Below are positions 1-64,000 of a DNA stretch of 64,000 nt, piece after piece. Where the stretch lies: contig NZ_CP152049.1 of assembly GCF_038630985.1 (NCBI RefSeq), positions 6,811,501-6,875,500 of the forward strand, given 5' to 3'. Both the position numbers and the translations under genes were made by a program. The notes below the pieces were generated by a model. That model saw only the letters and a list, made by a program, of their open reading frames with translations. It was not told where the DNA came from and did no database searches. This stretch comes from Paenibacillus sp. FSL H8-0548 (GTDB taxonomy: Bacteria > Bacillota > Bacilli > Paenibacillales > Paenibacillaceae). The first letter of the stretch is position 1. Every line of letters starts with the position of its first letter.

Positions 1-1
1 A

Positions 2-3000
2 TCGGTTGAAGCAGCAGTAATACCTGGAAATCTCATCACTAAAATGACACTAACGGACAAGGCTATACCTAGTACCGTTATTGCCTCTGTGTATGATTCT
101 GTTTACTACGTAAACCCGGAAATTCGTGTTGAGCTTGGGCAGTATCTCACTTTGAACTATGAGTGGGAGCTTCCGGAAGACCATTTGTATTCTGATGGAG
201 ATACATATACATTCGATCTTCCCGCAGAGTTTGAATTGTACGGCGGAAATATTCCAATAACAAATTTAGTCGGTAACCCAAGCCCTGGTACCTATAAAGT
301 AACAGGTCGTACAGTTACCGTTACATTTAATGACGAAATTAATGACGGTACTCCTACAGCTGGAACGCTCAGCTTCTGGAATTACTTCACGAAGCAGAGT
401 GTTAATAACAAAACAGAAGTAGATATTAAATTTAATATCGGGGATTCTATAACGATTCCTATCGCTCCCAAAGCAGGAACACTGCCTATTGAAAAAAAGG
501 GACAAGCCGATAAAGCATTCAATGCCGAAAATATAACTTGGACGGTAGACATCAACAAAAATTTAAAAAAAGTCACGAATGCTGTTGTCACCGATCCCAT
601 CCCTACTGGTTTAACTTTTACGCCAGGCACGTTGCAGGTTTTCAAAATGAGCTCGGACACGGATGGCGTCCTTTCAACTCCAGTACTCGTAAATCCATCC
701 GACTACCAAGCAACATTACCAGCGGCTCCCCAAAATGAATTGAAAATCGAACTCGGAGATATCAATTCTGTTTATCGCATTGTATTTATAACATCTCTCA
801 GCGACTCATCAGCAGCAGATTTCAACAATACTGCAACTTTGAGTGGAAGCAATATAAGCAATGTGTCCGATTCAGATAAAGTAACAAATACGAGGGGTAA
901 GCTGCTGGAAAAATCAGGCACTTATAATGAAACCACCCAGCTTATCGATTGGGAAATTAAATACAATTTTGGCGAAGACTCTATTACAGCTGCTGCATTG
1001 ACAGATTTATTTACTAATAAACATCAGCTGGTTGCAAATTCTATACAGGTTTATCCCGTTGCTGATCCTGTTGCAGGCACAATAGGAGCCGCGCTTCCGA
1101 CAACAGATTACTCTCTTAACTACGTTGTCAGTGGCCATAGCGCCTATACTGCCGATAAATCTGGATTCACACTGACTTTTACAAATCCAGCTACAATCAC
1201 TGGCGCTTATAAAATTAAATACCAAACGCGTCCAACGAATAATCTCTATAACAACGCAGCAATTAGCAACACGGTTTACTCAGGTGGCAAACAATCAAAC
1301 ACCGTTGATATTACCGCCAATCAACACTTTTTGCACAAATCAAATAGCAACGCAAACTATAATGCAAGAACGGTAGATTGGAAAGTTGAAATAAATACAG
1401 ACAACTACAGCCTTCAGGATTTAAAGTTTGAGGATACGTTTGCGAATGGATTAAAGCTTGTTCCAGGCAGTCTGGTCATCAAACAAAATAACGTAACGGT
1501 GACCGACTCGGTTTATACGCTAACTTATAAGCCAGCAGGCGTTACTGCTACAACTCAAGGCTTTATCGTCGATCTTCCTAATGGCACAAATGCCTACACG
1601 ATCACTTATACTACTGAGTTTGATTATACGAATACAGCCTATTTCTCCAACACTGATTTCTCGTTCGATAACGATGGGAAACTATCTTGGAAAGAGACTG
1701 TTGGCGGGTCAGTCCTAAATAAGACAGGTACTTCAACGTTTACTCCTAATAAACAGACACAAGATAATGGATACAAAAAAGGAAAATACAATGCTACTAC
1801 TAAAAAAATAACTTGGGATATTGGCATCAACTACAACAGCAAGATCATTAACAATGCAGTAGTAACGGATACACTCGAATCTGTGCAAAAGCTCGTCCCA
1901 GGTACTCTTGCCGTGCATAAGCTGACTGTGAACAGCGATGGCTCTACTACAGTTGGTGCTCTAGTAGCTCCAACCGGCAACTACACAGCTGTACTTCCGA
2001 CTCAAGCGAACAGCAATGAGTTAAAAATAACGTTTAGCAACCCAATAACTGAGCCTTATTTTATTACCTTCGATACTACTCTTGAAGGCGAAGTCATCGG
2101 AAATGCTGACAAAACCCTTAACAATCATGCATTCTTAAGCGGAACTGGGTACGTCACAAAGGATCTTAACAATTCTGTTTCGATTCCAAAAGCAGGTGAA
2201 TATGTAGCCAAAGAAGGCGCGCAAAGTGACGATTCGATTAACTGGAAAATATTCATTAACCGCGGCCAATCTACAGTCGATAATGCAAAGATCTTTGACG
2301 TTCCGAGCAAAAAACAAACGCTAGTGAAAGAATCATTTAAGCTCTATCTTACAAATGTCGACAGCAGTGGTAATGTAACTAGAGGCAGCGAGATATTGCC
2401 ATCCGATCCTATACACGGCTATACGCTATCCTTTACTGAGAATACGAATCCTGCTGTAAGCAGTGATGAGACTTTTGAGCTTAGCTTTAAAAACCAAATT
2501 TCTAAGCCTTATATTCTTGAATACCAATCGGTTATTGATGCAAAAGACAAGGAAACATTATCGAACACAGTTACCTTCACTGGTGATGGAGGAATTACTA
2601 AATCTCTCGATAGTCCTTTTGAGGTTAAGGTTGCCTTATCTGGCGGAGAAGGTACGGGCAGCACTTTAAAAGGTGATTTAAAAATTGTCAAAGTAGATGA
2701 AGATGATACTACTCATAAATTATTTGGAGCATCTTTTGAGCTTACACGTAATTCCAATGGTGATAAAAAAGTAGGAACAACTGATTCCAATGGTCTTCTA
2801 GAATTTAAAGACTTGCGCTATGGCAAATATACCTTAAAGGAAACAAGTGCTCCTGCAGGGTACTCGATTTCCGGAACAGGAATCTACGAGGTTACTATTA
2901 ACTCAAGCTCTGGTATTGAATTAGATCCAATTGGAAACAAGAAACTGCTTGGTAACTTGGAAGTAACAAAAGTCGATAACGCTGATACTTCTGTTTTTCT

Positions 3001-4315
3001 CGAAGGTGCCACATTCGAGTTGTTCAATAGCTCTAATGTAAGCTTGGGACAAAAAACAACACCGGCAAGCGGAAAGGTTACCTTCACTGGACTTCCGTAT
3101 GGCAATTATGTACTGAAGGAAATCTCTGCTCCTGCAGGCTACGATATTATGGGCAGCGGCTCAGAGAATATAACGATCTCTTCCGCTTCACAAACCAAAC
3201 AAGTAAAAAACAACAAAACGATTTTACTCGGTAATTTGGAAGTAACAAAAGTGGACAGCAAAGAAACTACTGTTCTTCTGGAAGGTGCTACATTTGAGTT
3301 GTTCGACAGCGCCAATGTAAGCTTAGGACAAAAAACAACAGCAGCAAACGGTAAAGTTACCTTCACCGGTCTTCCTTACGGCAATTATGTATTGAAAGAA
3401 ATTTCTGCGCCTGCAGGCTACAGTATTATTGGCAACGGTGAAACAACCATCACAATTGCTTCTGCTGCTGAATACAAACAAGTGGAAAATAATAAAATTA
3501 TTTTATACGGTGATTTGGAAGTAATAAAGGTGGATAACGACGATACTTCTGTTCTTCTTGAAGGAGCAACTTTTGAGTTATTCGACAGCGCTAATGTAAG
3601 CTTAGGACAAAAAACTACAGCGGCAAACGGAAAAATTACATTTACTGGTCTTCCTTACGGCAATTATGTTCTGAAGGAAATTTCTGCGCCAGCAGGCTAT
3701 AATCTTGTGGGTAGCGGTGAGGTCACGATTACGATTAATTCATCGTCAATTAAAACGATCACCATTAATAATAGTAAAACAGTGATACCTGTTCCAACCG
3801 CTACACCAACTGTAGCTCCGACTGCTACGCCGACAACAGCACCAACTGCTACACCGACTATAGCTCCAACTGCAACACCAGTTGCAACACCGTCTGTGGC
3901 GCCAACTACAACGCCAAAAACAGATACTGAGAAAGAAAAGACAAAAGAAAACACGCCGATCGAAGGTGAAATTGAAATACCTGACGGCAGTATACCAACT
4001 GGCGGAGTTACGCCACAGAATGGTACAGTCACCATATCTCCTGAAGGAAGTTGGGTATATACGCCAAACCCTGGATTTATCGGCAAGGATACCTTCTCCA
4101 TTATCATTACAGATCAAGACGATAATGAAGAAGAAATCTTCTTCGAAATCGACGTTGAGGAGCCTCCTAAAGGCGGAGTGATTGCAACACCGAACGTGCC
4201 TGTATTACCAAAAACAGGAGAAAGCAGCTACCTGCTTATACAGCTTCTTGGCTTCTCGATGATTGCCGTTGGTCTCGGAGCTTTAGTCATCAAGAGACGC
4301 AAAGCAAGACGTTAA
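2..4315 (+). CDS. LPXTG-anchored surface adhesin, 5' end cut by window edge
   Basis: The frame is open to the left edge, so the signal peptide and first domain are missing; about 1,437 codons are visible. Numbering from the Met at base 44, residues ~150-870 hold five modules of 140-147 residues, each opening with a K-x-G...I-x-W-x-I-x-x-N pattern and then an L-V-P-G-S-like strand, as in collagen-binding/isopeptide-forming adhesin domains. Four CnaB (SpaA-type) domains follow from ~877, 970, 1063 and 1156, each with KVD near its start and LKE-x-S-APAGY, the usual Lys and Glu of an isopeptide bond. Next come a Pro/Thr-rich stalk, a cadherin/Big-like domain and a sorting signal: LPKTG at ~1388, a hydrophobic segment and a KRRKARR tail. 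Expected to be covalently wall-anchored by a sortase, which is not in this window. The ligand is unknown. Confidence 0.9.
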   Translation, partial: SVEAAVIPGNLITKMTLTDKAIPSTVIASVYDSVYYVNPEIRVELGQYLTLNYEWELPEDHLYSDGDTYTFDLPAEFELYGGNIPITNLVGNPSPGTYKVTGRTVTVTFNDEINDGTPTAGTLSFWNYFTKQSVNNKTEVDIKFNIGDSITIPIAPKAGTLPIEKKGQADKAFNAENITWTVDINKNLKKVTNAVVTDPIPTGLTFTPGTLQVFKMSSDTDGVLSTPVLVNPSDYQATLPAAPQNELKIELGDINSVYRIVFITSLSDSSAADFNNTATLSGSNISNVSDSDKVTNTRGKLLEKSGTYNETTQLIDWEIKYNFGEDSITAAALTDLFTNKHQLVANSIQVYPVADPVAGTIGAALPTTDYSLNYVVSGHSAYTADKSGFTLTFTNPATITGAYKIKYQTRPTNNLYNNAAISNTVYSGGKQSNTVDITANQHFLHKSNSNANYNARTVDWKVEINTDNYSLQDLKFEDTFANGLKLVPGSLVIKQNNVTVTDSVYTLTYKPAGVTATTQGFIVDLPNGTNAYTITYTTEFDYTNTAYFSNTDFSFDNDGKLSWKETVGGSVLNKTGTSTFTPNKQTQDNGYKKGKYNATTKKITWDIGINYNSKIINNAVVTDTLESVQKLVPGTLAVHKLTVNSDGSTTVGALVAPTGNYTAVLPTQANSNELKITFSNPITEPYFITFDTTLEGEVIGNADKTLNNHAFLSGTGYVTKDLNNSVSIPKAGEYVAKEGAQSDDSINWKIFINRGQSTVDNAKIFDVPSKKQTLVKESFKLYLTNVDSSGNVTRGSEILPSDPIHGYTLSFTENTNPAVSSDETFELSFKNQISKPYILEYQSVIDAKDKETLSNTVTFTGDGGITKSLDSPFEVKVALSGGEGTGSTLKGDLKIVKVDEDDTTHKLFGASFELTRNSNGDKKVGTTDSNGLLEFKDLRYGKYTLKETSAPAGYSISGTGIYEVTINSSSGIELDPIGNKKLLGNLEVTKVDNADTSVFLEGATFELFNSSNVSLGQKTTPASGKVTFTGLPYGNYVLKEISAPAGYDIMGSGSENITISSASQTKQVKNNKTILLGNLEVTKVDSKETTVLLEGATFELFDSANVSLGQKTTAANGKVTFTGLPYGNYVLKEISAPAGYSIIGNGETTITIASAAEYKQVENNKIILYGDLEVIKVDNDDTSVLLEGATFELFDSANVSLGQKTTAANGKITFTGLPYGNYVLKEISAPAGYNLVGSGEVTITINSSSIKTITINNSKTVIPVPTATPTVAPTATPTTAPTATPTIAPTATPVATPSVAPTTTPKTDTEKEKTKENTPIEGEIEIPDGSIPTGGVTPQNGTVTISPEGSWVYTPNPGFIGKDTFSIIITDQDDNEEEIFFEIDVEEPPKGGVIATPNVPVLPKTGESSYLLIQLLGFSMIAVGLGALVIKRRKARR
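2951..3787 (+). repeat. Three tandem 279-bp repeats encoding CnaB domains
   Basis: Units start at 2951, 3230 and 3509 with an exact 93-codon period. All three encode nearly the same core (E-G-A-T-F-E-L-F, S-L-G-Q-K-T-T, G-L-P-Y-G-N-Y-V-L-K-E-I-S-A-P-A-G-Y). The preceding unit at 2672 is more diverged. The spacing implies duplication by unequal recombination, so copy number may vary between strains. Confidence 0.9.
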
Positions 4316-4354
4316 TCACAGAAGCAAGACTTGAAAGTATTTCATTAAGTTATC

Positions 4355-4445
4355 AAGGTGAAACGGCTGTCGCCGTCCTTTAGCAGCGCCAGCGCGTTTC
4401 ATTCCGGAGAGAAAGTATGGAAAAATAATATACTTACCTATATTT
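4355..4445 (+). repeat. Dispersed double-hairpin repeat, copy 1
   Basis: First of four related intergenic sequences (others at 12499, 47010, 56873). Hairpin 1 pairs GAAACGGCTGTCGCCG with a right arm ending GCGCGTTTC around a TCCTTTAG loop. Hairpin 2 ends in an ACTT-CCTATATTT arm. This copy lacks about six bases (AATATA) in the left arm of hairpin 2, so it is partly decayed. It lies between the convergent LPXTG and minJ genes and ends at the A-tract of the terminator at 4451. Confidence 0.85.
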
Positions 4446-4450
4446 CGAAA

Positions 4451-4488
4451 AAAAAGGTGGATCAGGAAATTTCCTGATCCACCTTTTT
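4451..4488. terminator. Bidirectional intrinsic terminator
   Basis: Perfect 14-bp inverted repeat at 4456-4483 (arm GGTGGATCAGGAAA) flanked by an A-tract on the left and TTTTT on the right. It can end both the LPXTG gene (plus) and minJ (minus). Confidence 0.9.
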
Positions 4489-4509
4489 CTCTACTCAGCT
4501 AAGCGACAA

Positions 4510-5805
4510 TTAGTACTCTGCTTTCTCGATCTTTCCCCCGCGACGATTGGAAGCACGATAGCTTCGCAGCAGGGCGAGCAGGGAGGCTGGGCCTGCTGAA
4601 GCATAATAGTTCGCCTGTTCATCTGGCGCCAGAATTACTCCTAGCTGATGATGCTCGCCAGCGAATCTCGCACGCTGCGCAAACTTGATTTCCCCGGCTA
4701 GATTTAAAACCTCCAGCTTGCAAAATGCGGAATTTAATACGAGCGCCTCATACAGCTCTTCTTTCGTTTTTACTCTTACGCCATTTACCTTATGCACAAT
4801 CTCACCTGCAACAAGTCCCATCGTCTCAGCCGGCGTACCAGGCACGATATCAAGGATACGCAATCCGCGGGAATCATGTACGTATAATGGAGACTGAGCA
4901 GCCTCTATTATTTGGCTGCGCCATATGATGGCTTCATGCAGCAATAACGATACCAAACCAGCAACTGGCAGCAGCATCGGCTGATACCAAGCAAGCATTG
5001 CTGCCCCCGCTAAGCAAATACTGTATAATAGCAATCCCTTTGCAGCATGCTTTGCTTTGTCTTTCGGCAATAGCGAGCGTGTCATTTCGGTGAAGCCGAT
5101 AATCATCGGCAATGCTACAAACGTCCAGCCCTGTGAGAGGTCTGCGCCAAACAGCGTTGTCCATGGCAAGCTTAATGTTGAAGCACCGCTAGCAGCTGTC
5201 GGCACTAGCATGAGAAGCGGAACAGGCCAAAAGCCTTGCAGCATGTAGCCCCCAACCAGCTTCCCTCTTTTGCCTTCAAGAAATAATGGCGTGGCCAGTC
5301 GACTCCCCTGCGAGCGTACAAGCACCGCTTCCGCGAGGTGAAGAATAGCGACCAGCACAAGCAGCCCTGCAGCATCAATGCCCGCCAGTGAAGCCGCTAT
5401 TGCGCCTAGTGAATCGCTCCGCTCCGAAAGCGGTGTAAAACCCAAAACCCACTGCAAAATCGTGATGACTCCCGCACTGTACGCAAAGCATAAATACCTT
5501 ATCCGAATGAGCATTAGAATAGCAGCGATCACCCATAGCCAAATGACCGCTTCACCTGTTAAGGCAACCCCTATGAATGCTCCAGCAATAGAAACGACTA
5601 TACCGACCAACAGACCGGCCACTAACGCTTTAAAAACGAGCTTAGGCCAGCTATGCAGCTTAACTGCAAACATTTGCCGCTCCATTTTGATTTGCCTCAT
5701 ATACTGTAAAATAATAAATACAACAGCAATATAATAAAATGGCTGTATGACCAGTTGAACAGCCGTTTGTCCGAGCATTTCCAGCAACTCTATTGCTGTT
5801 TTCAA
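4510..5805 (-). CDS. minJ: MinJ-like polytopic membrane protein with C-terminal PDZ domain
   Basis: In B. subtilis, MinJ bridges DivIVA and MinD and places the Min division inhibitor at poles and septa. This 431-residue protein has several hydrophobic segments in its first ~300 residues and a PDZ-like domain near residues 320-400 (I-V-P-G-T-P-A-E-T-M-G-L-V-A-G-E-I-V), the MinJ layout. It follows ctpB, ftsX and ftsE as in the related B. subtilis region. I chose the TTG at 5805 because AAGGAG lies 8 nt upstream. The earlier in-frame start at 5895 would overlap the ctpB terminator. A generic PDZ membrane protein remains possible, since MinJ is called from architecture and neighbours. Confidence 0.75.
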   Translation of the reverse strand: MKTAIELLEMLGQTAVQLVIQPFYYIAVVFIILQYMRQIKMERQMFAVKLHSWPKLVFKALVAGLLVGIVVSIAGAFIGVALTGEAVIWLWVIAAILMLIRIRYLCFAYSAGVITILQWVLGFTPLSERSDSLGAIAASLAGIDAAGLLVLVAILHLAEAVLVRSQGSRLATPLFLEGKRGKLVGGYMLQGFWPVPLLMLVPTAASGASTLSLPWTTLFGADLSQGWTFVALPMIIGFTEMTRSLLPKDKAKHAAKGLLLYSICLAGAAMLAWYQPMLLPVAGLVSLLLHEAIIWRSQIIEAAQSPLYVHDSRGLRILDIVPGTPAETMGLVAGEIVHKVNGVRVKTKEELYEALVLNSAFCKLEVLNLAGEIKFAQRARFAGEHHQLGVILAPDEQANYYASAGPASLLALLRSYRASNRRGGKIEKAEY

Positions 5806-5844
5806 AGCTAACACTCCTTCGCTCGTTCCGCATTTCCTATATTC

Positions 5845-5885
5845 AAAAAAAAATAAAAGGCTAACTCCATCAAACAGAGTCAACC
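5845..5885 (-). terminator. Intrinsic terminator after ctpB
   Basis: On the minus strand GGTTGACTC pairs with GAGTTAGCC (one G-U) around a short loop, followed by a long T-rich run (plus-strand A-tract 5845-5858). It separates ctpB from minJ. Confidence 0.8.
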
Positions 5886-5909
5886 TTCTATTCATTCGAC
5901 ATTCTTATA

Positions 5910-7367
5910 TTATTTCCTGCCTACTGCCTTAATTGCTTCATGAAGCTGCGTATCGTTGTTCTCGTCCTGGATCCATTTAATGACTGCCTTCTCAAGAGCC
6001 TCTCCGGTCAGCTTATCTACCTGTCCCGTAGCAGGCAAGCCTTGCTCCGTTTGAAATGACTTAACAGCCTCTGTCGTCTCGGCTCCATAATAGCCGTCCT
6101 CACGCTGTGGTTTATAGCCTAGGCCGTGCAGCATAATTTGTACGCTCCGTACCTGCTCGCCCAGCATATCCTGCCCTAGTGTCTCTGTTAGCGTTAATCT
6201 AGCCACCGTATATAAATCTGGAGGCTGGATGGCAATATCCGGTTTTATTCCTTGTTGATGAATCCAATTCCCCTTAGGTGTCAGCCATTTGGCAATCGTC
6301 ATTTTCAAAAGACTTCCGTCGCCGAGTGCCTTGTTATAGCTAACCTGAACCGTTCCCTTGCCAAAGGTAGCTTCACCAACAAGCTTGGCACCCGCACCCT
6401 CCTGCAGAGCGCCCGCCAATATTTCTGACGCGCTTGCGCTGCCGTTATTCATGAGAACTGCTATCGGATAGGATTTGCTCTGCCCTTTGGATAACGTTTT
6501 TTCCCGGTGACCCTCACGGTCCTCGACTTGAACGACTGTCGCTCCTTTTGGCAAAAAGGATTGTGCAATGTCAACGACTACGGGCAGAACACCGCCTGGA
6601 TTGTTTCGCACATCCAACACGAGCCCCTTCATCCCTTGCTCCTCCAGCTTCGCAAGCTCTTGTTTAAAGCGCTCCGCTGTATGTAAGGAGAACTGTCTAA
6701 TTTCAATGATGCCTGTCCCATCTGGCCGCAGGCTGCTATAGACCGTTTCTACATCAATATCATCGCGGATGAGTACAAGCTGAATCGGCTCTGAGGAGCC
6801 GGTACGCTGCACCTGAATTTTGGCTTTCGTTCCCTTTGGACCACGAATTTTGGCCACTGCTTCCTGCAAATTCAATCCATCCAGCTTTTCACCATTCACA
6901 GAGAGCAGCACGTCCTTAGCCAATAAGCCCGAGCGTTCAGCTGGAGATCCCTTAATTGGTGAAATAACAACAATTCGTCCATTCTCAAGCGTAACCTCAG
7001 CACCGATGCCCGTAAACGAGCCTTCAATCGACTCCGAAAAATGCTGAGCTGCATCCTTCTCCATATAAACGGAGTAGGGATCATCCAGTGAAGACATCAT
7101 GCCGCTCACGGCGCCATCGAGCAGCTCGAGGCGATCAACCTTTTGATAATATTTGGTTTCAATTAATTCCAGTACCGCGTTAAGCTTCGTGAGCTCATCG
7201 TCTTTCAGCCTGAAACTCTTACCCTCATCGCCTGCTGAAGCTGTGAGTGCAGGCACTGATGGCTCGTCCGGTTTAATGATTTGATCCGCGATCATCAACG
7301 TCACGAGTACGGATGCAATCATTGTAAGCATAACGAACGCGAATACTGTCCGCCCTTTGAAATGCAC
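5910..7367 (-). CDS. ctpB: C-terminal processing serine protease (S41, CtpB-like)
   Basis: A 485-residue secreted/membrane-anchored protease. Order: N-terminal transmembrane anchor, PDZ domain (G-I-G-A-E-V ... S-P-A-E-R-S-G-L), S41 catalytic core, and a C-terminal peptidoglycan-binding domain (L-G-Y-K-P ... Y-Y-G-A-E-T-T-E-A-V-K-S-F-Q). The Ser-Lys dyad is visible as the Ser of N-G-S-A-S-A-S-E-I and the Lys of T-F-G-K-G-T-V-Q. B. subtilis CtpB, of similar length, cleaves SpoIVFA to help activate sigma-K during sporulation. The start is the GTG at 7367 with AAGGTGG 9 nt upstream; upstream in-frame codons lack a ribosome site and run into the inverted repeat at 7491. ctpA is an alternative name. 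Confidence 0.88.
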   Translation of the reverse strand: MHFKGRTVFAFVMLTMIASVLVTLMIADQIIKPDEPSVPALTASAGDEGKSFRLKDDELTKLNAVLELIETKYYQKVDRLELLDGAVSGMMSSLDDPYSVYMEKDAAQHFSESIEGSFTGIGAEVTLENGRIVVISPIKGSPAERSGLLAKDVLLSVNGEKLDGLNLQEAVAKIRGPKGTKAKIQVQRTGSSEPIQLVLIRDDIDVETVYSSLRPDGTGIIEIRQFSLHTAERFKQELAKLEEQGMKGLVLDVRNNPGGVLPVVVDIAQSFLPKGATVVQVEDREGHREKTLSKGQSKSYPIAVLMNNGSASASEILAGALQEGAGAKLVGEATFGKGTVQVSYNKALGDGSLLKMTIAKWLTPKGNWIHQQGIKPDIAIQPPDLYTVARLTLTETLGQDMLGEQVRSVQIMLHGLGYKPQREDGYYGAETTEAVKSFQTEQGLPATGQVDKLTGEALEKAVIKWIQDENNDTQLHEAIKAVGRK

Positions 7368-7490
7368 CTGTCTACACCACCTTCCTATCCTACACAGTCT
7401 TAGATTTAAGACCAGCTTAGTATATGACAACTTGCATTCAATTATTTGTCTAAAAACGGAAATGTTGCATATTTCGCAAATTTCATGTTC

Positions 7491-7537
7491 ATAGTTCAAT
7501 CAAAGGCAGCCTCAGAGGCTGCCTTTGATTGAACTAT
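7491..7537. terminator. Perfect 22-bp inverted repeat, likely terminator
   Basis: Arms 7491-7512 and 7516-7537 are exact complements with a 3-nt loop. It lies between the M23 peptidase stop and ctpB. There is only a short T run inside the outer arm and no classical U-tract, so it may be a terminator, an RNA-stabilising hairpin or both. Confidence 0.6.
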
Positions 7538-7550
7538 ATTGAAGTCATTC

Positions 7551-8810
7551 TTATTTTAAATAGCTGCTTGGATTTACCGTAACTTGATTTTTACGTACTT
7601 CAAAATGCAAATGGGGTCCTGTCGAGTTGCCCGTACTGCCGACCTCGGCAATTTTCTGGCCTTTCTTGACTGTATCACCCTTATCTACCTTAATCCCGTT
7701 ATTGCGAATATGTCCATACAGCGTCCATAACCCGTTGCCATGGTCGATGATGACAGTGTTGCCATAGCTGCTCCATGATTGGGCAACCAGTACAACCCCA
7801 GCCTCTGCCGCATAAATCGCTGTCCCTTGCGGTGCAGCAAAATCAATTCCGGTATGGGTATGCTTTTTCCCCGATATCGGATGAACCCGCGTACCGAAAT
7901 TCGAGCTTATTCGGTAGTTGTCCTTGATCGGCATCCCAAGCTTGCCGCCTGTATATGGGTTTGATATTCTATTTTTCTCAGCATTAAGCTTAGATACTTT
8001 CGAAGCAAGTGCCATAAGCAGCTCTTCTTGCTCCTTACTAATGCCCTCAAGCTCCTCTAGCGTACTGTCGATCTGAGTAAGCCTGCTGTCGAGCTGCTGA
8101 ATATTGCTATTATAGCTCGCAATAAGCGTTTCCTTTTCTTGTTCCTTCTTAATTAAATGAGCCTCGTACAGCTCCAGCTTCTCATAAATCGCTTTCACTT
8201 CAGCAAACTGCTTTTCTACCTCAATTTTTTTGGCCGCTACGAGCTCCTTCTCTTCTCTCTGCTCCGCAAGAATATCACGGTCTTGCGAAAGTATAGACTG
8301 GAGTGCATCAAAACGGTCAATAAAATCAGTAAAGCTTGTCGCGCTAAGCAGTACGTCCATATAGGATACAAATCCATTTGTATACATTAGACGCATGCGG
8401 GATTGAAGCAGCTCATCGCGTGTAACTACACGTTCCTCCGCCTGCTCCAGCTCCAGCCCAGTTTGTAGTAGCTCTTCTTCCTTAGCATCACTCTGGGCCT
8501 GTGTTTTGGTCTTATTGATGACTACATTATCGATCTCTGCCATCAAATTTTTAATAGAGGCTTCCGCATCCGCCTTCTTAGTAATGATGTCTCCCTTTTC
8601 ACTCTTGGCACTTGCCGCTTGCTGCTCTGCCTGAGCTGCCTGCCTCTCTGCATTCGCAGCACGTCGCTCCGCTTCTTTCATTTCTGCCTTCGCAGCAGCA
8701 ATCTGTTTCTGAATATCGCTAAGAGAAGCTGCTTCTCCTCCTGTTGGCTGCAGTACAAATACTGTAAGCATCATCATTGCTATGAATAACAACCATTTCC
8801 TCTTCTTCAC
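7551..8810 (-). CDS. Coiled-coil M23 (LytM) endopeptidase, FtsEX partner
   Basis: A 419-residue exported murein hydrolase: signal peptide ending near G-G-E-A-A, long Ala/Glu/Lys/Gln-rich coiled coil (~residues 25-270), then an M23 domain. The metal ligands look intact (H-T-H-T-G-I-D-F, an HxxxD motif, and G-P-H-L-H-F-E), so unlike EnvC it should be catalytic. It directly follows ftsX, matching the FtsEX-EnvC, FtsEX-PcsB and FtsEX-CwlO pairing in which the ABC complex activates a coiled-coil hydrolase. The GTG at 8810 has AGGTGG 8 nt upstream. A GTG at 8822, abutting the ftsX stop, is in frame but has a poor ribosome site. Confidence 0.88.
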   Translation of the reverse strand: MKKRKWLLFIAMMMLTVFVLQPTGGEAASLSDIQKQIAAAKAEMKEAERRAANAERQAAQAEQQAASAKSEKGDIITKKADAEASIKNLMAEIDNVVINKTKTQAQSDAKEEELLQTGLELEQAEERVVTRDELLQSRMRLMYTNGFVSYMDVLLSATSFTDFIDRFDALQSILSQDRDILAEQREEKELVAAKKIEVEKQFAEVKAIYEKLELYEAHLIKKEQEKETLIASYNSNIQQLDSRLTQIDSTLEELEGISKEQEELLMALASKVSKLNAEKNRISNPYTGGKLGMPIKDNYRISSNFGTRVHPISGKKHTHTGIDFAAPQGTAIYAAEAGVVLVAQSWSSYGNTVIIDHGNGLWTLYGHIRNNGIKVDKGDTVKKGQKIAEVGSTGNSTGPHLHFEVRKNQVTVNPSSYLK

Positions 8811-8822
8811 GTTCGTATCCAC

Positions 8823-9740
8823 CTACACTTTCAAATACTTTCGTATCGAAATCGTACTGCCCCATACCCCTATTAATGTTCCAAGTACAATGAGCAGCGC
8901 AGCAGTCATCATACCAGATTCCTCTATCGTGACAAGCTTAATCATCATGAGTGACAATTCCATTTGTGTAAACTTAACAAGCTGAGAATAGCCTAAAAGA
9001 ACAGCTATCGTTGTAATCACTGAGCTTATAATCCCAATGAGCGCACCTTCAATAAAAAATGGCCAGCGAATAAATGAATTCGTAGCACCTACAAGCTTCA
9101 TAATGCCAATTTCACGACGTCTTGCGATAATCGTCATTTTGATCGTGTTTGAAATAAGGAACATAGCTGTTACGGTGAGAGCAATAACGACGACAACCCC
9201 TATGTAGCGAACAGCATTTGTAATTTTAAATAGCGTCTCTACCGTACCTTGACCGTACTTGACTTTGGAAATAGGTATTAGATCATCTGCTTTATTGACC
9301 GCTTCGATTTGTTTAGCTGCTGATTCAATCGACTGCGGATCATAAACCTCTACCGTAAATGAATCCGGAAGTGGATTTTTTTCTTTTTCATAACCATCAA
9401 GCAAATCCTTGTTTTCATCACCAAGATTTTTGCGCAAAAGCTCAAGTCCCTCTGCTTTCGACACAAACGTTACTTTCTTGACCTCAGTAAGATTGCCGAT
9501 TTTGTTCTGCAGCTCCGTTATTTTCTCTTGCTCAACATTGAGCTGGAGGAATACCCGAATTTGTACCTGACTTTCAATTTGTGCTGCCATTTGATTGATA
9601 TTCAATGCTACTAATAAGAAAATCCCTAAAATAAACAAGGATATAAAAATCGAACTCATCGAAGCAAACGACATCCAGCCATTTCGAATGATGTTTTTCG
9701 CGCCTTCACGTAAATGCCGAAATATAGTTCTAAGCTTCAT
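8823..9740 (-). CDS. ftsX: Cell division permease-like protein FtsX
   Basis: A 305-residue integral membrane protein with the FtsX plan: cytoplasmic N-terminus with R-E-G-A-K-N-I-I-R-N-G-W-M, one transmembrane segment (~22-44), a large extracellular loop, then three transmembrane segments. With FtsE it transmits an ATP-driven signal to wall hydrolases. The start ATG at 9740 lies inside the end of ftsE (11-bp overlap), indicating translational coupling, and has GGGGAG upstream. The stop codon touches an in-frame GTG of the next gene. Confidence 0.93.
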   Translation of the reverse strand: MKLRTIFRHLREGAKNIIRNGWMSFASMSSIFISLFILGIFLLVALNINQMAAQIESQVQIRVFLQLNVEQEKITELQNKIGNLTEVKKVTFVSKAEGLELLRKNLGDENKDLLDGYEKEKNPLPDSFTVEVYDPQSIESAAKQIEAVNKADDLIPISKVKYGQGTVETLFKITNAVRYIGVVVVIALTVTAMFLISNTIKMTIIARRREIGIMKLVGATNSFIRWPFFIEGALIGIISSVITTIAVLLGYSQLVKFTQMELSLMMIKLVTIEESGMMTAALLIVLGTLIGVWGSTISIRKYLKV

Positions 9741-10416
9741 AACCGTACTCCCCTCTAGCCTCGTCACGAACGATATTGCCGTCCTCAATTGCGATGACGC
9801 GCTTGCGCATGGAGTTTACGATATCTTTATTGTGTGTTGCCATAACAATGGTAGCGCCTCGGAAATTAATCTCTTCCAGCAGGTTCATGATGCCTAGCGA
9901 CGTTTCCGGATCAAGATTTCCTGTAGGCTCGTCCGCCACGATAACCGAAGGATTATTTACGATCGCTCGCGCAATGGATACCCGCTGCTGTTCGCCGCCC
10001 GAAAGCTGCGCAGGCAGACTCGCATGCTTATGCTTCAGACCAACAAGCTCAAGCACCTCCATCGTTCGCTTCTTGATCACTCGTGTTGGCGCCTCTATGA
10101 CTTCCATAGCAAACGCAACGTTTTCAAATACAGTTAATTTGGGTAGTAGTCTGAAGTCCTGAAAAATAACACCGATATTCCGTCTAACAAATGGGATTTT
10201 ACGTGGCTTCAGCTTGCCTATATTAAAGCCGTTGACTGAAATTTGCCCCTTAGTAGGTACTTCCTCACGATAAATTAGCTTCATAAATGTTGATTTACCT
10301 GCACCAGATGGTCCTACGAGATAGACAAATTCGTTGCGATCTATACGAACAGAGACGCCCTTTAACGCATGCGTTCCGTCGGTGTAAGTTTTCCATATGT
10401 CTTGCATCTCAATCAC
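9730..10416 (-). CDS. ftsE: Cell division ATP-binding protein FtsE
   Basis: A 228-residue ABC ATPase with Walker [10 protein letters not shown], signature L-S-G-G-E-Q-Q-R and Walker [13 protein letters not shown]. It pairs with FtsX at the membrane to gate peptidoglycan hydrolases. It is first in the run ftsE-ftsX-M23-ctpB-minJ, all on the minus strand. Its promoter must lie in the 206 bp shared with the divergent VanW gene; I could not assign a convincing -35/-10 pair there. Confidence 0.95.
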
Positions 10417-10622
10417 ATTATCACTTCCACATCCTGTTTATAGTCAGTACTACTATTTCGACAGGTTGTGCTGAATTCCTTCATAAGAAGCAGGTATTCC
10501 TCATTTTTCACAAATCTCATAATATATTTGCTTGTCGAATCGAGCTTTAATTTCATATTAGACAAAATTACTCCTTGTGCTGCATATACATGTAAGACTG
10601 TCTTGTTAGCACATAGAAAGGA

Positions 10623-12074
10623 GTGTTTCCTATCGCAAAACGTCTTCACATGGCTATTATCATCGTCGCCTCTCTGCTGCTCATTGCAGCTGTCGGCTGG
10701 GGAGTTGTCTGGAATTACGCCCTTCAAAAAACCGTTCCCGCTGAGGTAGACGCAGGCGGCATTCAAATTGGCGGCATGCCCGTTGAAGAGGCGCTTGCGC
10801 TGCTTGGACAATATGAGAACTCGCTGCTGCAGCGAACGATTACTATTCATAATGAAGCAATGAAAGCTGACAAAAAGCAGTGGACAGCTGCCGAGCTTGG
10901 CTACATAGCTAAATTTCAAGGAGCTCGCGAAGCTATAGCGAAGCTTGATGAAGGAGAGATTTGGGAAAGGGCTGTTTATCGTTATCATTTTCAAAAATCG
11001 TACACACTGACTCAAAGCTGGAACCCTGCTGAATTCGATGCTGCGGTTCGAAAGCAATGGAGCTGGATTGAAAAAAACGAAACCAAAAACGCCTCTCGCA
11101 CGATAACAGACGATGATAAGGTCGTTTATGAGCCTCATGTCGATGCCTATCGTCTTGATATCGGGAAGCTGACAGCCACATTAGATGCATGGGTTATCGT
11201 GAAGAAGGAGCAAATTGGCAAGCCAGTAGAACAAGCCTTTGAAGCTGAGCTTCCAGTTGCAGCAGTTCATCCTGAGGTAACGCTGGAGATGCTGAAGGAT
11301 GAAGGCGTTGAACGTAAAATTTATGAGTTTTCAACTGACTTTCGTACGAGCGCAGAAGGTCGTGCCCATAATGTAACGGTGACCGCCTTAGCTCTGAACG
11401 ATTGGGAGCTTGCGCCAAATGAGGTGTTCGACTATGGCAAGCTTATCGCAAGAGCAGAAGAGCTTTACGAATATCGAGAGGCCCCTGTTATTTTGAATGG
11501 AAAGCTTGTACCGGGAATTGGCGGGGGGATCTGTCAGGTTTCCAGCACACTATATAATGCCGTCCTTCGAACGGGCTTAGAAATTGTAGAACGACGCAAC
11601 CACTCCCTGCCTGTTGCCTATTTGCCGATAGGCCAAGATGCCACCTACGCTGGAGGCGCTATTAACTTTCGTTTTAAAAATACGACCGGCAAGCATCTCA
11701 TTATTCGCACCGCAGTGGAGGATCGCAAGCTTACCGTCAAGCTATTCGGTACGATGAATGAGAATGAACGATACGATATCGAGTCTGTCACACTCAAAAC
11801 GATTGCTCCAACCGTTCAAGAAAAAAGCAGTACCCGCCTATCTCCTGGTCAGAAGGTAACCGTAGAGAAAGGCAAAGAGGGTTATATCGTTGAAACTTTT
11901 CGTACGCTTGTGCGTGACGGGAATGTCGTGTCGAGAGATCGCGTATCTCGTGACACCTACAAATCACAGCCTACCTTAGTCGAGGTTGGCGCCATGAACA
12001 ACAGCGGCGCTCCGTCACCGACACCAGCTCCGCCGTCCCGCACCGCACCTCCACTGTTGGAGGATGGGATCTAG
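10623..12074 (+). CDS. VanW-family membrane-anchored protein with G5-like domain
   Basis: A 483-residue protein similar in layout to B. subtilis YoaR. Order: basic N-terminus and signal anchor (~residues 10-35), a putative peptidoglycan-binding region, a VanW domain (~215-375, with N-G-K-L-V-P-G-I-G-G-G-I-C-Q-V-S-S-T-L-Y-N), a G5-like beta domain (~385-455) and a Pro/Thr-rich tail. It is probably an extracytoplasmic wall-associated protein; VanW itself has no firmly assigned activity. The start is uncertain: the GTG at 10623 is directly on the AAAGGAG ribosome site, an ATC eight bases after GGAG would fit spacing, and the ATG at 10650 has no ribosome site. Confidence 0.85.
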   Translation: MFPIAKRLHMAIIIVASLLLIAAVGWGVVWNYALQKTVPAEVDAGGIQIGGMPVEEALALLGQYENSLLQRTITIHNEAMKADKKQWTAAELGYIAKFQGAREAIAKLDEGEIWERAVYRYHFQKSYTLTQSWNPAEFDAAVRKQWSWIEKNETKNASRTITDDDKVVYEPHVDAYRLDIGKLTATLDAWVIVKKEQIGKPVEQAFEAELPVAAVHPEVTLEMLKDEGVERKIYEFSTDFRTSAEGRAHNVTVTALALNDWELAPNEVFDYGKLIARAEELYEYREAPVILNGKLVPGIGGGICQVSSTLYNAVLRTGLEIVERRNHSLPVAYLPIGQDATYAGGAINFRFKNTTGKHLIIRTAVEDRKLTVKLFGTMNENERYDIESVTLKTIAPTVQEKSSTRLSPGQKVTVEKGKEGYIVETFRTLVRDGNVVSRDRVSRDTYKSQPTLVEVGAMNNSGAPSPTPAPPSRTAPPLLEDGI

Positions 12075-12104
12075 GATGGGGATCTAGGATAAGGATCTAG
12101 GTTA
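12056..12104 (+). repeat. Short tandem repeat across the VanW gene stop codon
   Basis: Three imperfect copies of GGATCTAGGAT-like sequence. The first supplies the last codons and the TAG stop; later copies form the proximal 3' region. This looks like slippage duplication at the gene end. Confidence 0.7.
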
Positions 12105-12158
12105 GAAACAAGCTAGAAATAGCTTAGAGATAACTTAGAAATGAATACGACGAGCAGT

Positions 12159-12191
12159 AATCGGCTCTGCTGAACTGCATTTTATTTTCAC
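12159..12191 (+). repeat. Partial duplicate of the argH terminator
   Basis: The sequence AATCGGCTCTGCTGAACTGC followed by a T-rich tail recurs at 12625-12657 with one mismatch over 33 nt. Only the loop and 3' arm are duplicated, so this copy cannot form the full hairpin, though a weaker GCAGT/ACTGC pairing is possible. Confidence 0.8.
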
Positions 12192-12260
12192 CAGACTCAC
12201 TCCTGTAGCTTAATTAGCTGCTGCGCTCCTTCAGCTGTTTTTACCTTTGACCATGACTTA

Positions 12261-12343
12261 TTCAGCTACATTGTACTTTCTGCAATGGATTTAGCTTTTC
12301 ATCGTCACTTCTTCAGCTACATTGTACTTTCTGCAATGGATTT
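12261..12343 (+). repeat. Tandem pair of a 51-bp intergenic repeat
   Basis: Bases 12261-12292 and 12312-12343 are identical for 32 nt and start exactly 51 bp apart. The core (GCTACATTGTACTTTCTGCA) resembles the core of the pair at 21964-22030, which also has a 51-bp period. Confidence 0.85.
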
Positions 12344-12498
12344 CGCGTAATTGGCCTTTTTAGCTCTGATTTTCCACTATTCTTCTGCATTTCTGCCACG
12401 TAGCCTCCCTAATACCGGCCCATGTCAGGTTTTCATTGCAGAAACTGCAGTAGAAAAGGATCTTTACTTAAAGTAGTCATCACGATGCCAACTAAGTA

Positions 12499-12592
12499 GA
12501 AACGGCTGTCGCCGTCCTTTGGCGGCGTGCTGCGCGTTTCATTCCGAGAAATATAGAGAAAGTATGGTGAAATGATATACTTTCCTACATTT
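12499..12592 (+). repeat. Dispersed double-hairpin repeat, copy 2
   Basis: Matches copies 3 and 4 over nearly its full length; the first hairpin's right arm has changed (GGCGTGCTGC). Hairpin 2 pairs AAATATAG-A-GAAAGTAT with ATACTTTCCTACATTT. It lies between convergent VanW and argH genes and ends about a dozen bases before the argH terminator hairpin. Confidence 0.85.
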
Positions 12593-12600
12593 GATCAAAT

Positions 12601-12650
12601 AAAAAGCAGTTCAGCTTACGCCTAAATCGGCTCTGCTGAACTGCTTTTTA
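12601..12650. terminator. Intrinsic terminator of argH
   Basis: AGCAGTTCAGC at 12605-12615 pairs perfectly with GCTGAACTGCT at 12635-12645, with an A-tract to the left and T-tract to the right, so it can act in both directions. Confidence 0.85.
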
Positions 12651-12677
12651 TTTTCACTAAATTTAAATATTACTTTA

Positions 12678-14093
12678 CTATCTGCTGCGCTCCAAATACT
12701 CTGTCACCCAAGCGGCTGTCTGCTCAAGCACGAGGTCGGCACGGCCGATGGCATCCTGTACCTGCGTCTTAGCTGTTCCGCCGTAAACATTGCGAGCATT
12801 AACCACCTGTTCAGGTTGAAGCACTGCATAAATACGATCATCGAACAAGGAGGAGAAAGTTTTAAACTCCTCCAGCGTCAGATCTAGCAAATATTTGTTT
12901 TGCTCGATGCAATACAATACCGTTTTGCCGATTACTTCATGCGCCTGGCGGAAAGGCAAGCCTTTGCCTACGAGGAAGTCAGCGATATCTGTCGCATTCG
13001 AGAAATCCTGGTTAACCGCTTGACGCATCCGGTCCTTATTGACCTTCATCGTAGCAATCATCGGAGCAAACAATTGAAGAGCGCCTTGCAGCGTCTTCAC
13101 GGTATCGAACATACCTTCCTTGTCTTCCTGCATATCCTTATTGTAAGCAAGCGGCAAAGATTTAAGCACCGTGAGCAAGCCTATTAGGTCGCCATAAACA
13201 CGTCCGGTTTTGCCGCGTACAAGCTCAGGCACATCCGGGTTTTTCTTTTGCGGCATGATGCTGCTTCCTGTGCAAAAAGCATCATCCAGCTCAACGAAAT
13301 GAAACTCTGTGCTTGACCATAATATAAGTTCTTCACTTAGTCGAGATAGATGCATCATAATGATCGAAGCATCAGCAAGGAACTCAACAATGAAGTCGCG
13401 ATCGCTTACAGCATCCAGGCTGTTTTCATACACGCTGTCGAATTTCAATTGGCTCGCCACAAAATGGCGATCAATCGGGAATGTCGTTCCCGCCAAAGCG
13501 CCAGCACCAAGCGGAAGCACGTTGATACGCTTGTAGCTGTCCTGTAGACGCTCGATATCGCGTCCAAACATCGAAACATAAGCCATCAAGTGATGGGCAA
13601 ATAGAATCGGCTGAGCACGTTGTAAATGCGTATAGCCAGGTACAATGGTGTCGATGTTGGCTTTCGCTTGATCGATAAGCGCCGATTGGAGCTTGTAGAG
13701 CATATCAACAAACTCAACCACACGCTTGCGAAGCCACAAATGCATATCCGTCGCCACTTGGTCATTCCGGCTACGTCCAGTGTGCAGCTTGCCGCCTACT
13801 GTGCCAACATCGTCAATAAGTGTCTTCTCGATATTCATATGAATATCTTCGTCTCCGATGGAGAATTCGATATCATTGCGCTTGATGCGTTGTAGGACGC
13901 GATGCAAGCCATCCTTAATTTTCTCAACGTCATCAGCTGGAAGAATGCCTTGCTTGCCAAGCATCGTTACATGCGCAAGACTACCTTGAATATCCTCTTC
14001 AGCCAGTTCCTTGTCGAACATGATCGAAGCTGTATATTCCTCTACCAATTGGTCCGTTTTTTTCGTAAAACGTCCGCCCCATAATTTGCTCAC
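12678..14093 (-). CDS. argH: Argininosuccinate lyase
   Basis: A 471-residue enzyme for the last arginine step, argininosuccinate to arginine plus fumarate. The fumarase/aspartase-superfamily signature [11 protein letters not shown] is visible in the second half, and the N-terminus S-K-L-W-G-G-R-F is typical of ArgH. Length matches the family. The GTG start at 14093 is preceded by GGGAG about 12 nt upstream. It is the last gene of argCJBDFGH and is followed by the terminator at 12601. Confidence 0.96.
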
Positions 14094-14119
14094 CGGTTCG
14101 TTACACTCCCTTGTAAACC

Positions 14120-15349
14120 TTATTTATTGCTAACTGCAGAGGATACCTTCAGTCGCAATGCGTTCAGACGGATGAAGCCTGTCGCATCACCTTGATCATA
14201 TGCTTGAGATGGATCTGCTTCCATCGTTGCAATGTCAGGGTTGTACAAGCTGACTGGGCTTTTCACACCTGCTCCGATAACATTACCTTTGTATAGCTTC
14301 AAGCGAACAACGCCGCTCACGTTATTTTGCGATTCAGTCACAAGTGCTTGCAGAGCAAGACGCTCTGGCGCAAACCAGAAGCCGTTATATACGAGCTGGC
14401 TATATTTTGCAATCAATGAGTCACGAAGATGCATAACCTCGCGGTCCATCGTTAATGATTCCATTTTGCGATGAGCAGTGAACAGAATAGTTCCGCCTGG
14501 TGTTTCGTACACTCCGCGGCTCTTCATACCAACGAAACGATTCTCAACCATATCGACGCGCCCAATACCATGCTTGCCGCCTAGCTCATTGAGCGTATCC
14601 ATAACCTCAAGGGGGCTAAGCTCCTTGCCGTTAATTGCCGTACAATTGCCCTCTGCGAAAGTAAGCTCAACATATTCCGCTTTATCTGGCGCATTCTCTG
14701 GAGATACGCTGAGCACATACATGCTCTCGTTCTCTTCGGAGCTAGGATCAAACCAAGGATCCTCCAGCATGCCGCTCTCAAAGCTGATATGCAGCAAGTT
14801 GCGGTCTGTCGAGTATGGCTTCGCTGCTGATGCAGTAACTGGAATGTTATGCTTCTCTGCATAAGCGATCATTTCTGCACGGCCTGGGAATTCTTCACGG
14901 AATGCTTCAAGGCGCCAAGGCGCGATTACACCGATTTCAGGAGCCAAAGCAGCGGCTGTCAGCTCAAAACGAACCTGATCGTTGCCTTTGCCTGTTGCGC
15001 CATGCGCGATGTAAGCCGCACCTTCTGCACGAGCAATATCCACCATGCGCTTAGCGATTAGCGGACGCGCAATAGAAGTTCCGAGCAAATATTGGCCTTC
15101 ATACAGTGTTCCCGCTTGGAACATAGGGTAGATGAAGTCCTTTGCAAATTCTTCACGAAGATCATCGATATATACTTTGGATGCGCCTGTTGCCAGTGCT
15201 TTTTCTTCCAAGCCATCGAGTTCATCCTTTTGACCGATATCCGCTGTGAACGCAATAATTTCAGCATCATAGGTTTCTTTCAACCATTTGAGGATAACCG
15301 ATGTATCCAAGCCGCCTGAGTAGGCAAGTACAATTTTTTCTTTTGCCAT
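14120..15349 (-). CDS. argG: Argininosuccinate synthase
   Basis: A 409-residue enzyme that joins citrulline and aspartate using ATP. The N-terminus carries the PP-loop motif [10 protein letters not shown], and [15 protein letters not shown] lies near residue 120. It starts with ATG behind GAAGGGAAG and lies 26 bp upstream of argH, so the two are very likely cotranscribed. Confidence 0.97.
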
Positions 15350-15398
15350 AGTAGTATTTTACTTCCCTTCGAATATAATTATATTTTAATCAATCCAA

Positions 15399-16358
15399 TT
15401 AGGACATGATTGCAGCCATAATCGCTTTTTGTGCATGAAGACGGTTCTCCGCTTGATCAAAAATAATCGAACGATCGCCGTCGATTACTCCCTCGCTCAC
15501 TTCTTCGCCACGATGTGCTGGCAAGCAGTGCATGAAGAGATAATCCTTTTTCGCATATTTCGTAATCGCTTCGTTTACTTGATAAGCAGCAAATGCTACC
15601 TCGCGTTCCTTCTGCTCTGCTTCCTGCCCCATGCTCGCCCATACGTCCGTATATACGATGTCAGCATCAGCTATCGCTTCTTTTGGATCGCGGCAAATAT
15701 GGATTTGTGTACCCCACTGTGCGGCATGGTCCTTCGTTTGTTGAATGATATCCGCGTCAGGCTCGTAGCCTTCAGGTGTCGCTACTGACATATTGAGACC
15801 AAGCTTAGCTGCGCCCATTAGCAAGGAATGCGTCATGTTGTTGCCGTCGCCGATATATGCAATTTTCAGGCCTTCTAGACGACCCTTTTGCTCAAGGATC
15901 GTTTGGTAATCAGCAAGTGCTTGGCAGGGATGTGATAGATCCGTTAAACCATTAATAACAGGAATCGTCGCTCCGCGAGCCAGCTCTACTACTTTACGAT
16001 GTGCAAACGTCCGGATCATAATACCATCCAGGTAGCGTGAAAGCGTCTGGGCTGTATCCCAAATCGTCTCGCCGCGACCAATCTGCAAATCATTTCCGCT
16101 AAGGAAAAGTCCTTGTCCACCCAGTTGATACATACCAACCTCGAATGATACACGTGTACGTGTTGAGGATTTTTCAAAGATCATTCCAAGCGTCTTCCCT
16201 TTTAGCACATCATGGGCTTCGCCTGCTTTTTTCTTTTTCTTCAAATCAATAGCAAGGTCTATCAAGTAACGGATTTCCTCCGGCTTGAAATCAACCAGCA
16301 TTAGAAAGTCGCGCCCTTTTAAGCTTTGCGCCAATTCCTCTTTTACAGTTCCTTGCAT
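15399..16358 (-). CDS. argF: Ornithine carbamoyltransferase
   Basis: A 319-residue enzyme forming citrulline from ornithine and carbamoyl phosphate. The carbamoyl-phosphate site S-S-T-R-T-R, the H-P-C-Q motif and the ornithine-loop H-C-L-P-A-H-R-G are all present. I set the start at 16358, where AGGAGGG sits at good spacing, rather than at 16388, which lacks a ribosome site. No carAB genes are nearby, so carbamoyl phosphate must be supplied from elsewhere. Confidence 0.96.
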   Translation of the reverse strand: MQGTVKEELAQSLKGRDFLMLVDFKPEEIRYLIDLAIDLKKKKKAGEAHDVLKGKTLGMIFEKSSTRTRVSFEVGMYQLGGQGLFLSGNDLQIGRGETIWDTAQTLSRYLDGIMIRTFAHRKVVELARGATIPVINGLTDLSHPCQALADYQTILEQKGRLEGLKIAYIGDGNNMTHSLLMGAAKLGLNMSVATPEGYEPDADIIQQTKDHAAQWGTQIHICRDPKEAIADADIVYTDVWASMGQEAEQKEREVAFAAYQVNEAITKYAKKDYLFMHCLPAHRGEEVSEGVIDGDRSIIFDQAENRLHAQKAIMAAIMS

Positions 16359-16400
16359 GGTAAAAGCCCTCCTTCTAGTTAAAACCATCTGCTTGCTTAT

Positions 16401-17603
16401 TTAAATGGCCGACCGTTTCTCTTCCAATAGTTCTACCAGAATCGCAACAGCAGTGTCAATTTCTTCATCAGTAACAAGTAAATTTGGCAAAAGACGAATA
16501 ACATTCGGCCCTGCCGATATCGCAATTAGACCGCGCTCCTGCGCCTTATTCAGAATTTCCGCAATGGGCTCCGCACATTCGATACCAACAAGCAAGCCAA
16601 GTCCGCGAACCTCATGGACAAAAGCATTTCCAGCAAGCTTCTCGCGAAGCTGTGAAATCAAATAATTTCCTTTTTGCGCTGCGCGCTCAGATAACCCTTC
16701 ACCTACAATAGTCTCTAAGGTTGCTTTGACAACCGCAGTTGCTATCGGCGTTCCTCCGAAGGTTGAGCCATGGCTACCTGCACTAAAACCTTCGCGAAGC
16801 TTCTCTTTTGCTGCCATTGCACCAACAGGGAAGCCGCTGCCAAGCCCTTTGGCCATTGTGAAAATATCTGGCTCAATACCGTAATGCTCATACGCGAACA
16901 GCTTGCCCGTGCGTCCCATTCCGGTTTGAATCTCATCTACAATAACTAGAATGCCTTGCTTCTCGCATAAAGCAACAAGCGCCTTCAAGTATTCAGGATC
17001 AACAGGATAAATTCCGCCCTCCGCCTGCACCATCTCCAGCATTACTGCTGCGGTCTGATCCGAAACAGCGGCTTCAAGCGCAGCCAGATCATTTAATGGA
17101 ATGGTTTTGAAGCCTCCCGGCAGAGGAGCAAAACCTTCCTTAACCTTCGCTTGACCTGTTGCAGTAAGCGTTGCAAGGGTGCGTCCGTGGAACGATTGGT
17201 CGAAGGTTATAATTTCAAAACGACCATTGTTCAGCACCTTCTGATTATAGCGACGCGCCAGCTTAATAGCTGCTTCGTTCGCTTCAGCGCCCGAGTTGCA
17301 GAAAAAAACAGCATCCGCACAGCTATTGTCAGTAATCAGCTTGCCTGCCTCTGCTTGGTTTGGAATATGAAATAGATTGGAAACATGCCACAGCTCATCA
17401 AGCTGTTTAATGAGTGCTGCTTTGATTTGCTTCGGCGCATGCCCAAGATTTGTAACGGCAATCCCGCTCATAAAATCAAGGTATTTGTTCCCCTTGTCGT
17501 CCCATAGCCAGCTTCCCTCACCCTTAACCAATGCCATTGGATATCTTGCATATGTAGGAAACAGAGATTCGTCAGCACCAACTGCTGTTTTTGTTTCACT
17601 CAT
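16401..17603 (-). CDS. argD: Acetylornithine aminotransferase
   Basis: A 400-residue class-III PLP aminotransferase interconverting N-acetylglutamate semialdehyde and N-acetylornithine. The PLP-binding Lys is in F-T-M-A-K-G-L-G-S-G-F-P, and the cofactor-binding N-S-G-A-E-A-N-E-A-A-I-K and V-D-E-I-Q-T-G-M-G-R-T-G motifs are present. The gene lies 5 bp after argB. Its position between argB and argF supports argD rather than rocD or gabT. Confidence 0.95.
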   Translation of the reverse strand: MSETKTAVGADESLFPTYARYPMALVKGEGSWLWDDKGNKYLDFMSGIAVTNLGHAPKQIKAALIKQLDELWHVSNLFHIPNQAEAGKLITDNSCADAVFFCNSGAEANEAAIKLARRYNQKVLNNGRFEIITFDQSFHGRTLATLTATGQAKVKEGFAPLPGGFKTIPLNDLAALEAAVSDQTAAVMLEMVQAEGGIYPVDPEYLKALVALCEKQGILVIVDEIQTGMGRTGKLFAYEHYGIEPDIFTMAKGLGSGFPVGAMAAKEKLREGFSAGSHGSTFGGTPIATAVVKATLETIVGEGLSERAAQKGNYLISQLREKLAGNAFVHEVRGLGLLVGIECAEPIAEILNKAQERGLIAISAGPNVIRLLPNLLVTDEEIDTAVAILVELLEEKRSAI

Positions 17604-17608
17604 CGAAT

Positions 17609-18415
17609 TTACACCCGCCCTTCATTCGTCTGTACAATACGCGTACCAACGCCGCCCTCGCGAACAGCTCTCGTTAGCACACCAGGCTCCTCGCCGCTTA
17701 CTATAACTACCTCACGAACACGTCCTTGTATGCACTGAATCGCTGCTCGTACTTTCGGAATCATGCCGCCGTAAATTTCACCGCTCTCGATCATCGCTTC
17801 AATCTCAGCTACAGTGACCACTGGGAGCACCTGCTTCTGTCCATCCACTGTTTTCAGTATGCCTGGAACATCCGTCACAACAATCATACGCTCCACGCCC
17901 AAATGAGACGCAACCGCTCCTGCTGCCGTATCTGCATTAATATTGTAGCGCTGGCCTTTTCCATCGATACCGATGGGGGCAATGACCGGAATATAGCCCA
18001 TGTCCATGATCCCTTCAATGATCGCAGCGTTAACGTCCGTGACATCTCCAACAAAGCCGATCTCTGCTGCATTCACAACAGGCTGTGCTTGAATGAGCAT
18101 CCCGTCTACCCCGGACAATCCCAGCGACTTTGCGCCATTGATCTGGATTTTGCGAACAATCTCTTTGTTGATCCGGCCTGCAAGCACCATCTCAACGACA
18201 TCAAGGACCGCATCACTCGTTATACGCAGACCATTAACAAAGCCCGTCTCAATGCCAAGCTTTCCGAGTGTTTCTGATATTGCAGGACCGCCTCCATGCA
18301 CGATGACCGGAAAAGTTCCAGAGAGCTGCAGCTCTCTTAGCTCATCAAAAAAGCTATTTGGAAGCGCCGCTAGTGTGCTGCCTCCGCATTTCATTACAAA
18401 TCGTTGCTCCGTCAC
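17609..18415 (-). CDS. argB: Acetylglutamate kinase
   Basis: A 268-residue amino acid kinase that phosphorylates N-acetylglutamate. It shows K-C-G-G-S near the N-terminus, V-H-G-G-G-P-A-I and the N-I-N-A-D-T-A-A-G nucleotide/substrate motif. The GTG start at 18415 has GGAGG about 10 nt upstream. In many bacteria this is the arginine-inhibited step. The short N-terminus here lacks the extra helix of hexameric arginine-sensitive enzymes, so feedback control may act elsewhere; that last point is inference. Confidence 0.95.
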   Translation of the reverse strand: MTEQRFVMKCGGSTLAALPNSFFDELRELQLSGTFPVIVHGGGPAISETLGKLGIETGFVNGLRITSDAVLDVVEMVLAGRINKEIVRKIQINGAKSLGLSGVDGMLIQAQPVVNAAEIGFVGDVTDVNAAIIEGIMDMGYIPVIAPIGIDGKGQRYNINADTAAGAVASHLGVERMIVVTDVPGILKTVDGQKQVLPVVTVAEIEAMIESGEIYGGMIPKVRAAIQCIQGRVREVVIVSGEEPGVLTRAVREGGVGTRIVQTNEGRV

Positions 18416-18445
18416 TATTCCATAACCTCCAAGCCTCTTCTTTGC

Positions 18446-19687
18446 TTAAGTCCGATAGGCCGCATTGATACGAACATAGTCATAGGTCAAATCACAGCCC
18501 CAAGCTGTTGCCTGCCCTTCGCCATGGTGAAGATCAACACGAATAACTACGGTATCGCCCTTCAAATAATCCAGGGCAGCTTCTTCGTCGAAAGCGATAG
18601 GACGGGATTGCTCCAATGTCAAAATATCACCAAGTCGAATGTCGACCGTCTCTGGATTAACCGGCTGACCTGCACGGCCTACCGCCGCGATAATCCGACC
18701 CCAGTTCGCATCTGCTCCGAATACAGCAGACTTCACGAGCGATGATCCAATAACCGTCTTCGCAATGGCTTGCGCCGAATCATCGCTTATTGCACCATTT
18801 ACCTGTACCTCAACGAGCTTCGTAGCTCCCTCGCCATCACGAGCAATTGCTTTCGCCAGTACCTCGCATACATGACGAATTGCAGCAGCAAACGCATTCC
18901 AGCCCTCGTGTGCCTCGTTCAGCTCCTTATTGCCAGCAAGCCCGCTCGCCATAGCTACAAGCATGTCGTTCGTGCTCGTATCTCCATCAACTGTAATCAT
19001 ATTGAACGTTAAATCCGTCGATTGTCGAAGCAGCTGTTGAAGTGCTTCACTGCCAATAGCAGCATCTGTCGTTACGAAGCCAAGCATCGTCGCCATATTG
19101 GGATGAATCATGCCTGAGCCCTTCGCGGCACCAGCCACAGAAACTTTTTTGCCATCGAGCTCAAGCTCGACGCATACCATTTTCTGAACCAAATCTGTCG
19201 TTAGGATCGCTTGGCAAAAATCCTCTGCGCCTTCACGATTTCCATCCAGCTTTGCCGGTAGTCCATCAATGCCTGTCCGTACTTTATCCATTTTCAGGTT
19301 CTCGCCAATTACACCTGTAGATGCAACCGCTACTTGGTCAGCAGATACGCCAATTAATTCAGCGAACCTTGCGCCCATTTCATAAGCGTCAGCTTCACCT
19401 TGCTTGCCTGTGCAGGCATTCGCGTTGCCGCTGTTAACGATTACGGCACGAAGCAAACCGTCTGAGCCGATGCTATCACGCGTCACCTGAAGCGGAGCAG
19501 CTTGAAATGCATTCGTTGTATACACACCAGCTGCCGCAGCTGGAACCTCGCATACGATTGCCCCTAAATCGTAACGCGTTGTTTTTTTGAGACCGCAGTG
19601 GAGTCCACCTGCTTTAAAGCCTTGTGGCGTTGTTATCGAGCCGTCCGCGACGACCGAGAACAACGCTGCTGAATTGTCCTGTCCCAT
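18446..19687 (-). CDS. argJ: Bifunctional glutamate N-acetyltransferase / ornithine acetyltransferase
   Basis: A 413-residue proenzyme that recycles acetyl groups from N-acetylornithine to glutamate. The autocleavage site is visible in H-P-N-M-A-T-M-L, where cleavage between Ala and Thr frees the catalytic Thr. ArgJ accounts for the absence of argE in the cluster, since acetyl groups are recycled rather than hydrolysed. The ATG follows AAGGAG at normal spacing. Whether it also uses acetyl-CoA (true bifunctionality) cannot be judged from sequence alone. Confidence 0.95.
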   Translation of the reverse strand: MGQDNSAALFSVVADGSITTPQGFKAGGLHCGLKKTTRYDLGAIVCEVPAAAAGVYTTNAFQAAPLQVTRDSIGSDGLLRAVIVNSGNANACTGKQGEADAYEMGARFAELIGVSADQVAVASTGVIGENLKMDKVRTGIDGLPAKLDGNREGAEDFCQAILTTDLVQKMVCVELELDGKKVSVAGAAKGSGMIHPNMATMLGFVTTDAAIGSEALQQLLRQSTDLTFNMITVDGDTSTNDMLVAMASGLAGNKELNEAHEGWNAFAAAIRHVCEVLAKAIARDGEGATKLVEVQVNGAISDDSAQAIAKTVIGSSLVKSAVFGADANWGRIIAAVGRAGQPVNPETVDIRLGDILTLEQSRPIAFDEEAALDYLKGDTVVIRVDLHHGEGQATAWGCDLTYDYVRINAAYRT

Positions 19688-19752
19688 TGTAAGATCGTAT
19701 CTCCTTCACCAGTATAAGTATGATTACTATGTTTATAAGGTATATTTGTTTA

Positions 19753-20802
19753 TTACGGATAAACAGGAACAAACTGCAGTCCAAGCGTCTCGTCCCAGCC
19801 CATCATTAGATTCAAGTTTTGGATCGCTTGACCAGCCGCACCTTTAACAAGATTATCAATAACGGATACGATCGTTACACGACCTGTACGTTCATCAACC
19901 GCAAAGCCGATATCACAATAATTAGAGCCCCATACTTCCTTCGTAGACGGCCACCCACCTTCTGGACGAATCCGTACAAATTTACGCCCTTCATAATAAG
20001 TACGATATAGCTCTATAAAATCGTTCGTGCTCCGCTCGCCTTGAACCGTAGCGTACATGGTGGACATAATTCCCCTTGTCATCGGTACGAGGTGAGTCGT
20101 AAAGGTTGTCACGACGGGCTTATTAGCCGCATCTGACAATACCATTTCGATTTCTGGAATATGTTGGTGCTGATTCAGCTTATAAGCTCTTAAATTTTCA
20201 TTTAGCTCTGAATAATGGGTACCCAATGAAGCTCCGCGCCCCGCTCCGGAAACGCCGGATTTTGCGTCAATAATTATTGTAGACGGATCAATCCAGCCTT
20301 CCTTCACTGCTGGAATTAAACCGAGCAGTGTCGCTGTCGGGTAACAGCCCGGGTTGGAAATGAAAGGTGCATCCTGCACTTGATCGCCATATATTTCAGC
20401 CAGACCAAATACGGCTTGCTTTAGATAAGCATCATCCGCGGCCGGCTTTTTATACCATTTTTCATATAAGGCAGGTGATTTCAAACGGAAATCCCCTGAC
20501 AAATCAATTACCTTCAAGCCAGCCTCAAGCAGCGTTGGAACGAGCTTCGATGCAACGCCAGCAGGCGTTGCAAGGAACACAACATCCGCCTTCTCTTTAA
20601 TGGAAGCAGGTTCTACATCGTCAAGTAGCTCTTCGCGGATACCGATTAAATGCGGATAGCCCTCCGAAATAGAAGTACCTGCACTGGAGGAGGAAATGAC
20701 CGAGGTCACCTCTGCCAGCGGATGAGATGCGAGCAATCGAATGAGCTCTACACCGCCATATCCGGTTGAACCGATTATTGCTATTTTCACCTTTATGCTC
20801 AT
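19753..20802 (-). CDS. argC: N-acetyl-gamma-glutamyl-phosphate reductase
   Basis: A 349-residue NADPH-dependent reductase, first gene of the arginine cluster. The N-terminal dinucleotide motif is I-G-S-T-G-Y-G-G-V-E-L, the catalytic Cys is in S-N-P-G-C-Y-P-T-A-T, and a conserved His is in F-T-T-H-L-V-P. The start has GGGGAG upstream. Expression should begin at the promoter at 20962-20990. Confidence 0.96.
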   Translation of the reverse strand: MSIKVKIAIIGSTGYGGVELIRLLASHPLAEVTSVISSSSAGTSISEGYPHLIGIREELLDDVEPASIKEKADVVFLATPAGVASKLVPTLLEAGLKVIDLSGDFRLKSPALYEKWYKKPAADDAYLKQAVFGLAEIYGDQVQDAPFISNPGCYPTATLLGLIPAVKEGWIDPSTIIIDAKSGVSGAGRGASLGTHYSELNENLRAYKLNQHQHIPEIEMVLSDAANKPVVTTFTTHLVPMTRGIMSTMYATVQGERSTNDFIELYRTYYEGRKFVRIRPEGGWPSTKEVWGSNYCDIGFAVDERTGRVTIVSVIDNLVKGAAGQAIQNLNLMMGWDETLGLQFVPVYP

Positions 20803-21186
20803 GTTAATCTCTCCCCGAAACTAGATGCTGCACAGCTGAAGCTAGCTTGCAATGCAGCTCTTTCTATTGCTCTTTCCGCAAGCGGAAAGCTTGTATTCTT
20901 CCCCAGCTTATAATTGTACAACATTCGGCAGTTGATGGAAATACACACATTGTTTCGTATTATTATACATTTTAATTAATAATAATACAACGAACGTTTA
21001 TTGACTTTTTTGTCCAACGTATATTCCGATTTCTTATGACAATTTTTTAAAAACAAGAACACCTGTTCCCTTTTTATGTTATCATAAAACTAGCATAAAT
21101 GATATACTATTTGCAACCAGAGTTATATGAGCGGCGAGCCACCCGAGCAAACACACCAGCCATACCATTTAAAGGAGGATACCAGC
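20803..21186. other. Divergent intergenic region between argC and the coiled-coil gene
   Basis: It holds the argC promoter and its overlapping inverted repeat, and a short palindrome at 20872-20889 (CTTTCCGCAAGCGGAAAG) in the argC leader. A weak plus-strand promoter candidate ends in TATACT near 21100. No gene is evident. Confidence 0.6.
20957..20990 (-). promoter_or_regulatory. argC promoter with overlapping inverted repeat
   Basis: On the minus strand TTGTAT (20985-20990) and TATAAT (20962-20967) are separated by exactly 17 bp. The arms GTATTATTAT (20957-20966) and ATAATAATAC (20979-20988) form a perfect 10-bp inverted repeat across the same interval. By analogy with AhrC/ArgR operators of arginine genes this could be the repressor site, but the match to a classic ARG box is loose. 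Confidence 0.6.
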
Positions 21187-21693
21187 ATGGAAGAGCAAAT
21201 CCTACAACAAATTCTCGACAAGCTCCAATCATTTGAGGAAGAACAGAAGGAAATGAAACAGACGCTCAACAAGCTCGATTCTATTGAGAGCGAGCAGCTT
21301 CAAATGAAACAGGCGCTCAACAAGCTCGATTCTATCGAGAACGAGCAGCTTCAAATGAAACAGGCGCTCAACAAGCTCGATTCTATCGAGAACGAGCAAC
21401 TGGGAATGAAACAGACATTAGATGAAATGAAGCAAGCCATTTTTGAAATGAAGCAGGAGCAGCATACGACTAATCACAGGCTTCATCAAATTGAAACCTT
21501 GGTTGTTGATATCCCATTGGTCCGTCAGGCAACACTGGAGACACTCGAGATATCAAAACGAATCGAAACCACTGGGGCAAGCTTTGAACGAAAAGTAGCC
21601 GCCGAGCTGAACACGCATGGTTTCGGAATCGATATTTTAAACCGAGAACAGCTCATCCTGAAAACAGAAATTGAAAAGCTAAAACGAAAATAA
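21187..21693 (+). CDS. Coiled-coil protein of unknown function with 17-residue repeats
   Basis: A 168-residue, highly charged protein with no signal peptide or membrane segment. Three tandem 17-residue units (L-N-K-L-D-S-I-E-N-E-Q-L-Q-M-K-Q-A) span residues 27-77, followed by further Glu/Lys/Gln helices, so a long coiled coil is likely. The C-terminal third (around A-S-F-E-R-K-V-A-A-E-L-N) is less repetitive and may be a distinct domain. ATG at 21187 follows AAAGGAGG. I do not recognise the family; similar short coiled-coil hypotheticals are common in Bacillales. Confidence 0.8.
   Translation: MEEQILQQILDKLQSFEEEQKEMKQTLNKLDSIESEQLQMKQALNKLDSIENEQLQMKQALNKLDSIENEQLGMKQTLDEMKQAIFEMKQEQHTTNHRLHQIETLVVDIPLVRQATLETLEISKRIETTGASFERKVAAELNTHGFGIDILNREQLILKTEIEKLKRK
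21265..21417 (+). repeat. Three in-frame 51-bp tandem repeats
   Basis: Units begin at 21265, 21316 and 21367 and are nearly identical at the DNA level, encoding 17 residues each. Low divergence at synonymous sites suggests recent duplication. Confidence 0.9.
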
Positions 21694-21758
21694 AGCTATA
21701 AATTCTTAAATCGCCAAACCTGCTTCAACCTACAACCAACTACTCCATAACCCGCTCG

Positions 21759-21840
21759 GACTAAATGACATTTAGTCGCTAGGCAAGGGTCAAAGCTTCC
21801 GTAGCTTGCTGACAAGGCGCGGACAGCTTGACTCTTGCCT
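21759..21840 (+). repeat. Two adjacent intergenic hairpins
   Basis: Hairpin 1 (21759-21777) is GACTAAATG-A-CATTTAGTC, a perfect 9-bp inverted repeat. Hairpin 2 (21781-21840) pairs AGGCAAGGGTCAAAGCT with AGCTTGACTCTTGCCT with one mismatch and one bulge, around a GC-rich loop. It may end the upstream coiled-coil gene transcript, but it lacks a U-tract. Confidence 0.6.
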
Positions 21841-21963
21841 AATATTCCTCGGTAAAATAACCAAGATTCATCAGAACAACCTGCTCACCAGTGAGCATCC
21901 TTCTTCGTTCTACTTTGTTCAGCAACTTTGTTCAGAAGACTAGCTCATTTATCTTTTATTCCC

Positions 21964-22030
21964 TGCTACGCTGCACTTTCTACAGTAGAATAGCTCTTTT
22001 TCCGTTCTTCACCTTGCTACGCTGCACTTT
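21964..22030 (+). repeat. Second pair of the 51-bp intergenic repeat family
   Basis: TGCTACGCTGCACTTT occurs at 21964 and again at 22015, exactly 51 bp apart. The sequence resembles the units at 12261-12343. Further degenerate pieces ending in CAGTAGAAT lie near 22147. Confidence 0.75.
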
Positions 22031-22271
22031 TTACAATAGATTCGCTCGCTTTCATCAAATCCATCCCAATATGAGCAGTTTCTGCTGCATGATTACAATG
22101 TAGCTTCGACTTTTGAGTATGATGTAAGGTTTCTGTTGTATTTTGTGCAGTAGAATCCTCCGTTTACCGTAATATTTCTTACTACGCATTTGTACGAATG
22201 ACGAATAGCGCGCAATAAATCACCTTTCGGTCTCCAACTTCATCCAGGTCCCCTACAAATACCTGCCTCAA

Positions 22272-23156
22272 TCAGCTATCCAGCTTGAAGCCTTGCCCCA
22301 GTACCTCAGCCGTATTACTTATAATAACGAAAGCACCCGGATCAATCGCCCGGACAAGCTGCTTAAGCTTCGGCACCTCATTTTGCCCAACGACTACCAT
22401 TAGTACCGTTCGCCCAGCACCTGTGTACCCCCCGTGGCCATCCAGCCGAGTCAAACCCCGATCCAGATCGTGAAGGATGGCTTCGGCTACCGACTCCGAT
22501 TCTTCGCTAATAATAAAGGCGACCTTAGAGAGCTGCAGACCGCTTTGGACAAAATCAATCGTTTTGCTCGTCACGAACAAGCCAATCAAAGCATAGAGCG
22601 CGACCTCAGGCGATATGATGATCCCTGCTGCAATGATCACACACCCATCAAAGCAAACGATCGCTAGACTAAGCGGAAGCCCTGTATAACGATGTAAAAT
22701 TTGCGCAGCTAAATCCAGCCCGCCTGTCGATGCCCCACCACGAAAAACGAGTCCTAATCCAAGACCTACTCCGATGCCGCCATATATGGCCGCAAGCAAA
22801 GGATTATCCGTAGGGGATGGCCAGCCATTCGTCAGTAGAACAAACAACGGCAGTATGACTGAGCCAAGCGCTGTTTTGAGACCAAACCGTTTGCCAAGCA
22901 GCCAAAGGCCTACAATAAACAACGGAATATTAATCGCCCATTGCGTGAGCGCCGGAGTAATTCCTGCCATTCTTTGCACCAGAATCGATACCCCCGAAAC
23001 ACCGCCAGACGCGATGCCATTAGGCACCATAAACATATTAAAGCTAATAGCCACAATCATTGAACCAATCAGGAGCTGGACAATACTCCAAACCGACTGA
23101 GCTCTTGGACTTAAGGTACGCCCGCCTTTTCTACGTTTTACTGTCCCCTCATTCAT
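22272..23156 (-). CDS. YitT-family (DUF161/DUF2179) membrane protein
   Basis: A 294-residue protein with about five hydrophobic segments in the first 200 residues, including the family hallmarks P-N-G-I-A-S-G-G-V-S-G and F-R-G-G-A-S-T-G-G-L-D. The C-terminal soluble DUF2179-type domain ends at F-V-I-I-S-N-T-A-E-V-L-G-Q-G-F. The molecular function of YitT proteins is not established. The ATG at 23156 follows AGGAG by 9 nt; the longer reading to 23204 would run into the prfB terminator. Confidence 0.88.
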   Translation of the reverse strand: MNEGTVKRRKGGRTLSPRAQSVWSIVQLLIGSMIVAISFNMFMVPNGIASGGVSGVSILVQRMAGITPALTQWAINIPLFIVGLWLLGKRFGLKTALGSVILPLFVLLTNGWPSPTDNPLLAAIYGGIGVGLGLGLVFRGGASTGGLDLAAQILHRYTGLPLSLAIVCFDGCVIIAAGIIISPEVALYALIGLFVTSKTIDFVQSGLQLSKVAFIISEESESVAEAILHDLDRGLTRLDGHGGYTGAGRTVLMVVVGQNEVPKLKQLVRAIDPGAFVIISNTAEVLGQGFKLDS

Positions 23157-23186
23157 GCCGTGTATCTCCTCGCAGGCTGATTTTCG

Positions 23187-23229
23187 CAAAAAGAAGAGCT
23201 CCACACGAAAACCGTGTTGGAACTCTTCC
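23187..23229 (-). terminator. Intrinsic terminator of prfB
   Basis: On the minus strand a roughly 15-bp stem (GAAGAGTTCCAACACG pairing with CGTGTGGAGCTCTTC) is followed by TTTTTGC. It lies between prfB and the YitT gene. Confidence 0.85.
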
Positions 23230-23243
23230 CCAGAGTAATACTC

Positions 23244-24351
23244 TTATTCATGACGAATCTGATGGCGCAAATAGCCATCAATAAACGCGTCGATATCTCC
23301 ATCCATAACTGCACCTACGTTACCTGTCTCCACCGATGTACGGTGATCCTTCACCATGCTGTAAGGGTGAAAGACGTAAGAACGTATTTGACTGCCCCAA
23401 GCGATCTCCGATTGGTCTCCTCGAATTTCCGCTAGGTGCTTGATTTGCTCTTCAATCTTCCGTTCATAAAGCTTGGACCGTAGCGTTTTCATTGCCTTTT
23501 CCCGGTTTTGGATTTGTGAGCGCTCCTGCTGGCAAGCTACAATAATGCCCGATGGAATATGTGTAATTCGGATCGCTGACTCCGTCTTATTGACGTGCTG
23601 ACCGCCCGCGCCGCTTGCTCTGTACGTATCCACCTTCAAATCCTCTGGTCGAATCTCAATTTCAATACTATCATCGATTTCCGGTACAACATCACAAGAA
23701 GCGAAGGATGTATGCCTGCGGCCCGCAGAATCAAACGGAGAAATGCGGACAAGCCTGTGCACGCCTTTCTCAGCCTTCAGATAGCCATAAGCGTTGAAGC
23801 CCTTAACGAGAATGGTGACACTCTTGATACCGGCCTCATCGCCAGGCAAATAATCAAGCAGTTCTACCTTGAAGCCGCTCTTCTCCGCCCAGCGCGTGTA
23901 CATTCTGTAGAGCATTAGCCCCCAGTCCTGCGACTCGGTACCGCCAGCGCCAGGATGCAGCTCTAGAATCGCATTGAGCTTATCGTAAGGCTGATTGAGC
24001 AGCAATTGAAGCTCAAAGTCGCTTATCTTCTTCATAAGCTTCTCAACGCCGCTCACGACGTCTGCTTCAAGCGACTCATCGCTCTCCTCTTCGGCTAGCT
24101 CCAGCATCATCTGCAGCTCTTCCTGCTCGTTATTCAGCCCATCATAATGATCTACGACGGACTTCACTGCATTCATCTCGGAAATTACGCTTTGCGCTTT
24201 CTCATTGTCATCCCAAAAATCAGGAAACGTCATTTTTTCTTCGAAATTCGCAATAATCTCTTGCTTAATATCTAAGTCAAAGAGACCCCCTGAGCTCTTG
24301 GAGACGCTTAGCCATTTCACGCAGGTCTTGTTTAACCGTTATGTCTATCAT
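23244..24351 (-). CDS. prfB: Peptide chain release factor 2, with programmed +1 frameshift
   Basis: RF2 terminates translation at UGA and UAA. The zero frame starts at ATG 24351, runs 24 codons and meets an in-frame TGA at 24279-24277. The site reads AGGGGGTCTCTTTGAC, the classic RF2 autoregulatory signal: an internal Shine-Dalgarno-like AGGGGG, then CTT TGA C. Skipping one base gives the remaining 344 residues from 24278, total about 368, near the normal RF2 length. The peptide-release motif G-G-Q ([10 protein letters not shown]) and the UGA-reading S-P-F tripeptide are present. It lies downstream of secA as in B. subtilis. Confidence 0.96.
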
Positions 24352-24418
24352 AGCTACCGCTTCACCTCAAAATTTTAGTTGATCATTAACCGTATGCTGC
24401 GCCGCCTAACATCGTTCC

Positions 24419-26926
24419 TTACTTGCCGTGGCACTGCTTGTATTTCTTGCCGCTGCCACATGGACAAGCATCGTTGCGGCCGACACGCTCCTCGCGCTTA
24501 GCAGGACGCTTCTCTACCGCTTCACCGCCGCCGCTCGTTGTTGTCGTTTGGCCTTGCGCTACTTCTTGACGCTCTAGATTGCTCTCTACGCGCGCCTTCA
24601 TGATGTATCTCGCAACTTCTTCTTGAATGTTCTCGATCATTTCCTTGAACATCTCGAAGCCTTCAAATTGATATTCACGAAGAGGATCTGTACCGCCATA
24701 TGCGCGTAAATGAATACCTTGACGAAGCTGATCCATGGCATCGATGTGATCCATCCATTTGCTGTCTACAGCACGCAGCACAACAACCTTCTCGAACTCA
24801 CGCATCGTTTCAGGTCCAAGCTCTGCCTCGCGCTCATCATACGAAGCAACAACCTCTTCGAAAATATAATCGCTAATCTCAGACTTTTCCTTGCCCCAAA
24901 TTTCTTCCTTGGAGATCGCGCCTTCTTGCAGGAACGTAGCGTGCGCATAATCGATAATCGCTTGAAGATCCCACTCCTCCGGAATATCCTCAGAACAGTG
25001 TGCTTCAACGATACGTTCGATAACCGGCTTGATCATATCCATAACTTCCTGGCGGATATTTTCGGAACCAAGAATGTCGCGGCGCTGCTTATAAATAACC
25101 TCACGCTGCTGATTCATAACATCATCATATTGCAAAACGACTTTCCGAATGTCGAAGTTATTGCCCTCAACACGCTTCTGAGCGGATTCAATCGCTCTTG
25201 AGATCATCCGACTCTCGATAGGCTGATCCTCATCAAGACCTAGCTTGTCCATCATGCCCATAATATTTTCAGAACCGAAGCGACGCATCAGCTCATCCTC
25301 TAATGATAAATAGAACTGCGAAGACCCTGGATCGCCTTGACGTCCTGCACGACCACGAAGCTGATTATCAATTCGACGGCTCTCATGCCGCTCCGTACCA
25401 ATAATATGCAAACCACCAATATCGGCAACTGAATCTCCCAGCAAAATATCGGTACCACGACCAGCCATATTCGTTGCAATCGTCACAGAACCCGATTGTC
25501 CAGCACGAGAAATAATTTCCGCTTCCTCTGCATGGAACTTCGCATTCAGTACCTTATGCGTTACGCCTCTGCGTTTCAGCATATCAGATAGCTTCTCCGA
25601 ATTTTCAATAGAGATCGTACCAACAAGCACTGGTTGATTCTTACTATGACGTTCAACAATTTCTTCTACAACGGCTTTGAATTTACCGAGTTCGGTCTTG
25701 TAGACGACATCTGCAATATCCGCACGAATCATAGAACGGTTTGTAGGCACTTGAATGACATCGAGCCCGTAAATCCGTTTGAACTCTTCTTCCTCTGTTT
25801 TCGCCGTACCGGTCATACCTGCCAGCTTGCGATACATACGGAAGTAGTTCTGGAACGTTATCGTTGCAAGTGTCATACTTTCGTTCTGAACCTTCAGCTC
25901 TTCCTTAGCTTCAATCGCTTGGTGCAAGCCATCGCTGTAACGGCGGCCCGACATAAGACGGCCCGTGAACTCGTCAACAATGACAACCTCTTCTTCCTCA
26001 ACAACATAATCAACATCGCGCTTCATAATGAAATTCGCTTTCAGCGCTTGTTGAATATGATGGTTAAGTGTAACATTCGCATGGTCGAATAGGTTCTCAA
26101 TTTGGAAAGCCTTCTCTACCTTTTCTACGCCTGATTCAGTCAGCATTACGCTGCGCAGCTTAATATCAATCGTAAAGTCCTCTTCGGGCTTCAAACGAGC
26201 AATAAATCGATCAGCGGCAAAATAAAGCTCTGTCGACTTCGCAGCTTGTCCAGAAATAATAAGCGGCGTTCGAGCTTCATCGACAAGAATCGAATCCACT
26301 TCATCGATGATGGCAAAATAAAGCGGGCGCTGAACCATCTGTTCCTTATAAAGCACCATATTGTCACGCAAATAATCGAAGCCGAATTCATTATTCGTAC
26401 CGTAAGTAATATCACAAGCATAAGCCTCTTGCTTCTCATCATGCGACAAGCCATGCAGGTTACAGCCAACAGTCATGCCGAGAAAGCCATACAGCTCTCC
26501 CATCAATTCGCTATCACGCTGTGCTAGATAGTTATTGACAGTAATAACGTGGACACCTTTGCCGAGAAGTGCATTTAAATAAACCGGAAGCGTCGCAACA
26601 AGCGTCTTACCTTCACCCGTTCTCATCTCCGCAATTTTACCTTCATGAAGAACGATACCGCCGAGTAATTGCACATCAAAATGACGCATACCTAGCGTAC
26701 GCTTAGATGCTTCTCTTACGGTTGCAAAAGCTTCAGGCATAATTTTTTCCAACGTCTCGCCCTTATCAAGTCTTGCTCTGAATTCCTCGGTTTTAGCACG
26801 CAGCCCTTCATCCGATAAAGCTGTAAATTTGGATTCCAGTGCATTTACTTCATCTACTGTCCGTTGAATCCGTTTAACCTCGCGCTCGTTATGGTCACCA
26901 AATATCTTTTTCACTAATCCGAGCAT
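24419..26926 (-). CDS. secA: Preprotein translocase ATPase SecA
   Basis: An 835-residue motor that drives export through SecYEG. Walker A ([10 protein letters not shown]), the [13 protein letters not shown] motif, helicase-like motifs ([10 protein letters not shown]) and the C-terminal zinc-binding [13 protein letters not shown] are all visible, so it is full length. It should export the many surface proteins encoded here. Its promoter is likely at 26964-26992. Confidence 0.98.
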
Positions 26927-26963
26927 GGAATTCCCCTTTCATAATGACAACTCTTTGCCTTAA

Positions 26964-26992
26964 ATTGTATCAGTTTGTAGAGATCGCCGCAA
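26964..26992 (-). promoter_or_regulatory. Sigma-A-type promoter of secA
   Basis: TTGCGG (26987-26992) and TACAAT (26964-26969) on the minus strand are separated by 17 bp, about 40 bp ahead of the secA start. Confidence 0.6.
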
Positions 26993-27005
26993 CGAGGATG
27001 CTTGG

Positions 27006-27046
27006 AAAAGAAAAAGCCTTTCTCCAAAAAGGAGAATAGGCTCTTT
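27006..27046 (-). terminator. Intrinsic terminator of hpf
   Basis: On the minus strand AAAGAGCCtaTTCTCC pairs with GGAGAAAGGCTTT with a small bulge, followed by a T-rich run. Confidence 0.8.
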
Positions 27047-27065
27047 AATTTAAGTATAATTGCGG

Positions 27066-27611
27066 CTAGCCCTGCTCAATTAAGCCATATTTTCCATCAC
27101 TTCGTTTGTATACAACACTTACCTCTTTGTTGTCTACATTCGAGAAGACGAAGAAACTATGTCCAACCATATTCATTTGCAAAATCGCTTCTTCTACATC
27201 CATCGGCTTGAGTGCAAAGCGCTTGGTACGTACTAGCTCCAAATCGTCTTCTTCCTCTAGAACGCCCACTGCTGAGCCTTCTTCCTTGAATAAGGCGCGT
27301 ACGCCGCTGTCTTGGCGGAATTTGCGATTCACTTTTGTTTTGTGCTTACGTATTTGTCGTTCGAGTTTGTCAGCAACCAAATCTATCGATGCGTACATGT
27401 CCTCGCTTTTCTCTTCGGCTCTTAGCATAACGCCGGTAAGTGGAATGGTCACCTCTACTGCATGTTTACCTTTGGTGACGGATAGTGTTACGTTAATATC
27501 GGAGGTGATTGGTGCTTCGAAATATTTATCCAATCGGCTGAGTTTTTTTTCGACGTATTCTCTCAATGCGTCTGTCACTTGAAAGTGTTGACCTCGAATG
27601 TTGTAGTTCAT
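27066..27611 (-). CDS. hpf: Long-form ribosome hibernation promoting factor
   Basis: A 181-residue HPF of the long type: N-terminal ribosome-binding beta-alpha domain (~1-105, with V-T-D-A-L-R-E-Y-V-E-K-K and H-A-V-E-V-T-I-P), linker, and C-terminal dimerisation domain (~120-180, M-D-V-E-E-A-I-L-Q-M-N-M-V-G-H-S-F-F-V-F). It joins 70S ribosomes into inactive 100S dimers in stationary phase. The ATG follows AAAGGAGGAG. It lies just upstream of secA, as is common in Bacillales. Confidence 0.95.
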   Translation of the reverse strand: MNYNIRGQHFQVTDALREYVEKKLSRLDKYFEAPITSDINVTLSVTKGKHAVEVTIPLTGVMLRAEEKSEDMYASIDLVADKLERQIRKHKTKVNRKFRQDSGVRALFKEEGSAVGVLEEEDDLELVRTKRFALKPMDVEEAILQMNMVGHSFFVFSNVDNKEVSVVYKRSDGKYGLIEQG

Positions 27612-27637
27612 GGGGAACTCCTCCTTTACATGGTATT

Positions 27638-27666
27638 ATTATATCATATGTAAGCGCATAGATCAA
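27638..27666 (-). promoter_or_regulatory. Sigma-A-type promoter of hpf
   Basis: TTGATC (27661-27666) and TATAAT (27638-27643) are 17 bp apart on the minus strand, just upstream of the hpf ribosome site. Stress-sigma control, known for hpf homologues, is not evident from this element. Confidence 0.6.
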
Positions 27667-27758
27667 AATAGTTTTTATTTTATTTAGAATTTTCAGATAA
27701 TTATAACTAAAAATTAATAGAATCGTCACAGCTGGAAGTACTGCCCGCAGGCCATCCA

Positions 27759-27787
27759 CAAAAAAAAGCCCCGGGTTACCGGAGCTT
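27759..27787 (-). terminator. Intrinsic terminator of the cold-shock gene
   Basis: On the minus strand AGCTCCGG pairs with CCGGGGCT (one G-U) and is followed by TTTTTTT. Confidence 0.85.
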
Positions 27788-27844
27788 TGTATATGCTGCT
27801 TGTTTAGTGATCCAAATGATAGGTTGGCTGGATCAGCCGGATAA

Positions 27845-28042
27845 TTACAATTTGACTACGTTAGCTGCTTGTGGACCACGAGCGCCTTCAACGATATCGA
27901 ATTCCACGGATTGGCCTTCTTCAAGTGTTTTGAAACCTTCAGTTTGGATAGCGGAGAAATGAACAAATACGTCGCCGCCTTGCTCAGTCTCGATAAATCC
28001 ATAACCCTTCTCTGCGTTAAACCATTTAACTTTACCTTGCAT
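27845..28042 (-). CDS. Cold-shock protein (CspA/CspB family)
   Basis: A 65-residue single-domain nucleic acid chaperone with both RNA-binding motifs, RNP1 K-G-Y-G-F-I-E and RNP2 V-F-V-H-F-S. The ATG at 28042 has GAAGGGA 10 nt upstream; a TTG two codons earlier is in frame but less likely. It is a single gene with its own promoter and terminator. Which Csp paralogue it is cannot be told from sequence. Confidence 0.95.
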
Positions 28043-28104
28043 GTGCAAACATTCCCTTCATCTTCAAATACTGTGAGGCATCTCATTGTATAGCCCACAA
28101 TTTG

Positions 28105-28134
28105 ACTATAACACCCACTTCACGGAATTGTCAA
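28105..28134 (-). promoter_or_regulatory. Promoter of the cold-shock gene
   Basis: TTGACA (28129-28134) with TTATAG 17 bp or TATAGT 18 bp downstream on the minus strand gives a 5' leader of about 55 nt. Confidence 0.6.
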
Positions 28135-28238
28135 ACAATTTATTGTAAGCGGATTCAACCTATAGGTGGCGGGCATTTATGCTTATCGTTTTATGTCGAA
28201 AAAACAATTTATATAGCTTCATTAAGGTTAATATCTGG

Positions 28239-28575
28239 TTAGGCTAGAATTGCTCGAGTATTGCGAAGAACTGCCTTCATGACTTCCGAATCATTCGAAA
28301 TGCTGCCAACGACTTTAATTTTGCGCTTTCTCACATCTAAGCTTTTTAACTGATCAGTTAGAACCACTCCAGTAAACGGGAGACCTTCAGGGAGCAGAAC
28401 CTCAAAGGCATAGTCCTTTGCTTGGTTAGTGATAGGACAAACAAGAGCAAAACCTGTCAATTCATTAAAAATCAGCTTCAGACAATACAATGGCAGGAAG
28501 TCGACCTGCTTGCTCTCGACCCGCTTGTGGATCAAAATCAAGCCAAACCAAATCGCCGCATGTTGGGATGATCAC
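28239..28575 (-). pseudogene. mazF: Frameshifted MazF/PemK-type endoribonuclease toxin
   Basis: The GTG at 28575 overlaps the mazE stop by four bases (GTGA). The first 36 codons encode a good MazF N-terminus (C-G-D-L-V-W-L-D-F-D-P-Q-A-G-R-E-Q-A-G-R), then TAA occurs at 28467-28465. In the +1 frame the protein resumes at once as N-E-L-T-G-F-A-L-V-C-P-I-T-N-Q and runs to a normal MazF C-terminus. The break is at a T5 run (28467-28471 on the minus strand), as if one T had been added. As written the toxin is inactive. A sequencing error or +1 slippage at TTT-TAA are alternatives. Confidence 0.85.
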
Positions 28576-28841
28576 AACAATTCGTCCCCTTCAACACCTA
28601 AATCTATCTCTTCATGTCGCGGAGATCCCGGCTTAATTTTGGAAAGGAGCATTTTCATATGATCACGTAATTCTTCTGATGTTTCTGATGCCTTTTTTAA
28701 GGGACGAATTAATATTTCATTATTGACAGTGACCATGATTTGCAGCTCCGCACCTTCCTCTAAATTCAGTTGCTTAAGAAACTGACTTGGAATTCGTATA
28801 GCGCTGCTATTCCCCCATTTGCTCAGTGTCGCTGTTGTCAT
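28572..28841 (-). CDS. mazE: MazE-type antitoxin (AbrB/SpoVT fold)
   Basis: An 89-residue antitoxin. The N-terminal swapped-hairpin DNA-binding region is typical (A-T-L-S-K-W-G-N-S-S-A-I-R-I-P), and the acidic C-terminal half (E-E-I-D-L-G-V-E-G-D-E-L-L) is the usual toxin-binding tail. The ATG at 28841 follows GGGGAGG. The gene is intact although its toxin partner is broken. It probably represses its own promoter; short TGTATA/TATACA inverted repeats lie just upstream near 28898-28918. Confidence 0.88.
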   Translation of the reverse strand: MTTATLSKWGNSSAIRIPSQFLKQLNLEEGAELQIMVTVNNEILIRPLKKASETSEELRDHMKMLLSKIKPGSPRHEEIDLGVEGDELL

Positions 28842-29019
28842 AAGAATCAAATCCTCCCCATATATATAATCCAAGTATATATCACCTCAATTATGTTGTA
28901 TATACATAGGATATACATTAACAGCTGTTTTGATACTATTTTAAATGATAAGAACAAAACAACTATTTAGATCATCCACTAAGCGTTCCTTATATTTAGA
29001 TTCATATAATCTCCTAATA

Positions 29020-29044
29020 TAAAAAAAGCCGCCCAAGGGCGGCT
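29020..29044 (-). terminator. Intrinsic terminator of the fliD-fliS-fliT operon
   Basis: AGCCGCCC/GGGCGGCT stem with a 2-nt loop, followed by TTTTTTT on the minus strand. Confidence 0.9.
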
Positions 29045-29065
29045 CAACAGAGTATGCTTATTTAT

Positions 29066-29404
29066 TTATTGCTTGCTGTCGAAAAATACACTATCATCTC
29101 CGTAAGCGGGTGAATCATACGCCGACTTGGAACGTTTGCCTTGATTTATTTTTTCGATTTCAAATAATGCAGTATCACGTAGAAGTGTCATTCTGCTAGT
29201 AATAACAGCATCCATCTCGGCAATGCGTAGAACAAGAGGTCGAAAGGCTACTACTTGGTCAGAAGCGGGTGTCAAATGCTGCAAATCTGTAAACACCCTA
29301 TCTCGCTCCTGCATGTAAGCTTCGATATCCTCTAGCCCGCTAGTCTCACCCTGCGAAATAAGATCAGACGACAGTTGAATGAGTCGCTGCAAAGTTGCTT
29401 CCAC
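29066..29404 (-). CDS. fliT: FliT-like flagellar chaperone
   Basis: A 112-residue, mostly helical protein in the position of FliT, directly after fliS and overlapping it by 41 bp. FliT-type proteins chaperone the cap protein FliD. The sequence is weakly conserved, so the name rests mainly on position, size and helical pattern. The GTG start has GGGG 7 nt upstream. Confidence 0.7.
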   Translation of the reverse strand: MEATLQRLIQLSSDLISQGETSGLEDIEAYMQERDRVFTDLQHLTPASDQVVAFRPLVLRIAEMDAVITSRMTLLRDTALFEIEKINQGKRSKSAYDSPAYGDDSVFFDSKQ

Positions 29405-29789
29405 TCGCTTGCCCCGCTGACTGATTAAATTGTTTTGCAGCTTGATACCAGGTTTCTTTCAGCTCGATCAGATGGTTCAGCACTTCTTCGGCAGGCTCCG
29501 TCTTCTTACTGATGTTCGCCTCCGTTAGTCGCATATTGAAATAATCGTATAATTTCAATAAATTTTCCGCAACTGGTGACGTACGGTCAATCGTAATAAT
29601 AAATTCATTAATAATGGCTTGTGTTTTTAGGAAACCAGTATTAGCATCTGAATAATTGCCGTTCTTGATTCCTTCGATACCCTGACGGCAAAAACGAATT
29701 GCACCATCATATAGCATAATGAGTAACTGCTGTGGAGTAGCCGTTTGTACTGTTGTCTGCAAATATTTATTACGCTGTTGAGCAAGCAT
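29364..29789 (-). CDS. fliS: Flagellin chaperone FliS
   Basis: A 141-residue helical chaperone that binds the flagellin C-terminus before export. The N-terminus (N-K-Y-L-Q-T-T-V-Q-T-A-T-P-Q-Q-L) and L-I-M-L-Y-D-G-A-I-R-F-C-R-Q are typical of FliS. In B. subtilis FliS also works with FliW/CsrA in flagellin homeostasis. It lies between fliD and fliT. Confidence 0.93.
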   Translation of the reverse strand: MLAQQRNKYLQTTVQTATPQQLLIMLYDGAIRFCRQGIEGIKNGNYSDANTGFLKTQAIINEFIITIDRTSPVAENLLKLYDYFNMRLTEANISKKTEPAEEVLNHLIELKETWYQAAKQFNQSAGQASGSNFAATHSTVV

Positions 29790-29800
29790 CTGTTATCCCC

Positions 29801-31657
29801 CTATGTGCTAAATTGCTGACTTAACCATGCGCTTTGAGAGTTCATTTTATCTAGATAGGTTTCCATTGCGGTGAATTGGCTGTAATACCGTTTTTCTAAG
29901 TTCTCTAACCGTAAAGTCATTGCGGCAATTTGTTCATCATAACGCAATGATTCTTTGCCCATTGCATAGTTGTTTTCGAGCGCTGTTGACGTACCCGCTT
30001 TTTCCGTAATTTGCTTGAACAAAATTGAAGCTTGATCATACAATCGAGTAGCAATGCCGTCACCGGAGCTTGTAGCTGCATCTGTAGTAAACAAAGCCAT
30101 CACTTCATCCGGTTTCTCAGCCAAAGCGGCCTTGAGCTTCGTTTCATCAATATAAAGCTTACCTTTGTCATCATACGATCCAGATATTGTAGAACCGCTG
30201 ATATTGGTATTGGAAATTCCGATGTCTGAAAGACTTTTCAACTGCCCAAGCGGTAGTCCGCTTAACGAATCACTCAAAGCGCGTCGAAGCGACTGAAGGC
30301 CATTGGAGAGTAATGGGTCATTTGCAAGCGTCCCTGCTTTAGCAGCAGTTTCCCACTTTTCTATTTCCTTCTCCGTCATATCTTCTTTCTGAGCATCGGT
30401 CAATGGTGGATAATCACGGTCACGCTTCTGTCCTATTCCAGTATTGACCGCTTCAATAAGCTCGTTATATTTATCTACAAACTTTTTAATTGTATCATAT
30501 ACTGCGTCAACATCTTGAGTAACTCCCACTGTCACTTCTTCAAAAGGACTTGCCTTCTTCAGCGTAAAATTCATACCGCCTATAGCGACCGTATTGGAGC
30601 TATACTTGCCGCTAACACCATTAAAAGTAACTTCAGCATCATTACCGTTCGTTGTTTTGACCGAATAAAAATCCTTGGGAACTGATGTCGAGCTTGTCAA
30701 ACCCAAAGATGTCAGTAATGCATTGCTTGAATCATCGCTGAAGCCACTTGCATCCAAAGCTTTATTTGGGTCATTAAAAGCTAGTTTACCTTCAGACGAT
30801 AAATATGCTGTAGCACCCGAAGCCGTTCCTATTTCTTTATTAATGTTATTAATTAGCTGTCCAATGGTCGTTTTATTGGTGATATCAAACGTTTTCTCAT
30901 CGCCGTTTACTGTCATTTTAAACTGCTTCGTGCCTGTCAACTCAGAGTTGATCACGGATAAAGAGGAAGTAAAGGCCTTATCACCCTCAAATACCTGCCC
31001 TTGAGATGTAGTGCTTCCACTGAGGTTAAGAAAATCATTAATCTTCTGGTCTTGCATGCTTAATGATATATTAGAAGCGTCTCCTGTTGCAGTAGAGACA
31101 AAAAACATCGTGTCCAGCTTCTTGTCATACGTAACTTTAACACCGGTTACAGAAGACTTGCTGTTCACTGCAGCAGCAAACTGCTCTAACGTATCTGTGG
31201 CCTTTATTGAAATTGTCGATGTACCCTTCTCTCCGCCAATGGTAAATCCGGTTTCGCCGGTCCAAGCCGCATCGGTTAATTCACCTAGAGTGGACACCTG
31301 GGCTAACTTTCCTTCTGATAATTTCCCCGTACTTAAAGATCCAGCCGAAGCCAATTTGTCAACCGTAAATTTATACTGTCCTTCATTAGCATTAGCCGTT
31401 CCCGTAACGGTAACAATACTTTCATTCGACGAGGTTACTTTTTTTGATAAATAACCTGTTTGCAAAGTCATATCGAACGCTGCGTTTTTAAAATCTAAAA
31501 TTTTGTTGTTCAGCGTACGATAATCGTCACGCTTCCATTGGAGCAATTGCTTTTGCTGTTGGACTTTTTCCATCGGAATCCTGCGTGCATCCATCATTTG
31601 TTTAATGATCGTATCGTAATCGATGCCCGAGGATAAACCTGAAATGCGATTTGCCAT
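29801..31657 (-). CDS. fliD: Flagellar filament cap protein FliD
   Basis: A 618-residue hook-associated protein 2. It opens with I-S-G-L-S-S-G-I-D-Y-D-T-I-I, typical of FliD, carries flagellin-IN-like modules in its middle (I-K-A-T-D-T-L-E-Q-F-A-A-A-V-N), and ends in a helical D0/D1 region. It is longer than many homologues (~500 residues). The ATG at 31657 follows AAAGGAG; the 31678 codon has no ribosome site. Confidence 0.92.
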   Translation of the reverse strand: MANRISGLSSGIDYDTIIKQMMDARRIPMEKVQQQKQLLQWKRDDYRTLNNKILDFKNAAFDMTLQTGYLSKKVTSSNESIVTVTGTANANEGQYKFTVDKLASAGSLSTGKLSEGKLAQVSTLGELTDAAWTGETGFTIGGEKGTSTISIKATDTLEQFAAAVNSKSSVTGVKVTYDKKLDTMFFVSTATGDASNISLSMQDQKINDFLNLSGSTTSQGQVFEGDKAFTSSLSVINSELTGTKQFKMTVNGDEKTFDITNKTTIGQLINNINKEIGTASGATAYLSSEGKLAFNDPNKALDASGFSDDSSNALLTSLGLTSSTSVPKDFYSVKTTNGNDAEVTFNGVSGKYSSNTVAIGGMNFTLKKASPFEEVTVGVTQDVDAVYDTIKKFVDKYNELIEAVNTGIGQKRDRDYPPLTDAQKEDMTEKEIEKWETAAKAGTLANDPLLSNGLQSLRRALSDSLSGLPLGQLKSLSDIGISNTNISGSTISGSYDDKGKLYIDETKLKAALAEKPDEVMALFTTDAATSSGDGIATRLYDQASILFKQITEKAGTSTALENNYAMGKESLRYDEQIAAMTLRLENLEKRYYSQFTAMETYLDKMNSQSAWLSQQFST

Positions 31658-31687
31658 GATATTATTTTCTCCTTTCAAATATTCAAA

Positions 31688-32107
31688 TTAACGTTTCTCG
31701 TCAATTATGATACCGGCCATTTCCCATAGCTTGGCGATAAAATCAAGCGACTTTTCAGGAGGAATTTCGCGAATGATATCTCCAGTATCGCTATCTAGAA
31801 CTTTAACCGCAATTCGCTTTGTTGGTTCATGAACAGTGAACTCCAAAGATGTCGCTTTGCCCTGCATGCTCTTCATAGCACTTTCAATAGCTTTAACCAC
31901 TTGTTCTTGACTGATCGTGAAGCTATCACCCTTAAGCTCCGCATTCTTTAGTGCTGCGACGTTGTTAATCATCGACGGCACTCGCTGCAAGGAATTACTG
32001 TTGGCTATAGCGGTTTGATCATTATTTACTGTCGATTCTGAGCTGCGTAATATAGACCGTTCTTGTGCCCCAGTATGACTGCCTGAGATCGACAAATTCG
32101 TATTCAT
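31688..32107 (-). CDS. flaG: FlaG-family flagellar protein
   Basis: A 139-residue protein whose C-terminal ~75 residues match the FlaG fold (L-E-F-T-V-H-E-P-T-K-R-I-A-V-K-V-L-D, G-D-I-I-R-E-I-P-P-E-K). FlaG affects filament length in other bacteria. The N-terminal half is low complexity. First gene of flaG-fliD-fliS-fliT behind a sigma-D-like promoter. Confidence 0.88.
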   Translation of the reverse strand: MNTNLSISGSHTGAQERSILRSSESTVNNDQTAIANSNSLQRVPSMINNVAALKNAELKGDSFTISQEQVVKAIESAMKSMQGKATSLEFTVHEPTKRIAVKVLDSDTGDIIREIPPEKSLDFIAKLWEMAGIIIDEKR

Positions 32108-32148
32108 ACAAGCCCCAACCCTCCATGGTAAAATTCTTATTACCCTAT

Positions 32149-32176
32149 ATATCGGAATCCTATTTGAATTGTGTTA
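32149..32176 (-). promoter_or_regulatory. Sigma-D-like promoter of flaG-fliD-fliS-fliT
   Basis: TAAC (32173-32176), 16 bp, then TCCGATAT (32149-32156) on the minus strand, close to the TAAA-N15-GCCGATAT consensus. Confidence 0.65.
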
Positions 32177-32184
32177 TAGGAAAT

Positions 32185-32217
32185 AAAAAAAGAGACTCTG
32201 AAATTCCAGAGTCTCTT
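32185..32217 (-). terminator. Intrinsic terminator of the flagellin gene
   Basis: AGAGACTCTG and its complement form a 10-bp stem followed by a T-run on the minus strand. Confidence 0.9.
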
Positions 32218-32234
32218 GGTCGTACGAGTACATA

Positions 32235-34478
32235 TTAACCAAGCAATTGAAGAACGCCTTGCGGCTGTTGATTTGCTTGTGCAAGCATCGCTTGTGCAGC
32301 TTGGGAAAGGATGTTGTTCTTCGTGAACTCCATCATTTCTTTCGCCATATCTACGTCGCGGATACGGGATTCAGCAGCAGTCAAGTTCTCGGAAGAAGTT
32401 CCCAAGTTGTTGATTGTGTGCTCTAGACGGTTTTGAACAGCACCAAGTTTCGAGCGTTCAGTGGATACCGAGTTAATTGCTGTATCAAGAACACTAATTG
32501 CGTTAGCAGCGCCAGTAGTAGTTGTGATGTCTAGGGAGCTTTCTACAAACTTATTATCTGTACCGTCAGTAACATTAGAAGAAGCGCTAAAGCCTGTTCC
32601 CGCTCCTGTGATACCAAGTGCACCAGCTCTCATATCAGCAATCGATAGAGCCATAGTTTGGTTTTGGTTTGAGCCGATTTGGAAAGTAAGCAATTCGTTC
32701 TCAGTTGCTTTACCTGTCGAGTTAAGACCCTCAAGTCCAAGTGTAGTAGCAAGCTCATCACTAGCACCCACAACTTCAACACTCGATGCTGTACCTGTTA
32801 GAGTCGAAGAGATCTGAAGTTTGTTATCTTTAATAGATACTTCAAAATCAGTTGCTCCAGCAGCTTTTAATTGATTTGTAATTTCATCTTTAACTTGTGC
32901 TTGAGTATACGCAGTACCTTTCGTGAAGGTAACAGTCGCAGCTTGACCATTTACTTTCAAATCTAACGTGTTGTCTGCTACAGATCCGGCATCATGACCA
33001 GTTGCTGTAGTAACATCTAGGCCTAATTGTGCAGCTAGCTCACCAGTACCAGTAACAGCTATTGCTGTAGTAGTCGATGCTGTAGAAGCAATTTTCACTT
33101 TTCCATCTGTATCAATGCTCGCAACAAGATCGTCAGCAGCCAATTTTGTGTTCAAGTTTGCGATAACAGCATCTGTGTCCGCATAATTACCCGCATCTAG
33201 AGTGTAAGTTGTACCATTAATTTCGATATCTTTGTTGTCTGCTCCAGCTGCAGCATTAGTGCTTGTTGCGAAACCAAGACCAGTTGCAGCATTACCACCA
33301 GTTACCGAAACATTCTCAATACCAGCGCCTGCAGTGAATACCAGTTTGTTGCTCGCATCAAATGATGCTGTAACGCCTACTGCACCAGCAGCAGTTAGCT
33401 TAGCATTAATATCAGTTAGGAATGTGCCCTGATCAGTAGCATCTGTTAAGTCGTATGGAGCACCAGGTTCGGTAAGCGCAACCGTATACGATTGGTCATC
33501 TACTGATAGTGTAAGCTCATTTGCCGCTGCAGTAGGCGAGTAAGTTGTAACCGCCGTGCCGCCAGTCGCAGTTGCATCAGTAGCACCAATTCTGATTGCA
33601 CCTGCTTGACCTTGAACAGAAGTAGCCGGATTCGCGTTGTTGCCAATGAATGTATCAGCAAAGCCACCGCCAGTTACGGAGATAGAAGCTGCACCAGCGC
33701 CTTTAACTGTAGATTCAATTACAATTTTACCGCCAGAAATTGAAGCTTTTGCATCAAGACCGTCAGTAGTCAGCTTAGTGTTCAAATCAGTAAGAGCAGC
33801 ATCAAGGTCTGCGCCTGTCAAAGTATAAGATTTCTCAGTACCACCAACATTAATCGTAATCTCATCTTGGTCAGTAGTGAATGTATCAGCACCAGTTACG
33901 GCAACTCCACCAGTCAAAACGGATTTTGTATCTTCTGTTTGTAGATTAGCGGCATTGCCAGCTTTTGCTCCAGCGAACGTTTCAGCTACATCATTCAATG
34001 TAAGGCCTGTAACTGCAGCTGTACCACTTACGGATGCGCTTGTTGCTGCTTTATAATCGAAATCACCTTTCAACAAATCCTTGTTGTTGAATTGTGTTGT
34101 TTTACCAATACGGTTGATTTCAGAAGTAAGCTCATTAACTTCGGATTGAAGCTTCTGGCGATCTTCAGTTGTATTCGTATCATTCGCCGATTGAACAGCA
34201 AGCTCACGCATACGTTGCAAGATGCTGTGAGTTTCGCTCATCGCGCCCTCAGCTGTTTGAATAAGAGAAATGCTATCTTGCGCGTTTTTGGAAGCCATAT
34301 CCAAACCGCGGATTTGAGCACGCATTTTTTCGGAAATAGCTAGACCTGCTGCATCATCGCCAGCACGGTTGATTTTCAAACCGGATGATAGTTTCTCAAG
34401 GTTCTTGCTAGTACCTGCTTGGTTAGCACCCAATTGACGGTGAGTGTTTAGAGCTGCGATGTTGTGATTAATACGCAT
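32235..34478 (-). CDS. hag: Flagellin, unusually large (747 residues)
   Basis: The filament protein. Conserved D0/D1 ends are intact: residues 1-140 (M-R-I-N-H-N-I-A-A-L-N-T, L-S-S-G-L-K-I-N-R-A-G-D-D-A-A-G) and ~650-747 (ending Q-G-V-L-Q-L-L-G). The ~500-residue centre holds about four flagellin-IN-type modules of 80-95 residues, each with D-L-N-T-K-L or D-I-N-A-K-L-like helices and G-K-I-V-I-E-S-T-like strands, rich in Ala, Thr, Asp and Gly. B. subtilis Hag is ~304 residues, so the exposed D2/D3 part is greatly expanded. A lysine methylase gene lies next to it. The ATG follows AAGGAGG. Confidence 0.95.
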   Translation of the reverse strand: MRINHNIAALNTHRQLGANQAGTSKNLEKLSSGLKINRAGDDAAGLAISEKMRAQIRGLDMASKNAQDSISLIQTAEGAMSETHSILQRMRELAVQSANDTNTTEDRQKLQSEVNELTSEINRIGKTTQFNNKDLLKGDFDYKAATSASVSGTAAVTGLTLNDVAETFAGAKAGNAANLQTEDTKSVLTGGVAVTGADTFTTDQDEITINVGGTEKSYTLTGADLDAALTDLNTKLTTDGLDAKASISGGKIVIESTVKGAGAASISVTGGGFADTFIGNNANPATSVQGQAGAIRIGATDATATGGTAVTTYSPTAAANELTLSVDDQSYTVALTEPGAPYDLTDATDQGTFLTDINAKLTAAGAVGVTASFDASNKLVFTAGAGIENVSVTGGNAATGLGFATSTNAAAGADNKDIEINGTTYTLDAGNYADTDAVIANLNTKLAADDLVASIDTDGKVKIASTASTTTAIAVTGTGELAAQLGLDVTTATGHDAGSVADNTLDLKVNGQAATVTFTKGTAYTQAQVKDEITNQLKAAGATDFEVSIKDNKLQISSTLTGTASSVEVVGASDELATTLGLEGLNSTGKATENELLTFQIGSNQNQTMALSIADMRAGALGITGAGTGFSASSNVTDGTDNKFVESSLDITTTTGAANAISVLDTAINSVSTERSKLGAVQNRLEHTINNLGTSSENLTAAESRIRDVDMAKEMMEFTKNNILSQAAQAMLAQANQQPQGVLQLLG

Positions 34479-34483
34479 TTTAA

Positions 34484-34526
34484 TTTCCTCCTTGAAATAA
34501 GTTCGAATTTCCGCATCCTTGCGGAA
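34484..34526 (-). promoter_or_regulatory. Predicted CsrA-binding leader of flagellin mRNA
   Basis: On the minus strand TTCCGCA-AGGA-TGCGGAA (34509-34526) is a 7-bp hairpin with AGGA as its loop, the preferred CsrA target. A second GGA lies in the Shine-Dalgarno AAGGAGG (34484-34493). Two sites, one covering the ribosome site, match the known B. subtilis hag design, in which CsrA blocks translation and FliW removes CsrA. Both regulators are encoded 1.8-2.2 kb away. Confidence 0.75.
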
Positions 34527-34571
34527 GCTTACGATATATAGGTCGGCCGCCCCATTATCGCGCTACTATAT

Positions 34572-34598
34572 TTATCGAACGCTAGCCCTTAAAATTTA
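34572..34598 (-). promoter_or_regulatory. Sigma-D-like promoter of flagellin gene
   Basis: TAAA (34595-34598), 15 bp, TTCGATAA (34572-34579) on the minus strand. It gives a leader of roughly 90 nt that includes the CsrA hairpin. Confidence 0.65.
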
Positions 34599-34744
34599 AT
34601 AGCAGATTCAAATAATATTATATTTTTTAAAAATTTGTCGATAAATTGAATAGAGCATTGCAAATCATGTCGGATTACTTGCTGCAAAGGCCTGTTTTCT
34701 AACAATTAAGATGTGGCATTCTGAAAATTTGGGGAGGCAATTTA

Positions 34745-35986
34745 ATGAGTACTCGTAATAGTTCAGCGATCATTCCTCAATACATGCGCGATTTCTCATG
34801 CATCGGTTCTGCTTGCGAGGATAGCTGCTGTATCGGATGGAAGGTTTCGATTGATGAGGATACGTACAAGAAATATAATCGCGTCCGCGATAAAGACTTA
34901 ACATTCACGCTTCAAAAGAAAGTTACCCGCAATCGTTCAAACCCCAGTCCAAATAATTATGCAAAGATTAAGATGGAGCAGGATGGCAGTTGCCCGTTTC
35001 TCGATACCGAGAAGCTGTGCAGCATTCAAAAAAAACTGGGCGAGGAATATCTGTCTACGACATGCGCCACATACCCTAGAATGACTCGTAATGTGAATGA
35101 TGTGCTAGAACAGTCTGGAACCGTATCCTGCCCCGAAATTGCGAGGCTTGCCTTGCTCAATCCAGATGGCATTGAATTTGATGAGGTCCAGAATCAAGTA
35201 GATGGAAGGTCTGTGAATGTAGGTTCACTGGACACTTCGGATATTCGTTTGAAAAACAGCCCAAAAAAATATTTATGGGAGCTTCGCATTTTCACCATCT
35301 CATTATTACAAAACCGCATGTACCCTTTACAAGATCGACTCATAATTTTAGGCATGTTCTATAATAAGCTCTCAGAGCTTATTAACGAGAAACAGCTAGA
35401 TCAGATCCCCACTCTCATTAGCTCCTATACAAATATAGTAGAAAGCGGTTCACTTCGCGAATCACTTAACGGCATTCCTACACAGCAAAATTTGCAAATG
35501 GAGCTTATTAAAGCGATGACCGATGAACGTTTCCGGATGGGTATTAAGAACGAACGTTTTCTTCAATGCTTCACAGAGGCGCTCTTAGGACTGGGCTATG
35601 TAAAGGACTCTCTTTACGCCGATGTCGCTGCTAAGTATAGTGAAATGATCTCGCTCTATTATGAGCCATTTATGAATGAGCACGAATATATTATGGAAAA
35701 CTATCTCGTAAATCATGTATTTAAAAATACCTTTCCATTCAGCGAATACGAAAATGTCTTTGAAGAGTATGTGATGCTCGTTGTACATTTCTCCATAATC
35801 AAAATGCTGTTTATCGGAGTAGGTGGCTATCATAAGGGAATGACCACTGATCTTGCAGTTAAAATTATACAGTCCTTCTCCAAAATGTTCGAGCATAACA
35901 AATCATTTCTCACTAAAATGTCCGATACACTGAAAAAAAATGGATATACTAGCATGGCCTATATGTCAATTCTCATAAAAAACTAA
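34745..35986 (+). CDS. fliB: Flagellin lysine-N-methylase (FliB-like)
   Basis: A 413-residue protein with the Cys cluster of the FliB family at its N-terminus (F-S-C-I-G-S-A-C-E-D-S-C-C-I-G-W; Cys 19, 24, 28, 29) and more Cys in C-P-F-L and T-C-A-T-Y-P-R, consistent with an iron-sulphur centre. Family members methylate surface lysines of flagellin. It is divergent from the flagellin gene, inserted between hag and csrA, an apparent addition to the B. subtilis order. Strong ribosome site GGGGAGG. The lysine targets in this flagellin are not predictable by eye. Confidence 0.85.
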   Translation: MSTRNSSAIIPQYMRDFSCIGSACEDSCCIGWKVSIDEDTYKKYNRVRDKDLTFTLQKKVTRNRSNPSPNNYAKIKMEQDGSCPFLDTEKLCSIQKKLGEEYLSTTCATYPRMTRNVNDVLEQSGTVSCPEIARLALLNPDGIEFDEVQNQVDGRSVNVGSLDTSDIRLKNSPKKYLWELRIFTISLLQNRMYPLQDRLIILGMFYNKLSELINEKQLDQIPTLISSYTNIVESGSLRESLNGIPTQQNLQMELIKAMTDERFRMGIKNERFLQCFTEALLGLGYVKDSLYADVAAKYSEMISLYYEPFMNEHEYIMENYLVNHVFKNTFPFSEYENVFEEYVMLVVHFSIIKMLFIGVGGYHKGMTTDLAVKIIQSFSKMFEHNKSFLTKMSDTLKKNGYTSMAYMSILIKN

Positions 35987-35996
35987 TGATATTCAG

Positions 35997-36034
35997 AAAG
36001 GCTGCCAATCGTTATCGATGGCAGCCTTTGTTGT
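35997..36034. terminator. Terminator between fliB and csrA
   Basis: AAAGGCTGCCA pairs with TGGCAGCCTTT around a short loop, with T-rich sequence on the plus-strand side. It can serve fliB and, less well, csrA. Confidence 0.8.
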
Positions 36035-36045
36035 TCTATTCAAGC

Positions 36046-36288
36046 TTACGTTTTTGTTATTCGGCCGCTCTGGAGCAACCGTGCTATTTGATCAAGCGAG
36101 CCTGCATTATGGGCTGCTTCCTGATTCGAACTAATGATGGAATCATAAAGCTCTTTGCGATAGATATCGATTTCCTTAGGTGCGCGTATACCTAGCTTTA
36201 CAGTATCCCCCTCCACCCCTAAAACCACTACCTCAATATCTCCATCAATAATAATCGATTCATTTTGTTTGCGTGATAATACGAGCAT
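36046..36288 (-). CDS. csrA: Carbon storage regulator CsrA
   Basis: An 80-residue RNA-binding translational repressor. The N-terminus M-L-V-L-S-R-K and the strand [11 protein letters not shown] are canonical. In Gram-positive bacteria its main target is the flagellin mRNA. It follows fliW by one base, so the antagonist and repressor are cotranslated. Confidence 0.96.
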
Positions 36289-36289
36289 G

Positions 36290-36709
36290 CTAAGCCCCTC
36301 CTTGCAACGAGGAGCCTATCGACACTTCGAACAGCGGTGCTCGAGCACTGAAGCTGCTATTATGGATAATATGCTGTTTGCCTAATCTCTTTGTCTTGTT
36401 GAATACTAGCGGAGCAAGCAAATTTAATGTTGCTTCTTTGGGATCAGCAGGGATGGTTAGAATAGACCAGATCTCAACATCAGTCTCATCAGCAATTTCA
36501 AGCTCATCCATGACCGACTGGGGCAGATCCCATTCATAATCCGCTCGGAAATAAAAAGGGCTGGCAATCAAAAAAGAAATCTCATTATGATTCACAGGCT
36601 TGAGCAGCTTCATTGGCAAATCACCTTCTACTTCCGTCATCACAAATTGCTGCAAATTTTCGAAGCCGGGAATTCCATATTTGAAGTGGATGTTTTGTTC
36701 AGTCATCAT
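36290..36709 (-). CDS. fliW: Flagellar assembly factor FliW
   Basis: A 139-residue CsrA antagonist and flagellin-binding protein. The motif [11 protein letters not shown] at the N-terminus and F-L-I-A-S-P-F in the middle are typical. The ATG at 36709 follows AGGAG; upstream in-frame codons are unlikely. In the partner-switch model, FliW bound to flagellin releases CsrA, which then blocks flagellin translation. Confidence 0.95.
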
Positions 36710-36828
36710 GTGCATCTCCTTTTTTTCGCATACTCCCATAATAGAAAAACTATAGACCACAGTCTGCGTTGACGCAAACTTTCTGGATCTATAGTCTCGA
36801 TACGGTTGCTGCTTGTAGCTATATTTGT

Positions 36829-37401
36829 TTAAAATGTAGTATTAATTTGCGGAGGAGTGATTTCTACACTCGCACGCTGACGCATATAAATATCCAGTTG
36901 ACCAATAGTCGAACGATTAATTGGCGAGTTAACCTCAACTGTTCTATCGACATAACCCTCTTTAGAGTCAATTGACAGCTGTCCCTCTGAATAATTCACA
37001 TGAACGTTTAGATAGGAAGCAGGCCCGCTGACATTGAAATTTGTTTTTTTATCACGCCAATCCTTTGCCATGCTAGGAATTGGATTATTCCCCTGCGACT
37101 GCGCAATATTACCGAGCCTATCTCCATCCTGCATACGTCGTGCAATACCATTTAATGCTATGCTTTTGGCTTGCGTGTAAATTCGATTCATCACTGTCGT
37201 AGGGCTTGCGAGTCCCAGCGCATCCCAGGCTTTATCTTGATTAATCTCCAGGCGCCCATCCGTATGTGAAATTTGAAGCTCCGCGTTAACCTGCTTCATC
37301 TTAATACTTGCTTCAGGCTGTTCAAGCTTCAGCTTGCCTCGTTCAGCACTCATTCCGATTTGAGCCATCTGCTGTTTAATTTGAATTTGGGGTATGGACA
37401 T
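36829..37401 (-). CDS. YviE-like (DUF6470) flagellar-operon protein
   Basis: A 190-residue protein of unknown role located between flgL and fliW as yviE is in B. subtilis. It has a repetitive beta-rich N-terminus (I-P-Q-I-Q-I-K-Q-Q-M, G-K-L-K-L-E-Q-P-E-A) and a D-R-L-G-N-I centre. No signal peptide. The start at 37401 is chosen for the AGGG at suitable spacing. Identification rests on position and general resemblance. Confidence 0.75.
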   Translation of the reverse strand: MSIPQIQIKQQMAQIGMSAERGKLKLEQPEASIKMKQVNAELQISHTDGRLEINQDKAWDALGLASPTTVMNRIYTQAKSIALNGIARRMQDGDRLGNIAQSQGNNPIPSMAKDWRDKKTNFNVSGPASYLNVHVNYSEGQLSIDSKEGYVDRTVEVNSPINRSTIGQLDIYMRQRASVEITPPQINTTF

Positions 37402-37411
37402 ATGCCTCACC

Positions 37412-38371
37412 CTATCTCAAGAAATCAAGTAGGCTTGGTTGAATGATCTTTGCGCCTGCCGACAACGAAGCTTGGTAGACGTTCTCTTCCGTAGTAATAT
37501 TCGTAATGACCTCTGCCAAATCAGCATCTTCAATTTTGGATTGCAGTTCCTGCAAGTTCAGACTAACGTCAGCCAAACGGCTTTGGACAAGCTCTACACG
37601 ATTGGTACGTGCGCCAACTTCGGCACGCTTGGTCAGCATGCTGTTTAAGCGGCTGTCGATTTGTCCAAGCATATTGCTTAGACCTGTCTGATCGCCTGAC
37701 TCTAGCATTTCAAACGCATTCCGTAATAGGTGAAACGCATTATCACTTGTCGTATCCGGTTCCGTTACGATCGGATCTCCGAACACTTCTGTTCCTGTAA
37801 CGTTAGTAGTCATCGTCATTCCTGGCGACAATTCATATTGTATCTTTCCCGTATCGGTTACGTTGCTGTAAGCCTTCGTCTGCGGCGGGACTGCAAGAGG
37901 ATCAATCGATTCCTCCAACGTCAACGTAGAGTACGGCTTCGTATCCGTTAACTCCCCGTTAAACATTTGCTTCCCATTAAACTGGCTGTTGCCAATTTCA
38001 ATCATCTGGTTGTATAACTGTGAAACCTCCGTCTTAATCGCATTCAAGCTTGTTTCCTCCAGCGTTCCGTTCGCACCTTTAACGACCAGTTCTCTGAAGC
38101 GCTGCATAATATCAGTAGCCTGTCCAACGGTTGTATCCATATATTCAAGCTGGGATAATGCTGAATCTGCATTAGCCCTATACTGATCATTCGTGGCAAT
38201 CTCCGAACGGTAACGCAGTGCGTACGTTACACCAACTGGATCATCAGATGCCTTGTTAATTTTTCTGCCTGTAGACAGCTGCTCCTGAAGCGTGTTCAAA
38301 CGATTCAAGTTCTTATTCAAGTTACCTAACAACTGCGTGTTCATCATCGATTGCGTGACTCGAAATGACAT
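37412..38371 (-). CDS. flgL: Flagellar hook-associated protein 3 FlgL
   Basis: A 319-residue hook-filament junction protein. The flagellin-like N-terminus (R-V-T-Q-S-M-M, L-S-T-G-R-K-I-N-K-A-S-D-D-P-V-G) and C-terminal helix match FlgL. It lies 35 bp after flgK and 10 bp before the yviE-like gene. Confidence 0.94.
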   Translation of the reverse strand: MSFRVTQSMMNTQLLGNLNKNLNRLNTLQEQLSTGRKINKASDDPVGVTYALRYRSEIATNDQYRANADSALSQLEYMDTTVGQATDIMQRFRELVVKGANGTLEETSLNAIKTEVSQLYNQMIEIGNSQFNGKQMFNGELTDTKPYSTLTLEESIDPLAVPPQTKAYSNVTDTGKIQYELSPGMTMTTNVTGTEVFGDPIVTEPDTTSDNAFHLLRNAFEMLESGDQTGLSNMLGQIDSRLNSMLTKRAEVGARTNRVELVQSRLADVSLNLQELQSKIEDADLAEVITNITTEENVYQASLSAGAKIIQPSLLDFLR

Positions 38372-38405
38372 AATGCTCTACCTCCGAATTGGTTCAATTC
38401 TTATT

Positions 38406-39965
38406 TTACAGACCGACACGGCCCATATTGTTAATGACACGATCCAGCATCTCATCGATCATTGTCATATTACGGGCAGCTGCATTATATGCATGCTGGT
38501 ATTTAATCATATTCGACATTTCTTCATCCAATGAAACACCGCTCACTGACATACGATTCGAATCAACCTGATCGACAAGCGTTTGTTGATTGGCTTGGAG
38601 GCGTTTTGCTTCACTCGTCTGCACACCCAGCTTACCCACAACAGAACGGAAATACGTATCGATCGTATTCATGCTCGTACCGCTGTTAGATGAATCGAAA
38701 TCAAACTTCGTGTCACGCATTTTGGACATTAATACTGACATCATATTGTTGCCCACTACAGCCGTTTCCGTACCATCCTCATTGAATGTTACACGCATCG
38801 AGGTAGCGATTTTGCTCGGATCCGTATCAATAGCTGAATTCAACCTTAGGTTTAATGCAGTTAGGTTTTCCGTACTTCCGGAAGCATCCGTGAAGATAGG
38901 CAAACCAGGCTCTCCAGATAGCGTATAGCCAAGCTGATGCAGACCATTCAAGCCTTTAACAGTAACCGGTAGGTCTTCAGTTAGCTCTCGACTAGTTCCC
39001 GTATAAGATACACCGTTTAATATGGTACCCTCAGGCAGAATCGATCCCTTAGGGATCGTAACTTGAAATTCTCCGTTCGCGATTGTGTTGGCCATAGCAT
39101 TAAGATTATCTATATATCCTTGAACATGTGAATCTCTAGAATATATCGTGCCGTAAATAGCTCCATTGTTCAAATCGCCCGATGCGATAGCTGCTGTTAC
39201 GTCTGCCATTTCAAGTGGTGTTGCTGTCTTGCCATTCACTAGCTCAATTCCGCCCATAGAAATAGAGTATCCGTTCGACATCTCTTTCATATTGATATTA
39301 ACAAGCCCAGACAGCTCATCTGTTAGCAAATCACGTTGATCGCGCAAATCATTTGCTCGATCTCCCATGGCTTCGATGCGTTCGATCTCTCCATTAAGCT
39401 GTGCAATCGTATTAATAATAGAATTAAGATTGGAAAGATTAATCTCAGCATTTTCGGTCAAATCTGATTTCAAATCATTTAGTTGATTAGCTGTATAGTT
39501 AAAGGTATCGATCAATGCCGCTGTTTGTTCTTTAACAACCGCTCGTCCGTCCACGCTATCCGGGTTTACACTAAGATCAGACCATGCATTCCAGAAGTTT
39601 GACAATACGGTTTGCAAACCGGTGTTACTCGGTTCGTTCACAATACCCTCAAGCTTATTCAGTGTATCTAACTGGACGGTTTGATTGCCAAGCCATTTGT
39701 ATTCACTATGGAATTGATCATCAAGAAAGCGATTTCGAACACGGTCAATTGAGCTCGCTTCAACACCTGTTCCCAATTGTCCCGCAGCTGTGGATTTTGA
39801 ATATCCCAATGCTTCAATCGACCGTGATGCTGTCATATTTACAACTTGTCTCGTATAGCCTGCTGTGTTTGCATTGGCGATGTTATGTCCGGTTGTATTA
39901 AGTGCGGTTTGTGAAGTAAACAAGCTGCGACGAGCCGTTTCCAATCCGTGAAATGTAGATCCCAT
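38406..39965 (-). CDS. flgK: Flagellar hook-associated protein 1 FlgK
   Basis: A 519-residue junction protein. N-terminus G-S-T-F-H-G-L-E-T-A-R-R-S-L and A-L-N-T-T-G-H-N-I-A-N-A-N-T-A-G-Y are diagnostic, and the C-terminal D0 helix (V-S-L-D-E-E-M-S-N-M-I-K-Y-Q-H-A-Y) is intact. Strong ribosome site AAGGAG. Confidence 0.95.
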   Translation of the reverse strand: MGSTFHGLETARRSLFTSQTALNTTGHNIANANTAGYTRQVVNMTASRSIEALGYSKSTAAGQLGTGVEASSIDRVRNRFLDDQFHSEYKWLGNQTVQLDTLNKLEGIVNEPSNTGLQTVLSNFWNAWSDLSVNPDSVDGRAVVKEQTAALIDTFNYTANQLNDLKSDLTENAEINLSNLNSIINTIAQLNGEIERIEAMGDRANDLRDQRDLLTDELSGLVNINMKEMSNGYSISMGGIELVNGKTATPLEMADVTAAIASGDLNNGAIYGTIYSRDSHVQGYIDNLNAMANTIANGEFQVTIPKGSILPEGTILNGVSYTGTSRELTEDLPVTVKGLNGLHQLGYTLSGEPGLPIFTDASGSTENLTALNLRLNSAIDTDPSKIATSMRVTFNEDGTETAVVGNNMMSVLMSKMRDTKFDFDSSNSGTSMNTIDTYFRSVVGKLGVQTSEAKRLQANQQTLVDQVDSNRMSVSGVSLDEEMSNMIKYQHAYNAAARNMTMIDEMLDRVINNMGRVGL

Positions 39966-39992
39966 GATATCGCTCCTTCTTTTGTTGAAAAA

Positions 39993-40496
39993 CTACATTT
40001 TCATATTAAAACGACCGCTTCTTTGATAAGCATTACCTTGCAAGGCACGATGGTAGGTAACATCCTCATCTACTGGCCCAAGCAGCAAATCTTGCGTAAA
40101 ATGAAGATATTCCAATTTCATACGCGTTAGCTGCTGGTTGAATTCGTTAATATCTTGAAGCTTCTTAATTACCTCTGACATTTCAAGCCATATGGCCTGC
40201 AGCTGCTGTTTTTCATTCGCGTGGTAGACTACCTGTATAAGCTTCTCCATTTTGAAAGATCGATGGGCGGTCAGCTTCTGATCCAGCATATATTTCCCAA
40301 TTAAAAAGACTCGCCGCTGCTCCAGCTCCAATACCCGCTGAACGCTCTTCTTTTCTTTACTGGAAATATACGAGATGGTCTCCACGCTGTTTGCGGTGAT
40401 TGCTGTTGTCTTCGCATTCCCATATTCAATAAGTTGTCTATGCTCATCAATCAGCTCGCGCAATATCTCGATTATTTGCAGGATGTACTCATTCAT
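39993..40496 (-). CDS. flgN: FlgN-family flagellar export chaperone
   Basis: A 167-residue helical protein between flgM and flgK, where FlgN (YvyG) chaperones FlgK/FlgL. Its ribosome site GAAGGAG lies in the last codons of flgM, giving tight coupling. Assigned by position, size and helical character. Confidence 0.85.
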   Translation of the reverse strand: MNEYILQIIEILRELIDEHRQLIEYGNAKTTAITANSVETISYISSKEKKSVQRVLELEQRRVFLIGKYMLDQKLTAHRSFKMEKLIQVVYHANEKQQLQAIWLEMSEVIKKLQDINEFNQQLTRMKLEYLHFTQDLLLGPVDEDVTYHRALQGNAYQRSGRFNMKM

Positions 40497-40504
40497 CTAG
40501 AGAA

Positions 40505-40771
40505 CTACTCCTTCAGGTAGGGAAGCAGCCTCTCAGCAATCTTACCCGCTTCCACATGATATGTGCCTGATGCTACTTCGTTTTTCAACTGCTCGATATG
40601 CTGCGTTCTGTCCGCTCCGCTAGCCTTGCTTGTCGTTAGCAGCTCCTTGGCCGCTGCTGATATTTGGACCTCGTCCTTCTGCTTGGCCTTGCTTGCTCCG
40701 GTCGCTTTGAAATCATTTTGCTTCTGATACTGGTTGAACGCTCCAACACGATTCGTCTCATTTATTTTCAT
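40505..40771 (-). CDS. flgM: Anti-sigma-D factor FlgM
   Basis: An 88-residue protein that holds sigma-D inactive until the hook is finished. N-terminus M-K-I-N-E-T-N-R-V and D-E-V-Q-I-S-A-A-A-K-E-L are typical. The ATG at 40771 follows GAGGTGG; a GTG three codons earlier is the alternative. Preceded by a sigma-D-like promoter that overlaps a terminator hairpin. Confidence 0.93.
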   Translation of the reverse strand: MKINETNRVGAFNQYQKQNDFKATGASKAKQKDEVQISAAAKELLTTSKASGADRTQHIEQLKNEVASGTYHVEAGKIAERLLPYLKE

Positions 40772-40799
40772 TTTATCCACCTCATTATTTACGAGAACT

Positions 40800-40835
40800 A
40801 AAAAAGCCGATTACCTTTACAAGTATTATCGGCTT
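40800..40835 (-). terminator. Terminator between yvyF and flgM, overlapping the flgM promoter
   Basis: On the minus strand AAGCCGAT (40828-40835) pairs with ATCGGCTT (40804-40811), followed by T6. Its 5' arm is also part of the sigma-D -10 element. Confidence 0.75.
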
Positions 40836-40853
40836 CAGTCAAGTGAAATTTTA
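40826..40853 (-). promoter_or_regulatory. Sigma-D-like promoter of flgM
   Basis: TAAA (40850-40853), 16 bp, GCCGATAA (40826-40833) on the minus strand; 7 of 8 bases of the -10 consensus match. With AAAA as the -35 the spacer is 15. Transcripts should start near 40818-40820, inside the terminator loop. Confidence 0.7.
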
Positions 40854-40880
40854 TAGTGTAAAAAAAACATTAGTATAAAA

Positions 40881-41300
40881 TCATTTTTTATCCTTGTATC
40901 TATCAAGGCCTTTATAGACACCGTTTTCTTTGTTGAATCCTTTTGATTGATCTTTTCTAGCCAAATCCTCAAACATTTGCTTCTTATCCTTATCGATCCG
41001 GTTACGGCACTCATCGCAGAGATGATGCTCACGGATCAGCGTCCCGCAGGATTCACACGGATACGACATATTCGGAGCATTAATAATCGAGATTCGGCCT
41101 TCGCGGATGAATTTCGTAATTTGCTTAATGGACACCCCGGTAGCTTCAGATACCTCTGTTATGATCGAACCCTTGAATTCACGCAAATAATCTGCGCAAA
41201 GCTGATACTCATTATCAATTTCGCGCAAGCATGACGGGCACACGTCTCTAAAATGTTTGGCAAACAGCTTTCCGCAGCGAGGACAATTGTCTAAATTCAT
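40881..41300 (-). CDS. yvyF: YvyF-like zinc-ribbon flagellar-operon protein
   Basis: A 139-residue protein with two zinc-ribbon-like Cys pairs, C-P-R-C ... C-P-S-C at the N-terminus and C-E-S-C ... C-D-E-C later, separated by a helix-turn-helix-like stretch (A-T-G-V-S-I-K-Q-I-T-K-F-I-R-E-G-R). This matches the YvyF family upstream of flgM in B. subtilis; its role in flagellar gene control is poorly defined. Confidence 0.85.
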   Translation of the reverse strand: MNLDNCPRCGKLFAKHFRDVCPSCLREIDNEYQLCADYLREFKGSIITEVSEATGVSIKQITKFIREGRISIINAPNMSYPCESCGTLIREHHLCDECRNRIDKDKKQMFEDLARKDQSKGFNKENGVYKGLDRYKDKK

Positions 41301-41321
41301 CGCTCTGAGCCCCCTTTTTTT

Positions 41322-41348
41322 TCATCGGTATGGTCATTAGTTATTTTC
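41322..41348 (-). promoter_or_regulatory. Weak sigma-D-like promoter of yvyF
   Basis: GAAA (41345-41348), 15 bp, ACCGATGA (41322-41329) on the minus strand. Poorer than the hag, flaG and flgM elements. Confidence 0.4.
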
Positions 41349-41416
41349 ATTCTAATCGAAAAAGCTAACTTTTTCACTATCAATCTATTACAAAGCCTTA
41401 CGCTCCATAGAATCAC

Positions 41417-42310
41417 TTAGGAACGAGCCCATGTCAAAACATAGATTTCTAAAGGAAACTGCGCATGCTGGTGAAGCGCCTGTGCGCACGCCTCCGCCGT
41501 GCTCCCCGTTGTATATATATCGTCAATAAGCAGAATACGGATAGTACTATAAGATAATTGCGATTTGCGTATAGGAAGATTACCATTCGTTTTCAAACTA
41601 GTAAACTCGGCATGATTAACGGTAAAAAGAGCTTTTGTATCACTCATCCTCTCTGCACGCGTTTTGAAGCTTTGCTTCTCGGAGTGTCGGGATCGAGTAA
41701 GTAAACTCATGAGCGGCAAACGGTATTTCGCGGCGATATGGCTCGCTAGCTGCTCCGCTTGATTAAAGCCTCGCTCCATTGAACGTTCTGTACTAATAGG
41801 GACATAGGTAATCGCATCCCAATAATTAGACATTGTCACTTTTGACCTAGAGGATCGAGTGCGTGGCCTCAAATGCTGCGCTGCTATTTCATTCGTCATC
41901 GACTCGAAGGCAGGAATAAGCATATCGCCAAGCAGCGGAGCAAGCCGCTCATTGCCTCGGTATTTATAGAGAGCGAGCATCTCTCTCATAGCGGGGTTAT
42001 AGCGCACCGCGCTGCGGTTGCACACGAATGCCCGCCTAGGGCTTCGCACGCAATCCTCGCAAGCGATGCCCCGGCCGCAGCGAGTACAAGCGATGCGGCT
42101 GAGCCAAGGTATTGCGGAGAGGCACGCTCCGCAAAGCGATTGTCGAAGCTGGGTCGTCAGCTTCGATTGGTTGTAAGCGGCCGCGCTGCGAGCCTCGTCA
42201 AATGGCTTGCCGCATAGGAGGCATGCGGCAGAACTAGGGGCGAGCAGCTGCGCTGCCGTGGCGAAGGCGGACGGAAGCCGCCGGAGCCTGTTGAATAGCG
42301 AGGCGATCAT
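41417..42310 (-). CDS. comFC: ComF-family phosphoribosyltransferase-like competence protein
   Basis: A 297-residue protein with N-terminal Cys pairs (C-L-L-C, C-G-A-C, C-T-R-C, C-E-D-C) that may bind zinc and a C-terminal PRTase motif I-L-L-I-D-D-I-Y-T-T-G-S-T-A. ComFC is required for DNA transformation in B. subtilis, probably with ComFA at the cytoplasmic face. The ATG overlaps the comFA stop by four bases (ATGA), so the two are coupled. Confidence 0.92.
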   Translation of the reverse strand: MIASLFNRLRRLPSAFATAAQLLAPSSAACLLCGKPFDEARSAAAYNQSKLTTQLRQSLCGACLSAIPWLSRIACTRCGRGIACEDCVRSPRRAFVCNRSAVRYNPAMREMLALYKYRGNERLAPLLGDMLIPAFESMTNEIAAQHLRPRTRSSRSKVTMSNYWDAITYVPISTERSMERGFNQAEQLASHIAAKYRLPLMSLLTRSRHSEKQSFKTRAERMSDTKALFTVNHAEFTSLKTNGNLPIRKSQLSYSTIRILLIDDIYTTGSTAEACAQALHQHAQFPLEIYVLTWARS

Positions 42311-44523
42311 GTAGACGAGCCTCCTTTGCCTGCGGGGAGCAAGTAGCCGTGCTTGCGAGCCATGCGGTTCATCGTTTGAATATGACGCACCGCAGAGAGC
42401 TGAGCATGATTGCGTTCACGACTGCAAAAATATACCTGCCCAAACGGATCATCTGCCGAGCGGCCAGCTCTACCTGCCATTTGAACTAAGGAGGCCTCGT
42501 CGAACAACCGCCCATCTGCATCCAATATATAGACGTCGCTCTTTGGAATCGTGACTCCTCTCTCAAGTATCGTCGTGGTGACCAGCACCCTGATCTCACG
42601 TGTGCGGAAACGCTGAACCTTTTCCGCGCGCTCCGCATCTTGTGAGGAGGTCGCCGCTACTGCCCCTTGCATCAGCACATCTCGCAGCATGGCAGCCATT
42701 GGCTCGGTTTGAGCAATCCGCTGAACAAACACGAACAGCTGAGCACCGCGCATGAGCGACTTCTGCATCGCGGCTTGCAGCCTCGATGGCAGCCTTCTCT
42801 GCTGAAGCATTTGCTGTACGGCTGGAATTTGGAGCAGCTTAGGCACAGGAAGTGGATGGCGATGATAGCGTACTGGCACCCTCGCATGCGGCAGCTTGCC
42901 GCGCTTTGCTGCACGCTGCAGCTCACTTGGCGGCGTGGCAGAAAGCAGCAGCCGAGCGGCGCCAGGTGCACAGCTCTTGTCTGCAGCGTAGTGAAGCATG
43001 GGATCGCCGGCATAGGGAAAAGCATCCAGCTCATCAATGACCACTAGATCAAACCCTTGGTAAAATCGCAGCAGCTGATGCGTAGTAGCCAGTGTAATAT
43101 CTCCGCTCTCCCAGCGCTGCGCGCTTCCACCGTATAAGGTAACAACCGACGCCGCAGGGAAAGCTTTCCGAATGCGCGGATCAAGCTCGATTACAACGTC
43201 GCGGCGCGGCGTTGCAATAAGCGCCCTGCCGCCCCGCTGCAGTACCGATCCCAACAGCGGGAAAATCATCTCCGTCTTGCCCGCCCCAGTTACAGCCCAA
43301 AGAAGAAAATCTCTCTTGGGAGCGGATTCTCTCCCTCCTGCCTGTGTCGACTCCGCAGCCTGTCCCTCAACAAAACGCAGCGCCTTGGCAGCAGCCGCAG
43401 TCTGAGCAGGGCTCAGTCCCCATTTACCCAGACTCTGCTCTGCTGATATCTGCTGCATAGCCTGCTTCGTCCCGCCCTGCTCCGCACTTCGCTTCAACTG
43501 GGCAGCTCGCTGTCCAATCACCAGCAGCTCGCATTCCCGGCTCCGCCCCATCCCAATGCACGCCGTGCAATAGGCGCAAACCCGCCCGCACGCAGCACAT
43601 GCCGTGCGGTGCAGCTTCGCCTCGCCACTCCCGCAGCGCAAGCAGCTGCACTCGCGCCTGCGGCGCCTCAACCCGTCCACTCGCACGCCCGCTTCAGCGG
43701 CGACTGATCCGCCAAGGCGCACCCGCCCGAGCAGCGCAGCAAGCTGGAGCACTGCGCTCCAGCTTGCCGCGGCACCGGGTCCCCCTGCGCCAGTGAGCAG
43801 GGCGTGCGCCTCGCTGCGCAATAGCGCACGTCCCTGCAATACATCCGCGGCAAGCTCCGCCCATGCCGCGACCAGGCCCAGCGTGCTTACGCTGAGCATA
43901 GGCCCTTTCATTGCATATGTTTCTCTAGATCTGCCTTCATTTTCTCCATACCAGCTCGCTGCATTCGCTCTTTCCCTCAGCTCACTATAACTACCCGCTA
44001 AACTCGTCCTTTTCTCACTCAGTCCAATCACACCGATCCCGCTCTTTCCCTCCTTCTGCTCCCCATACCTTTCCGCTGCACTTCTCCTTTTCTCCCGCTC
44101 CCAGACCACACCTAATCGAAGCAAGCCTTCTCTATCCCACTCCGCAGTCCGTACAGGATGGATTCTCCTTTGCCACCGCCACTTCCAGCGTGCTGCCTGT
44201 CCATTTTCCGCTTCAAGCTTTGCCTCCCGAGTACAGGCAAGCAGCAGCTCAATCGCTCCTACACAATCAACAACTGCCTGCCTCTCTTTCCAAACTCCAC
44301 TCCCGCTCCTCATTGCAATATCCCATAGCTCCACTGCGCGAGAGGCATCAGAAAGCGGAAGCTCCTCCAGCAGCAGCCAGCCTGAATGAGCAAGCTCACC
44401 ATTTAAGCAGCCGGCCTCTTCGAAATGCCCATTCATCCAATAATGCTTATCCACCTCAGAGTTGATGGTCAGCCTAGCTTTCCATTGCTTGCGCACCTCT
44501 ACGATATACACTTGAACCCTCAT
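42307..44523 (-). CDS. comFA: ComFA DNA-uptake helicase with long N-terminal extension
   Basis: A 738-residue superfamily-2 ATPase thought to pull single-stranded DNA in through ComEC. Walker A is A-V-T-G-A-G-K-T-E, motif II is V-I-D-E-L-D-A-F, and the C-terminal helicase half ends with Q-M-A-G-R-A-G-R-S. A Cys-rich zinc finger (C-L-R-C, C-A-A-C, C-A-Y-C) lies before the helicase. B. subtilis ComFA is ~460 residues; the extra ~270 here are N-terminal, Ala/Arg/Glu-rich and poorly conserved in appearance. Start at 44523 has GGGGGCG upstream. DNA of the 43.3-43.9 kb part is visibly GC-rich. Confidence 0.9.
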   Translation of the reverse strand: MRVQVYIVEVRKQWKARLTINSEVDKHYWMNGHFEEAGCLNGELAHSGWLLLEELPLSDASRAVELWDIAMRSGSGVWKERQAVVDCVGAIELLLACTREAKLEAENGQAARWKWRWQRRIHPVRTAEWDREGLLRLGVVWEREKRRSAAERYGEQKEGKSGIGVIGLSEKRTSLAGSYSELRERANAASWYGENEGRSRETYAMKGPMLSVSTLGLVAAWAELAADVLQGRALLRSEAHALLTGAGGPGAAASWSAVLQLAALLGRVRLGGSVAAEAGVRVDGLRRRRRECSCLRCGSGEAKLHRTACAACGRVCAYCTACIGMGRSRECELLVIGQRAAQLKRSAEQGGTKQAMQQISAEQSLGKWGLSPAQTAAAAKALRFVEGQAAESTQAGGRESAPKRDFLLWAVTGAGKTEMIFPLLGSVLQRGGRALIATPRRDVVIELDPRIRKAFPAASVVTLYGGSAQRWESGDITLATTHQLLRFYQGFDLVVIDELDAFPYAGDPMLHYAADKSCAPGAARLLLSATPPSELQRAAKRGKLPHARVPVRYHRHPLPVPKLLQIPAVQQMLQQRRLPSRLQAAMQKSLMRGAQLFVFVQRIAQTEPMAAMLRDVLMQGAVAATSSQDAERAEKVQRFRTREIRVLVTTTILERGVTIPKSDVYILDADGRLFDEASLVQMAGRAGRSADDPFGQVYFCSRERNHAQLSAVRHIQTMNRMARKHGYLLPAGKGGSST

Positions 44524-44590
44524 CCTAATTCGCCCCCGATCGCTTGTCAGTATCGAGCACACTGAGCATAACGACCAACGGCTGCATAAA

Positions 44591-44639
44591 CGAAAAGAAA
44601 CACACTCATCGACGCAGCCTGCGTTATGGAGTGTGCTTC
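44591..44639 (-). terminator. Intrinsic terminator upstream of comFA
   Basis: ACACACTC-like stem with a nested GACGCAG/CTGCGT pairing, followed on the minus strand by a T-rich stretch. It ends the gene at 44671-45132 before comFA. Confidence 0.7.
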
Positions 44640-44670
44640 ACTCTTTGTATGAAATTACCATAATCATATA

Positions 44671-45132
44671 CTAAAATGGCATTTTCGACAAATCTGACGG
44701 ATTTTGCAAATCAATTAATACCGCATGATCCGCTTGCGAAACGATGCCCTCAGCCTGCAGCAGCCACAAAAGCTGGGTCCCCTCTATCCCCTTCATTTGT
44801 GAGCGCTTACTATCATCATTTTCTGTCATTTGTATTTGCTTTTTAGGGTGAACGTTAACCTCCCGGCCTCCTCTAGCCAAACGGTCAACCATTGCTCGCG
44901 TCTCTTCTGAGACACCATGATCAACAATGGTCAAACGCACATTTCGACCCATTCTGCGTGAAAATGAAAATAACGAACGTACGTACCACTCCAAATTTCT
45001 CTGCCGATCGTCCGCTACGAGCACATAATGCTGGCTGGAACGCTGCCTTCCACGCCAAATTCGATACGCCAGATGCACGAATAATGCAGCCAGAACATAG
45101 CAGCCAATGACTAATAATAGAAGCTCAAGCAT
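44671..45132 (-). CDS. Membrane-anchored protein with glycosyltransferase-like fold segment
   Basis: A 153-residue protein with one N-terminal transmembrane segment (~residues 2-24). The following stretch (H-Y-V-L-V-A-D-D-R-Q-R-N, ... R-L-T-I-V-D-H-G-V-S-E-E-T-R) resembles the start of GT-A nucleotide-sugar transferase domains, but there is no DxD or catalytic half, so it is probably not an active enzyme. ATG at 45132 follows GAGGAGG. Function unknown; it precedes comFA and may be cotranscribed in part. Confidence 0.7.
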   Translation of the reverse strand: MLELLLLVIGCYVLAALFVHLAYRIWRGRQRSSQHYVLVADDRQRNLEWYVRSLFSFSRRMGRNVRLTIVDHGVSEETRAMVDRLARGGREVNVHPKKQIQMTENDDSKRSQMKGIEGTQLLWLLQAEGIVSQADHAVLIDLQNPSDLSKMPF

Positions 45133-45280
45133 AGCGGCCACCTCCTCTTTGTGACACTATATGCTGAGATGAGCCCACTGGTTACCCACCTGAGGGACAA
45201 GACGACAAAATGCACCAAAAGCCAAACAGCAGCCCGCTTTTACCGAATCATAATAGTCAAAATACGACAAAGAAACACCC

Positions 45281-45308
45281 TTGAGCAATTTACAATATAT
45301 GTTATCAT
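45281..45308 (+). promoter_or_regulatory. Candidate promoter of the second LPXTG gene
   Basis: TTGAGC (45281-45286), 16 bp, TATCAT (45303-45308). This would give a leader of about 180 nt. Confidence 0.45.
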
Positions 45309-45440
45309 TTTACTATATCCTTGTAGTTGTATGATGGTGAGCATAATGATCGAGGGAGAAGGTGGACTTTACTTATCCATAACTACCAGGGAAGCGATGA
45401 AATATAATCTGCATTTGGACACTTGGATTATATGGAGCTA

Positions 45441-45487
45441 GTAGTGTAACCGGCCCTCTTAGAACCACACTACCTATCTAAGAGGAG
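45441..45487 (+). promoter_or_regulatory. Possible RBS-sequestering pseudoknot
   Basis: Stem 1 pairs GTAGTGT (45441-45447) with ACACTAC (45467-45473). Stem 2 pairs CCTCTTAG (45455-45462) with CTAAGAGG (45478-45485). The stems interleave as in an H-type pseudoknot with loops of 7, 4 and 4 nt. Stem 2 covers the ribosome site AAGAGGAG. No known riboswitch class is recognised. Confidence 0.5.
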
Positions 45488-45495
45488 AGTGCTTA

Positions 45496-46983
45496 ATGTA
45501 TTATTGGAAAAAACGGGTTTCTGTAAGTTTATCCATTTTATTAATTCTTTCATTAGCGCTTGGCTCACTGGTCATGGCGGATGCAGGAAGCAGCGGAGGC
45601 TCGGCCACAACCGACCCGATTATCGAAAATAGCTGTCAGCAATATTCAGACGACAAAATAAATGTGGAAGCAACTAACGCAAGCATCGTAGACAATGGTG
45701 ACGGCACAGCAACAGCAACCTTCAAAACCAAGCTCGATTGTGTGAGAGTAAGCTTTTCCTCCTATGCGGCCCCCGAGGATTGGACTCTTGGCCCAAATGA
45801 AACTACAATTCCCTACCTCTTGCAGACGCACTTTAACGGCAAGACGATTGAATATCCGAAAGCTGGGAGCCATTCGATCACGATTAATATCCCAAAATGC
45901 CTCCCTTATCAATTAGATATCTACAGCGGCAAAGAGCTTATCACATTAGGTGTGGGTGCTCATGGCGATAAAATTTTAGGCTGGAAGCTTAAGCTTACCA
46001 ACACCTGTAAAGGAAATATCACAATTAATAAATTCTTGAACCATGTAGACGGAGCACCACATGCCGGTATTACCTTCGAGCTCTGGAAAAATGACGTTTT
46101 ATACACTACCGGAGCAACGGACGTCAATGGAGTTCTACAATTCAATGATCTTCCGATTGGAAACTACGTATTAAAAGAGCAAACCTTGAACGGCTTCACT
46201 ACAGATCTGGCGATAACCGAGCAAATAGCAGTCACCATGGATTCCTCAAAGCTAAAAGTCGTCATCAACACCCCTAAGCTAAAATTAGAAGCCGCTTGCT
46301 CTGCCGATCCAAATCAAACAAGAAACTGGACTGTCATCAACGAGAGCGATATTGAAGTTCCTTACACATGGGATATTACAGGCTCACCTCAAACGGGTGG
46401 AGGAACTGTTGCAGGAGCAGCCTCAACTCCAATTATTTCTACCGCCGAAATAACCGATCCAATCGCTCCAAATACTTTAAATCTTCACTGGGGGAGTGAT
46501 AAAACGATATCCCTTGTGAACAGTGGCGAGTTATGCCCTACGCCAACACCAACAACACCGCCAAGTCCTACACCTACAACAGAGACCTCTCCCACACCTA
46601 CGATAAGCACCACACCTACAACGGAGACCTCTCCTACACCTACGACAGGCTCTACACCTACAACAGTGACTTCTCCTACACCTACGACAAACACTACGCC
46701 TACAACGGAGACCTCTCCTGCACCTACGACAAGTACTGCGCCTTCAGAAACACCAGATGTATTAATTGATCTAGAGGATGAGGATACACCGATAGGAGGA
46801 GTTAATGCAGGTGTCAGTGATGAAGTCCCAATCGAAACGATTGTTGACTTAGGCGAAAATAAAGTTCCACTCGCTGCCCTTCCAAAAACAGGGGACTCCA
46901 GTCCAATTCCATATTATCTTATCGGTGCCTTTGCACTGACTGTTGGTTTCACCTCACTGCGCAAGCAAAGAAAACAACGCTAA
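45496..46983 (+). CDS. LPXTG wall-anchored protein with one CnaB domain
   Basis: A 495-residue secreted protein: signal peptide (basic start Y-Y-W-K-K-R, hydrophobic core, cut near V-M-A-D-A), an N-terminal beta-rich domain with paired Cys, one CnaB/SpaA-type domain (~residues 170-255; G-N-I-T-I-N-K-F, L-P-I-G-N-Y-V-L-K-E-Q), a second beta domain, a long Thr/Pro/Ser stalk of T-S-P-T-P-T-type repeats, and the sorting signal L-P-K-T-G-D-S-S with hydrophobic segment and basic tail. It is built like the adhesin at the left edge and is also followed by a double-hairpin repeat. ATG follows AAGAGGAG. Confidence 0.9.
   Translation: MYYWKKRVSVSLSILLILSLALGSLVMADAGSSGGSATTDPIIENSCQQYSDDKINVEATNASIVDNGDGTATATFKTKLDCVRVSFSSYAAPEDWTLGPNETTIPYLLQTHFNGKTIEYPKAGSHSITINIPKCLPYQLDIYSGKELITLGVGAHGDKILGWKLKLTNTCKGNITINKFLNHVDGAPHAGITFELWKNDVLYTTGATDVNGVLQFNDLPIGNYVLKEQTLNGFTTDLAITEQIAVTMDSSKLKVVINTPKLKLEAACSADPNQTRNWTVINESDIEVPYTWDITGSPQTGGGTVAGAASTPIISTAEITDPIAPNTLNLHWGSDKTISLVNSGELCPTPTPTTPPSPTPTTETSPTPTISTTPTTETSPTPTTGSTPTTVTSPTPTTNTTPTTETSPAPTTSTAPSETPDVLIDLEDEDTPIGGVNAGVSDEVPIETIVDLGENKVPLAALPKTGDSSPIPYYLIGAFALTVGFTSLRKQRKQR
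46540..46745 (+). repeat. Thr/Pro stalk-encoding tandem repeats
   Basis: Degenerate units of CCTACAACGGAGACCTCTCC-like sequence encode Thr-Pro-Thr/Ser stalk segments, with a recurring period near 60 bp. This is a typical site of length variation. Confidence 0.8.
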
Positions 46984-47009
46984 CGTAATGTACAAATTTA
47001 CTTCATGAC

Positions 47010-47107
47010 AAGGTGAAACGGCTGTCGCCGTCCTTTAGCGGCGCCAGCGCGTTTCACTCCCAAAAATATAGAGAAAGCATTGCGAAATGATATACTTTCC
47101 TATATTT
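47010..47107 (+). repeat. Dispersed double-hairpin repeat, copy 3
   Basis: 98 nt. Hairpin 1: GAAACGGCTGTCGCCG (47015-47030), loop TCCTTTAG, right arm 47039-47055, with one mismatch and one extra base. Hairpin 2: AAATATAGAGAAAGC with CTTTCCTATATTT. It follows the second LPXTG gene by 27 bp and ends at the A-tract of the terminator at 47110. Confidence 0.88.
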
Positions 47108-47109
47108 CA

Positions 47110-47163
47110 AAAAAAGGGGGCTTCCCATAAGGTCATTGACCAAGGTGGGATAGCCCCTTTTTA
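47110..47163. terminator. Intrinsic terminator adjoining repeat copy 3
   Basis: AAAGGGG...CCCCTTT outer stem with nested TCCCA/TGGGA and GGTCA/TGACC pairings, flanked by A- and T-tracts. Confidence 0.75.
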
Positions 47164-47286
47164 GGTGGGATTAGTGGCGGAGGATGGTCATTTCGTGCGA
47201 ATAAGAACACATAGGTGCAAATTACCAACTACTTGAGTTAAAAAAACCAGGTACGCGAAAAGCTTCGCAGCCAAGAAGACTGCGCG

Positions 47287-47433
47287 TTAGCCGTTCGGCG
47301 TATGATTAAGCCTGTGTTTGTTGGTGATATGAAAAGCAACCGTAGATTTCGAAGGTTTCTGCTTCGAGGCTTACCTAAAGTAAGTCTAGAGGTCGGGTGG
47401 TTTTCGCTTGCCCATCAGTTGCTTAAGCAAGCA
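47287..47433 (+). pseudogene. Transposase C-terminal remnant, IS1182 type
   Basis: The reading R-R-M-I-K-P-V-F-V-G-D-M-K-S-N followed by F-R-R-F-L-L-R-G-L and W-F-S-L-A-H-Q-L-L-K is the conserved C-terminus of IS1182-family transposases. Everything upstream is missing or unreadable and the region is only ~150 bp, so this is a decayed fragment between the terminator of the LPXTG gene and degU. Confidence 0.7.
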
Positions 47434-47491
47434 TATCACTTTTGGGAGTGCCGCTTCTCATTCTTGGAGTTTATCGGTTTGACTATACGAA

Positions 47492-47523
47492 GAAGTCCCG
47501 CAACCTAAGGTGCGGGACTTCTC
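47492..47523 (-). terminator. Terminator of degU
   Basis: AGAAGTCCCGCA pairs perfectly with TGCGGGACTTCT (12 bp) around an 8-nt loop, with a modest T-rich tail on the minus strand. Confidence 0.75.
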
Positions 47524-47538
47524 GCTGTATGTAAGCTG

Positions 47539-48273
47539 CTACAAAGTAACCCAGCCATATTTTATCGATTGAATAACTGCTTGTGTACGATCGTCAACTT
47601 CCATTTTTTGCAAAATGCTGCTGACATGGTTTTTTACTGTTTTTTCACTAATGAACAAAAACTCTCCGATTAGCTTATTGCTCTTGCCTTCAGCCATTAG
47701 ACGCAATACCTCCGCCTCGCGGCGAGTAAGCGGGCTATCGTCGCCTGCGACAAACTTCACTCCCGGCTCCTTAGCAGCAGCTGCTCCTGAAACAATGCCC
47801 ATTTCGTCCAAATAAGTCATGCGACGAAGCTGGTTGATCAATTTGCCCGTAACTTTAGGATGAATGTACGCATGCCCTTGAACAACTGAACGTATCGCGT
47901 TAATTAGCGATTCCGCTTCCATATCCTTAAGCAGGTAACCTGTCGCCCCTTTGCGAAGCGTTTCAAACACATAGCTCTCATCATCATGAATAGATAAAAT
48001 GATAACCTTTACATCAGGAAATAGGCTCTTTAATCGTTCCGTTGCAACAACACCGTTCTCGATAGGCATATTGATATCCATCAATACGATTTCTGGAATC
48101 GTATGATTGCAAAATTCCATCACTTGAATGCCGTCTCCGCATTCGCCAATAACTTCAAGATCGTCTTCCATATTCAGAATCCGCTTGAGTCCTTCACGAA
48201 AAAGCTGGTGGTCATCCGCAAGTAAAATTTTGATTGTATTCGCGCTGCTTGCAGGTTTTTGGATCATCATCAT
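47539..48273 (-). CDS. degU: Two-component response regulator DegU
   Basis: A 244-residue NarL-type regulator: receiver domain (I-L-L-A-D-D-H-Q-L-F-R-E-G-L, phospho-Asp in E-I-V-L-M-D-I-N-M-P), linker, and LuxR-type helix-turn-helix (L-T-R-R-E-A-E-V-L-R-L-M-A-E-G). In B. subtilis DegU controls motility, competence, exoenzymes and biofilm. The degS stop is one base upstream. Three consecutive ATGs follow AAAGGAG; the first or second may be used. Confidence 0.93.
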   Translation of the reverse strand: MMMIQKPASSANTIKILLADDHQLFREGLKRILNMEDDLEVIGECGDGIQVMEFCNHTIPEIVLMDINMPIENGVVATERLKSLFPDVKVIILSIHDDESYVFETLRKGATGYLLKDMEAESLINAIRSVVQGHAYIHPKVTGKLINQLRRMTYLDEMGIVSGAAAAKEPGVKFVAGDDSPLTRREAEVLRLMAEGKSNKLIGEFLFISEKTVKNHVSSILQKMEVDDRTQAVIQSIKYGWVTL

Positions 48274-48274
48274 C

Positions 48275-49435
48275 TTACTCCTTTCTAGATTCGGCAGTTG
48301 TTGGTATATCTATTATAATTTTCGTCCCACTATCGGGATTTGAGTCTATATCCATCCTTCCTTCTATCAGCTCTATCCTCTCTCTCATCCCTACTAATCC
48401 AAAATGTGCGTTTCGACTAGCATCCTGCTCGATTAAATCGCTATTGAAACCAACGCCATTGTCATAGATGACGAGTGAAAGGTGATTAGGCTGAAAGTTT
48501 ATTTCGAGCACGATATGAGAAGCGCTCGCATGCTTTAGAGCATTAGTAAAGGCTTCCTGAACCAAACGATATACAGCTGCTTCCATAGCAGAGGGCAACC
48601 GAGCTTCTTTTCCATTCAGCTCGAAAACCGTATGTATCTTCGTTTTCTCTTCAAAATCCTGCGTGAATTTACGAAGAGTCGGTACGAGTCCCAAGTCATC
48701 CAGCGCCATCGGCCGCAAATTAAATATAATTTTGCGTATTTCCTCAAGGCCTGATCGAACCTGTCCTTTCAAATCTACTAATTCTTCCTGTACCATCACA
48801 AATTCCTGCTTGATAAGCATACGTTCTGCAATTTCTGTTCGAAGAACAATATTTGCGAGAGATTGAGCCGGGCCGTCATGAATCTCTCTAGCGATCCGCT
48901 TTCGCTCTTCCTCTTGCGCCAGTATGATCTTCAAGCCAAGCAGCTGCCTTGTTTTGGCCGATTCCAGTATCCGAGTAACCTGATTCAAATCTCCAGATAA
49001 ATATTCAAGTACAACATTTATTTGTGAAGCAATTGTTTCAGCCCGCTCGATTGAAGTTTCCACATTGCGAACACGCATTTGCAAATCATCTCGACGCGCC
49101 TTCAAGTAGGACTCCTTCTCGCGGTAAACCATCAGATCTAGTTGAATTTGTGTAGCCTTCTCATAGGCAGACTTAATATCATCTTCCTTGTAGCGTACGA
49201 AATCTCGGCTGACTTCCGTCAATCGTACACGCGCACGGCGGTAATCCTGCTCCAGCTGATCGACCTTATCGATCGTCTTCACTGTTTCCTGAAGCACAAC
49301 CTCAAGCTCCTGTTCAAGCGCTTCAAGCTCCGTACGCGCCGATTCACATATTTCATAAATCTGATATTTACTGTCTTCCATAACCTCGATCGCATTTTTA
49401 ATAACTCGATTTATATCTACTGTAAGGTGGTCCAC
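48275..49435 (-). CDS. degS: Sensor histidine kinase DegS
   Basis: A 386-residue soluble kinase with a long N-terminal coiled coil (no transmembrane segments), phosphoacceptor His in I-A-R-E-I-H-D-G-P-A-Q-S-L and an ATPase domain with N-A-L-K-H-A and G-L-V-G-M-R-E-R-I. It phosphorylates DegU. I chose GTG 49435, giving the length of B. subtilis DegS (385); a TTG at 49468 is in frame and has no better ribosome site. Confidence 0.92.
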   Translation of the reverse strand: MDHLTVDINRVIKNAIEVMEDSKYQIYEICESARTELEALEQELEVVLQETVKTIDKVDQLEQDYRRARVRLTEVSRDFVRYKEDDIKSAYEKATQIQLDLMVYREKESYLKARRDDLQMRVRNVETSIERAETIASQINVVLEYLSGDLNQVTRILESAKTRQLLGLKIILAQEEERKRIAREIHDGPAQSLANIVLRTEIAERMLIKQEFVMVQEELVDLKGQVRSGLEEIRKIIFNLRPMALDDLGLVPTLRKFTQDFEEKTKIHTVFELNGKEARLPSAMEAAVYRLVQEAFTNALKHASASHIVLEINFQPNHLSLVIYDNGVGFNSDLIEQDASRNAHFGLVGMRERIELIEGRMDIDSNPDSGTKIIIDIPTTAESRKE

Positions 49436-49510
49436 AACAGATCGGCAACCTTTCTTTTTAAAGGTCAATCTACTATATCATACCACAGATTGGATATCTT
49501 TCGTCAGGGG

Positions 49511-52219
49511 TTAATCTATGGTAATCTTTTTGGTCTTCCCATCATAACCAACCTTTAGCCCCAGCTTCTCTGAAAACAACCGAACAGGGATCAATGTCCG
49601 GTCGTTGCGAATAATCGGCGCAAGCTCGGAGGTTTGCAGCACTCCGTTCAAAATGAGATCCTTTTTGCCAATGGTCATCTCCATCAGCTTATTGCCGCGC
49701 AAAACCGTTACTTGACTCGTACTGCCGTTAAATAGCAGCTTAGAGCCCATCGCATCCGATACGAAACGAACCGGTACATACGTAGTTCCGTTCAGTACTA
49801 GCGGTGCAGAATCCAGCTTCAACGCTTTCCCGTTTACCGATGCGGAAGGATTCCCTACTGTCATTACAATCTTTGCGGGTTGGGCTACCGCAACGGAAGG
49901 CGGATACTGCAGTTTCATATTATCTAGTCCAATAGAGCCTGCAGCGATACGCTCATCCTGTCCTTCAGCAATGGTAACGACATAGACGCGCTTTAGCTTC
50001 ACTGGGAATTTCATTCCTGCGGAAGACAGGTTTACTTTCACGTTTTTCCAGCCGCTCCAATCCAATTGCTTCGCAAGATCCAGCAAATGGGCCTTTCCGT
50101 CTGCATCTATAAACTCTGCACGCACCCAGTTTAAGCTATTATCGCTGTATAGATCGACTGTCATAGAGGTTGGTGAGCCTTCAATCGCACGCCCCGACGT
50201 GTTAAACACCGCATAAGATGCTTTTGTTCCCGAACCATTCGTGAAATTATAGTCCAGCTTCAAAGCTTTCGCAGTAGTCTGGCCTGGAAGATCAGCAACA
50301 AGCGACACGCCCCCAGTCGTCTCTGCCGGTGTCACCTGATTCGTAATGGCGTACGTCGACTTCTCGAAATCCTCAAAGGTAGCGACCGCTTCGCCTGTCG
50401 TGAACGGAATCATCGATGGATAACCATCATAGCGAGCAATAGCATAACCTGTGGTCGCACCCTCATTGATTGATTTTACAGTCAAGCTGTCTCCCGCCAC
50501 GGTTGCCGTAAAACCTACGAATTCCCATTTCACAGAATCACCGCTGAGCTTGTAAGTATTGCCGTTCTTAAGCTTCATAGTCAGTGGAACAGAGATGGCC
50601 GCTCCTTTAGCGAGCGTGCCTGCTGTCGTATCTATAGTTAGTGAAGCAATTTGATCCGCTCCAACAACCTCGATGTCATGCGACGTCGTAATGGTGCCTG
50701 ACTTGACGCTGAGTGTCGTCTTCCCAGCCTTAGTAGCCGTAAAGTCGCTGCCCTTGAAGGTCCCAACCGCCTTCGATGAGCTCCATACCGCCCCAGTATT
50801 ATCTACTTCATACGGATTATAATAAGTATCATAGCCTGTCAATGAATAAGAAGACTTCTGACCGATAAGCATCGTCTTCGAACCGCTTACCGAGATTCCT
50901 TTAAGCGCTCCCTTTGGAGCACTTGTGAATACCCCTATTCCATTTGCCACACTGCGTTGTGTAGTGCCATATTGCGTCGAATGGGCTAGCTGCAGCGCTT
51001 GACTGCCAAGCGGCCGCTCAATCATCGTTGTCGAGCCGCCTCCATCGAGGTTGACTCCTTTATATATGCCTAGCTGAACCATAATTAGTTGAAGCTCCTT
51101 CAGGCTGACGCCCGTATTGCTTCCGTAACGCTCGCTCGTAATCAGATATACTTTTGAGCTGTCCTTTGAATAGCCAATACCTGTGCGAGAAGTATAGGAG
51201 GAGCCGCTTACACCCGTTACATCCCTGGAAAATGATACTGCTGCTCCAGCATTAACCAGAAGCGTGTGGCCGCCGGCCATCATTTCGAAGGAGGAAGGGT
51301 CTACCTTTGCTCCGGTCGTTTGGGAGATAAGCGCATAGTCAGCTGTCATAGGCTGTCCAATTTGCAAATGCTCCTTCACATAGGCTGCCGCAAGCCCATG
51401 TGCCCTTAGGATATATCCGTCCGTCGGTGCTTGTCCTGCAAAGGCCCTGTCGATTGAGATATCCTCTATCACTCCATTGCGAACCAATACCTCCGTAGGT
51501 GTCGTTCCGGAATTTTTCGGACGCTCCGCCCCGCCCCAAGCGCTTGTATAGATATACATCATATTCACATGACTGAAAGAAGCCCCGGTCGTCTCGGGAA
51601 CATAAGCCGATTGATTCAGCCCTTCTAATGGGAAAGTAGAACCATCCGCTGCTCTTACAAGACCCTCAAAGCTATAGTTGTCGATCATGGGCTTGCGATC
51701 CTTCGACACCGAAAATGCATACATTCCTGTAAGCTTGGATGGGCTCGACATGAACATCCCATTCGAAACCTGCGCGCCCATCGGTGCGCCTTCATTGCCC
51801 ATGACGAATATATCTGCATTAATGGCAGCTACCGCGCCATTTTCCTTTGTCATATTTAGAATAGAATTTACTTGGCCAATGCTATTATTTTTTCCACTCA
51901 TCGCATTTAGTGATACGTAGGGGTTTGTCAAATCAATTTCTATGACATGCACATCGGTTTGCACCTTAGAGCTGCCGCGAGTCGTATGAAAAACGTAGTC
52001 GAGCCGTTTAGCCCCTGCTGTAATAAACGATTGCTGTGACAGCTTTAGCGCAGAATCACTAGCAGCCGCCTCCGTGGATTCTATAACTGACGTTTTCCAG
52101 TTGCCGGGCAGGATCGAAGCAAGCGGTTGTGTGAGTAATGCTCCACCTAACATTACAATGATGACCCGTTTCCCTAAGCTTTCCGACTGCCTACCGATGT
52201 TTTTTTGAACCTTACCCAT
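49511..52219 (-). CDS. Secreted phosphodiester glycosidase with copper-amine-oxidase-type stalk domain
   Basis: A 902-residue exported protein. After a signal anchor (~residues 17-35), residues ~65-415 form a NAGPA-type phosphodiester glycosidase domain with the hallmark G-V-N-L-D-G-G-G-S-T-T-M near 390. The middle has beta-rich domains, and the last ~115 residues repeat the stalk pattern (Y-V-P-V-R-F-V-S-D-A-M-G, ... L-I-P-V-R-L-F-S-E-K-L-G) used as a wall-binding module in Paenibacillaceae. Likely cleaves phosphodiester-linked sugars in wall or capsule polymers; the substrate is unknown. Confidence 0.85.
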   Translation of the reverse strand: MGKVQKNIGRQSESLGKRVIIVMLGGALLTQPLASILPGNWKTSVIESTEAAASDSALKLSQQSFITAGAKRLDYVFHTTRGSSKVQTDVHVIEIDLTNPYVSLNAMSGKNNSIGQVNSILNMTKENGAVAAINADIFVMGNEGAPMGAQVSNGMFMSSPSKLTGMYAFSVSKDRKPMIDNYSFEGLVRAADGSTFPLEGLNQSAYVPETTGASFSHVNMMYIYTSAWGGAERPKNSGTTPTEVLVRNGVIEDISIDRAFAGQAPTDGYILRAHGLAAAYVKEHLQIGQPMTADYALISQTTGAKVDPSSFEMMAGGHTLLVNAGAAVSFSRDVTGVSGSSYTSRTGIGYSKDSSKVYLITSERYGSNTGVSLKELQLIMVQLGIYKGVNLDGGGSTTMIERPLGSQALQLAHSTQYGTTQRSVANGIGVFTSAPKGALKGISVSGSKTMLIGQKSSYSLTGYDTYYNPYEVDNTGAVWSSSKAVGTFKGSDFTATKAGKTTLSVKSGTITTSHDIEVVGADQIASLTIDTTAGTLAKGAAISVPLTMKLKNGNTYKLSGDSVKWEFVGFTATVAGDSLTVKSINEGATTGYAIARYDGYPSMIPFTTGEAVATFEDFEKSTYAITNQVTPAETTGGVSLVADLPGQTTAKALKLDYNFTNGSGTKASYAVFNTSGRAIEGSPTSMTVDLYSDNSLNWVRAEFIDADGKAHLLDLAKQLDWSGWKNVKVNLSSAGMKFPVKLKRVYVVTIAEGQDERIAAGSIGLDNMKLQYPPSVAVAQPAKIVMTVGNPSASVNGKALKLDSAPLVLNGTTYVPVRFVSDAMGSKLLFNGSTSQVTVLRGNKLMEMTIGKKDLILNGVLQTSELAPIIRNDRTLIPVRLFSEKLGLKVGYDGKTKKITID

Positions 52220-52306
52220 TAGTTTAGCAACTCTCCCATCTATTAATCTATTAGGTTTAGACTACAAGAATAGCAGAAAAGTTCCGTCCGATAGAATAGT
52301 GCTATC

Positions 52307-52330
52307 ATTATCTATCATTTGATAGATAAT
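52307..52330. promoter_or_regulatory. 24-bp palindrome, possible operator
   Basis: ATTATCTATCA and TGATAGATAAT are perfect 11-bp arms around TT, located between the SLH gene terminator and the glycosidase gene. It has the shape of a dimeric repressor site; the regulator is unknown. Confidence 0.5.
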
Positions 52331-52339
52331 ATCTATGAC

Positions 52340-52376
52340 AAAAGGCTCAATCCGCTTGCTTAGCGAATTGAGCCTC
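52340..52376 (-). terminator. Intrinsic terminator of the Ig-like/SLH gene
   Basis: AGGCTCAA and TTGAGCCT close a hairpin with a nested CGCT/AGCG pairing, followed by TTTTGTC on the minus strand. Confidence 0.75.
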
Positions 52377-52387
52377 AAGTTAACTCG

Positions 52388-55300
52388 TTATGGCGTTAAA
52401 AACTTTACTTTCTGCAGTAATCGCAGCAGCATAACTGTTCCTTCCGCGCGAGTAGCGTTCGTCAGCGGACTTAATGTTGTTGTTGTTTTCCCGCTGATAA
52501 CACCGATATATACTGATTTCGCCATGTCTGATTGTGCCCATGCTCCAACCTTGGCACGATCCGTATATTTTTGCAGGTAAGAGGAGGCTGAATTAGGAAG
52601 CTCAACCGTAAGTCCTGCCACTTTAGCGGCTCTAATCATCATAACAGCCATTTCTTGGCGTGTGATCGGATTATTAGGCCTAAAGGTACCGTCCGTATTG
52701 CCAGCTACAATTCCAGCTGCTGAGGCAGCACCAATATAGGCACCCATCGCTGTGTTCACATTAACGTCCTTGTACTTGGCTGCCGCAGTCTTGTCACTGG
52801 TTAGGCCTAAGCCTTTTGCAATATAGGTGGCAAACTCGCCTCGGGTAATAGAAGCATTAGGTTCAAACTTTGTCGCTGAACGCCCCTCGACGATAAATTT
52901 TCTGGACATCGGATAGATGGAGCTTGCTGCCCAATGATTGCCCAAATCTGTGAAAGTAGACGAATTGGACACTAGCGCGTAAGCGCTGTTTCCCTTACGC
53001 TTAAACGTTACGTTTGTTTTCCCTGCGCTTGTCGAAATTTCTGTTGGAACATAAGAGAGCACTCCTGTTGTCGGATCAAACCATACGACAGCCGTTTTGC
53101 TGCTATCTACATTTTGATAGGTCTGAATCGTTCGAGAAACATAGCTATTGAAACTATTAATATCTTTCTGCACAGAGCCGCTTACAACCGCGACATTGAA
53201 GTGATAGGGACCTGCAAGCAGATTTGTGTTAGAGCTGTTAATTTTCGAGCTAATCGTTCCTGTCAACGAAGACAGACCTTGATCAATACGGATAAGCAAT
53301 TGACCAGATGCACTGTTCCCGTTAAGCAGCGTATTTATATTTGTGAAATCTGCTGCATTCAGCTGAAGCTCATAGGTGATATCACCGTATTGTACAGCAA
53401 AGACCGAGCTTGCATTTAAGCGATAGGCAGTATCCAGAGTGCTGATAGGCACGGAGACGATTGCTGCTGGCTCAGCAGCTGGCACTTGGAAAGCTACGCG
53501 TGGAACAGCTAGTCCCGCTGAACGGGCCGTCTGGAATGCCGTCAGCACCTTCTCACTCGTCACACTGTATCGTTTTGCTTGAACGCCAGCAGGCGATACA
53601 TCAGTAGCAGTCGTTGCAGCTGACGCTTTGAGACCGACTCCTCCACCTGCCGATGCTTCATAATCACCGGTTAATCCATCGATTAATGTCGTTTGATTTG
53701 CTGCGCTTAAATTCGTGAAGCTATTGATCGCTACCCCGCCATTTGTCCGTAAGCCAGACGAGCTCGAATAATAGGTTACCGTAACGATCTCTCCTACAGC
53801 AAGCGGTGAGGATAATGTTAAGATTACCGAGGAGCCGCCCAGCTCCACTTTTGATATTGTTTTTGTATAGTTGCCTGCATTTACAGAAAATTGAACGGTA
53901 GACGGAACATAGCTGCTATTCAGCGACTCTGCAAAGGTCAGGGTGATCGTTGATCCCTTGGCAATAATGCCATAAATCGTTCCGTTTTGCCCGATGCCGC
54001 TTCCACCGCCTGTGGTTGCGTTATTAAAGGACGGAGCTGCATTGCCCGCCAAATCCATAAGCAGCGTCATAGATGCTAAATAGGATACCGTAACGATTTG
54101 GCCAGCCGTAACAGCCGATGATAACGTCAATAAAACAGAATCTCCAGAAATCCGCACTTGAATGACCGAGCGTACACTATTATCAACTAAAACATTATAT
54201 TGACCCACATATGGAACACTTTGTATATTTAGACTCTTATTATATTTAAGTGTAACGATGTTGCTGCTCACACTAACGGATTGCAGCGTTGGCGTCGCTG
54301 TATCCGGCACGCTGCTCACACTGTAATTACTGACCGCAGCCAAATAGTTCCCTGCCGCGTCCCTAATTGGATATGAGCCAGGTGCATAAGTCACATAAAG
54401 ATTCTGATAGCTTTGAATAGTGCCATTAATGGTCAGCAAAACATTGCTTCCTGTGCTTGAAATCGAAGTCGTACTGTATGCAACACCGCCAGCTACTACT
54501 GAAAACTGTAGATAAGCATAGCTGTTCACCGGCATTAAATCCTTACTAAAAGATAAAGTAATCGCACTGCCTGATGCATTTCCACCAATAATCGTTGGCG
54601 CGGTTGTATCTTTAGCGCCTATGACATCCTGATTGGCAAAGCTTAATGCTTGATTGCCTGATGTATCTTGAATCAGCCCTGTTGCTGCCTTCGAATAGGA
54701 CAGCTTGACCAGCTGTCCAGCTACGATGGGACTCGCCAGCGTCAAAATAACAGCTTCTCCTTTAATTTGAACACTGGTTACCCCACGAGGGGCACCATTG
54801 ACGGTTACGTAGAAGCTGCCCTCTGAAGGAACTGCATAGATGTTCAAGCTTTCATTATACGACATCGTAATCGTTGAGCCGCTCCATTCCAGCTTGCTAA
54901 TGATTGGAGCAACCGTATCTGAGCCAAACGTTCGGAATGTCCATTGATATTCATTTAATATACCGGCAAACGTATTCCCAGCCAGATCGGTAACCGCACT
55001 GGCATCAATCGTTACATAATATTCCGTGTTGGCAATAAGCGCCTCATTAGGTTTAATGACTAATAATTGATTGTTATTCCCGTGCACATGAAAGCTAGCT
55101 GCAATCGGCTGTAAATTGCTGTTATTTCCAATAGGGTAGAATATAATGGCGCCCGTATCGCCTTTTCTTATCGCTTCACTGAACAAGGCAGTAAATTCCT
55201 GGCCAAGCCCTACTGACACAGCGTTATTAAGCGGGTTTAATATCGACAGCGTTGGCCTCACTGTATCCTGTGCTACTGTAAAAGACCAATCTGTAGTCGA

Positions 55301-56773
55301 AGAAATTCCACCATAGTAATTGCCTGCTGCATCGCGAATTGCTCGATTGCCTATCGTAACATAATATTTTGTATTATTGACGAATGACTTAGCAGGCTCT
55401 CCGCCAACTAATTTATTTGGATCAATCGTTAATTCATAAGTTCCCCCGCCCGTCACTCGCTCCGAGGTAATCGGTATGCTGCGGAATAATGAGCCATTTG
55501 CTGATTCTCTAATCTCAATGGCTCCGCTGCTTGGAAATACAGGCTCATTAAAACTAATTTTCAACAATGCGTTTAGACTTGTTATGGTTCCTCCGGATGC
55601 AGGAGATACAGCTGTCGCACTTGGAGGAATCTTCTCATTGCCTGGATCCGTGCTGAAATTCCATATGGATGCTCCACCGATACCATGATACCACTCACTG
55701 CCATTTGGATCATGCTGCGTGAAGGCTCCTGCATCTATCAACACATAATAACCAGTATTTGCTTCAAAATTGGTGATTGGCGTAATTTTTACCTCATTAT
55801 TGGTTACAACCACTCTCGATGAAAGAGCAGGAATACGATCAAACGTAGTATTATTGCTAATGCGGCGTATTTCGATATATTTGTCTGGGCGAGCCTTAAC
55901 GTCCTTATCGAAGGCAATCCCAAGAGTGGCGCTAACTGGAACAGACGTCGCATTATCCGCAGGTATAAACGCTCCCGTCACATTTACTGGCGCTGTCGCT
56001 GTAGTAAAGCTCCAAGCTGTGCCGCTATATAGATTCCCAGCTGCATCTTGGAAGGCAGTGCCTGGAATCGTCACAGTGTACAACGTGTTTGGCTGGAGAG
56101 CTGCCGACGGCTGAATAACGATCTCGTTCGTTCCGCTGCCCCTTACAGCATTAGACGTAACGGTAATATCTCTAATATCCTCCGTTGATCTCAACTGAAT
56201 ACTGCCGCTTGCAACATAAACAGTCTCATCAAAGGTCAAAATAATTGGCGTCGTTACTGGAATAGCTCCCGTAGTTGGAATTTGTTTCGTAAGTAAAGGC
56301 CTCTTCACATCAATTTCTGCCACGGTCCTAAAATTCCAGCTGCTTGCGCTATTGATACCCACATATCCCGCGCCGTTAGATGCATTTACAAATGCGCCTG
56401 CATCCACTAATACATAATAATTCGTATTCAACGCAAAATTATATGTAGGGTCTATGGTCACAATCCGCTGCGTCGCATCGATCCAAACTCGATTTGATGT
56501 TACTGGTATGGTTTCTATCAGACTGCTTGTCCCGTATTCATAAATAGAAATCGATGTTGAACTAGAGCCTTTGTTAATATTCTCATCAAAGGTCATTTTC
56601 AAATCAGCCGTTATGAGCACGTTAGTTAAATCATCAGCTGGACTCAGGCTTAATACGACCGGCCCTGTAGCTGCTGCTGCTGCTTGCTGCGGGTTTGAGG
56701 CCCAGCCAGCCAGACTTATTTGAAGCAACAGCATGACTGCAATAAATGTTGACAGCTTGCTAGTTCGATTCAT
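52388..56773 (-). CDS. Giant SLH-anchored protein with Ig-like and SwmB-like repeats
   Basis: A 1,461-residue secreted protein. Signal peptide (residues ~1-35), about five Ig-like (Big_5 type) repeats of ~115 residues to ~625 (each with L-K-I-S-F-N-E-x-V-like and Y-Y-V-x-I-D-A-G-A-F-like motifs), about five SwmB-like repeats to ~1,060 (I-T-L-S-F-S-K-D-L, V-I-L-T-L-S-S-P-L), a linker domain, then three SLH motifs over the last ~180 residues (D-L-G-N-H-W-A-A-S-S-I, N-A-S-I-T-R-G-E-F-A, ... I-T-R-Q-E-M-A-V-M-M). SLH domains bind pyruvylated wall polymer. The second ATG (56773) has the better spacing from GAGGAG. Confidence 0.9.
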   Translation of the reverse strand: MNRTSKLSTFIAVMLLLQISLAGWASNPQQAAAAATGPVVLSLSPADDLTNVLITADLKMTFDENINKGSSSTSISIYEYGTSSLIETIPVTSNRVWIDATQRIVTIDPTYNFALNTNYYVLVDAGAFVNASNGAGYVGINSASSWNFRTVAEIDVKRPLLTKQIPTTGAIPVTTPIILTFDETVYVASGSIQLRSTEDIRDITVTSNAVRGSGTNEIVIQPSAALQPNTLYTVTIPGTAFQDAAGNLYSGTAWSFTTATAPVNVTGAFIPADNATSVPVSATLGIAFDKDVKARPDKYIEIRRISNNTTFDRIPALSSRVVVTNNEVKITPITNFEANTGYYVLIDAGAFTQHDPNGSEWYHGIGGASIWNFSTDPGNEKIPPSATAVSPASGGTITSLNALLKISFNEPVFPSSGAIEIRESANGSLFRSIPITSERVTGGGTYELTIDPNKLVGGEPAKSFVNNTKYYVTIGNRAIRDAAGNYYGGISSTTDWSFTVAQDTVRPTLSILNPLNNAVSVGLGQEFTALFSEAIRKGDTGAIIFYPIGNNSNLQPIAASFHVHGNNNQLLVIKPNEALIANTEYYVTIDASAVTDLAGNTFAGILNEYQWTFRTFGSDTVAPIISKLEWSGSTITMSYNESLNIYAVPSEGSFYVTVNGAPRGVTSVQIKGEAVILTLASPIVAGQLVKLSYSKAATGLIQDTSGNQALSFANQDVIGAKDTTAPTIIGGNASGSAITLSFSKDLMPVNSYAYLQFSVVAGGVAYSTTSISSTGSNVLLTINGTIQSYQNLYVTYAPGSYPIRDAAGNYLAAVSNYSVSSVPDTATPTLQSVSVSSNIVTLKYNKSLNIQSVPYVGQYNVLVDNSVRSVIQVRISGDSVLLTLSSAVTAGQIVTVSYLASMTLLMDLAGNAAPSFNNATTGGGSGIGQNGTIYGIIAKGSTITLTFAESLNSSYVPSTVQFSVNAGNYTKTISKVELGGSSVILTLSSPLAVGEIVTVTYYSSSSGLRTNGGVAINSFTNLSAANQTTLIDGLTGDYEASAGGGVGLKASAATTATDVSPAGVQAKRYSVTSEKVLTAFQTARSAGLAVPRVAFQVPAAEPAAIVSVPISTLDTAYRLNASSVFAVQYGDITYELQLNAADFTNINTLLNGNSASGQLLIRIDQGLSSLTGTISSKINSSNTNLLAGPYHFNVAVVSGSVQKDINSFNSYVSRTIQTYQNVDSSKTAVVWFDPTTGVLSYVPTEISTSAGKTNVTFKRKGNSAYALVSNSSTFTDLGNHWAASSIYPMSRKFIVEGRSATKFEPNASITRGEFATYIAKGLGLTSDKTAAAKYKDVNVNTAMGAYIGAASAAGIVAGNTDGTFRPNNPITRQEMAVMMIRAAKVAGLTVELPNSASSYLQKYTDRAKVGAWAQSDMAKSVYIGVISGKTTTTLSPLTNATRAEGTVMLLRLLQKVKFLTP

Positions 56774-56872
56774 TTCCATTCACTCCTCAAAAAATTACAC
56801 TCGTACTTTATTTGTCGGTTAGTTGACATGAAATATTTAGGTTAAACTCCTTATTTGTGTTGTTCGGCAAAC

Positions 56873-56971
56873 AAGGTGAAACGGCTATCGCCGTCCTTTG
56901 GCGGCACCAGCGCGTTTCATTCCGGAGAAATATAGAGAAAGTATGGTGAAATGATCTACTTTCCTATATTT
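56873..56971 (+). repeat. Dispersed double-hairpin repeat, copy 4
   Basis: 99 nt, the best-preserved copy for hairpin 2 (AAATATAGAGAAAGTAT ... CTACTTTCCTATATTT). Unlike the others it is not between convergent genes: it lies between metK and the SLH gene, both minus, about 100 bp upstream of the SLH start. It still abuts a terminator A-tract, that of metK. Confidence 0.88.
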
Positions 56972-56972
56972 A

Positions 56973-57022
56973 AAAAAAGCTGTCAACAGAGTAGTTTTGC
57001 TACTTGTTGACAGCTTTTTTTA
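56973..57022. terminator. Intrinsic terminator of metK
   Basis: AAGCTGTCAACA and TGTTGACAGCTT pair, with a nested AGTAG/CTACT stem, flanked by long A- and T-tracts. Confidence 0.9.
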
Positions 57023-57061
57023 ATGTGATATAGAAATCATCTTGAAAGACTAATCTAGAAT

Positions 57062-58276
57062 TTATACTCCGCTTTGAACGCCAGCGTCTGCTTTAAGCTT
57101 CTCTGCTTTGTCCACACGTTCCCAAGGAAGATCAACATCTGTACGGCCAAAATGACCATATGCAGCTGTCTGTCTGTAGATTGGACGACGCAGATCAAGC
57201 ATTTTGATAATGCCTGCAGGACGAAGATCAAAGTTGCTTGTGATCAGATCAACGAGCTTATCCTCACCGATTTTGCCCGTACCATAAGTGTCCACATTGA
57301 TGGATACTGGTTGAGCAACACCGATAGCATATGCCAATTGAATTTCACATTTGTCTGCAAGTCCTGCAGCTACGATGTTCTTAGCTACATAACGAGCAGC
57401 ATATGCTGCCGAACGGTCAACTTTTGTCGGATCCTTGCCGGAGAATGCGCCGCCGCCATGACGAGCATAGCCGCCATACGTATCAACGATAATTTTACGG
57501 CCAGTCAAGCCTGCATCACCTTGAGGTCCGCCAATAACAAAACGGCCAGTAGGGTTGATGAAGTATTTCGTATCTGCATCAAGCCATTCCACAGGAACGA
57601 CTGGCTTGATAACATGCTCAAGAATATCTTGTTGAATTTGCTCTAAGGTAATTTCTTCTGCATGCTGCGTGGAAACAACAATCGTGTCTACGCGTACTGG
57701 CTTGCCATCTGCGTACTCAATCGTAACTTGCGTTTTACCATCTGGACGAAGGTAATCAAGTGTCTCGTTCTTACGAACTTCAGACAAACGACGGGCAATA
57801 CGATGTGAAAGAGCAATAGGAAGCGGCATAAGCTCAGGCGTTTCGTTTGTTGCAAAACCAAACATAAGTCCTTGATCGCCTGCACCGATATCTTCATTTT
57901 CCAATTTCATATCTTTGCCATCACGAGTTTCCAGTGCTGCGTTAACGCCTTGGGCGATATCAGCTGACTGCTCATTAAGCGATGTCAAAACAGCACATGT
58001 GCTGGAGTCAAAGCCATATTTGGCACGTGTGTAACCAATTTCCTTAATCGTGCGGCGCGCAATAGCTGAAATATCAACATAATCCGCTTTGCTGCTAATT
58101 TCTCCAATTACCAAAACAAGACCAGTAGCTACAGAAACCTCACAAGCGACACGTGCAAATGGATCTGCTTCTAGAAATGCATCTAAGACAGCATCGGATA
58201 TTTGATCACAGATCTTATCCGGATGGCCTTCAGTTACTGATTCCGATGTGAACAAGTGGCGTCCTTTAACCGACAT
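57062..58276 (-). CDS. metK: S-adenosylmethionine synthetase
   Basis: A 404-residue enzyme making SAM from methionine and ATP. Motifs [19 protein letters not shown] and G-G-G-A-F-S-G-K-D are all present. I chose ATG 58276, preceded by TAGGAGG at good spacing; the longer reading to 58426 would start inside the upstream promoter. Its product is the methyl donor for FliB-type methylation. No S-box motif was found upstream; instead a promoter and a terminator hairpin are present. Confidence 0.97.
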
Positions 58277-58328
58277 CCGTATCAACCTCCTACAACCTGA
58301 ATATGAAATAAGTGCGGATACCCTACAC

Positions 58329-58360
58329 AAAAAATGAACCTTTTCCCGTAGGAAAAGGTT
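58329..58360 (-). terminator. Terminator hairpin in the metK leader
   Basis: On the minus strand AACCTTTTCC-TACG-GGAAAAGGTT, a perfect 10-bp stem, is followed by CATTTTTTG. It lies between the TTGACA/TATCAT promoter and metK, so it is either an attenuator or the end of the SASP transcript. Confidence 0.8.
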
Positions 58361-58384
58361 GTTTGACAACTCTTCTAAAACAGT

Positions 58385-58413
58385 ATGATACCGAAAATGT
58401 CGCTTAGTGTCAA
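58385..58413 (-). promoter_or_regulatory. Sigma-A promoter upstream of metK
   Basis: TTGACA (58408-58413) and TATCAT (58385-58390) separated by exactly 17 bp on the minus strand, just after the SASP stop codon. Confidence 0.75.
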
Positions 58414-58435
58414 TGGACGCCAGCATTTTTAGTAA

Positions 58436-58714
58436 TTAATGGTAGCCGCCAAGCACAGATTCGGCTTGAGCAATTAATCTTCTAGTAATTTCACCGCCTA
58501 CAGAGCCGGCTTGACGTGTGGATAAAGACGACCATTGAACCGTTTGTCCGCCTCCAGCCCCGGAGCTCGCTCCCAGCTCACCGGCAAACTCTGTATCAGC
58601 AGCATTACCGGCATAGACACTTGACGTAAGGCCAAATTCTGCTGCAATTTCATACTTCATTTGATTTAATGCAGCTTTGCATGTAGGCACTACCACTTTA
58701 TTCGAACGACTCAT
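58436..58714 (-). CDS. Alpha/beta-type small acid-soluble spore protein
   Basis: A 92-residue DNA-coating spore protein. The first family segment is A-A-L-N-Q-M-K-Y-E-I-A-A-E-F-G, which includes the E-I-A region cut by the GPR protease at germination, and the second is V-G-G-E-I-T-R-R-L. A ~35-residue Gly/Ser/Ala-rich insert lies between them, longer than usual, and there is a Cys near the N-terminus. ATG at 58714 follows GGAGGTG. It shows the host forms endospores. Confidence 0.88.
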   Translation of the reverse strand: MSRSNKVVVPTCKAALNQMKYEIAAEFGLTSSVYAGNAADTEFAGELGASSGAGGGQTVQWSSLSTRQAGSVGGEITRRLIAQAESVLGGYH

Positions 58715-58827
58715 AAAATGACACCTCCACTGAATGTTGGAACACAATGATATTGTGTGCCGCAGCATTCTTTTTGAAGCGTATAATCTATTGTCAGTTC
58801 GGGTAAATTGTAGGCTATAGCTCCAAA

Positions 58828-59316
58828 TTATTGCAACGTATAGCTCCCTTTAACCAACACGGTCAGACCATTCTTTTGATTAGGATCTGGCAATATGCCT
58901 CGCCCTTCTCGCGGAAATAAAAGTAAATGGTTAGTAGGGATCGATTTTCCTTTAGTCAAATCCGTTCCACCTGTAAGATCTGCAATCCCACTTGCATCAG
59001 AACTGTAGGCTATAGCTTTGCCTACTCTTACAATAACCTCAGTGCCTTGTCCAGCCATTAGCGTCTTTCCTGCTGGTACGATTACGACCTCTAGCGTCGA
59101 GTCTGCGACAGGTGCCGTTCCGCCTCCTACAGCGCCACCGCTTAATTTGGCAAGCTGCTCATCTACATAGCTTTTAGTAACGACTGGGTCTTGAACAGAG
59201 CCCGGCGTCAGCGCGTTTGATTCGGCCTCTAGAGGCGAAGCAAAGTTCACGCCGACCCACACCCCAGCCCCTATCAACACAACTGCTGCGATCCCACGTA
59301 GTACCTTTTGTTTCAC
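58828..59316 (-). CDS. Small exported protein of unknown function
   Basis: A 162-residue protein with a basic start and hydrophobic signal or anchor (~residues 6-27). A linker (V-V-T-K-S-Y-V-D-E-Q-L-A-K-L) leads to a compact beta-rich domain (residues ~70-162; L-E-V-V-I-V-P-A-G-K-T-L, H-L-L-L-F-P-R-E-G-R-G). Not recognised. GTG 59316 has GAGGAG 8 nt upstream. It lies between the large secreted protein and the SASP gene and probably acts at the cell surface. Confidence 0.7.
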   Translation of the reverse strand: MKQKVLRGIAAVVLIGAGVWVGVNFASPLEAESNALTPGSVQDPVVTKSYVDEQLAKLSGGAVGGGTAPVADSTLEVVIVPAGKTLMAGQGTEVIVRVGKAIAYSSDASGIADLTGGTDLTKGKSIPTNHLLLFPREGRGILPDPNQKNGLTVLVKGSYTLQ

Positions 59317-59393
59317 TCGGAAGTCTCCTCTCAATCTAGCATCTCCTATTAAGATACTAGATTTAAGTAGGAGAAACCAGTTTTTTAATATTA

Positions 59394-61478
59394 TTAGTGC
59401 GATCCATCAAGCCAGTTCGTAACAGGTGAGAATGTAATCGGCATAGAAGCTAATTTCTTACGGTTTCCATTAAAGGATTCATAAATATTCAGCTGGTACT
59501 CATTCCAAAATAAGGTTTCTCCCATTTCTTTGTTCAAATCACTGTAATTGGCTCCAGCTTTCCATTTCAAGCTATTTTCAGCTTTGCCTTCAAGATCAAT
59601 CACCTGAGAAATAAGAACTTGGTTTGTTGCTTCATGTTCAATTTCGAATGAAAATTGTGATTGCGTATATCCATCAAAATTTATATCTTTTTGAACATCA
59701 GCGCCTGCTTTTATATCCATACGTGTACCATTCAACCAAACATTAAAATAGTTCATGTTGATGGTATATGGTCCAACCTTCAGACCTCTGAAGTTAGTAT
59801 CAGCCATTTTCTCTTCAGGAAGGACAAACTGTGCCGCGCGTAAATAACCTCTTGCAGCTTCAGCACCTTGAAGCAAGCCTTTGTCGTCAAAAGCTTCTCC
59901 CATTAGGAGCTGAATACCAGAACGTTCAACATTTTGTGGAAGCTCTGTCCAAACGATAAGCTGGTCTTTGCTTTCTGATTTCACTGCATTCGTAGCTTTT
60001 GTAAACTTAGCCTCATAGAGATTACCATCGCTTGTTTTAAAATATCCAGCTAATAGCGGTAATGAACCAATTCTTTTTTGCTTATTTGTCATCTCGATGT
60101 ATACAGCGTACATATCTGTTTTTTCGCCACTATATGTTTTCACATCAGTTACAAGTGCGTTATAAGGAGCACCATTATTTTGCTGAACAAATACTGCGCC
60201 TAACTCCACTTTCTTAACAGGTACGATCGTTGAACGAGTAAGTTCGCCAATTTCCGTCACTGTTTCTCCAGCCTTCTGAGAAAGACTTATTTTGAATTTT
60301 TTCCAAGTATAGTTATAAGGGATAGATCCCACATAACTAATCGTTGTTGAGGCACCTGGAGCTAATCCAATGTCGCCTACTTTCTTAATTGCTTTGACTT
60401 CCAGCTTAATATTGTCATCAACAATGAGCAATCCTGTTAAATCAGGTAAAGGCAGATATACTGAACCATTATTCCTTACGATTAAATCTGCAATTACATT
60501 ATCATCATTATTCCAAGGCAGTCTTTGTACTGCACTCAACTCTACTTCATAAGTACCATCGTCATTAGTAAAGGTTGTTTTAGTCGATGTGGATGTCGTA
60601 GTTGTCACTTTAAAAGGGATATCAAAAATAACAACCGGCAGTTCAACTTTGTTCGTTTCTGCACCGACATTATTCGTTACAATTAGCTTCCAACCACTTG
60701 TTGCAACTGATAAAGGAATCGATCCCGTTAGTTGTACTGCGTTAAGTACAGATGGTTCTAAGGTTAACGTTTCATCCGATTTATTTCTTAAAGATAACTT
60801 ATATAATCCATTAGCTGTTTGGGCATAATAATTATATTGAGGTAATGCAACACCAAACTTCCCAGTATTTCGTGCAACATAAGTCAAATTGAAGTTATAG
60901 TTTTTAGCAGACTTGGTTACGTTAATTTGATCAATACGAATATTTACTAAAGAGTTATTTGCCAATACACCCTTAAAACCACCTGATTTAACAAAATTTG
61001 AATATCCTTTTGGGAAAGTAAACTGTCCAATCGTTTTCTCATAACCAGACACACTAAAATCAAATTTAATAAGATTTACTACAAGCTGATCCAACGTAAC
61101 TTTCGAACCAACTTCACTGTAATAAGTTAAGGTAGTCGTCGTTTTAGGAAGAACTTTTTTCTTTTTATCTGCATCCAGCAAAGACAAAGTATATTTTGTT
61201 CCACCTGCGGTTTTTAATCGAACCCAATAATCAACTAAATTAATAGCGCTACTGTCACCATTATAGATGGAAAAAGTAAAACTAGCTGTAGCACCGCTTG
61301 CGCTTGGAATTAAATTCGCATCCGTTAATTGTATGTAGGATGCCTTGGTAATACTTACCTTCTTAAAAACAGTGGCTGCGGCTGCGACAGTCTTCGGTAC
61401 AGGAACAGTGCTTACTAGTAAAGCTAATGTAAGGAAGAACGTTAATAGGATAGGTATTCTTCTAAAACCCATTTGCAT
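59394..61478 (-). CDS. Large secreted beta-rich protein of unknown function
   Basis: A 694-residue protein with a signal peptide (R-R-I-P, hydrophobic core, cut near V-A-A-A-A) and no anchor, SLH or LPXTG motif. The body repeats a pattern of about 120-150 residues in which a Y-x-L-P-L-P or G-V-A-L-P-Q-Y strand is followed by a tyrosine/lysine-rich stretch, suggesting tandem beta-sandwich domains. Low Cys and high Lys/Thr/Asn fit a surface protein. It follows the S-layer-like gene on the same strand. No family name is offered. ATG follows GGAG by 10 nt. Confidence 0.75.
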   Translation of the reverse strand: MQMGFRRIPILLTFFLTLALLVSTVPVPKTVAAAATVFKKVSITKASYIQLTDANLIPSASGATASFTFSIYNGDSSAINLVDYWVRLKTAGGTKYTLSLLDADKKKKVLPKTTTTLTYYSEVGSKVTLDQLVVNLIKFDFSVSGYEKTIGQFTFPKGYSNFVKSGGFKGVLANNSLVNIRIDQINVTKSAKNYNFNLTYVARNTGKFGVALPQYNYYAQTANGLYKLSLRNKSDETLTLEPSVLNAVQLTGSIPLSVATSGWKLIVTNNVGAETNKVELPVVIFDIPFKVTTTTSTSTKTTFTNDDGTYEVELSAVQRLPWNNDDNVIADLIVRNNGSVYLPLPDLTGLLIVDDNIKLEVKAIKKVGDIGLAPGASTTISYVGSIPYNYTWKKFKISLSQKAGETVTEIGELTRSTIVPVKKVELGAVFVQQNNGAPYNALVTDVKTYSGEKTDMYAVYIEMTNKQKRIGSLPLLAGYFKTSDGNLYEAKFTKATNAVKSESKDQLIVWTELPQNVERSGIQLLMGEAFDDKGLLQGAEAARGYLRAAQFVLPEEKMADTNFRGLKVGPYTINMNYFNVWLNGTRMDIKAGADVQKDINFDGYTQSQFSFEIEHEATNQVLISQVIDLEGKAENSLKWKAGANYSDLNKEMGETLFWNEYQLNIYESFNGNRKKLASMPITFSPVTNWLDGSH

Positions 61479-61634
61479 TTTTATTTCACTCCGTATCTTT
61501 TGGTATACCTATCTAGACGCAAACAGCGAACAATAAGTTTCGCAAATATATATTTTTATATATCAACTCCCTATATCGTTAGTTTTAATTATTCATATGT
61601 ATAATATATCTTTTTATTATGAACTGCGTATGAA

Positions 61635-61672
61635 CAAAAAAAAGGCCGAGAGTTAGACTCTCAGCCTTTCTT
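61635..61672 (-). terminator. Intrinsic terminator of the S-layer-like gene
   Basis: GGCTGAGAGT and ACTCTCGGCC form a 10-bp stem with a 3-nt loop, followed by TTTTTTTG on the minus strand. Confidence 0.88.
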
Positions 61673-61683
61673 CTTACAGATGA

Positions 61684-64000
61684 CTACGATTTAAGCTTGA
61701 TTACAATAACAGCTGCTTCTTGGTAAGCACCAAGATTTGTACCGCTGTTAGCGATTTTCACATCTGCAACAGTACCGTTAGCAGTGTTGATAGTAGCACC
61801 AGTTAGGTTTTTAACATCTACATAGTTACCAGTGTAAAGTGTACCGTCTTTTGCAATTACATAGACGTTCGTTTTACCTGATACAATGTATTTGTCATTA
61901 CCAACAGTAAACGTGTTACCAGCTACGCTAGAAGTTTCTGTAATAGCTGAAGGAACTACTACTGCTTGTTCTGCATCAGAATAGTAAGTTTTGTTGATGA
62001 ACGAGTTGTCATACAAAGTATTAGTCAAGTCAGTATCAGTCAATGTGATAATGTCATTTTCCACGGCTTTAGTAGCAGTAGCTACCAAAGTTTCGTATGC
62101 AGAACCAGTCGTATCAAAAGTTTTCACTTCACCAGCAACGTTCAACTTAACTGCATAAGTCGAAGATGTTGTAGTAAGTTGGTTTTTGATAGCTTCTACG
62201 AACAAACCATGTACATTATCTTTTTTGTCAGATACGCCATCTGTGTCTGTAACCAACAAGATGAAGTTAGCGTTAACGCCGTCTTTTGCGTATACGTATA
62301 CCAAATCGCCTTTAGTTACTTTAGCAATTGCTTCAGTAGTAAGAACGCGGTCAGCAGGTTTTGTTTCATCTAGCTTCGAAACGTTAACCACAACTGTATT
62401 AGTGCTCAACAGGTGTGTTACATTTCCAACTTTAATGTCAGATGCAGATACTGCATCAACTACCGATCCTGCTCCATCTACAGCAAGCTTAGTAGTAGCA
62501 GTAAGACCTACAAGTTTGCCATCTGAGTTAATGTCCAACTCTACAACTTTACCTTCATGTGCAGCGAAGTCATAACCAGCTGCAGGTGCAACAACATATT
62601 TATCTGTTTGAACACTTACAGATTTATTATCTTTGATGTTGTAGTAAGTTACTTCTTGTTTATTAACTAGTTTGCTACCATCCAAAGCCCATACATCGTT
62701 ATCAACGTTTGTAATAATCGCGAATGGTGTGTTAACAGCAGCTTCAGGAGCTTTAGCTTTAACAATTGCACCGTCTTTGTTAAGTACAAGCGTGAATTCT
62801 TTACCGATGTTTGCAGCGATAAGTGTATCAATGTTTCCAGCTTTTACATCACCAGAAGCATCATATACTTTACCGGAAATTGTATATTTTGCAGTTCCGT
62901 TACTTGTACCGATTGATTCAAGTTTACCATTAGTTACAGAACGTACAGCTTCAACTTTCGAAGCTTTACCAGATGCTTGAATTACACGTACAGTGTCATC
63001 AGCTTTAAGATCAGCCAATGCAGCAACTTTGCCATCCAATGTTACAGAAGTAGCATCAGTTACAAATACGCTTTCGTCGCCGTTTTTACCGTTAGTGTTC
63101 AAACGAGCTTCACGGTAGTTGTTTTTCGCTTCAACAGAAGTTACTAGTGCATCTTTTTGTGACCATTGAGCCACTACAGCTGCACGAACTTTACCGTTAT
63201 CAAGGAAAAGAGTTACTTCATCTTTGTCTGCAGCAGATCCTAGGCTAGCAACTGTTACGTTGTTAACAAAGTATACGCTGTTGCTTACAGTTGCATAAGC
63301 AGTTTTATCTTTAATTTTTACAGTACCAGCTGTTTGAACGCCATCAATTTTACCTGTTACGATGTCGCCAGTTGCTTGAGCGTCAGTGATTGCAAGAACT
63401 TGACCAGCTTTGTTTTTAACAACAGTTACGTTGTGTCCAACAAGGTCAACAAGCGATTTGCCACCAGTAACAATGAAGTTAGTAGCAGTTGCTACAGATT
63501 CATTTTTAACGATTTCAACGCCGTTTGTATCTTTACCATCAACCCAACGAAGTGTTACTTTACCATCAACTAGTGCTGCACCAAGAAGCTCAGCAGAAGA
63601 AGTATTTCCAAGTTTCGAAATCAATGTGCTGCTTGAAAGCACTTCGTTGCCATCTGCATTGTACGAAACCAATTTAGCGTTAAGTGTGTTGGAAGTTAGT
63701 TGCGCAACAACACCACGAACCGCTTGCCCGCCAACGTTGAGATTAACGCCATCGAACAAATTAATATCTTGTGCTTTCAATAGGACGTTATAAGGCCATA
63801 CGCCTGACAACTTGTTCTCTTGGTAACCAAGGGAACGAACCAATACTGCAACTACTTCTTCAAACTTAACTGGGTCGCTTGGGCGGAAGTTGCCGTTGTA
63901 ACCTTGGATGAAGCCTTTAGTAGCAGCTGCATTAATGTAACCAGTATACCAAACATTTGCTTTAACATCTTTGAATGTTGGTTTTACTGTTTGCATCAAG
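61684..64000 (-). CDS. S-layer-like SLH protein, N-terminus outside window
   Basis: The frame is open at the right edge, so the signal peptide and at least the first SLH motif are missing; ~771 residues are visible. The visible start is inside an SLH region (T-F-K-D-V-K-A-N-V-W-Y-T-G-Y-I, then N-F-R-P-S-D-P-V-K-F-E-E). The remaining ~650 residues are Lys/Val/Thr/Asp-rich beta-strand repeats with no Cys, typical of S-layer proteins. SLH domains N-terminal and a long C-terminal lattice region match Paenibacillus/Bacillus S-layer architecture. The strong terminator fits high expression. Confidence 0.88.
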   Translation of the reverse strand, partial: LMQTVKPTFKDVKANVWYTGYINAAATKGFIQGYNGNFRPSDPVKFEEVVAVLVRSLGYQENKLSGVWPYNVLLKAQDINLFDGVNLNVGGQAVRGVVAQLTSNTLNAKLVSYNADGNEVLSSSTLISKLGNTSSAELLGAALVDGKVTLRWVDGKDTNGVEIVKNESVATATNFIVTGGKSLVDLVGHNVTVVKNKAGQVLAITDAQATGDIVTGKIDGVQTAGTVKIKDKTAYATVSNSVYFVNNVTVASLGSAADKDEVTLFLDNGKVRAAVVAQWSQKDALVTSVEAKNNYREARLNTNGKNGDESVFVTDATSVTLDGKVAALADLKADDTVRVIQASGKASKVEAVRSVTNGKLESIGTSNGTAKYTISGKVYDASGDVKAGNIDTLIAANIGKEFTLVLNKDGAIVKAKAPEAAVNTPFAIITNVDNDVWALDGSKLVNKQEVTYYNIKDNKSVSVQTDKYVVAPAAGYDFAAHEGKVVELDINSDGKLVGLTATTKLAVDGAGSVVDAVSASDIKVGNVTHLLSTNTVVVNVSKLDETKPADRVLTTEAIAKVTKGDLVYVYAKDGVNANFILLVTDTDGVSDKKDNVHGLFVEAIKNQLTTTSSTYAVKLNVAGEVKTFDTTGSAYETLVATATKAVENDIITLTDTDLTNTLYDNSFINKTYYSDAEQAVVVPSAITETSSVAGNTFTVGNDKYIVSGKTNVYVIAKDGTLYTGNYVDVKNLTGATINTANGTVADVKIANSGTNLGAYQEAAVIVIKLKS

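Follow-up and report, generated by a model that had tools for sequence, protein, structure and literature searches.

The means by which very small bacterial repeats move, and the places where they land, are often obscure. Among the closest described systems are the REPs, presented as single palindromes of 20–40 bp with a GTAG or CGTC tag, of which the CGTC-tagged ones, too, are described as having no transposase dedicated to them (PMC3733652), and the PATEs of Haloquadratum, whose palindromes are described as matching those of resident IS605-type transposons (PMC3119063). The bcr repeats of Bacillus cereus, compared here by their description alone, are interspersed sequences of 100–400 bp with mobile traits, whose mobility is linked to a TTTAT motif and to a mechanism that may be recombination-like; the first of them is, according to its description, confined to the B. 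cereus group (PMC6542083). Furthermore, bacterial-C group II introns are reported to insert just behind intrinsic terminators and to be abundant in Firmicutes (PMC8919778).

The double-hairpin repeat described here, of which four copies lie in the window (the whole stretch of 64,000 nucleotides that was analyzed, positions 6,811,501-6,875,500 of a host genome consisting of one contig of 7.35 Mb), is best filed with the transposase-free palindromic mobile repeats. It is similar to the REP/RAYT system and to CGTC-tagged REPs in being a short palindromic intergenic repeat of high copy number with a fixed end, but differs from their published description by its length of ~98 nt, its two unlike hairpins, its CTTG end and its place behind terminators (PMC3733652; the main text of this source contains no occurrence of “Paenibacillus”). 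It has no GTAG-tagged palindrome of 20–40 bp, and no Y1 gene flanked by the repeat was found. With PATEs, as they are described, it shares the absence of coding capacity and of terminal inverted repeats, near-terminal palindromes and the lack of target duplication, whereas no resident IS605-type partner was found for it and the PATE description makes no mention of terminator targeting (PMC3119063). In detail, there is a hairpin at or near each end, no inverted repeat and no duplication at the metK site (see below), but no transposase-bearing IS605-type element sharing its ends was present in the fetched loci, and membership of IS200/IS605 fails because of this missing partner. The target niche is the same as that of bacterial-C introns; however, the ~98-nt repeat contains no ribozyme domains and no GTGYG start, and it begins with AAATATAGG, whereas the host's own group II introns are ~1.9 kb long, encode a reverse transcriptase and start with GTGCG. 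The initial annotation had not recognized a named family, and indeed Rfam 15 gave no match to the repeat at the gathering score, neither when the window was scanned at curated cut-offs nor when one copy and the copies of a relative were scanned permissively. No description of this family was found in the open-licence literature either, and it is on these two sources that our view of the family as undescribed rests.

All four copies that had been proposed for the window were located (Table 1), and a 21-nt core matched four times at ≤1 mismatch in the window and not once in 100 dinucleotide shuffles. Extent and strand required correction: the span first given, 4355..4488, does contain the repeat, but its end at 4488 takes in the neighboring terminator, which lies outside the unit, and the natural reading strand is the minus strand, on which the unit runs AAATATAGG...CTTG. 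In this orientation, the ~95–100 nt are arranged as AAATATAGG, the A+T-rich hairpin 1, CTCCGG, the G+C-rich hairpin 2 and CACCTTG. Hairpin 1 starts right at the element boundary, and a comparison of AAATATAGG with CACCTTG reveals no terminal inverted repeats. TTG forms the right end in 117 of 133 single or array-first copies from the host and related genomes, and no consensus exists in the flank beyond it among the same 133 copies. Each window copy folds into hairpins, as anticipated, and is more stable than the mean of its own shuffles, with z-scores for copies 1–4 of −2.6, −3.7, −6.6 and −5.8 (RNA parameters) or −4.0, −5.1, −6.9 and −5.3 (DNA parameters). What had escaped the initial annotation is that, on the minus strand, every window copy adjoins an intrinsic terminator. 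Convergent genes flank three of the copies, and the terminators carry A/T tracts on both sides, so that they may serve both strands.

Table 1. Repeat copies and adjoining terminators in the window (positions counted from the first nucleotide of the window).
Feature	Position	Strand	Remarks
Copy 1	4354..4445	-	92 nt; 8 nt lost from one arm of hairpin 1
Intrinsic terminator stem-loop adjoining copy 1	4456..4483	-	between convergent genes 44-4315 (+) and 4510-5895 (-)
T-tract of terminator 4456..4483	4448-4455	read on -	runs into copy 1
Copy 2	12494..12592	-	99 nt; 3' of argH (12678-14093); right end decayed
Terminator stem-loop	12606..12644	-	separates argH from copy 2
Copy 3	47009..47107	-	99 nt; hairpins 1 and 2 both intact
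Terminator stem-loop adjoining copy 3	47117..47157	-	nearest listed minus-strand gene ends 47539
Copy 4	56872..56971	-	100 nt; 3' of metK (57062-58426); site empty in relatives
Terminator stem-loop	56979..57014	-	separates metK from copy 4

Mapping of the copies to 3' ends, as had been proposed, revealed a preferred place just 3' of intrinsic terminators and in sense with them. By eye, almost all of the host's copies that lie inside fetched sequence (67 of 150) have another copy or the T-tract of a terminator as their upstream flank. In the flank set, which comprises the 133 single or array-first copies from host and related genomes, a T-tract is found directly upstream of 117 copies, in comparison to 57 on the other side and 85 of 400 random positions. 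A T-tract together with a hairpin of ≤ −8 kcal/mol precedes 77/133 copies (31/50 from the host, 46/83 from other genomes), but follows only 6/133 and occurs at 7/400 random positions, and a looser measure (hairpin ≤ −9 kcal/mol within 22 nt) gave 96/133, 31/133 and 52/200, respectively, the distance from stem to insertion being 7–10 nt in 59 of the 96. T-runs alone do not account for this placement, because those next to elements are terminator-like more often than others: a hairpin accompanies 47/74 element T-runs, taken from several species, versus 80/276 background intergenic T-runs, taken from the host genome alone (odds ratio 4.3, p=1e-7). The sequence before the insertion point is a T-rich tract with a purine at position −1 in 101/133 cases, which reflects a preference and no fixed word. 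Since 56/133 copies fail the strict test for T-tract plus hairpin, terminator placement is likewise a strong preference and no rule; the copy at 30882 of G022, a genome of the host's genus, for example, lies in a T-rich place without an evident hairpin. The gene upstream is oriented like the element in 39 of 52 arrays.

Filled and empty sites were found by comparison with relatives. At metK, the host carries the element and six relatives (G011, G016, G003, G022, G019, and G020) do not. Joining the metK flanks after removal of the 100-nt AAATATAGG...CTTG unit leaves no internal gap versus G003 and G016 and one mismatch at the junction, and both the T-tract and TTTG are conserved across filled and empty sites; insertion at this locus therefore took place without target duplication or loss. 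CTTG has to be counted as part of the element, because its removal gives the internally ungapped empty site. CTTG is also the target of IS91-like elements, a candidate that was discarded, as the motif belongs to the element at metK and no consensus follows it. Further host loci that are empty in at least one relative are argH, 5384762, 5386716, 5406612 and the triple array at 5441393, and conversely the sites of three copies in relatives (G003 20892, G022 30882, and G022 70697) are empty in the host, giving nine loci in total. Six joined-flank comparisons were made; internal gaps are absent from the two at metK, while the flanks at 5384762, 5386716, 5406612 and G022 70697 are gapped versus their empty sites, as expected of diverged intergenic DNA, and are no proof of precise insertion there. 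Two loci are also occupied in a relative, namely that of copy 1 in G016 and argH in G003. The argH copy of G003 belongs to a different subfamily and the site is empty in G016, G020, G019 and G022, which suggests that the argH terminator may have been targeted repeatedly. In the relatives, the segments corresponding to the window copy at 47 kb are 693–1429 nt long and not comparable, and the site at 5354481 lies inside a larger composite repeat that gives no clean empty-site comparison.

The initial comparison with REP/MITE-like elements is apt as far as a short repeated element of mobile type is concerned, but a MITE in the strict sense does not agree with the missing inverted repeats and the missing duplication at metK. 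An ordinary MITE moved by a DDE transposase, or the end of an insertion sequence, would be small, repeated and intergenic as well; given, in addition, the fixed orientation to the target and a fetched sequence in which no split long parent occurs, we regard this origin as scarcely credible.

Moreover, the element occurs in head-to-tail arrays, in which CTTG is joined directly to AAATATA and which include arrays of mixed subfamilies. A hairpin with a ..GTTT..YTTG end directly precedes 38 of 165 unique full copies; one of these junctions turned out to be a terminator, and at the other 37 the preceding 98 nt are ≥88% identical in 20 cases, just below this value in one and under 83% in 16. By eye, the 16 divergent neighbors comprise ten full-length units of another subfamily and six shortened relics. 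The ten mixed-subfamily junctions are poorly explained by tandem duplication, so that the element's own right end appears to serve as a landing site, too. At four loci (L062, L086, L220, and L069), relics that keep little beyond the last 15–20 nt of the element (GCCGTTTCACCTTG) sit directly before a full copy, the one at L220 being fused to a terminator arm.

The traces of mobility and the terminator preference are well supported. Judged from such traces, i.e., dispersed copies, filled and empty sites, target preference and arrays, the repeat would be mobile, and we favor, with a probability of roughly 0.55, a non-autonomous two-hairpin transposable element of REP/PATE-like type that is targeted to terminators and moved in trans. 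The trans-acting enzyme, which we infer and which would not be encoded by the element, could bind the hairpins as single strands and cut after “hairpin + short spacer + TTR”. To such an enzyme, a terminator (stem, T-tract, TTTR) and the right end of the element (hairpin 2, CACCTTG) would look alike, so that either could receive new copies on its 3' side, where no gene would be disrupted and little transcription is expected. Single-strand cutting by one enzyme would account for the hairpins, the absence of inverted repeats and of duplication, the sense of insertion, the CTTG end and the arrays, and this mode would resemble IS200/IS605-type (HUH) single-strand transposition. Elements of the latter type have two hairpins, cause no target duplication and insert directionally 3' of a short motif; in IS608, however, the hairpin does not begin at the very boundary, unlike hairpin 1 here.

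The high copy number predicted from four copies in the window was borne out, and the proposed covariance-model search showed the repeat to be neither absent nor rare elsewhere in host and relatives. A model built from 30 copies detected at least 150 in the host genome (weakest listed E=8.5e-8), and blastn gave at least 48 matches there, with 40 of 224 candidates scored. Among 61 measured host copies, the median identity to the nearest dispersed neighbor is 0.948. Named genomes contain an exact 28-nt piece covering hairpin 2 with the right end in 65 stretches, of which 64 carry a Paenibacillus title (MAGs included) and one is titled “Bacillus sp. FJAT-28004”. Within the host's genus, copy numbers range from 0 to at least 101 per genome; the one-contig genome G013 has at least 101 copies. 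Of the 149 genomes sampled from the order, which we take to be Paenibacillales, 42 contain the family according to a second model, used under strict filters and with at most 27 matches scored per genome; they represent 12 of 38 genera and four families. Five copies in G096 are near-identical by eye, which suggests that the element may have been active there recently. With a 21-nt piece, no IMG/VR contig was hit; with one copy as query, phage records gave no match and two plasmid records of P. cellulosilyticus matched over half the unit. In genus g15, two element sites are common to several species (five and three loci, by eye). The copy shared by five genomes (L271-L274, L278) looks as though a leader region had absorbed it, an AGGAGG-like ribosome site and an ATG following immediately upon its CTTG end. 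A more far-reaching proposal, which we put forward tentatively and hold to be possible rather than probable, is that the whole order harbors a class of transposase-free mobile hairpin elements that would recognize a “hairpin plus TTR” shape as their landing site, with terminators and their own right ends alike as targets, and that would be moved by a type of enzyme so far unconnected with transposition.

Differences in one hairpin arm that are not all compensated had been taken to mean that not every copy is under strict structural selection. This is true of individual decayed copies, and within the host genome covariation is seen at 1 of 30 pairs, its near-absence being as expected for recent copies; for the family as a whole it does not apply, since across the genus compensation is strong in the outer stem of hairpin 1. 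A diverse alignment of 31 sequences was made with MAFFT and its structure assigned by hand from the consensus; three of 23 cluster representatives (L020, L226, and L229) were left out, and eight named and three window copies were added by hand. In this set, 92% of cells pair, double-sided changes occur at 9 pairs versus 3.2 in shuffles, the covariation score is 0.165 versus 0.073, and six of the eight outer pairs of hairpin 1 show compensatory changes. By this alignment, the family as a whole has kept the structure of hairpin 1, even if not every decayed copy has. In the same set, double changes are fewer in hairpin 2, but some distant copies have near-perfect hairpin 2 stems of different sequence (one was folded). 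Unaided, RNAalifold predicted the outer stem of hairpin 1 and, in place of the large hairpin 2, a smaller GGACGGC..GCCGTTT hairpin.

Such compensatory changes, the place behind terminators and the two g15 sites common to several species would also suit a functional 3' structure, such as an insulator, a backup terminator or an element of mRNA ends, that selection would retain behind genes. However, the element follows the T-tract and would thus be mostly untranscribed from the preceding gene, at nine loci at least one relative has an empty site, as compared to two comparable loci that are occupied in a relative, and copy numbers vary from 0 to over 100 within one genus, with arrays of mixed subfamilies; a function of this kind is in our view very improbable.

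The initial annotation had also asked for a transposase-bearing parent with the same ends, and none was present in the fetched loci. There, 9 orphan 5' and 23 orphan 3' halves were seen, and no pair of halves 40–5000 nt apart that could represent a split long parent. The lone matches in the host genome, 13 to hairpin 2 (from the first 100 of 154 listed) and two to hairpin 1, were dismissed as traces of an autonomous parent, as they look degenerate or resemble other subfamilies. A linked gene was rejected as well: after clustering of 492 ORFs near copies, the biggest clusters resemble common paralogues (by eye, first residues).

Regarding the mover in trans, a strict REP/RAYT or IS200/IS605 remnant, whose Y1 transposase made the copies and was later lost from many genomes, would fit the two hairpins, the lack of duplication and the directional insertion expected of that family. 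Y1 genes (PF01797) are present in G003, G010, G014, G096 and others, and one stop-containing locus of G010 (L075) has copies ~670 nt upstream, on one side. But no match to PF01797 exists in the host genome, in G013, G016, G018 (63% complete) and G022, or in eight of a set of 15 element-bearing genomes; Y1 occurs in 7/15 element-bearing versus 7/13 element-free genomes, i.e., without association, and no searched Y1 locus has ends formed by the repeat. RAYT/Y1 was therefore rejected as the resident mover, missing as it is from the host and unassociated with the element, and its role as a vanished ancestor appears quite unlikely.

Group II introns of the host occupy this landing niche as well, so that an RNA route is the chief rival of a DNA element moved in trans: the element would be transcribed and inserted, SINE-like, by class-C group II intron machinery. 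The host genome has ten reverse-transcriptase matches (PF00078; one below cut-off), its own group II introns lie behind hairpin-plus-T sequences (seven intron copies, by eye), the niche is that described for bacterial-C introns (PMC8919778), and it is the 3' end of the element that survives in the 13 lone hairpin-2 matches inspected. PF00078 is found in 10/15 element-bearing and 6/13 element-free genomes. Against retroposition, however, stands the finding that five element-rich genomes (G013, G022, G076, G137, and G096) have no PF00078 match, although the copies in G096 look recent. In addition, the unit has no ribozyme and hence no obvious chemistry for reverse splicing, and none of the reverse-transcriptase loci searched has the repeat as its ends; at one host intron, L308, a copy lies ~370 nt past the end. 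A reverse transcriptase, present in the host and missing from these five genomes, was thus rejected as the mover, and we consider the RNA route unlikely. Four host introns of ~1.9 kb (L301-L304) share over 99.7% identity and lie behind terminator-like sequence, so that intron spread in this genome is recent.

The orientation of the copies fits either a single-strand DNA or an RNA route. Arrays are oriented with replication in 114/136 cases versus 52/80 background terminators (p=0.002), the control being one 400-kb region and the replichore split being fitted to the data; within the control region alone, the difference (15/18 versus 52/80) is not significant (p=0.17). As 248 of 326 ORFs at 5.12–5.52 Mb lie on the minus strand, the replichore bias seems largely to track gene orientation. 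At convergent gene pairs, the two orientations are found 10 versus 4 times.

In the preferred reading of an element moved in trans, terminators would offer a safe harbor to two unrelated kinds of element. The family combines sharp ends, empty sites, a target preference and a genome (G013) with neither Y1 nor reverse transcriptase, which is also the case in the element-rich genomes G022, G076 and G137; the question of what moves transposase-free repeats thereby becomes directly testable.

Further features were noted in the neighborhood of the copies. The sole Rfam match in the window at curated cut-offs is a c-di-GMP-II riboswitch (RF01786, 76.7 bits) at 45381-45464 (+), just upstream of an LPXTG-anchored repeat protein (45496-46983). 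The gene at 44-4315 (+) encodes a protein of 1423 aa with three 279-nt internal repeats and an LPXTG anchor, which has weak matches to SpaH/EbpB-type pilins below the curated cut-off. Other repeat families occur at 12239-12340 and 21961-22053 as well as at further host loci such as L002, L004, L013 and L021, among them 51-nt tandem units of GCTGCACTTT.TACA.TAGAA-like sequence. Another is a larger composite repeat marked by a GAAACGAAG/CTTCGTTTC motif, and several copies of the element lie inserted in this composite.
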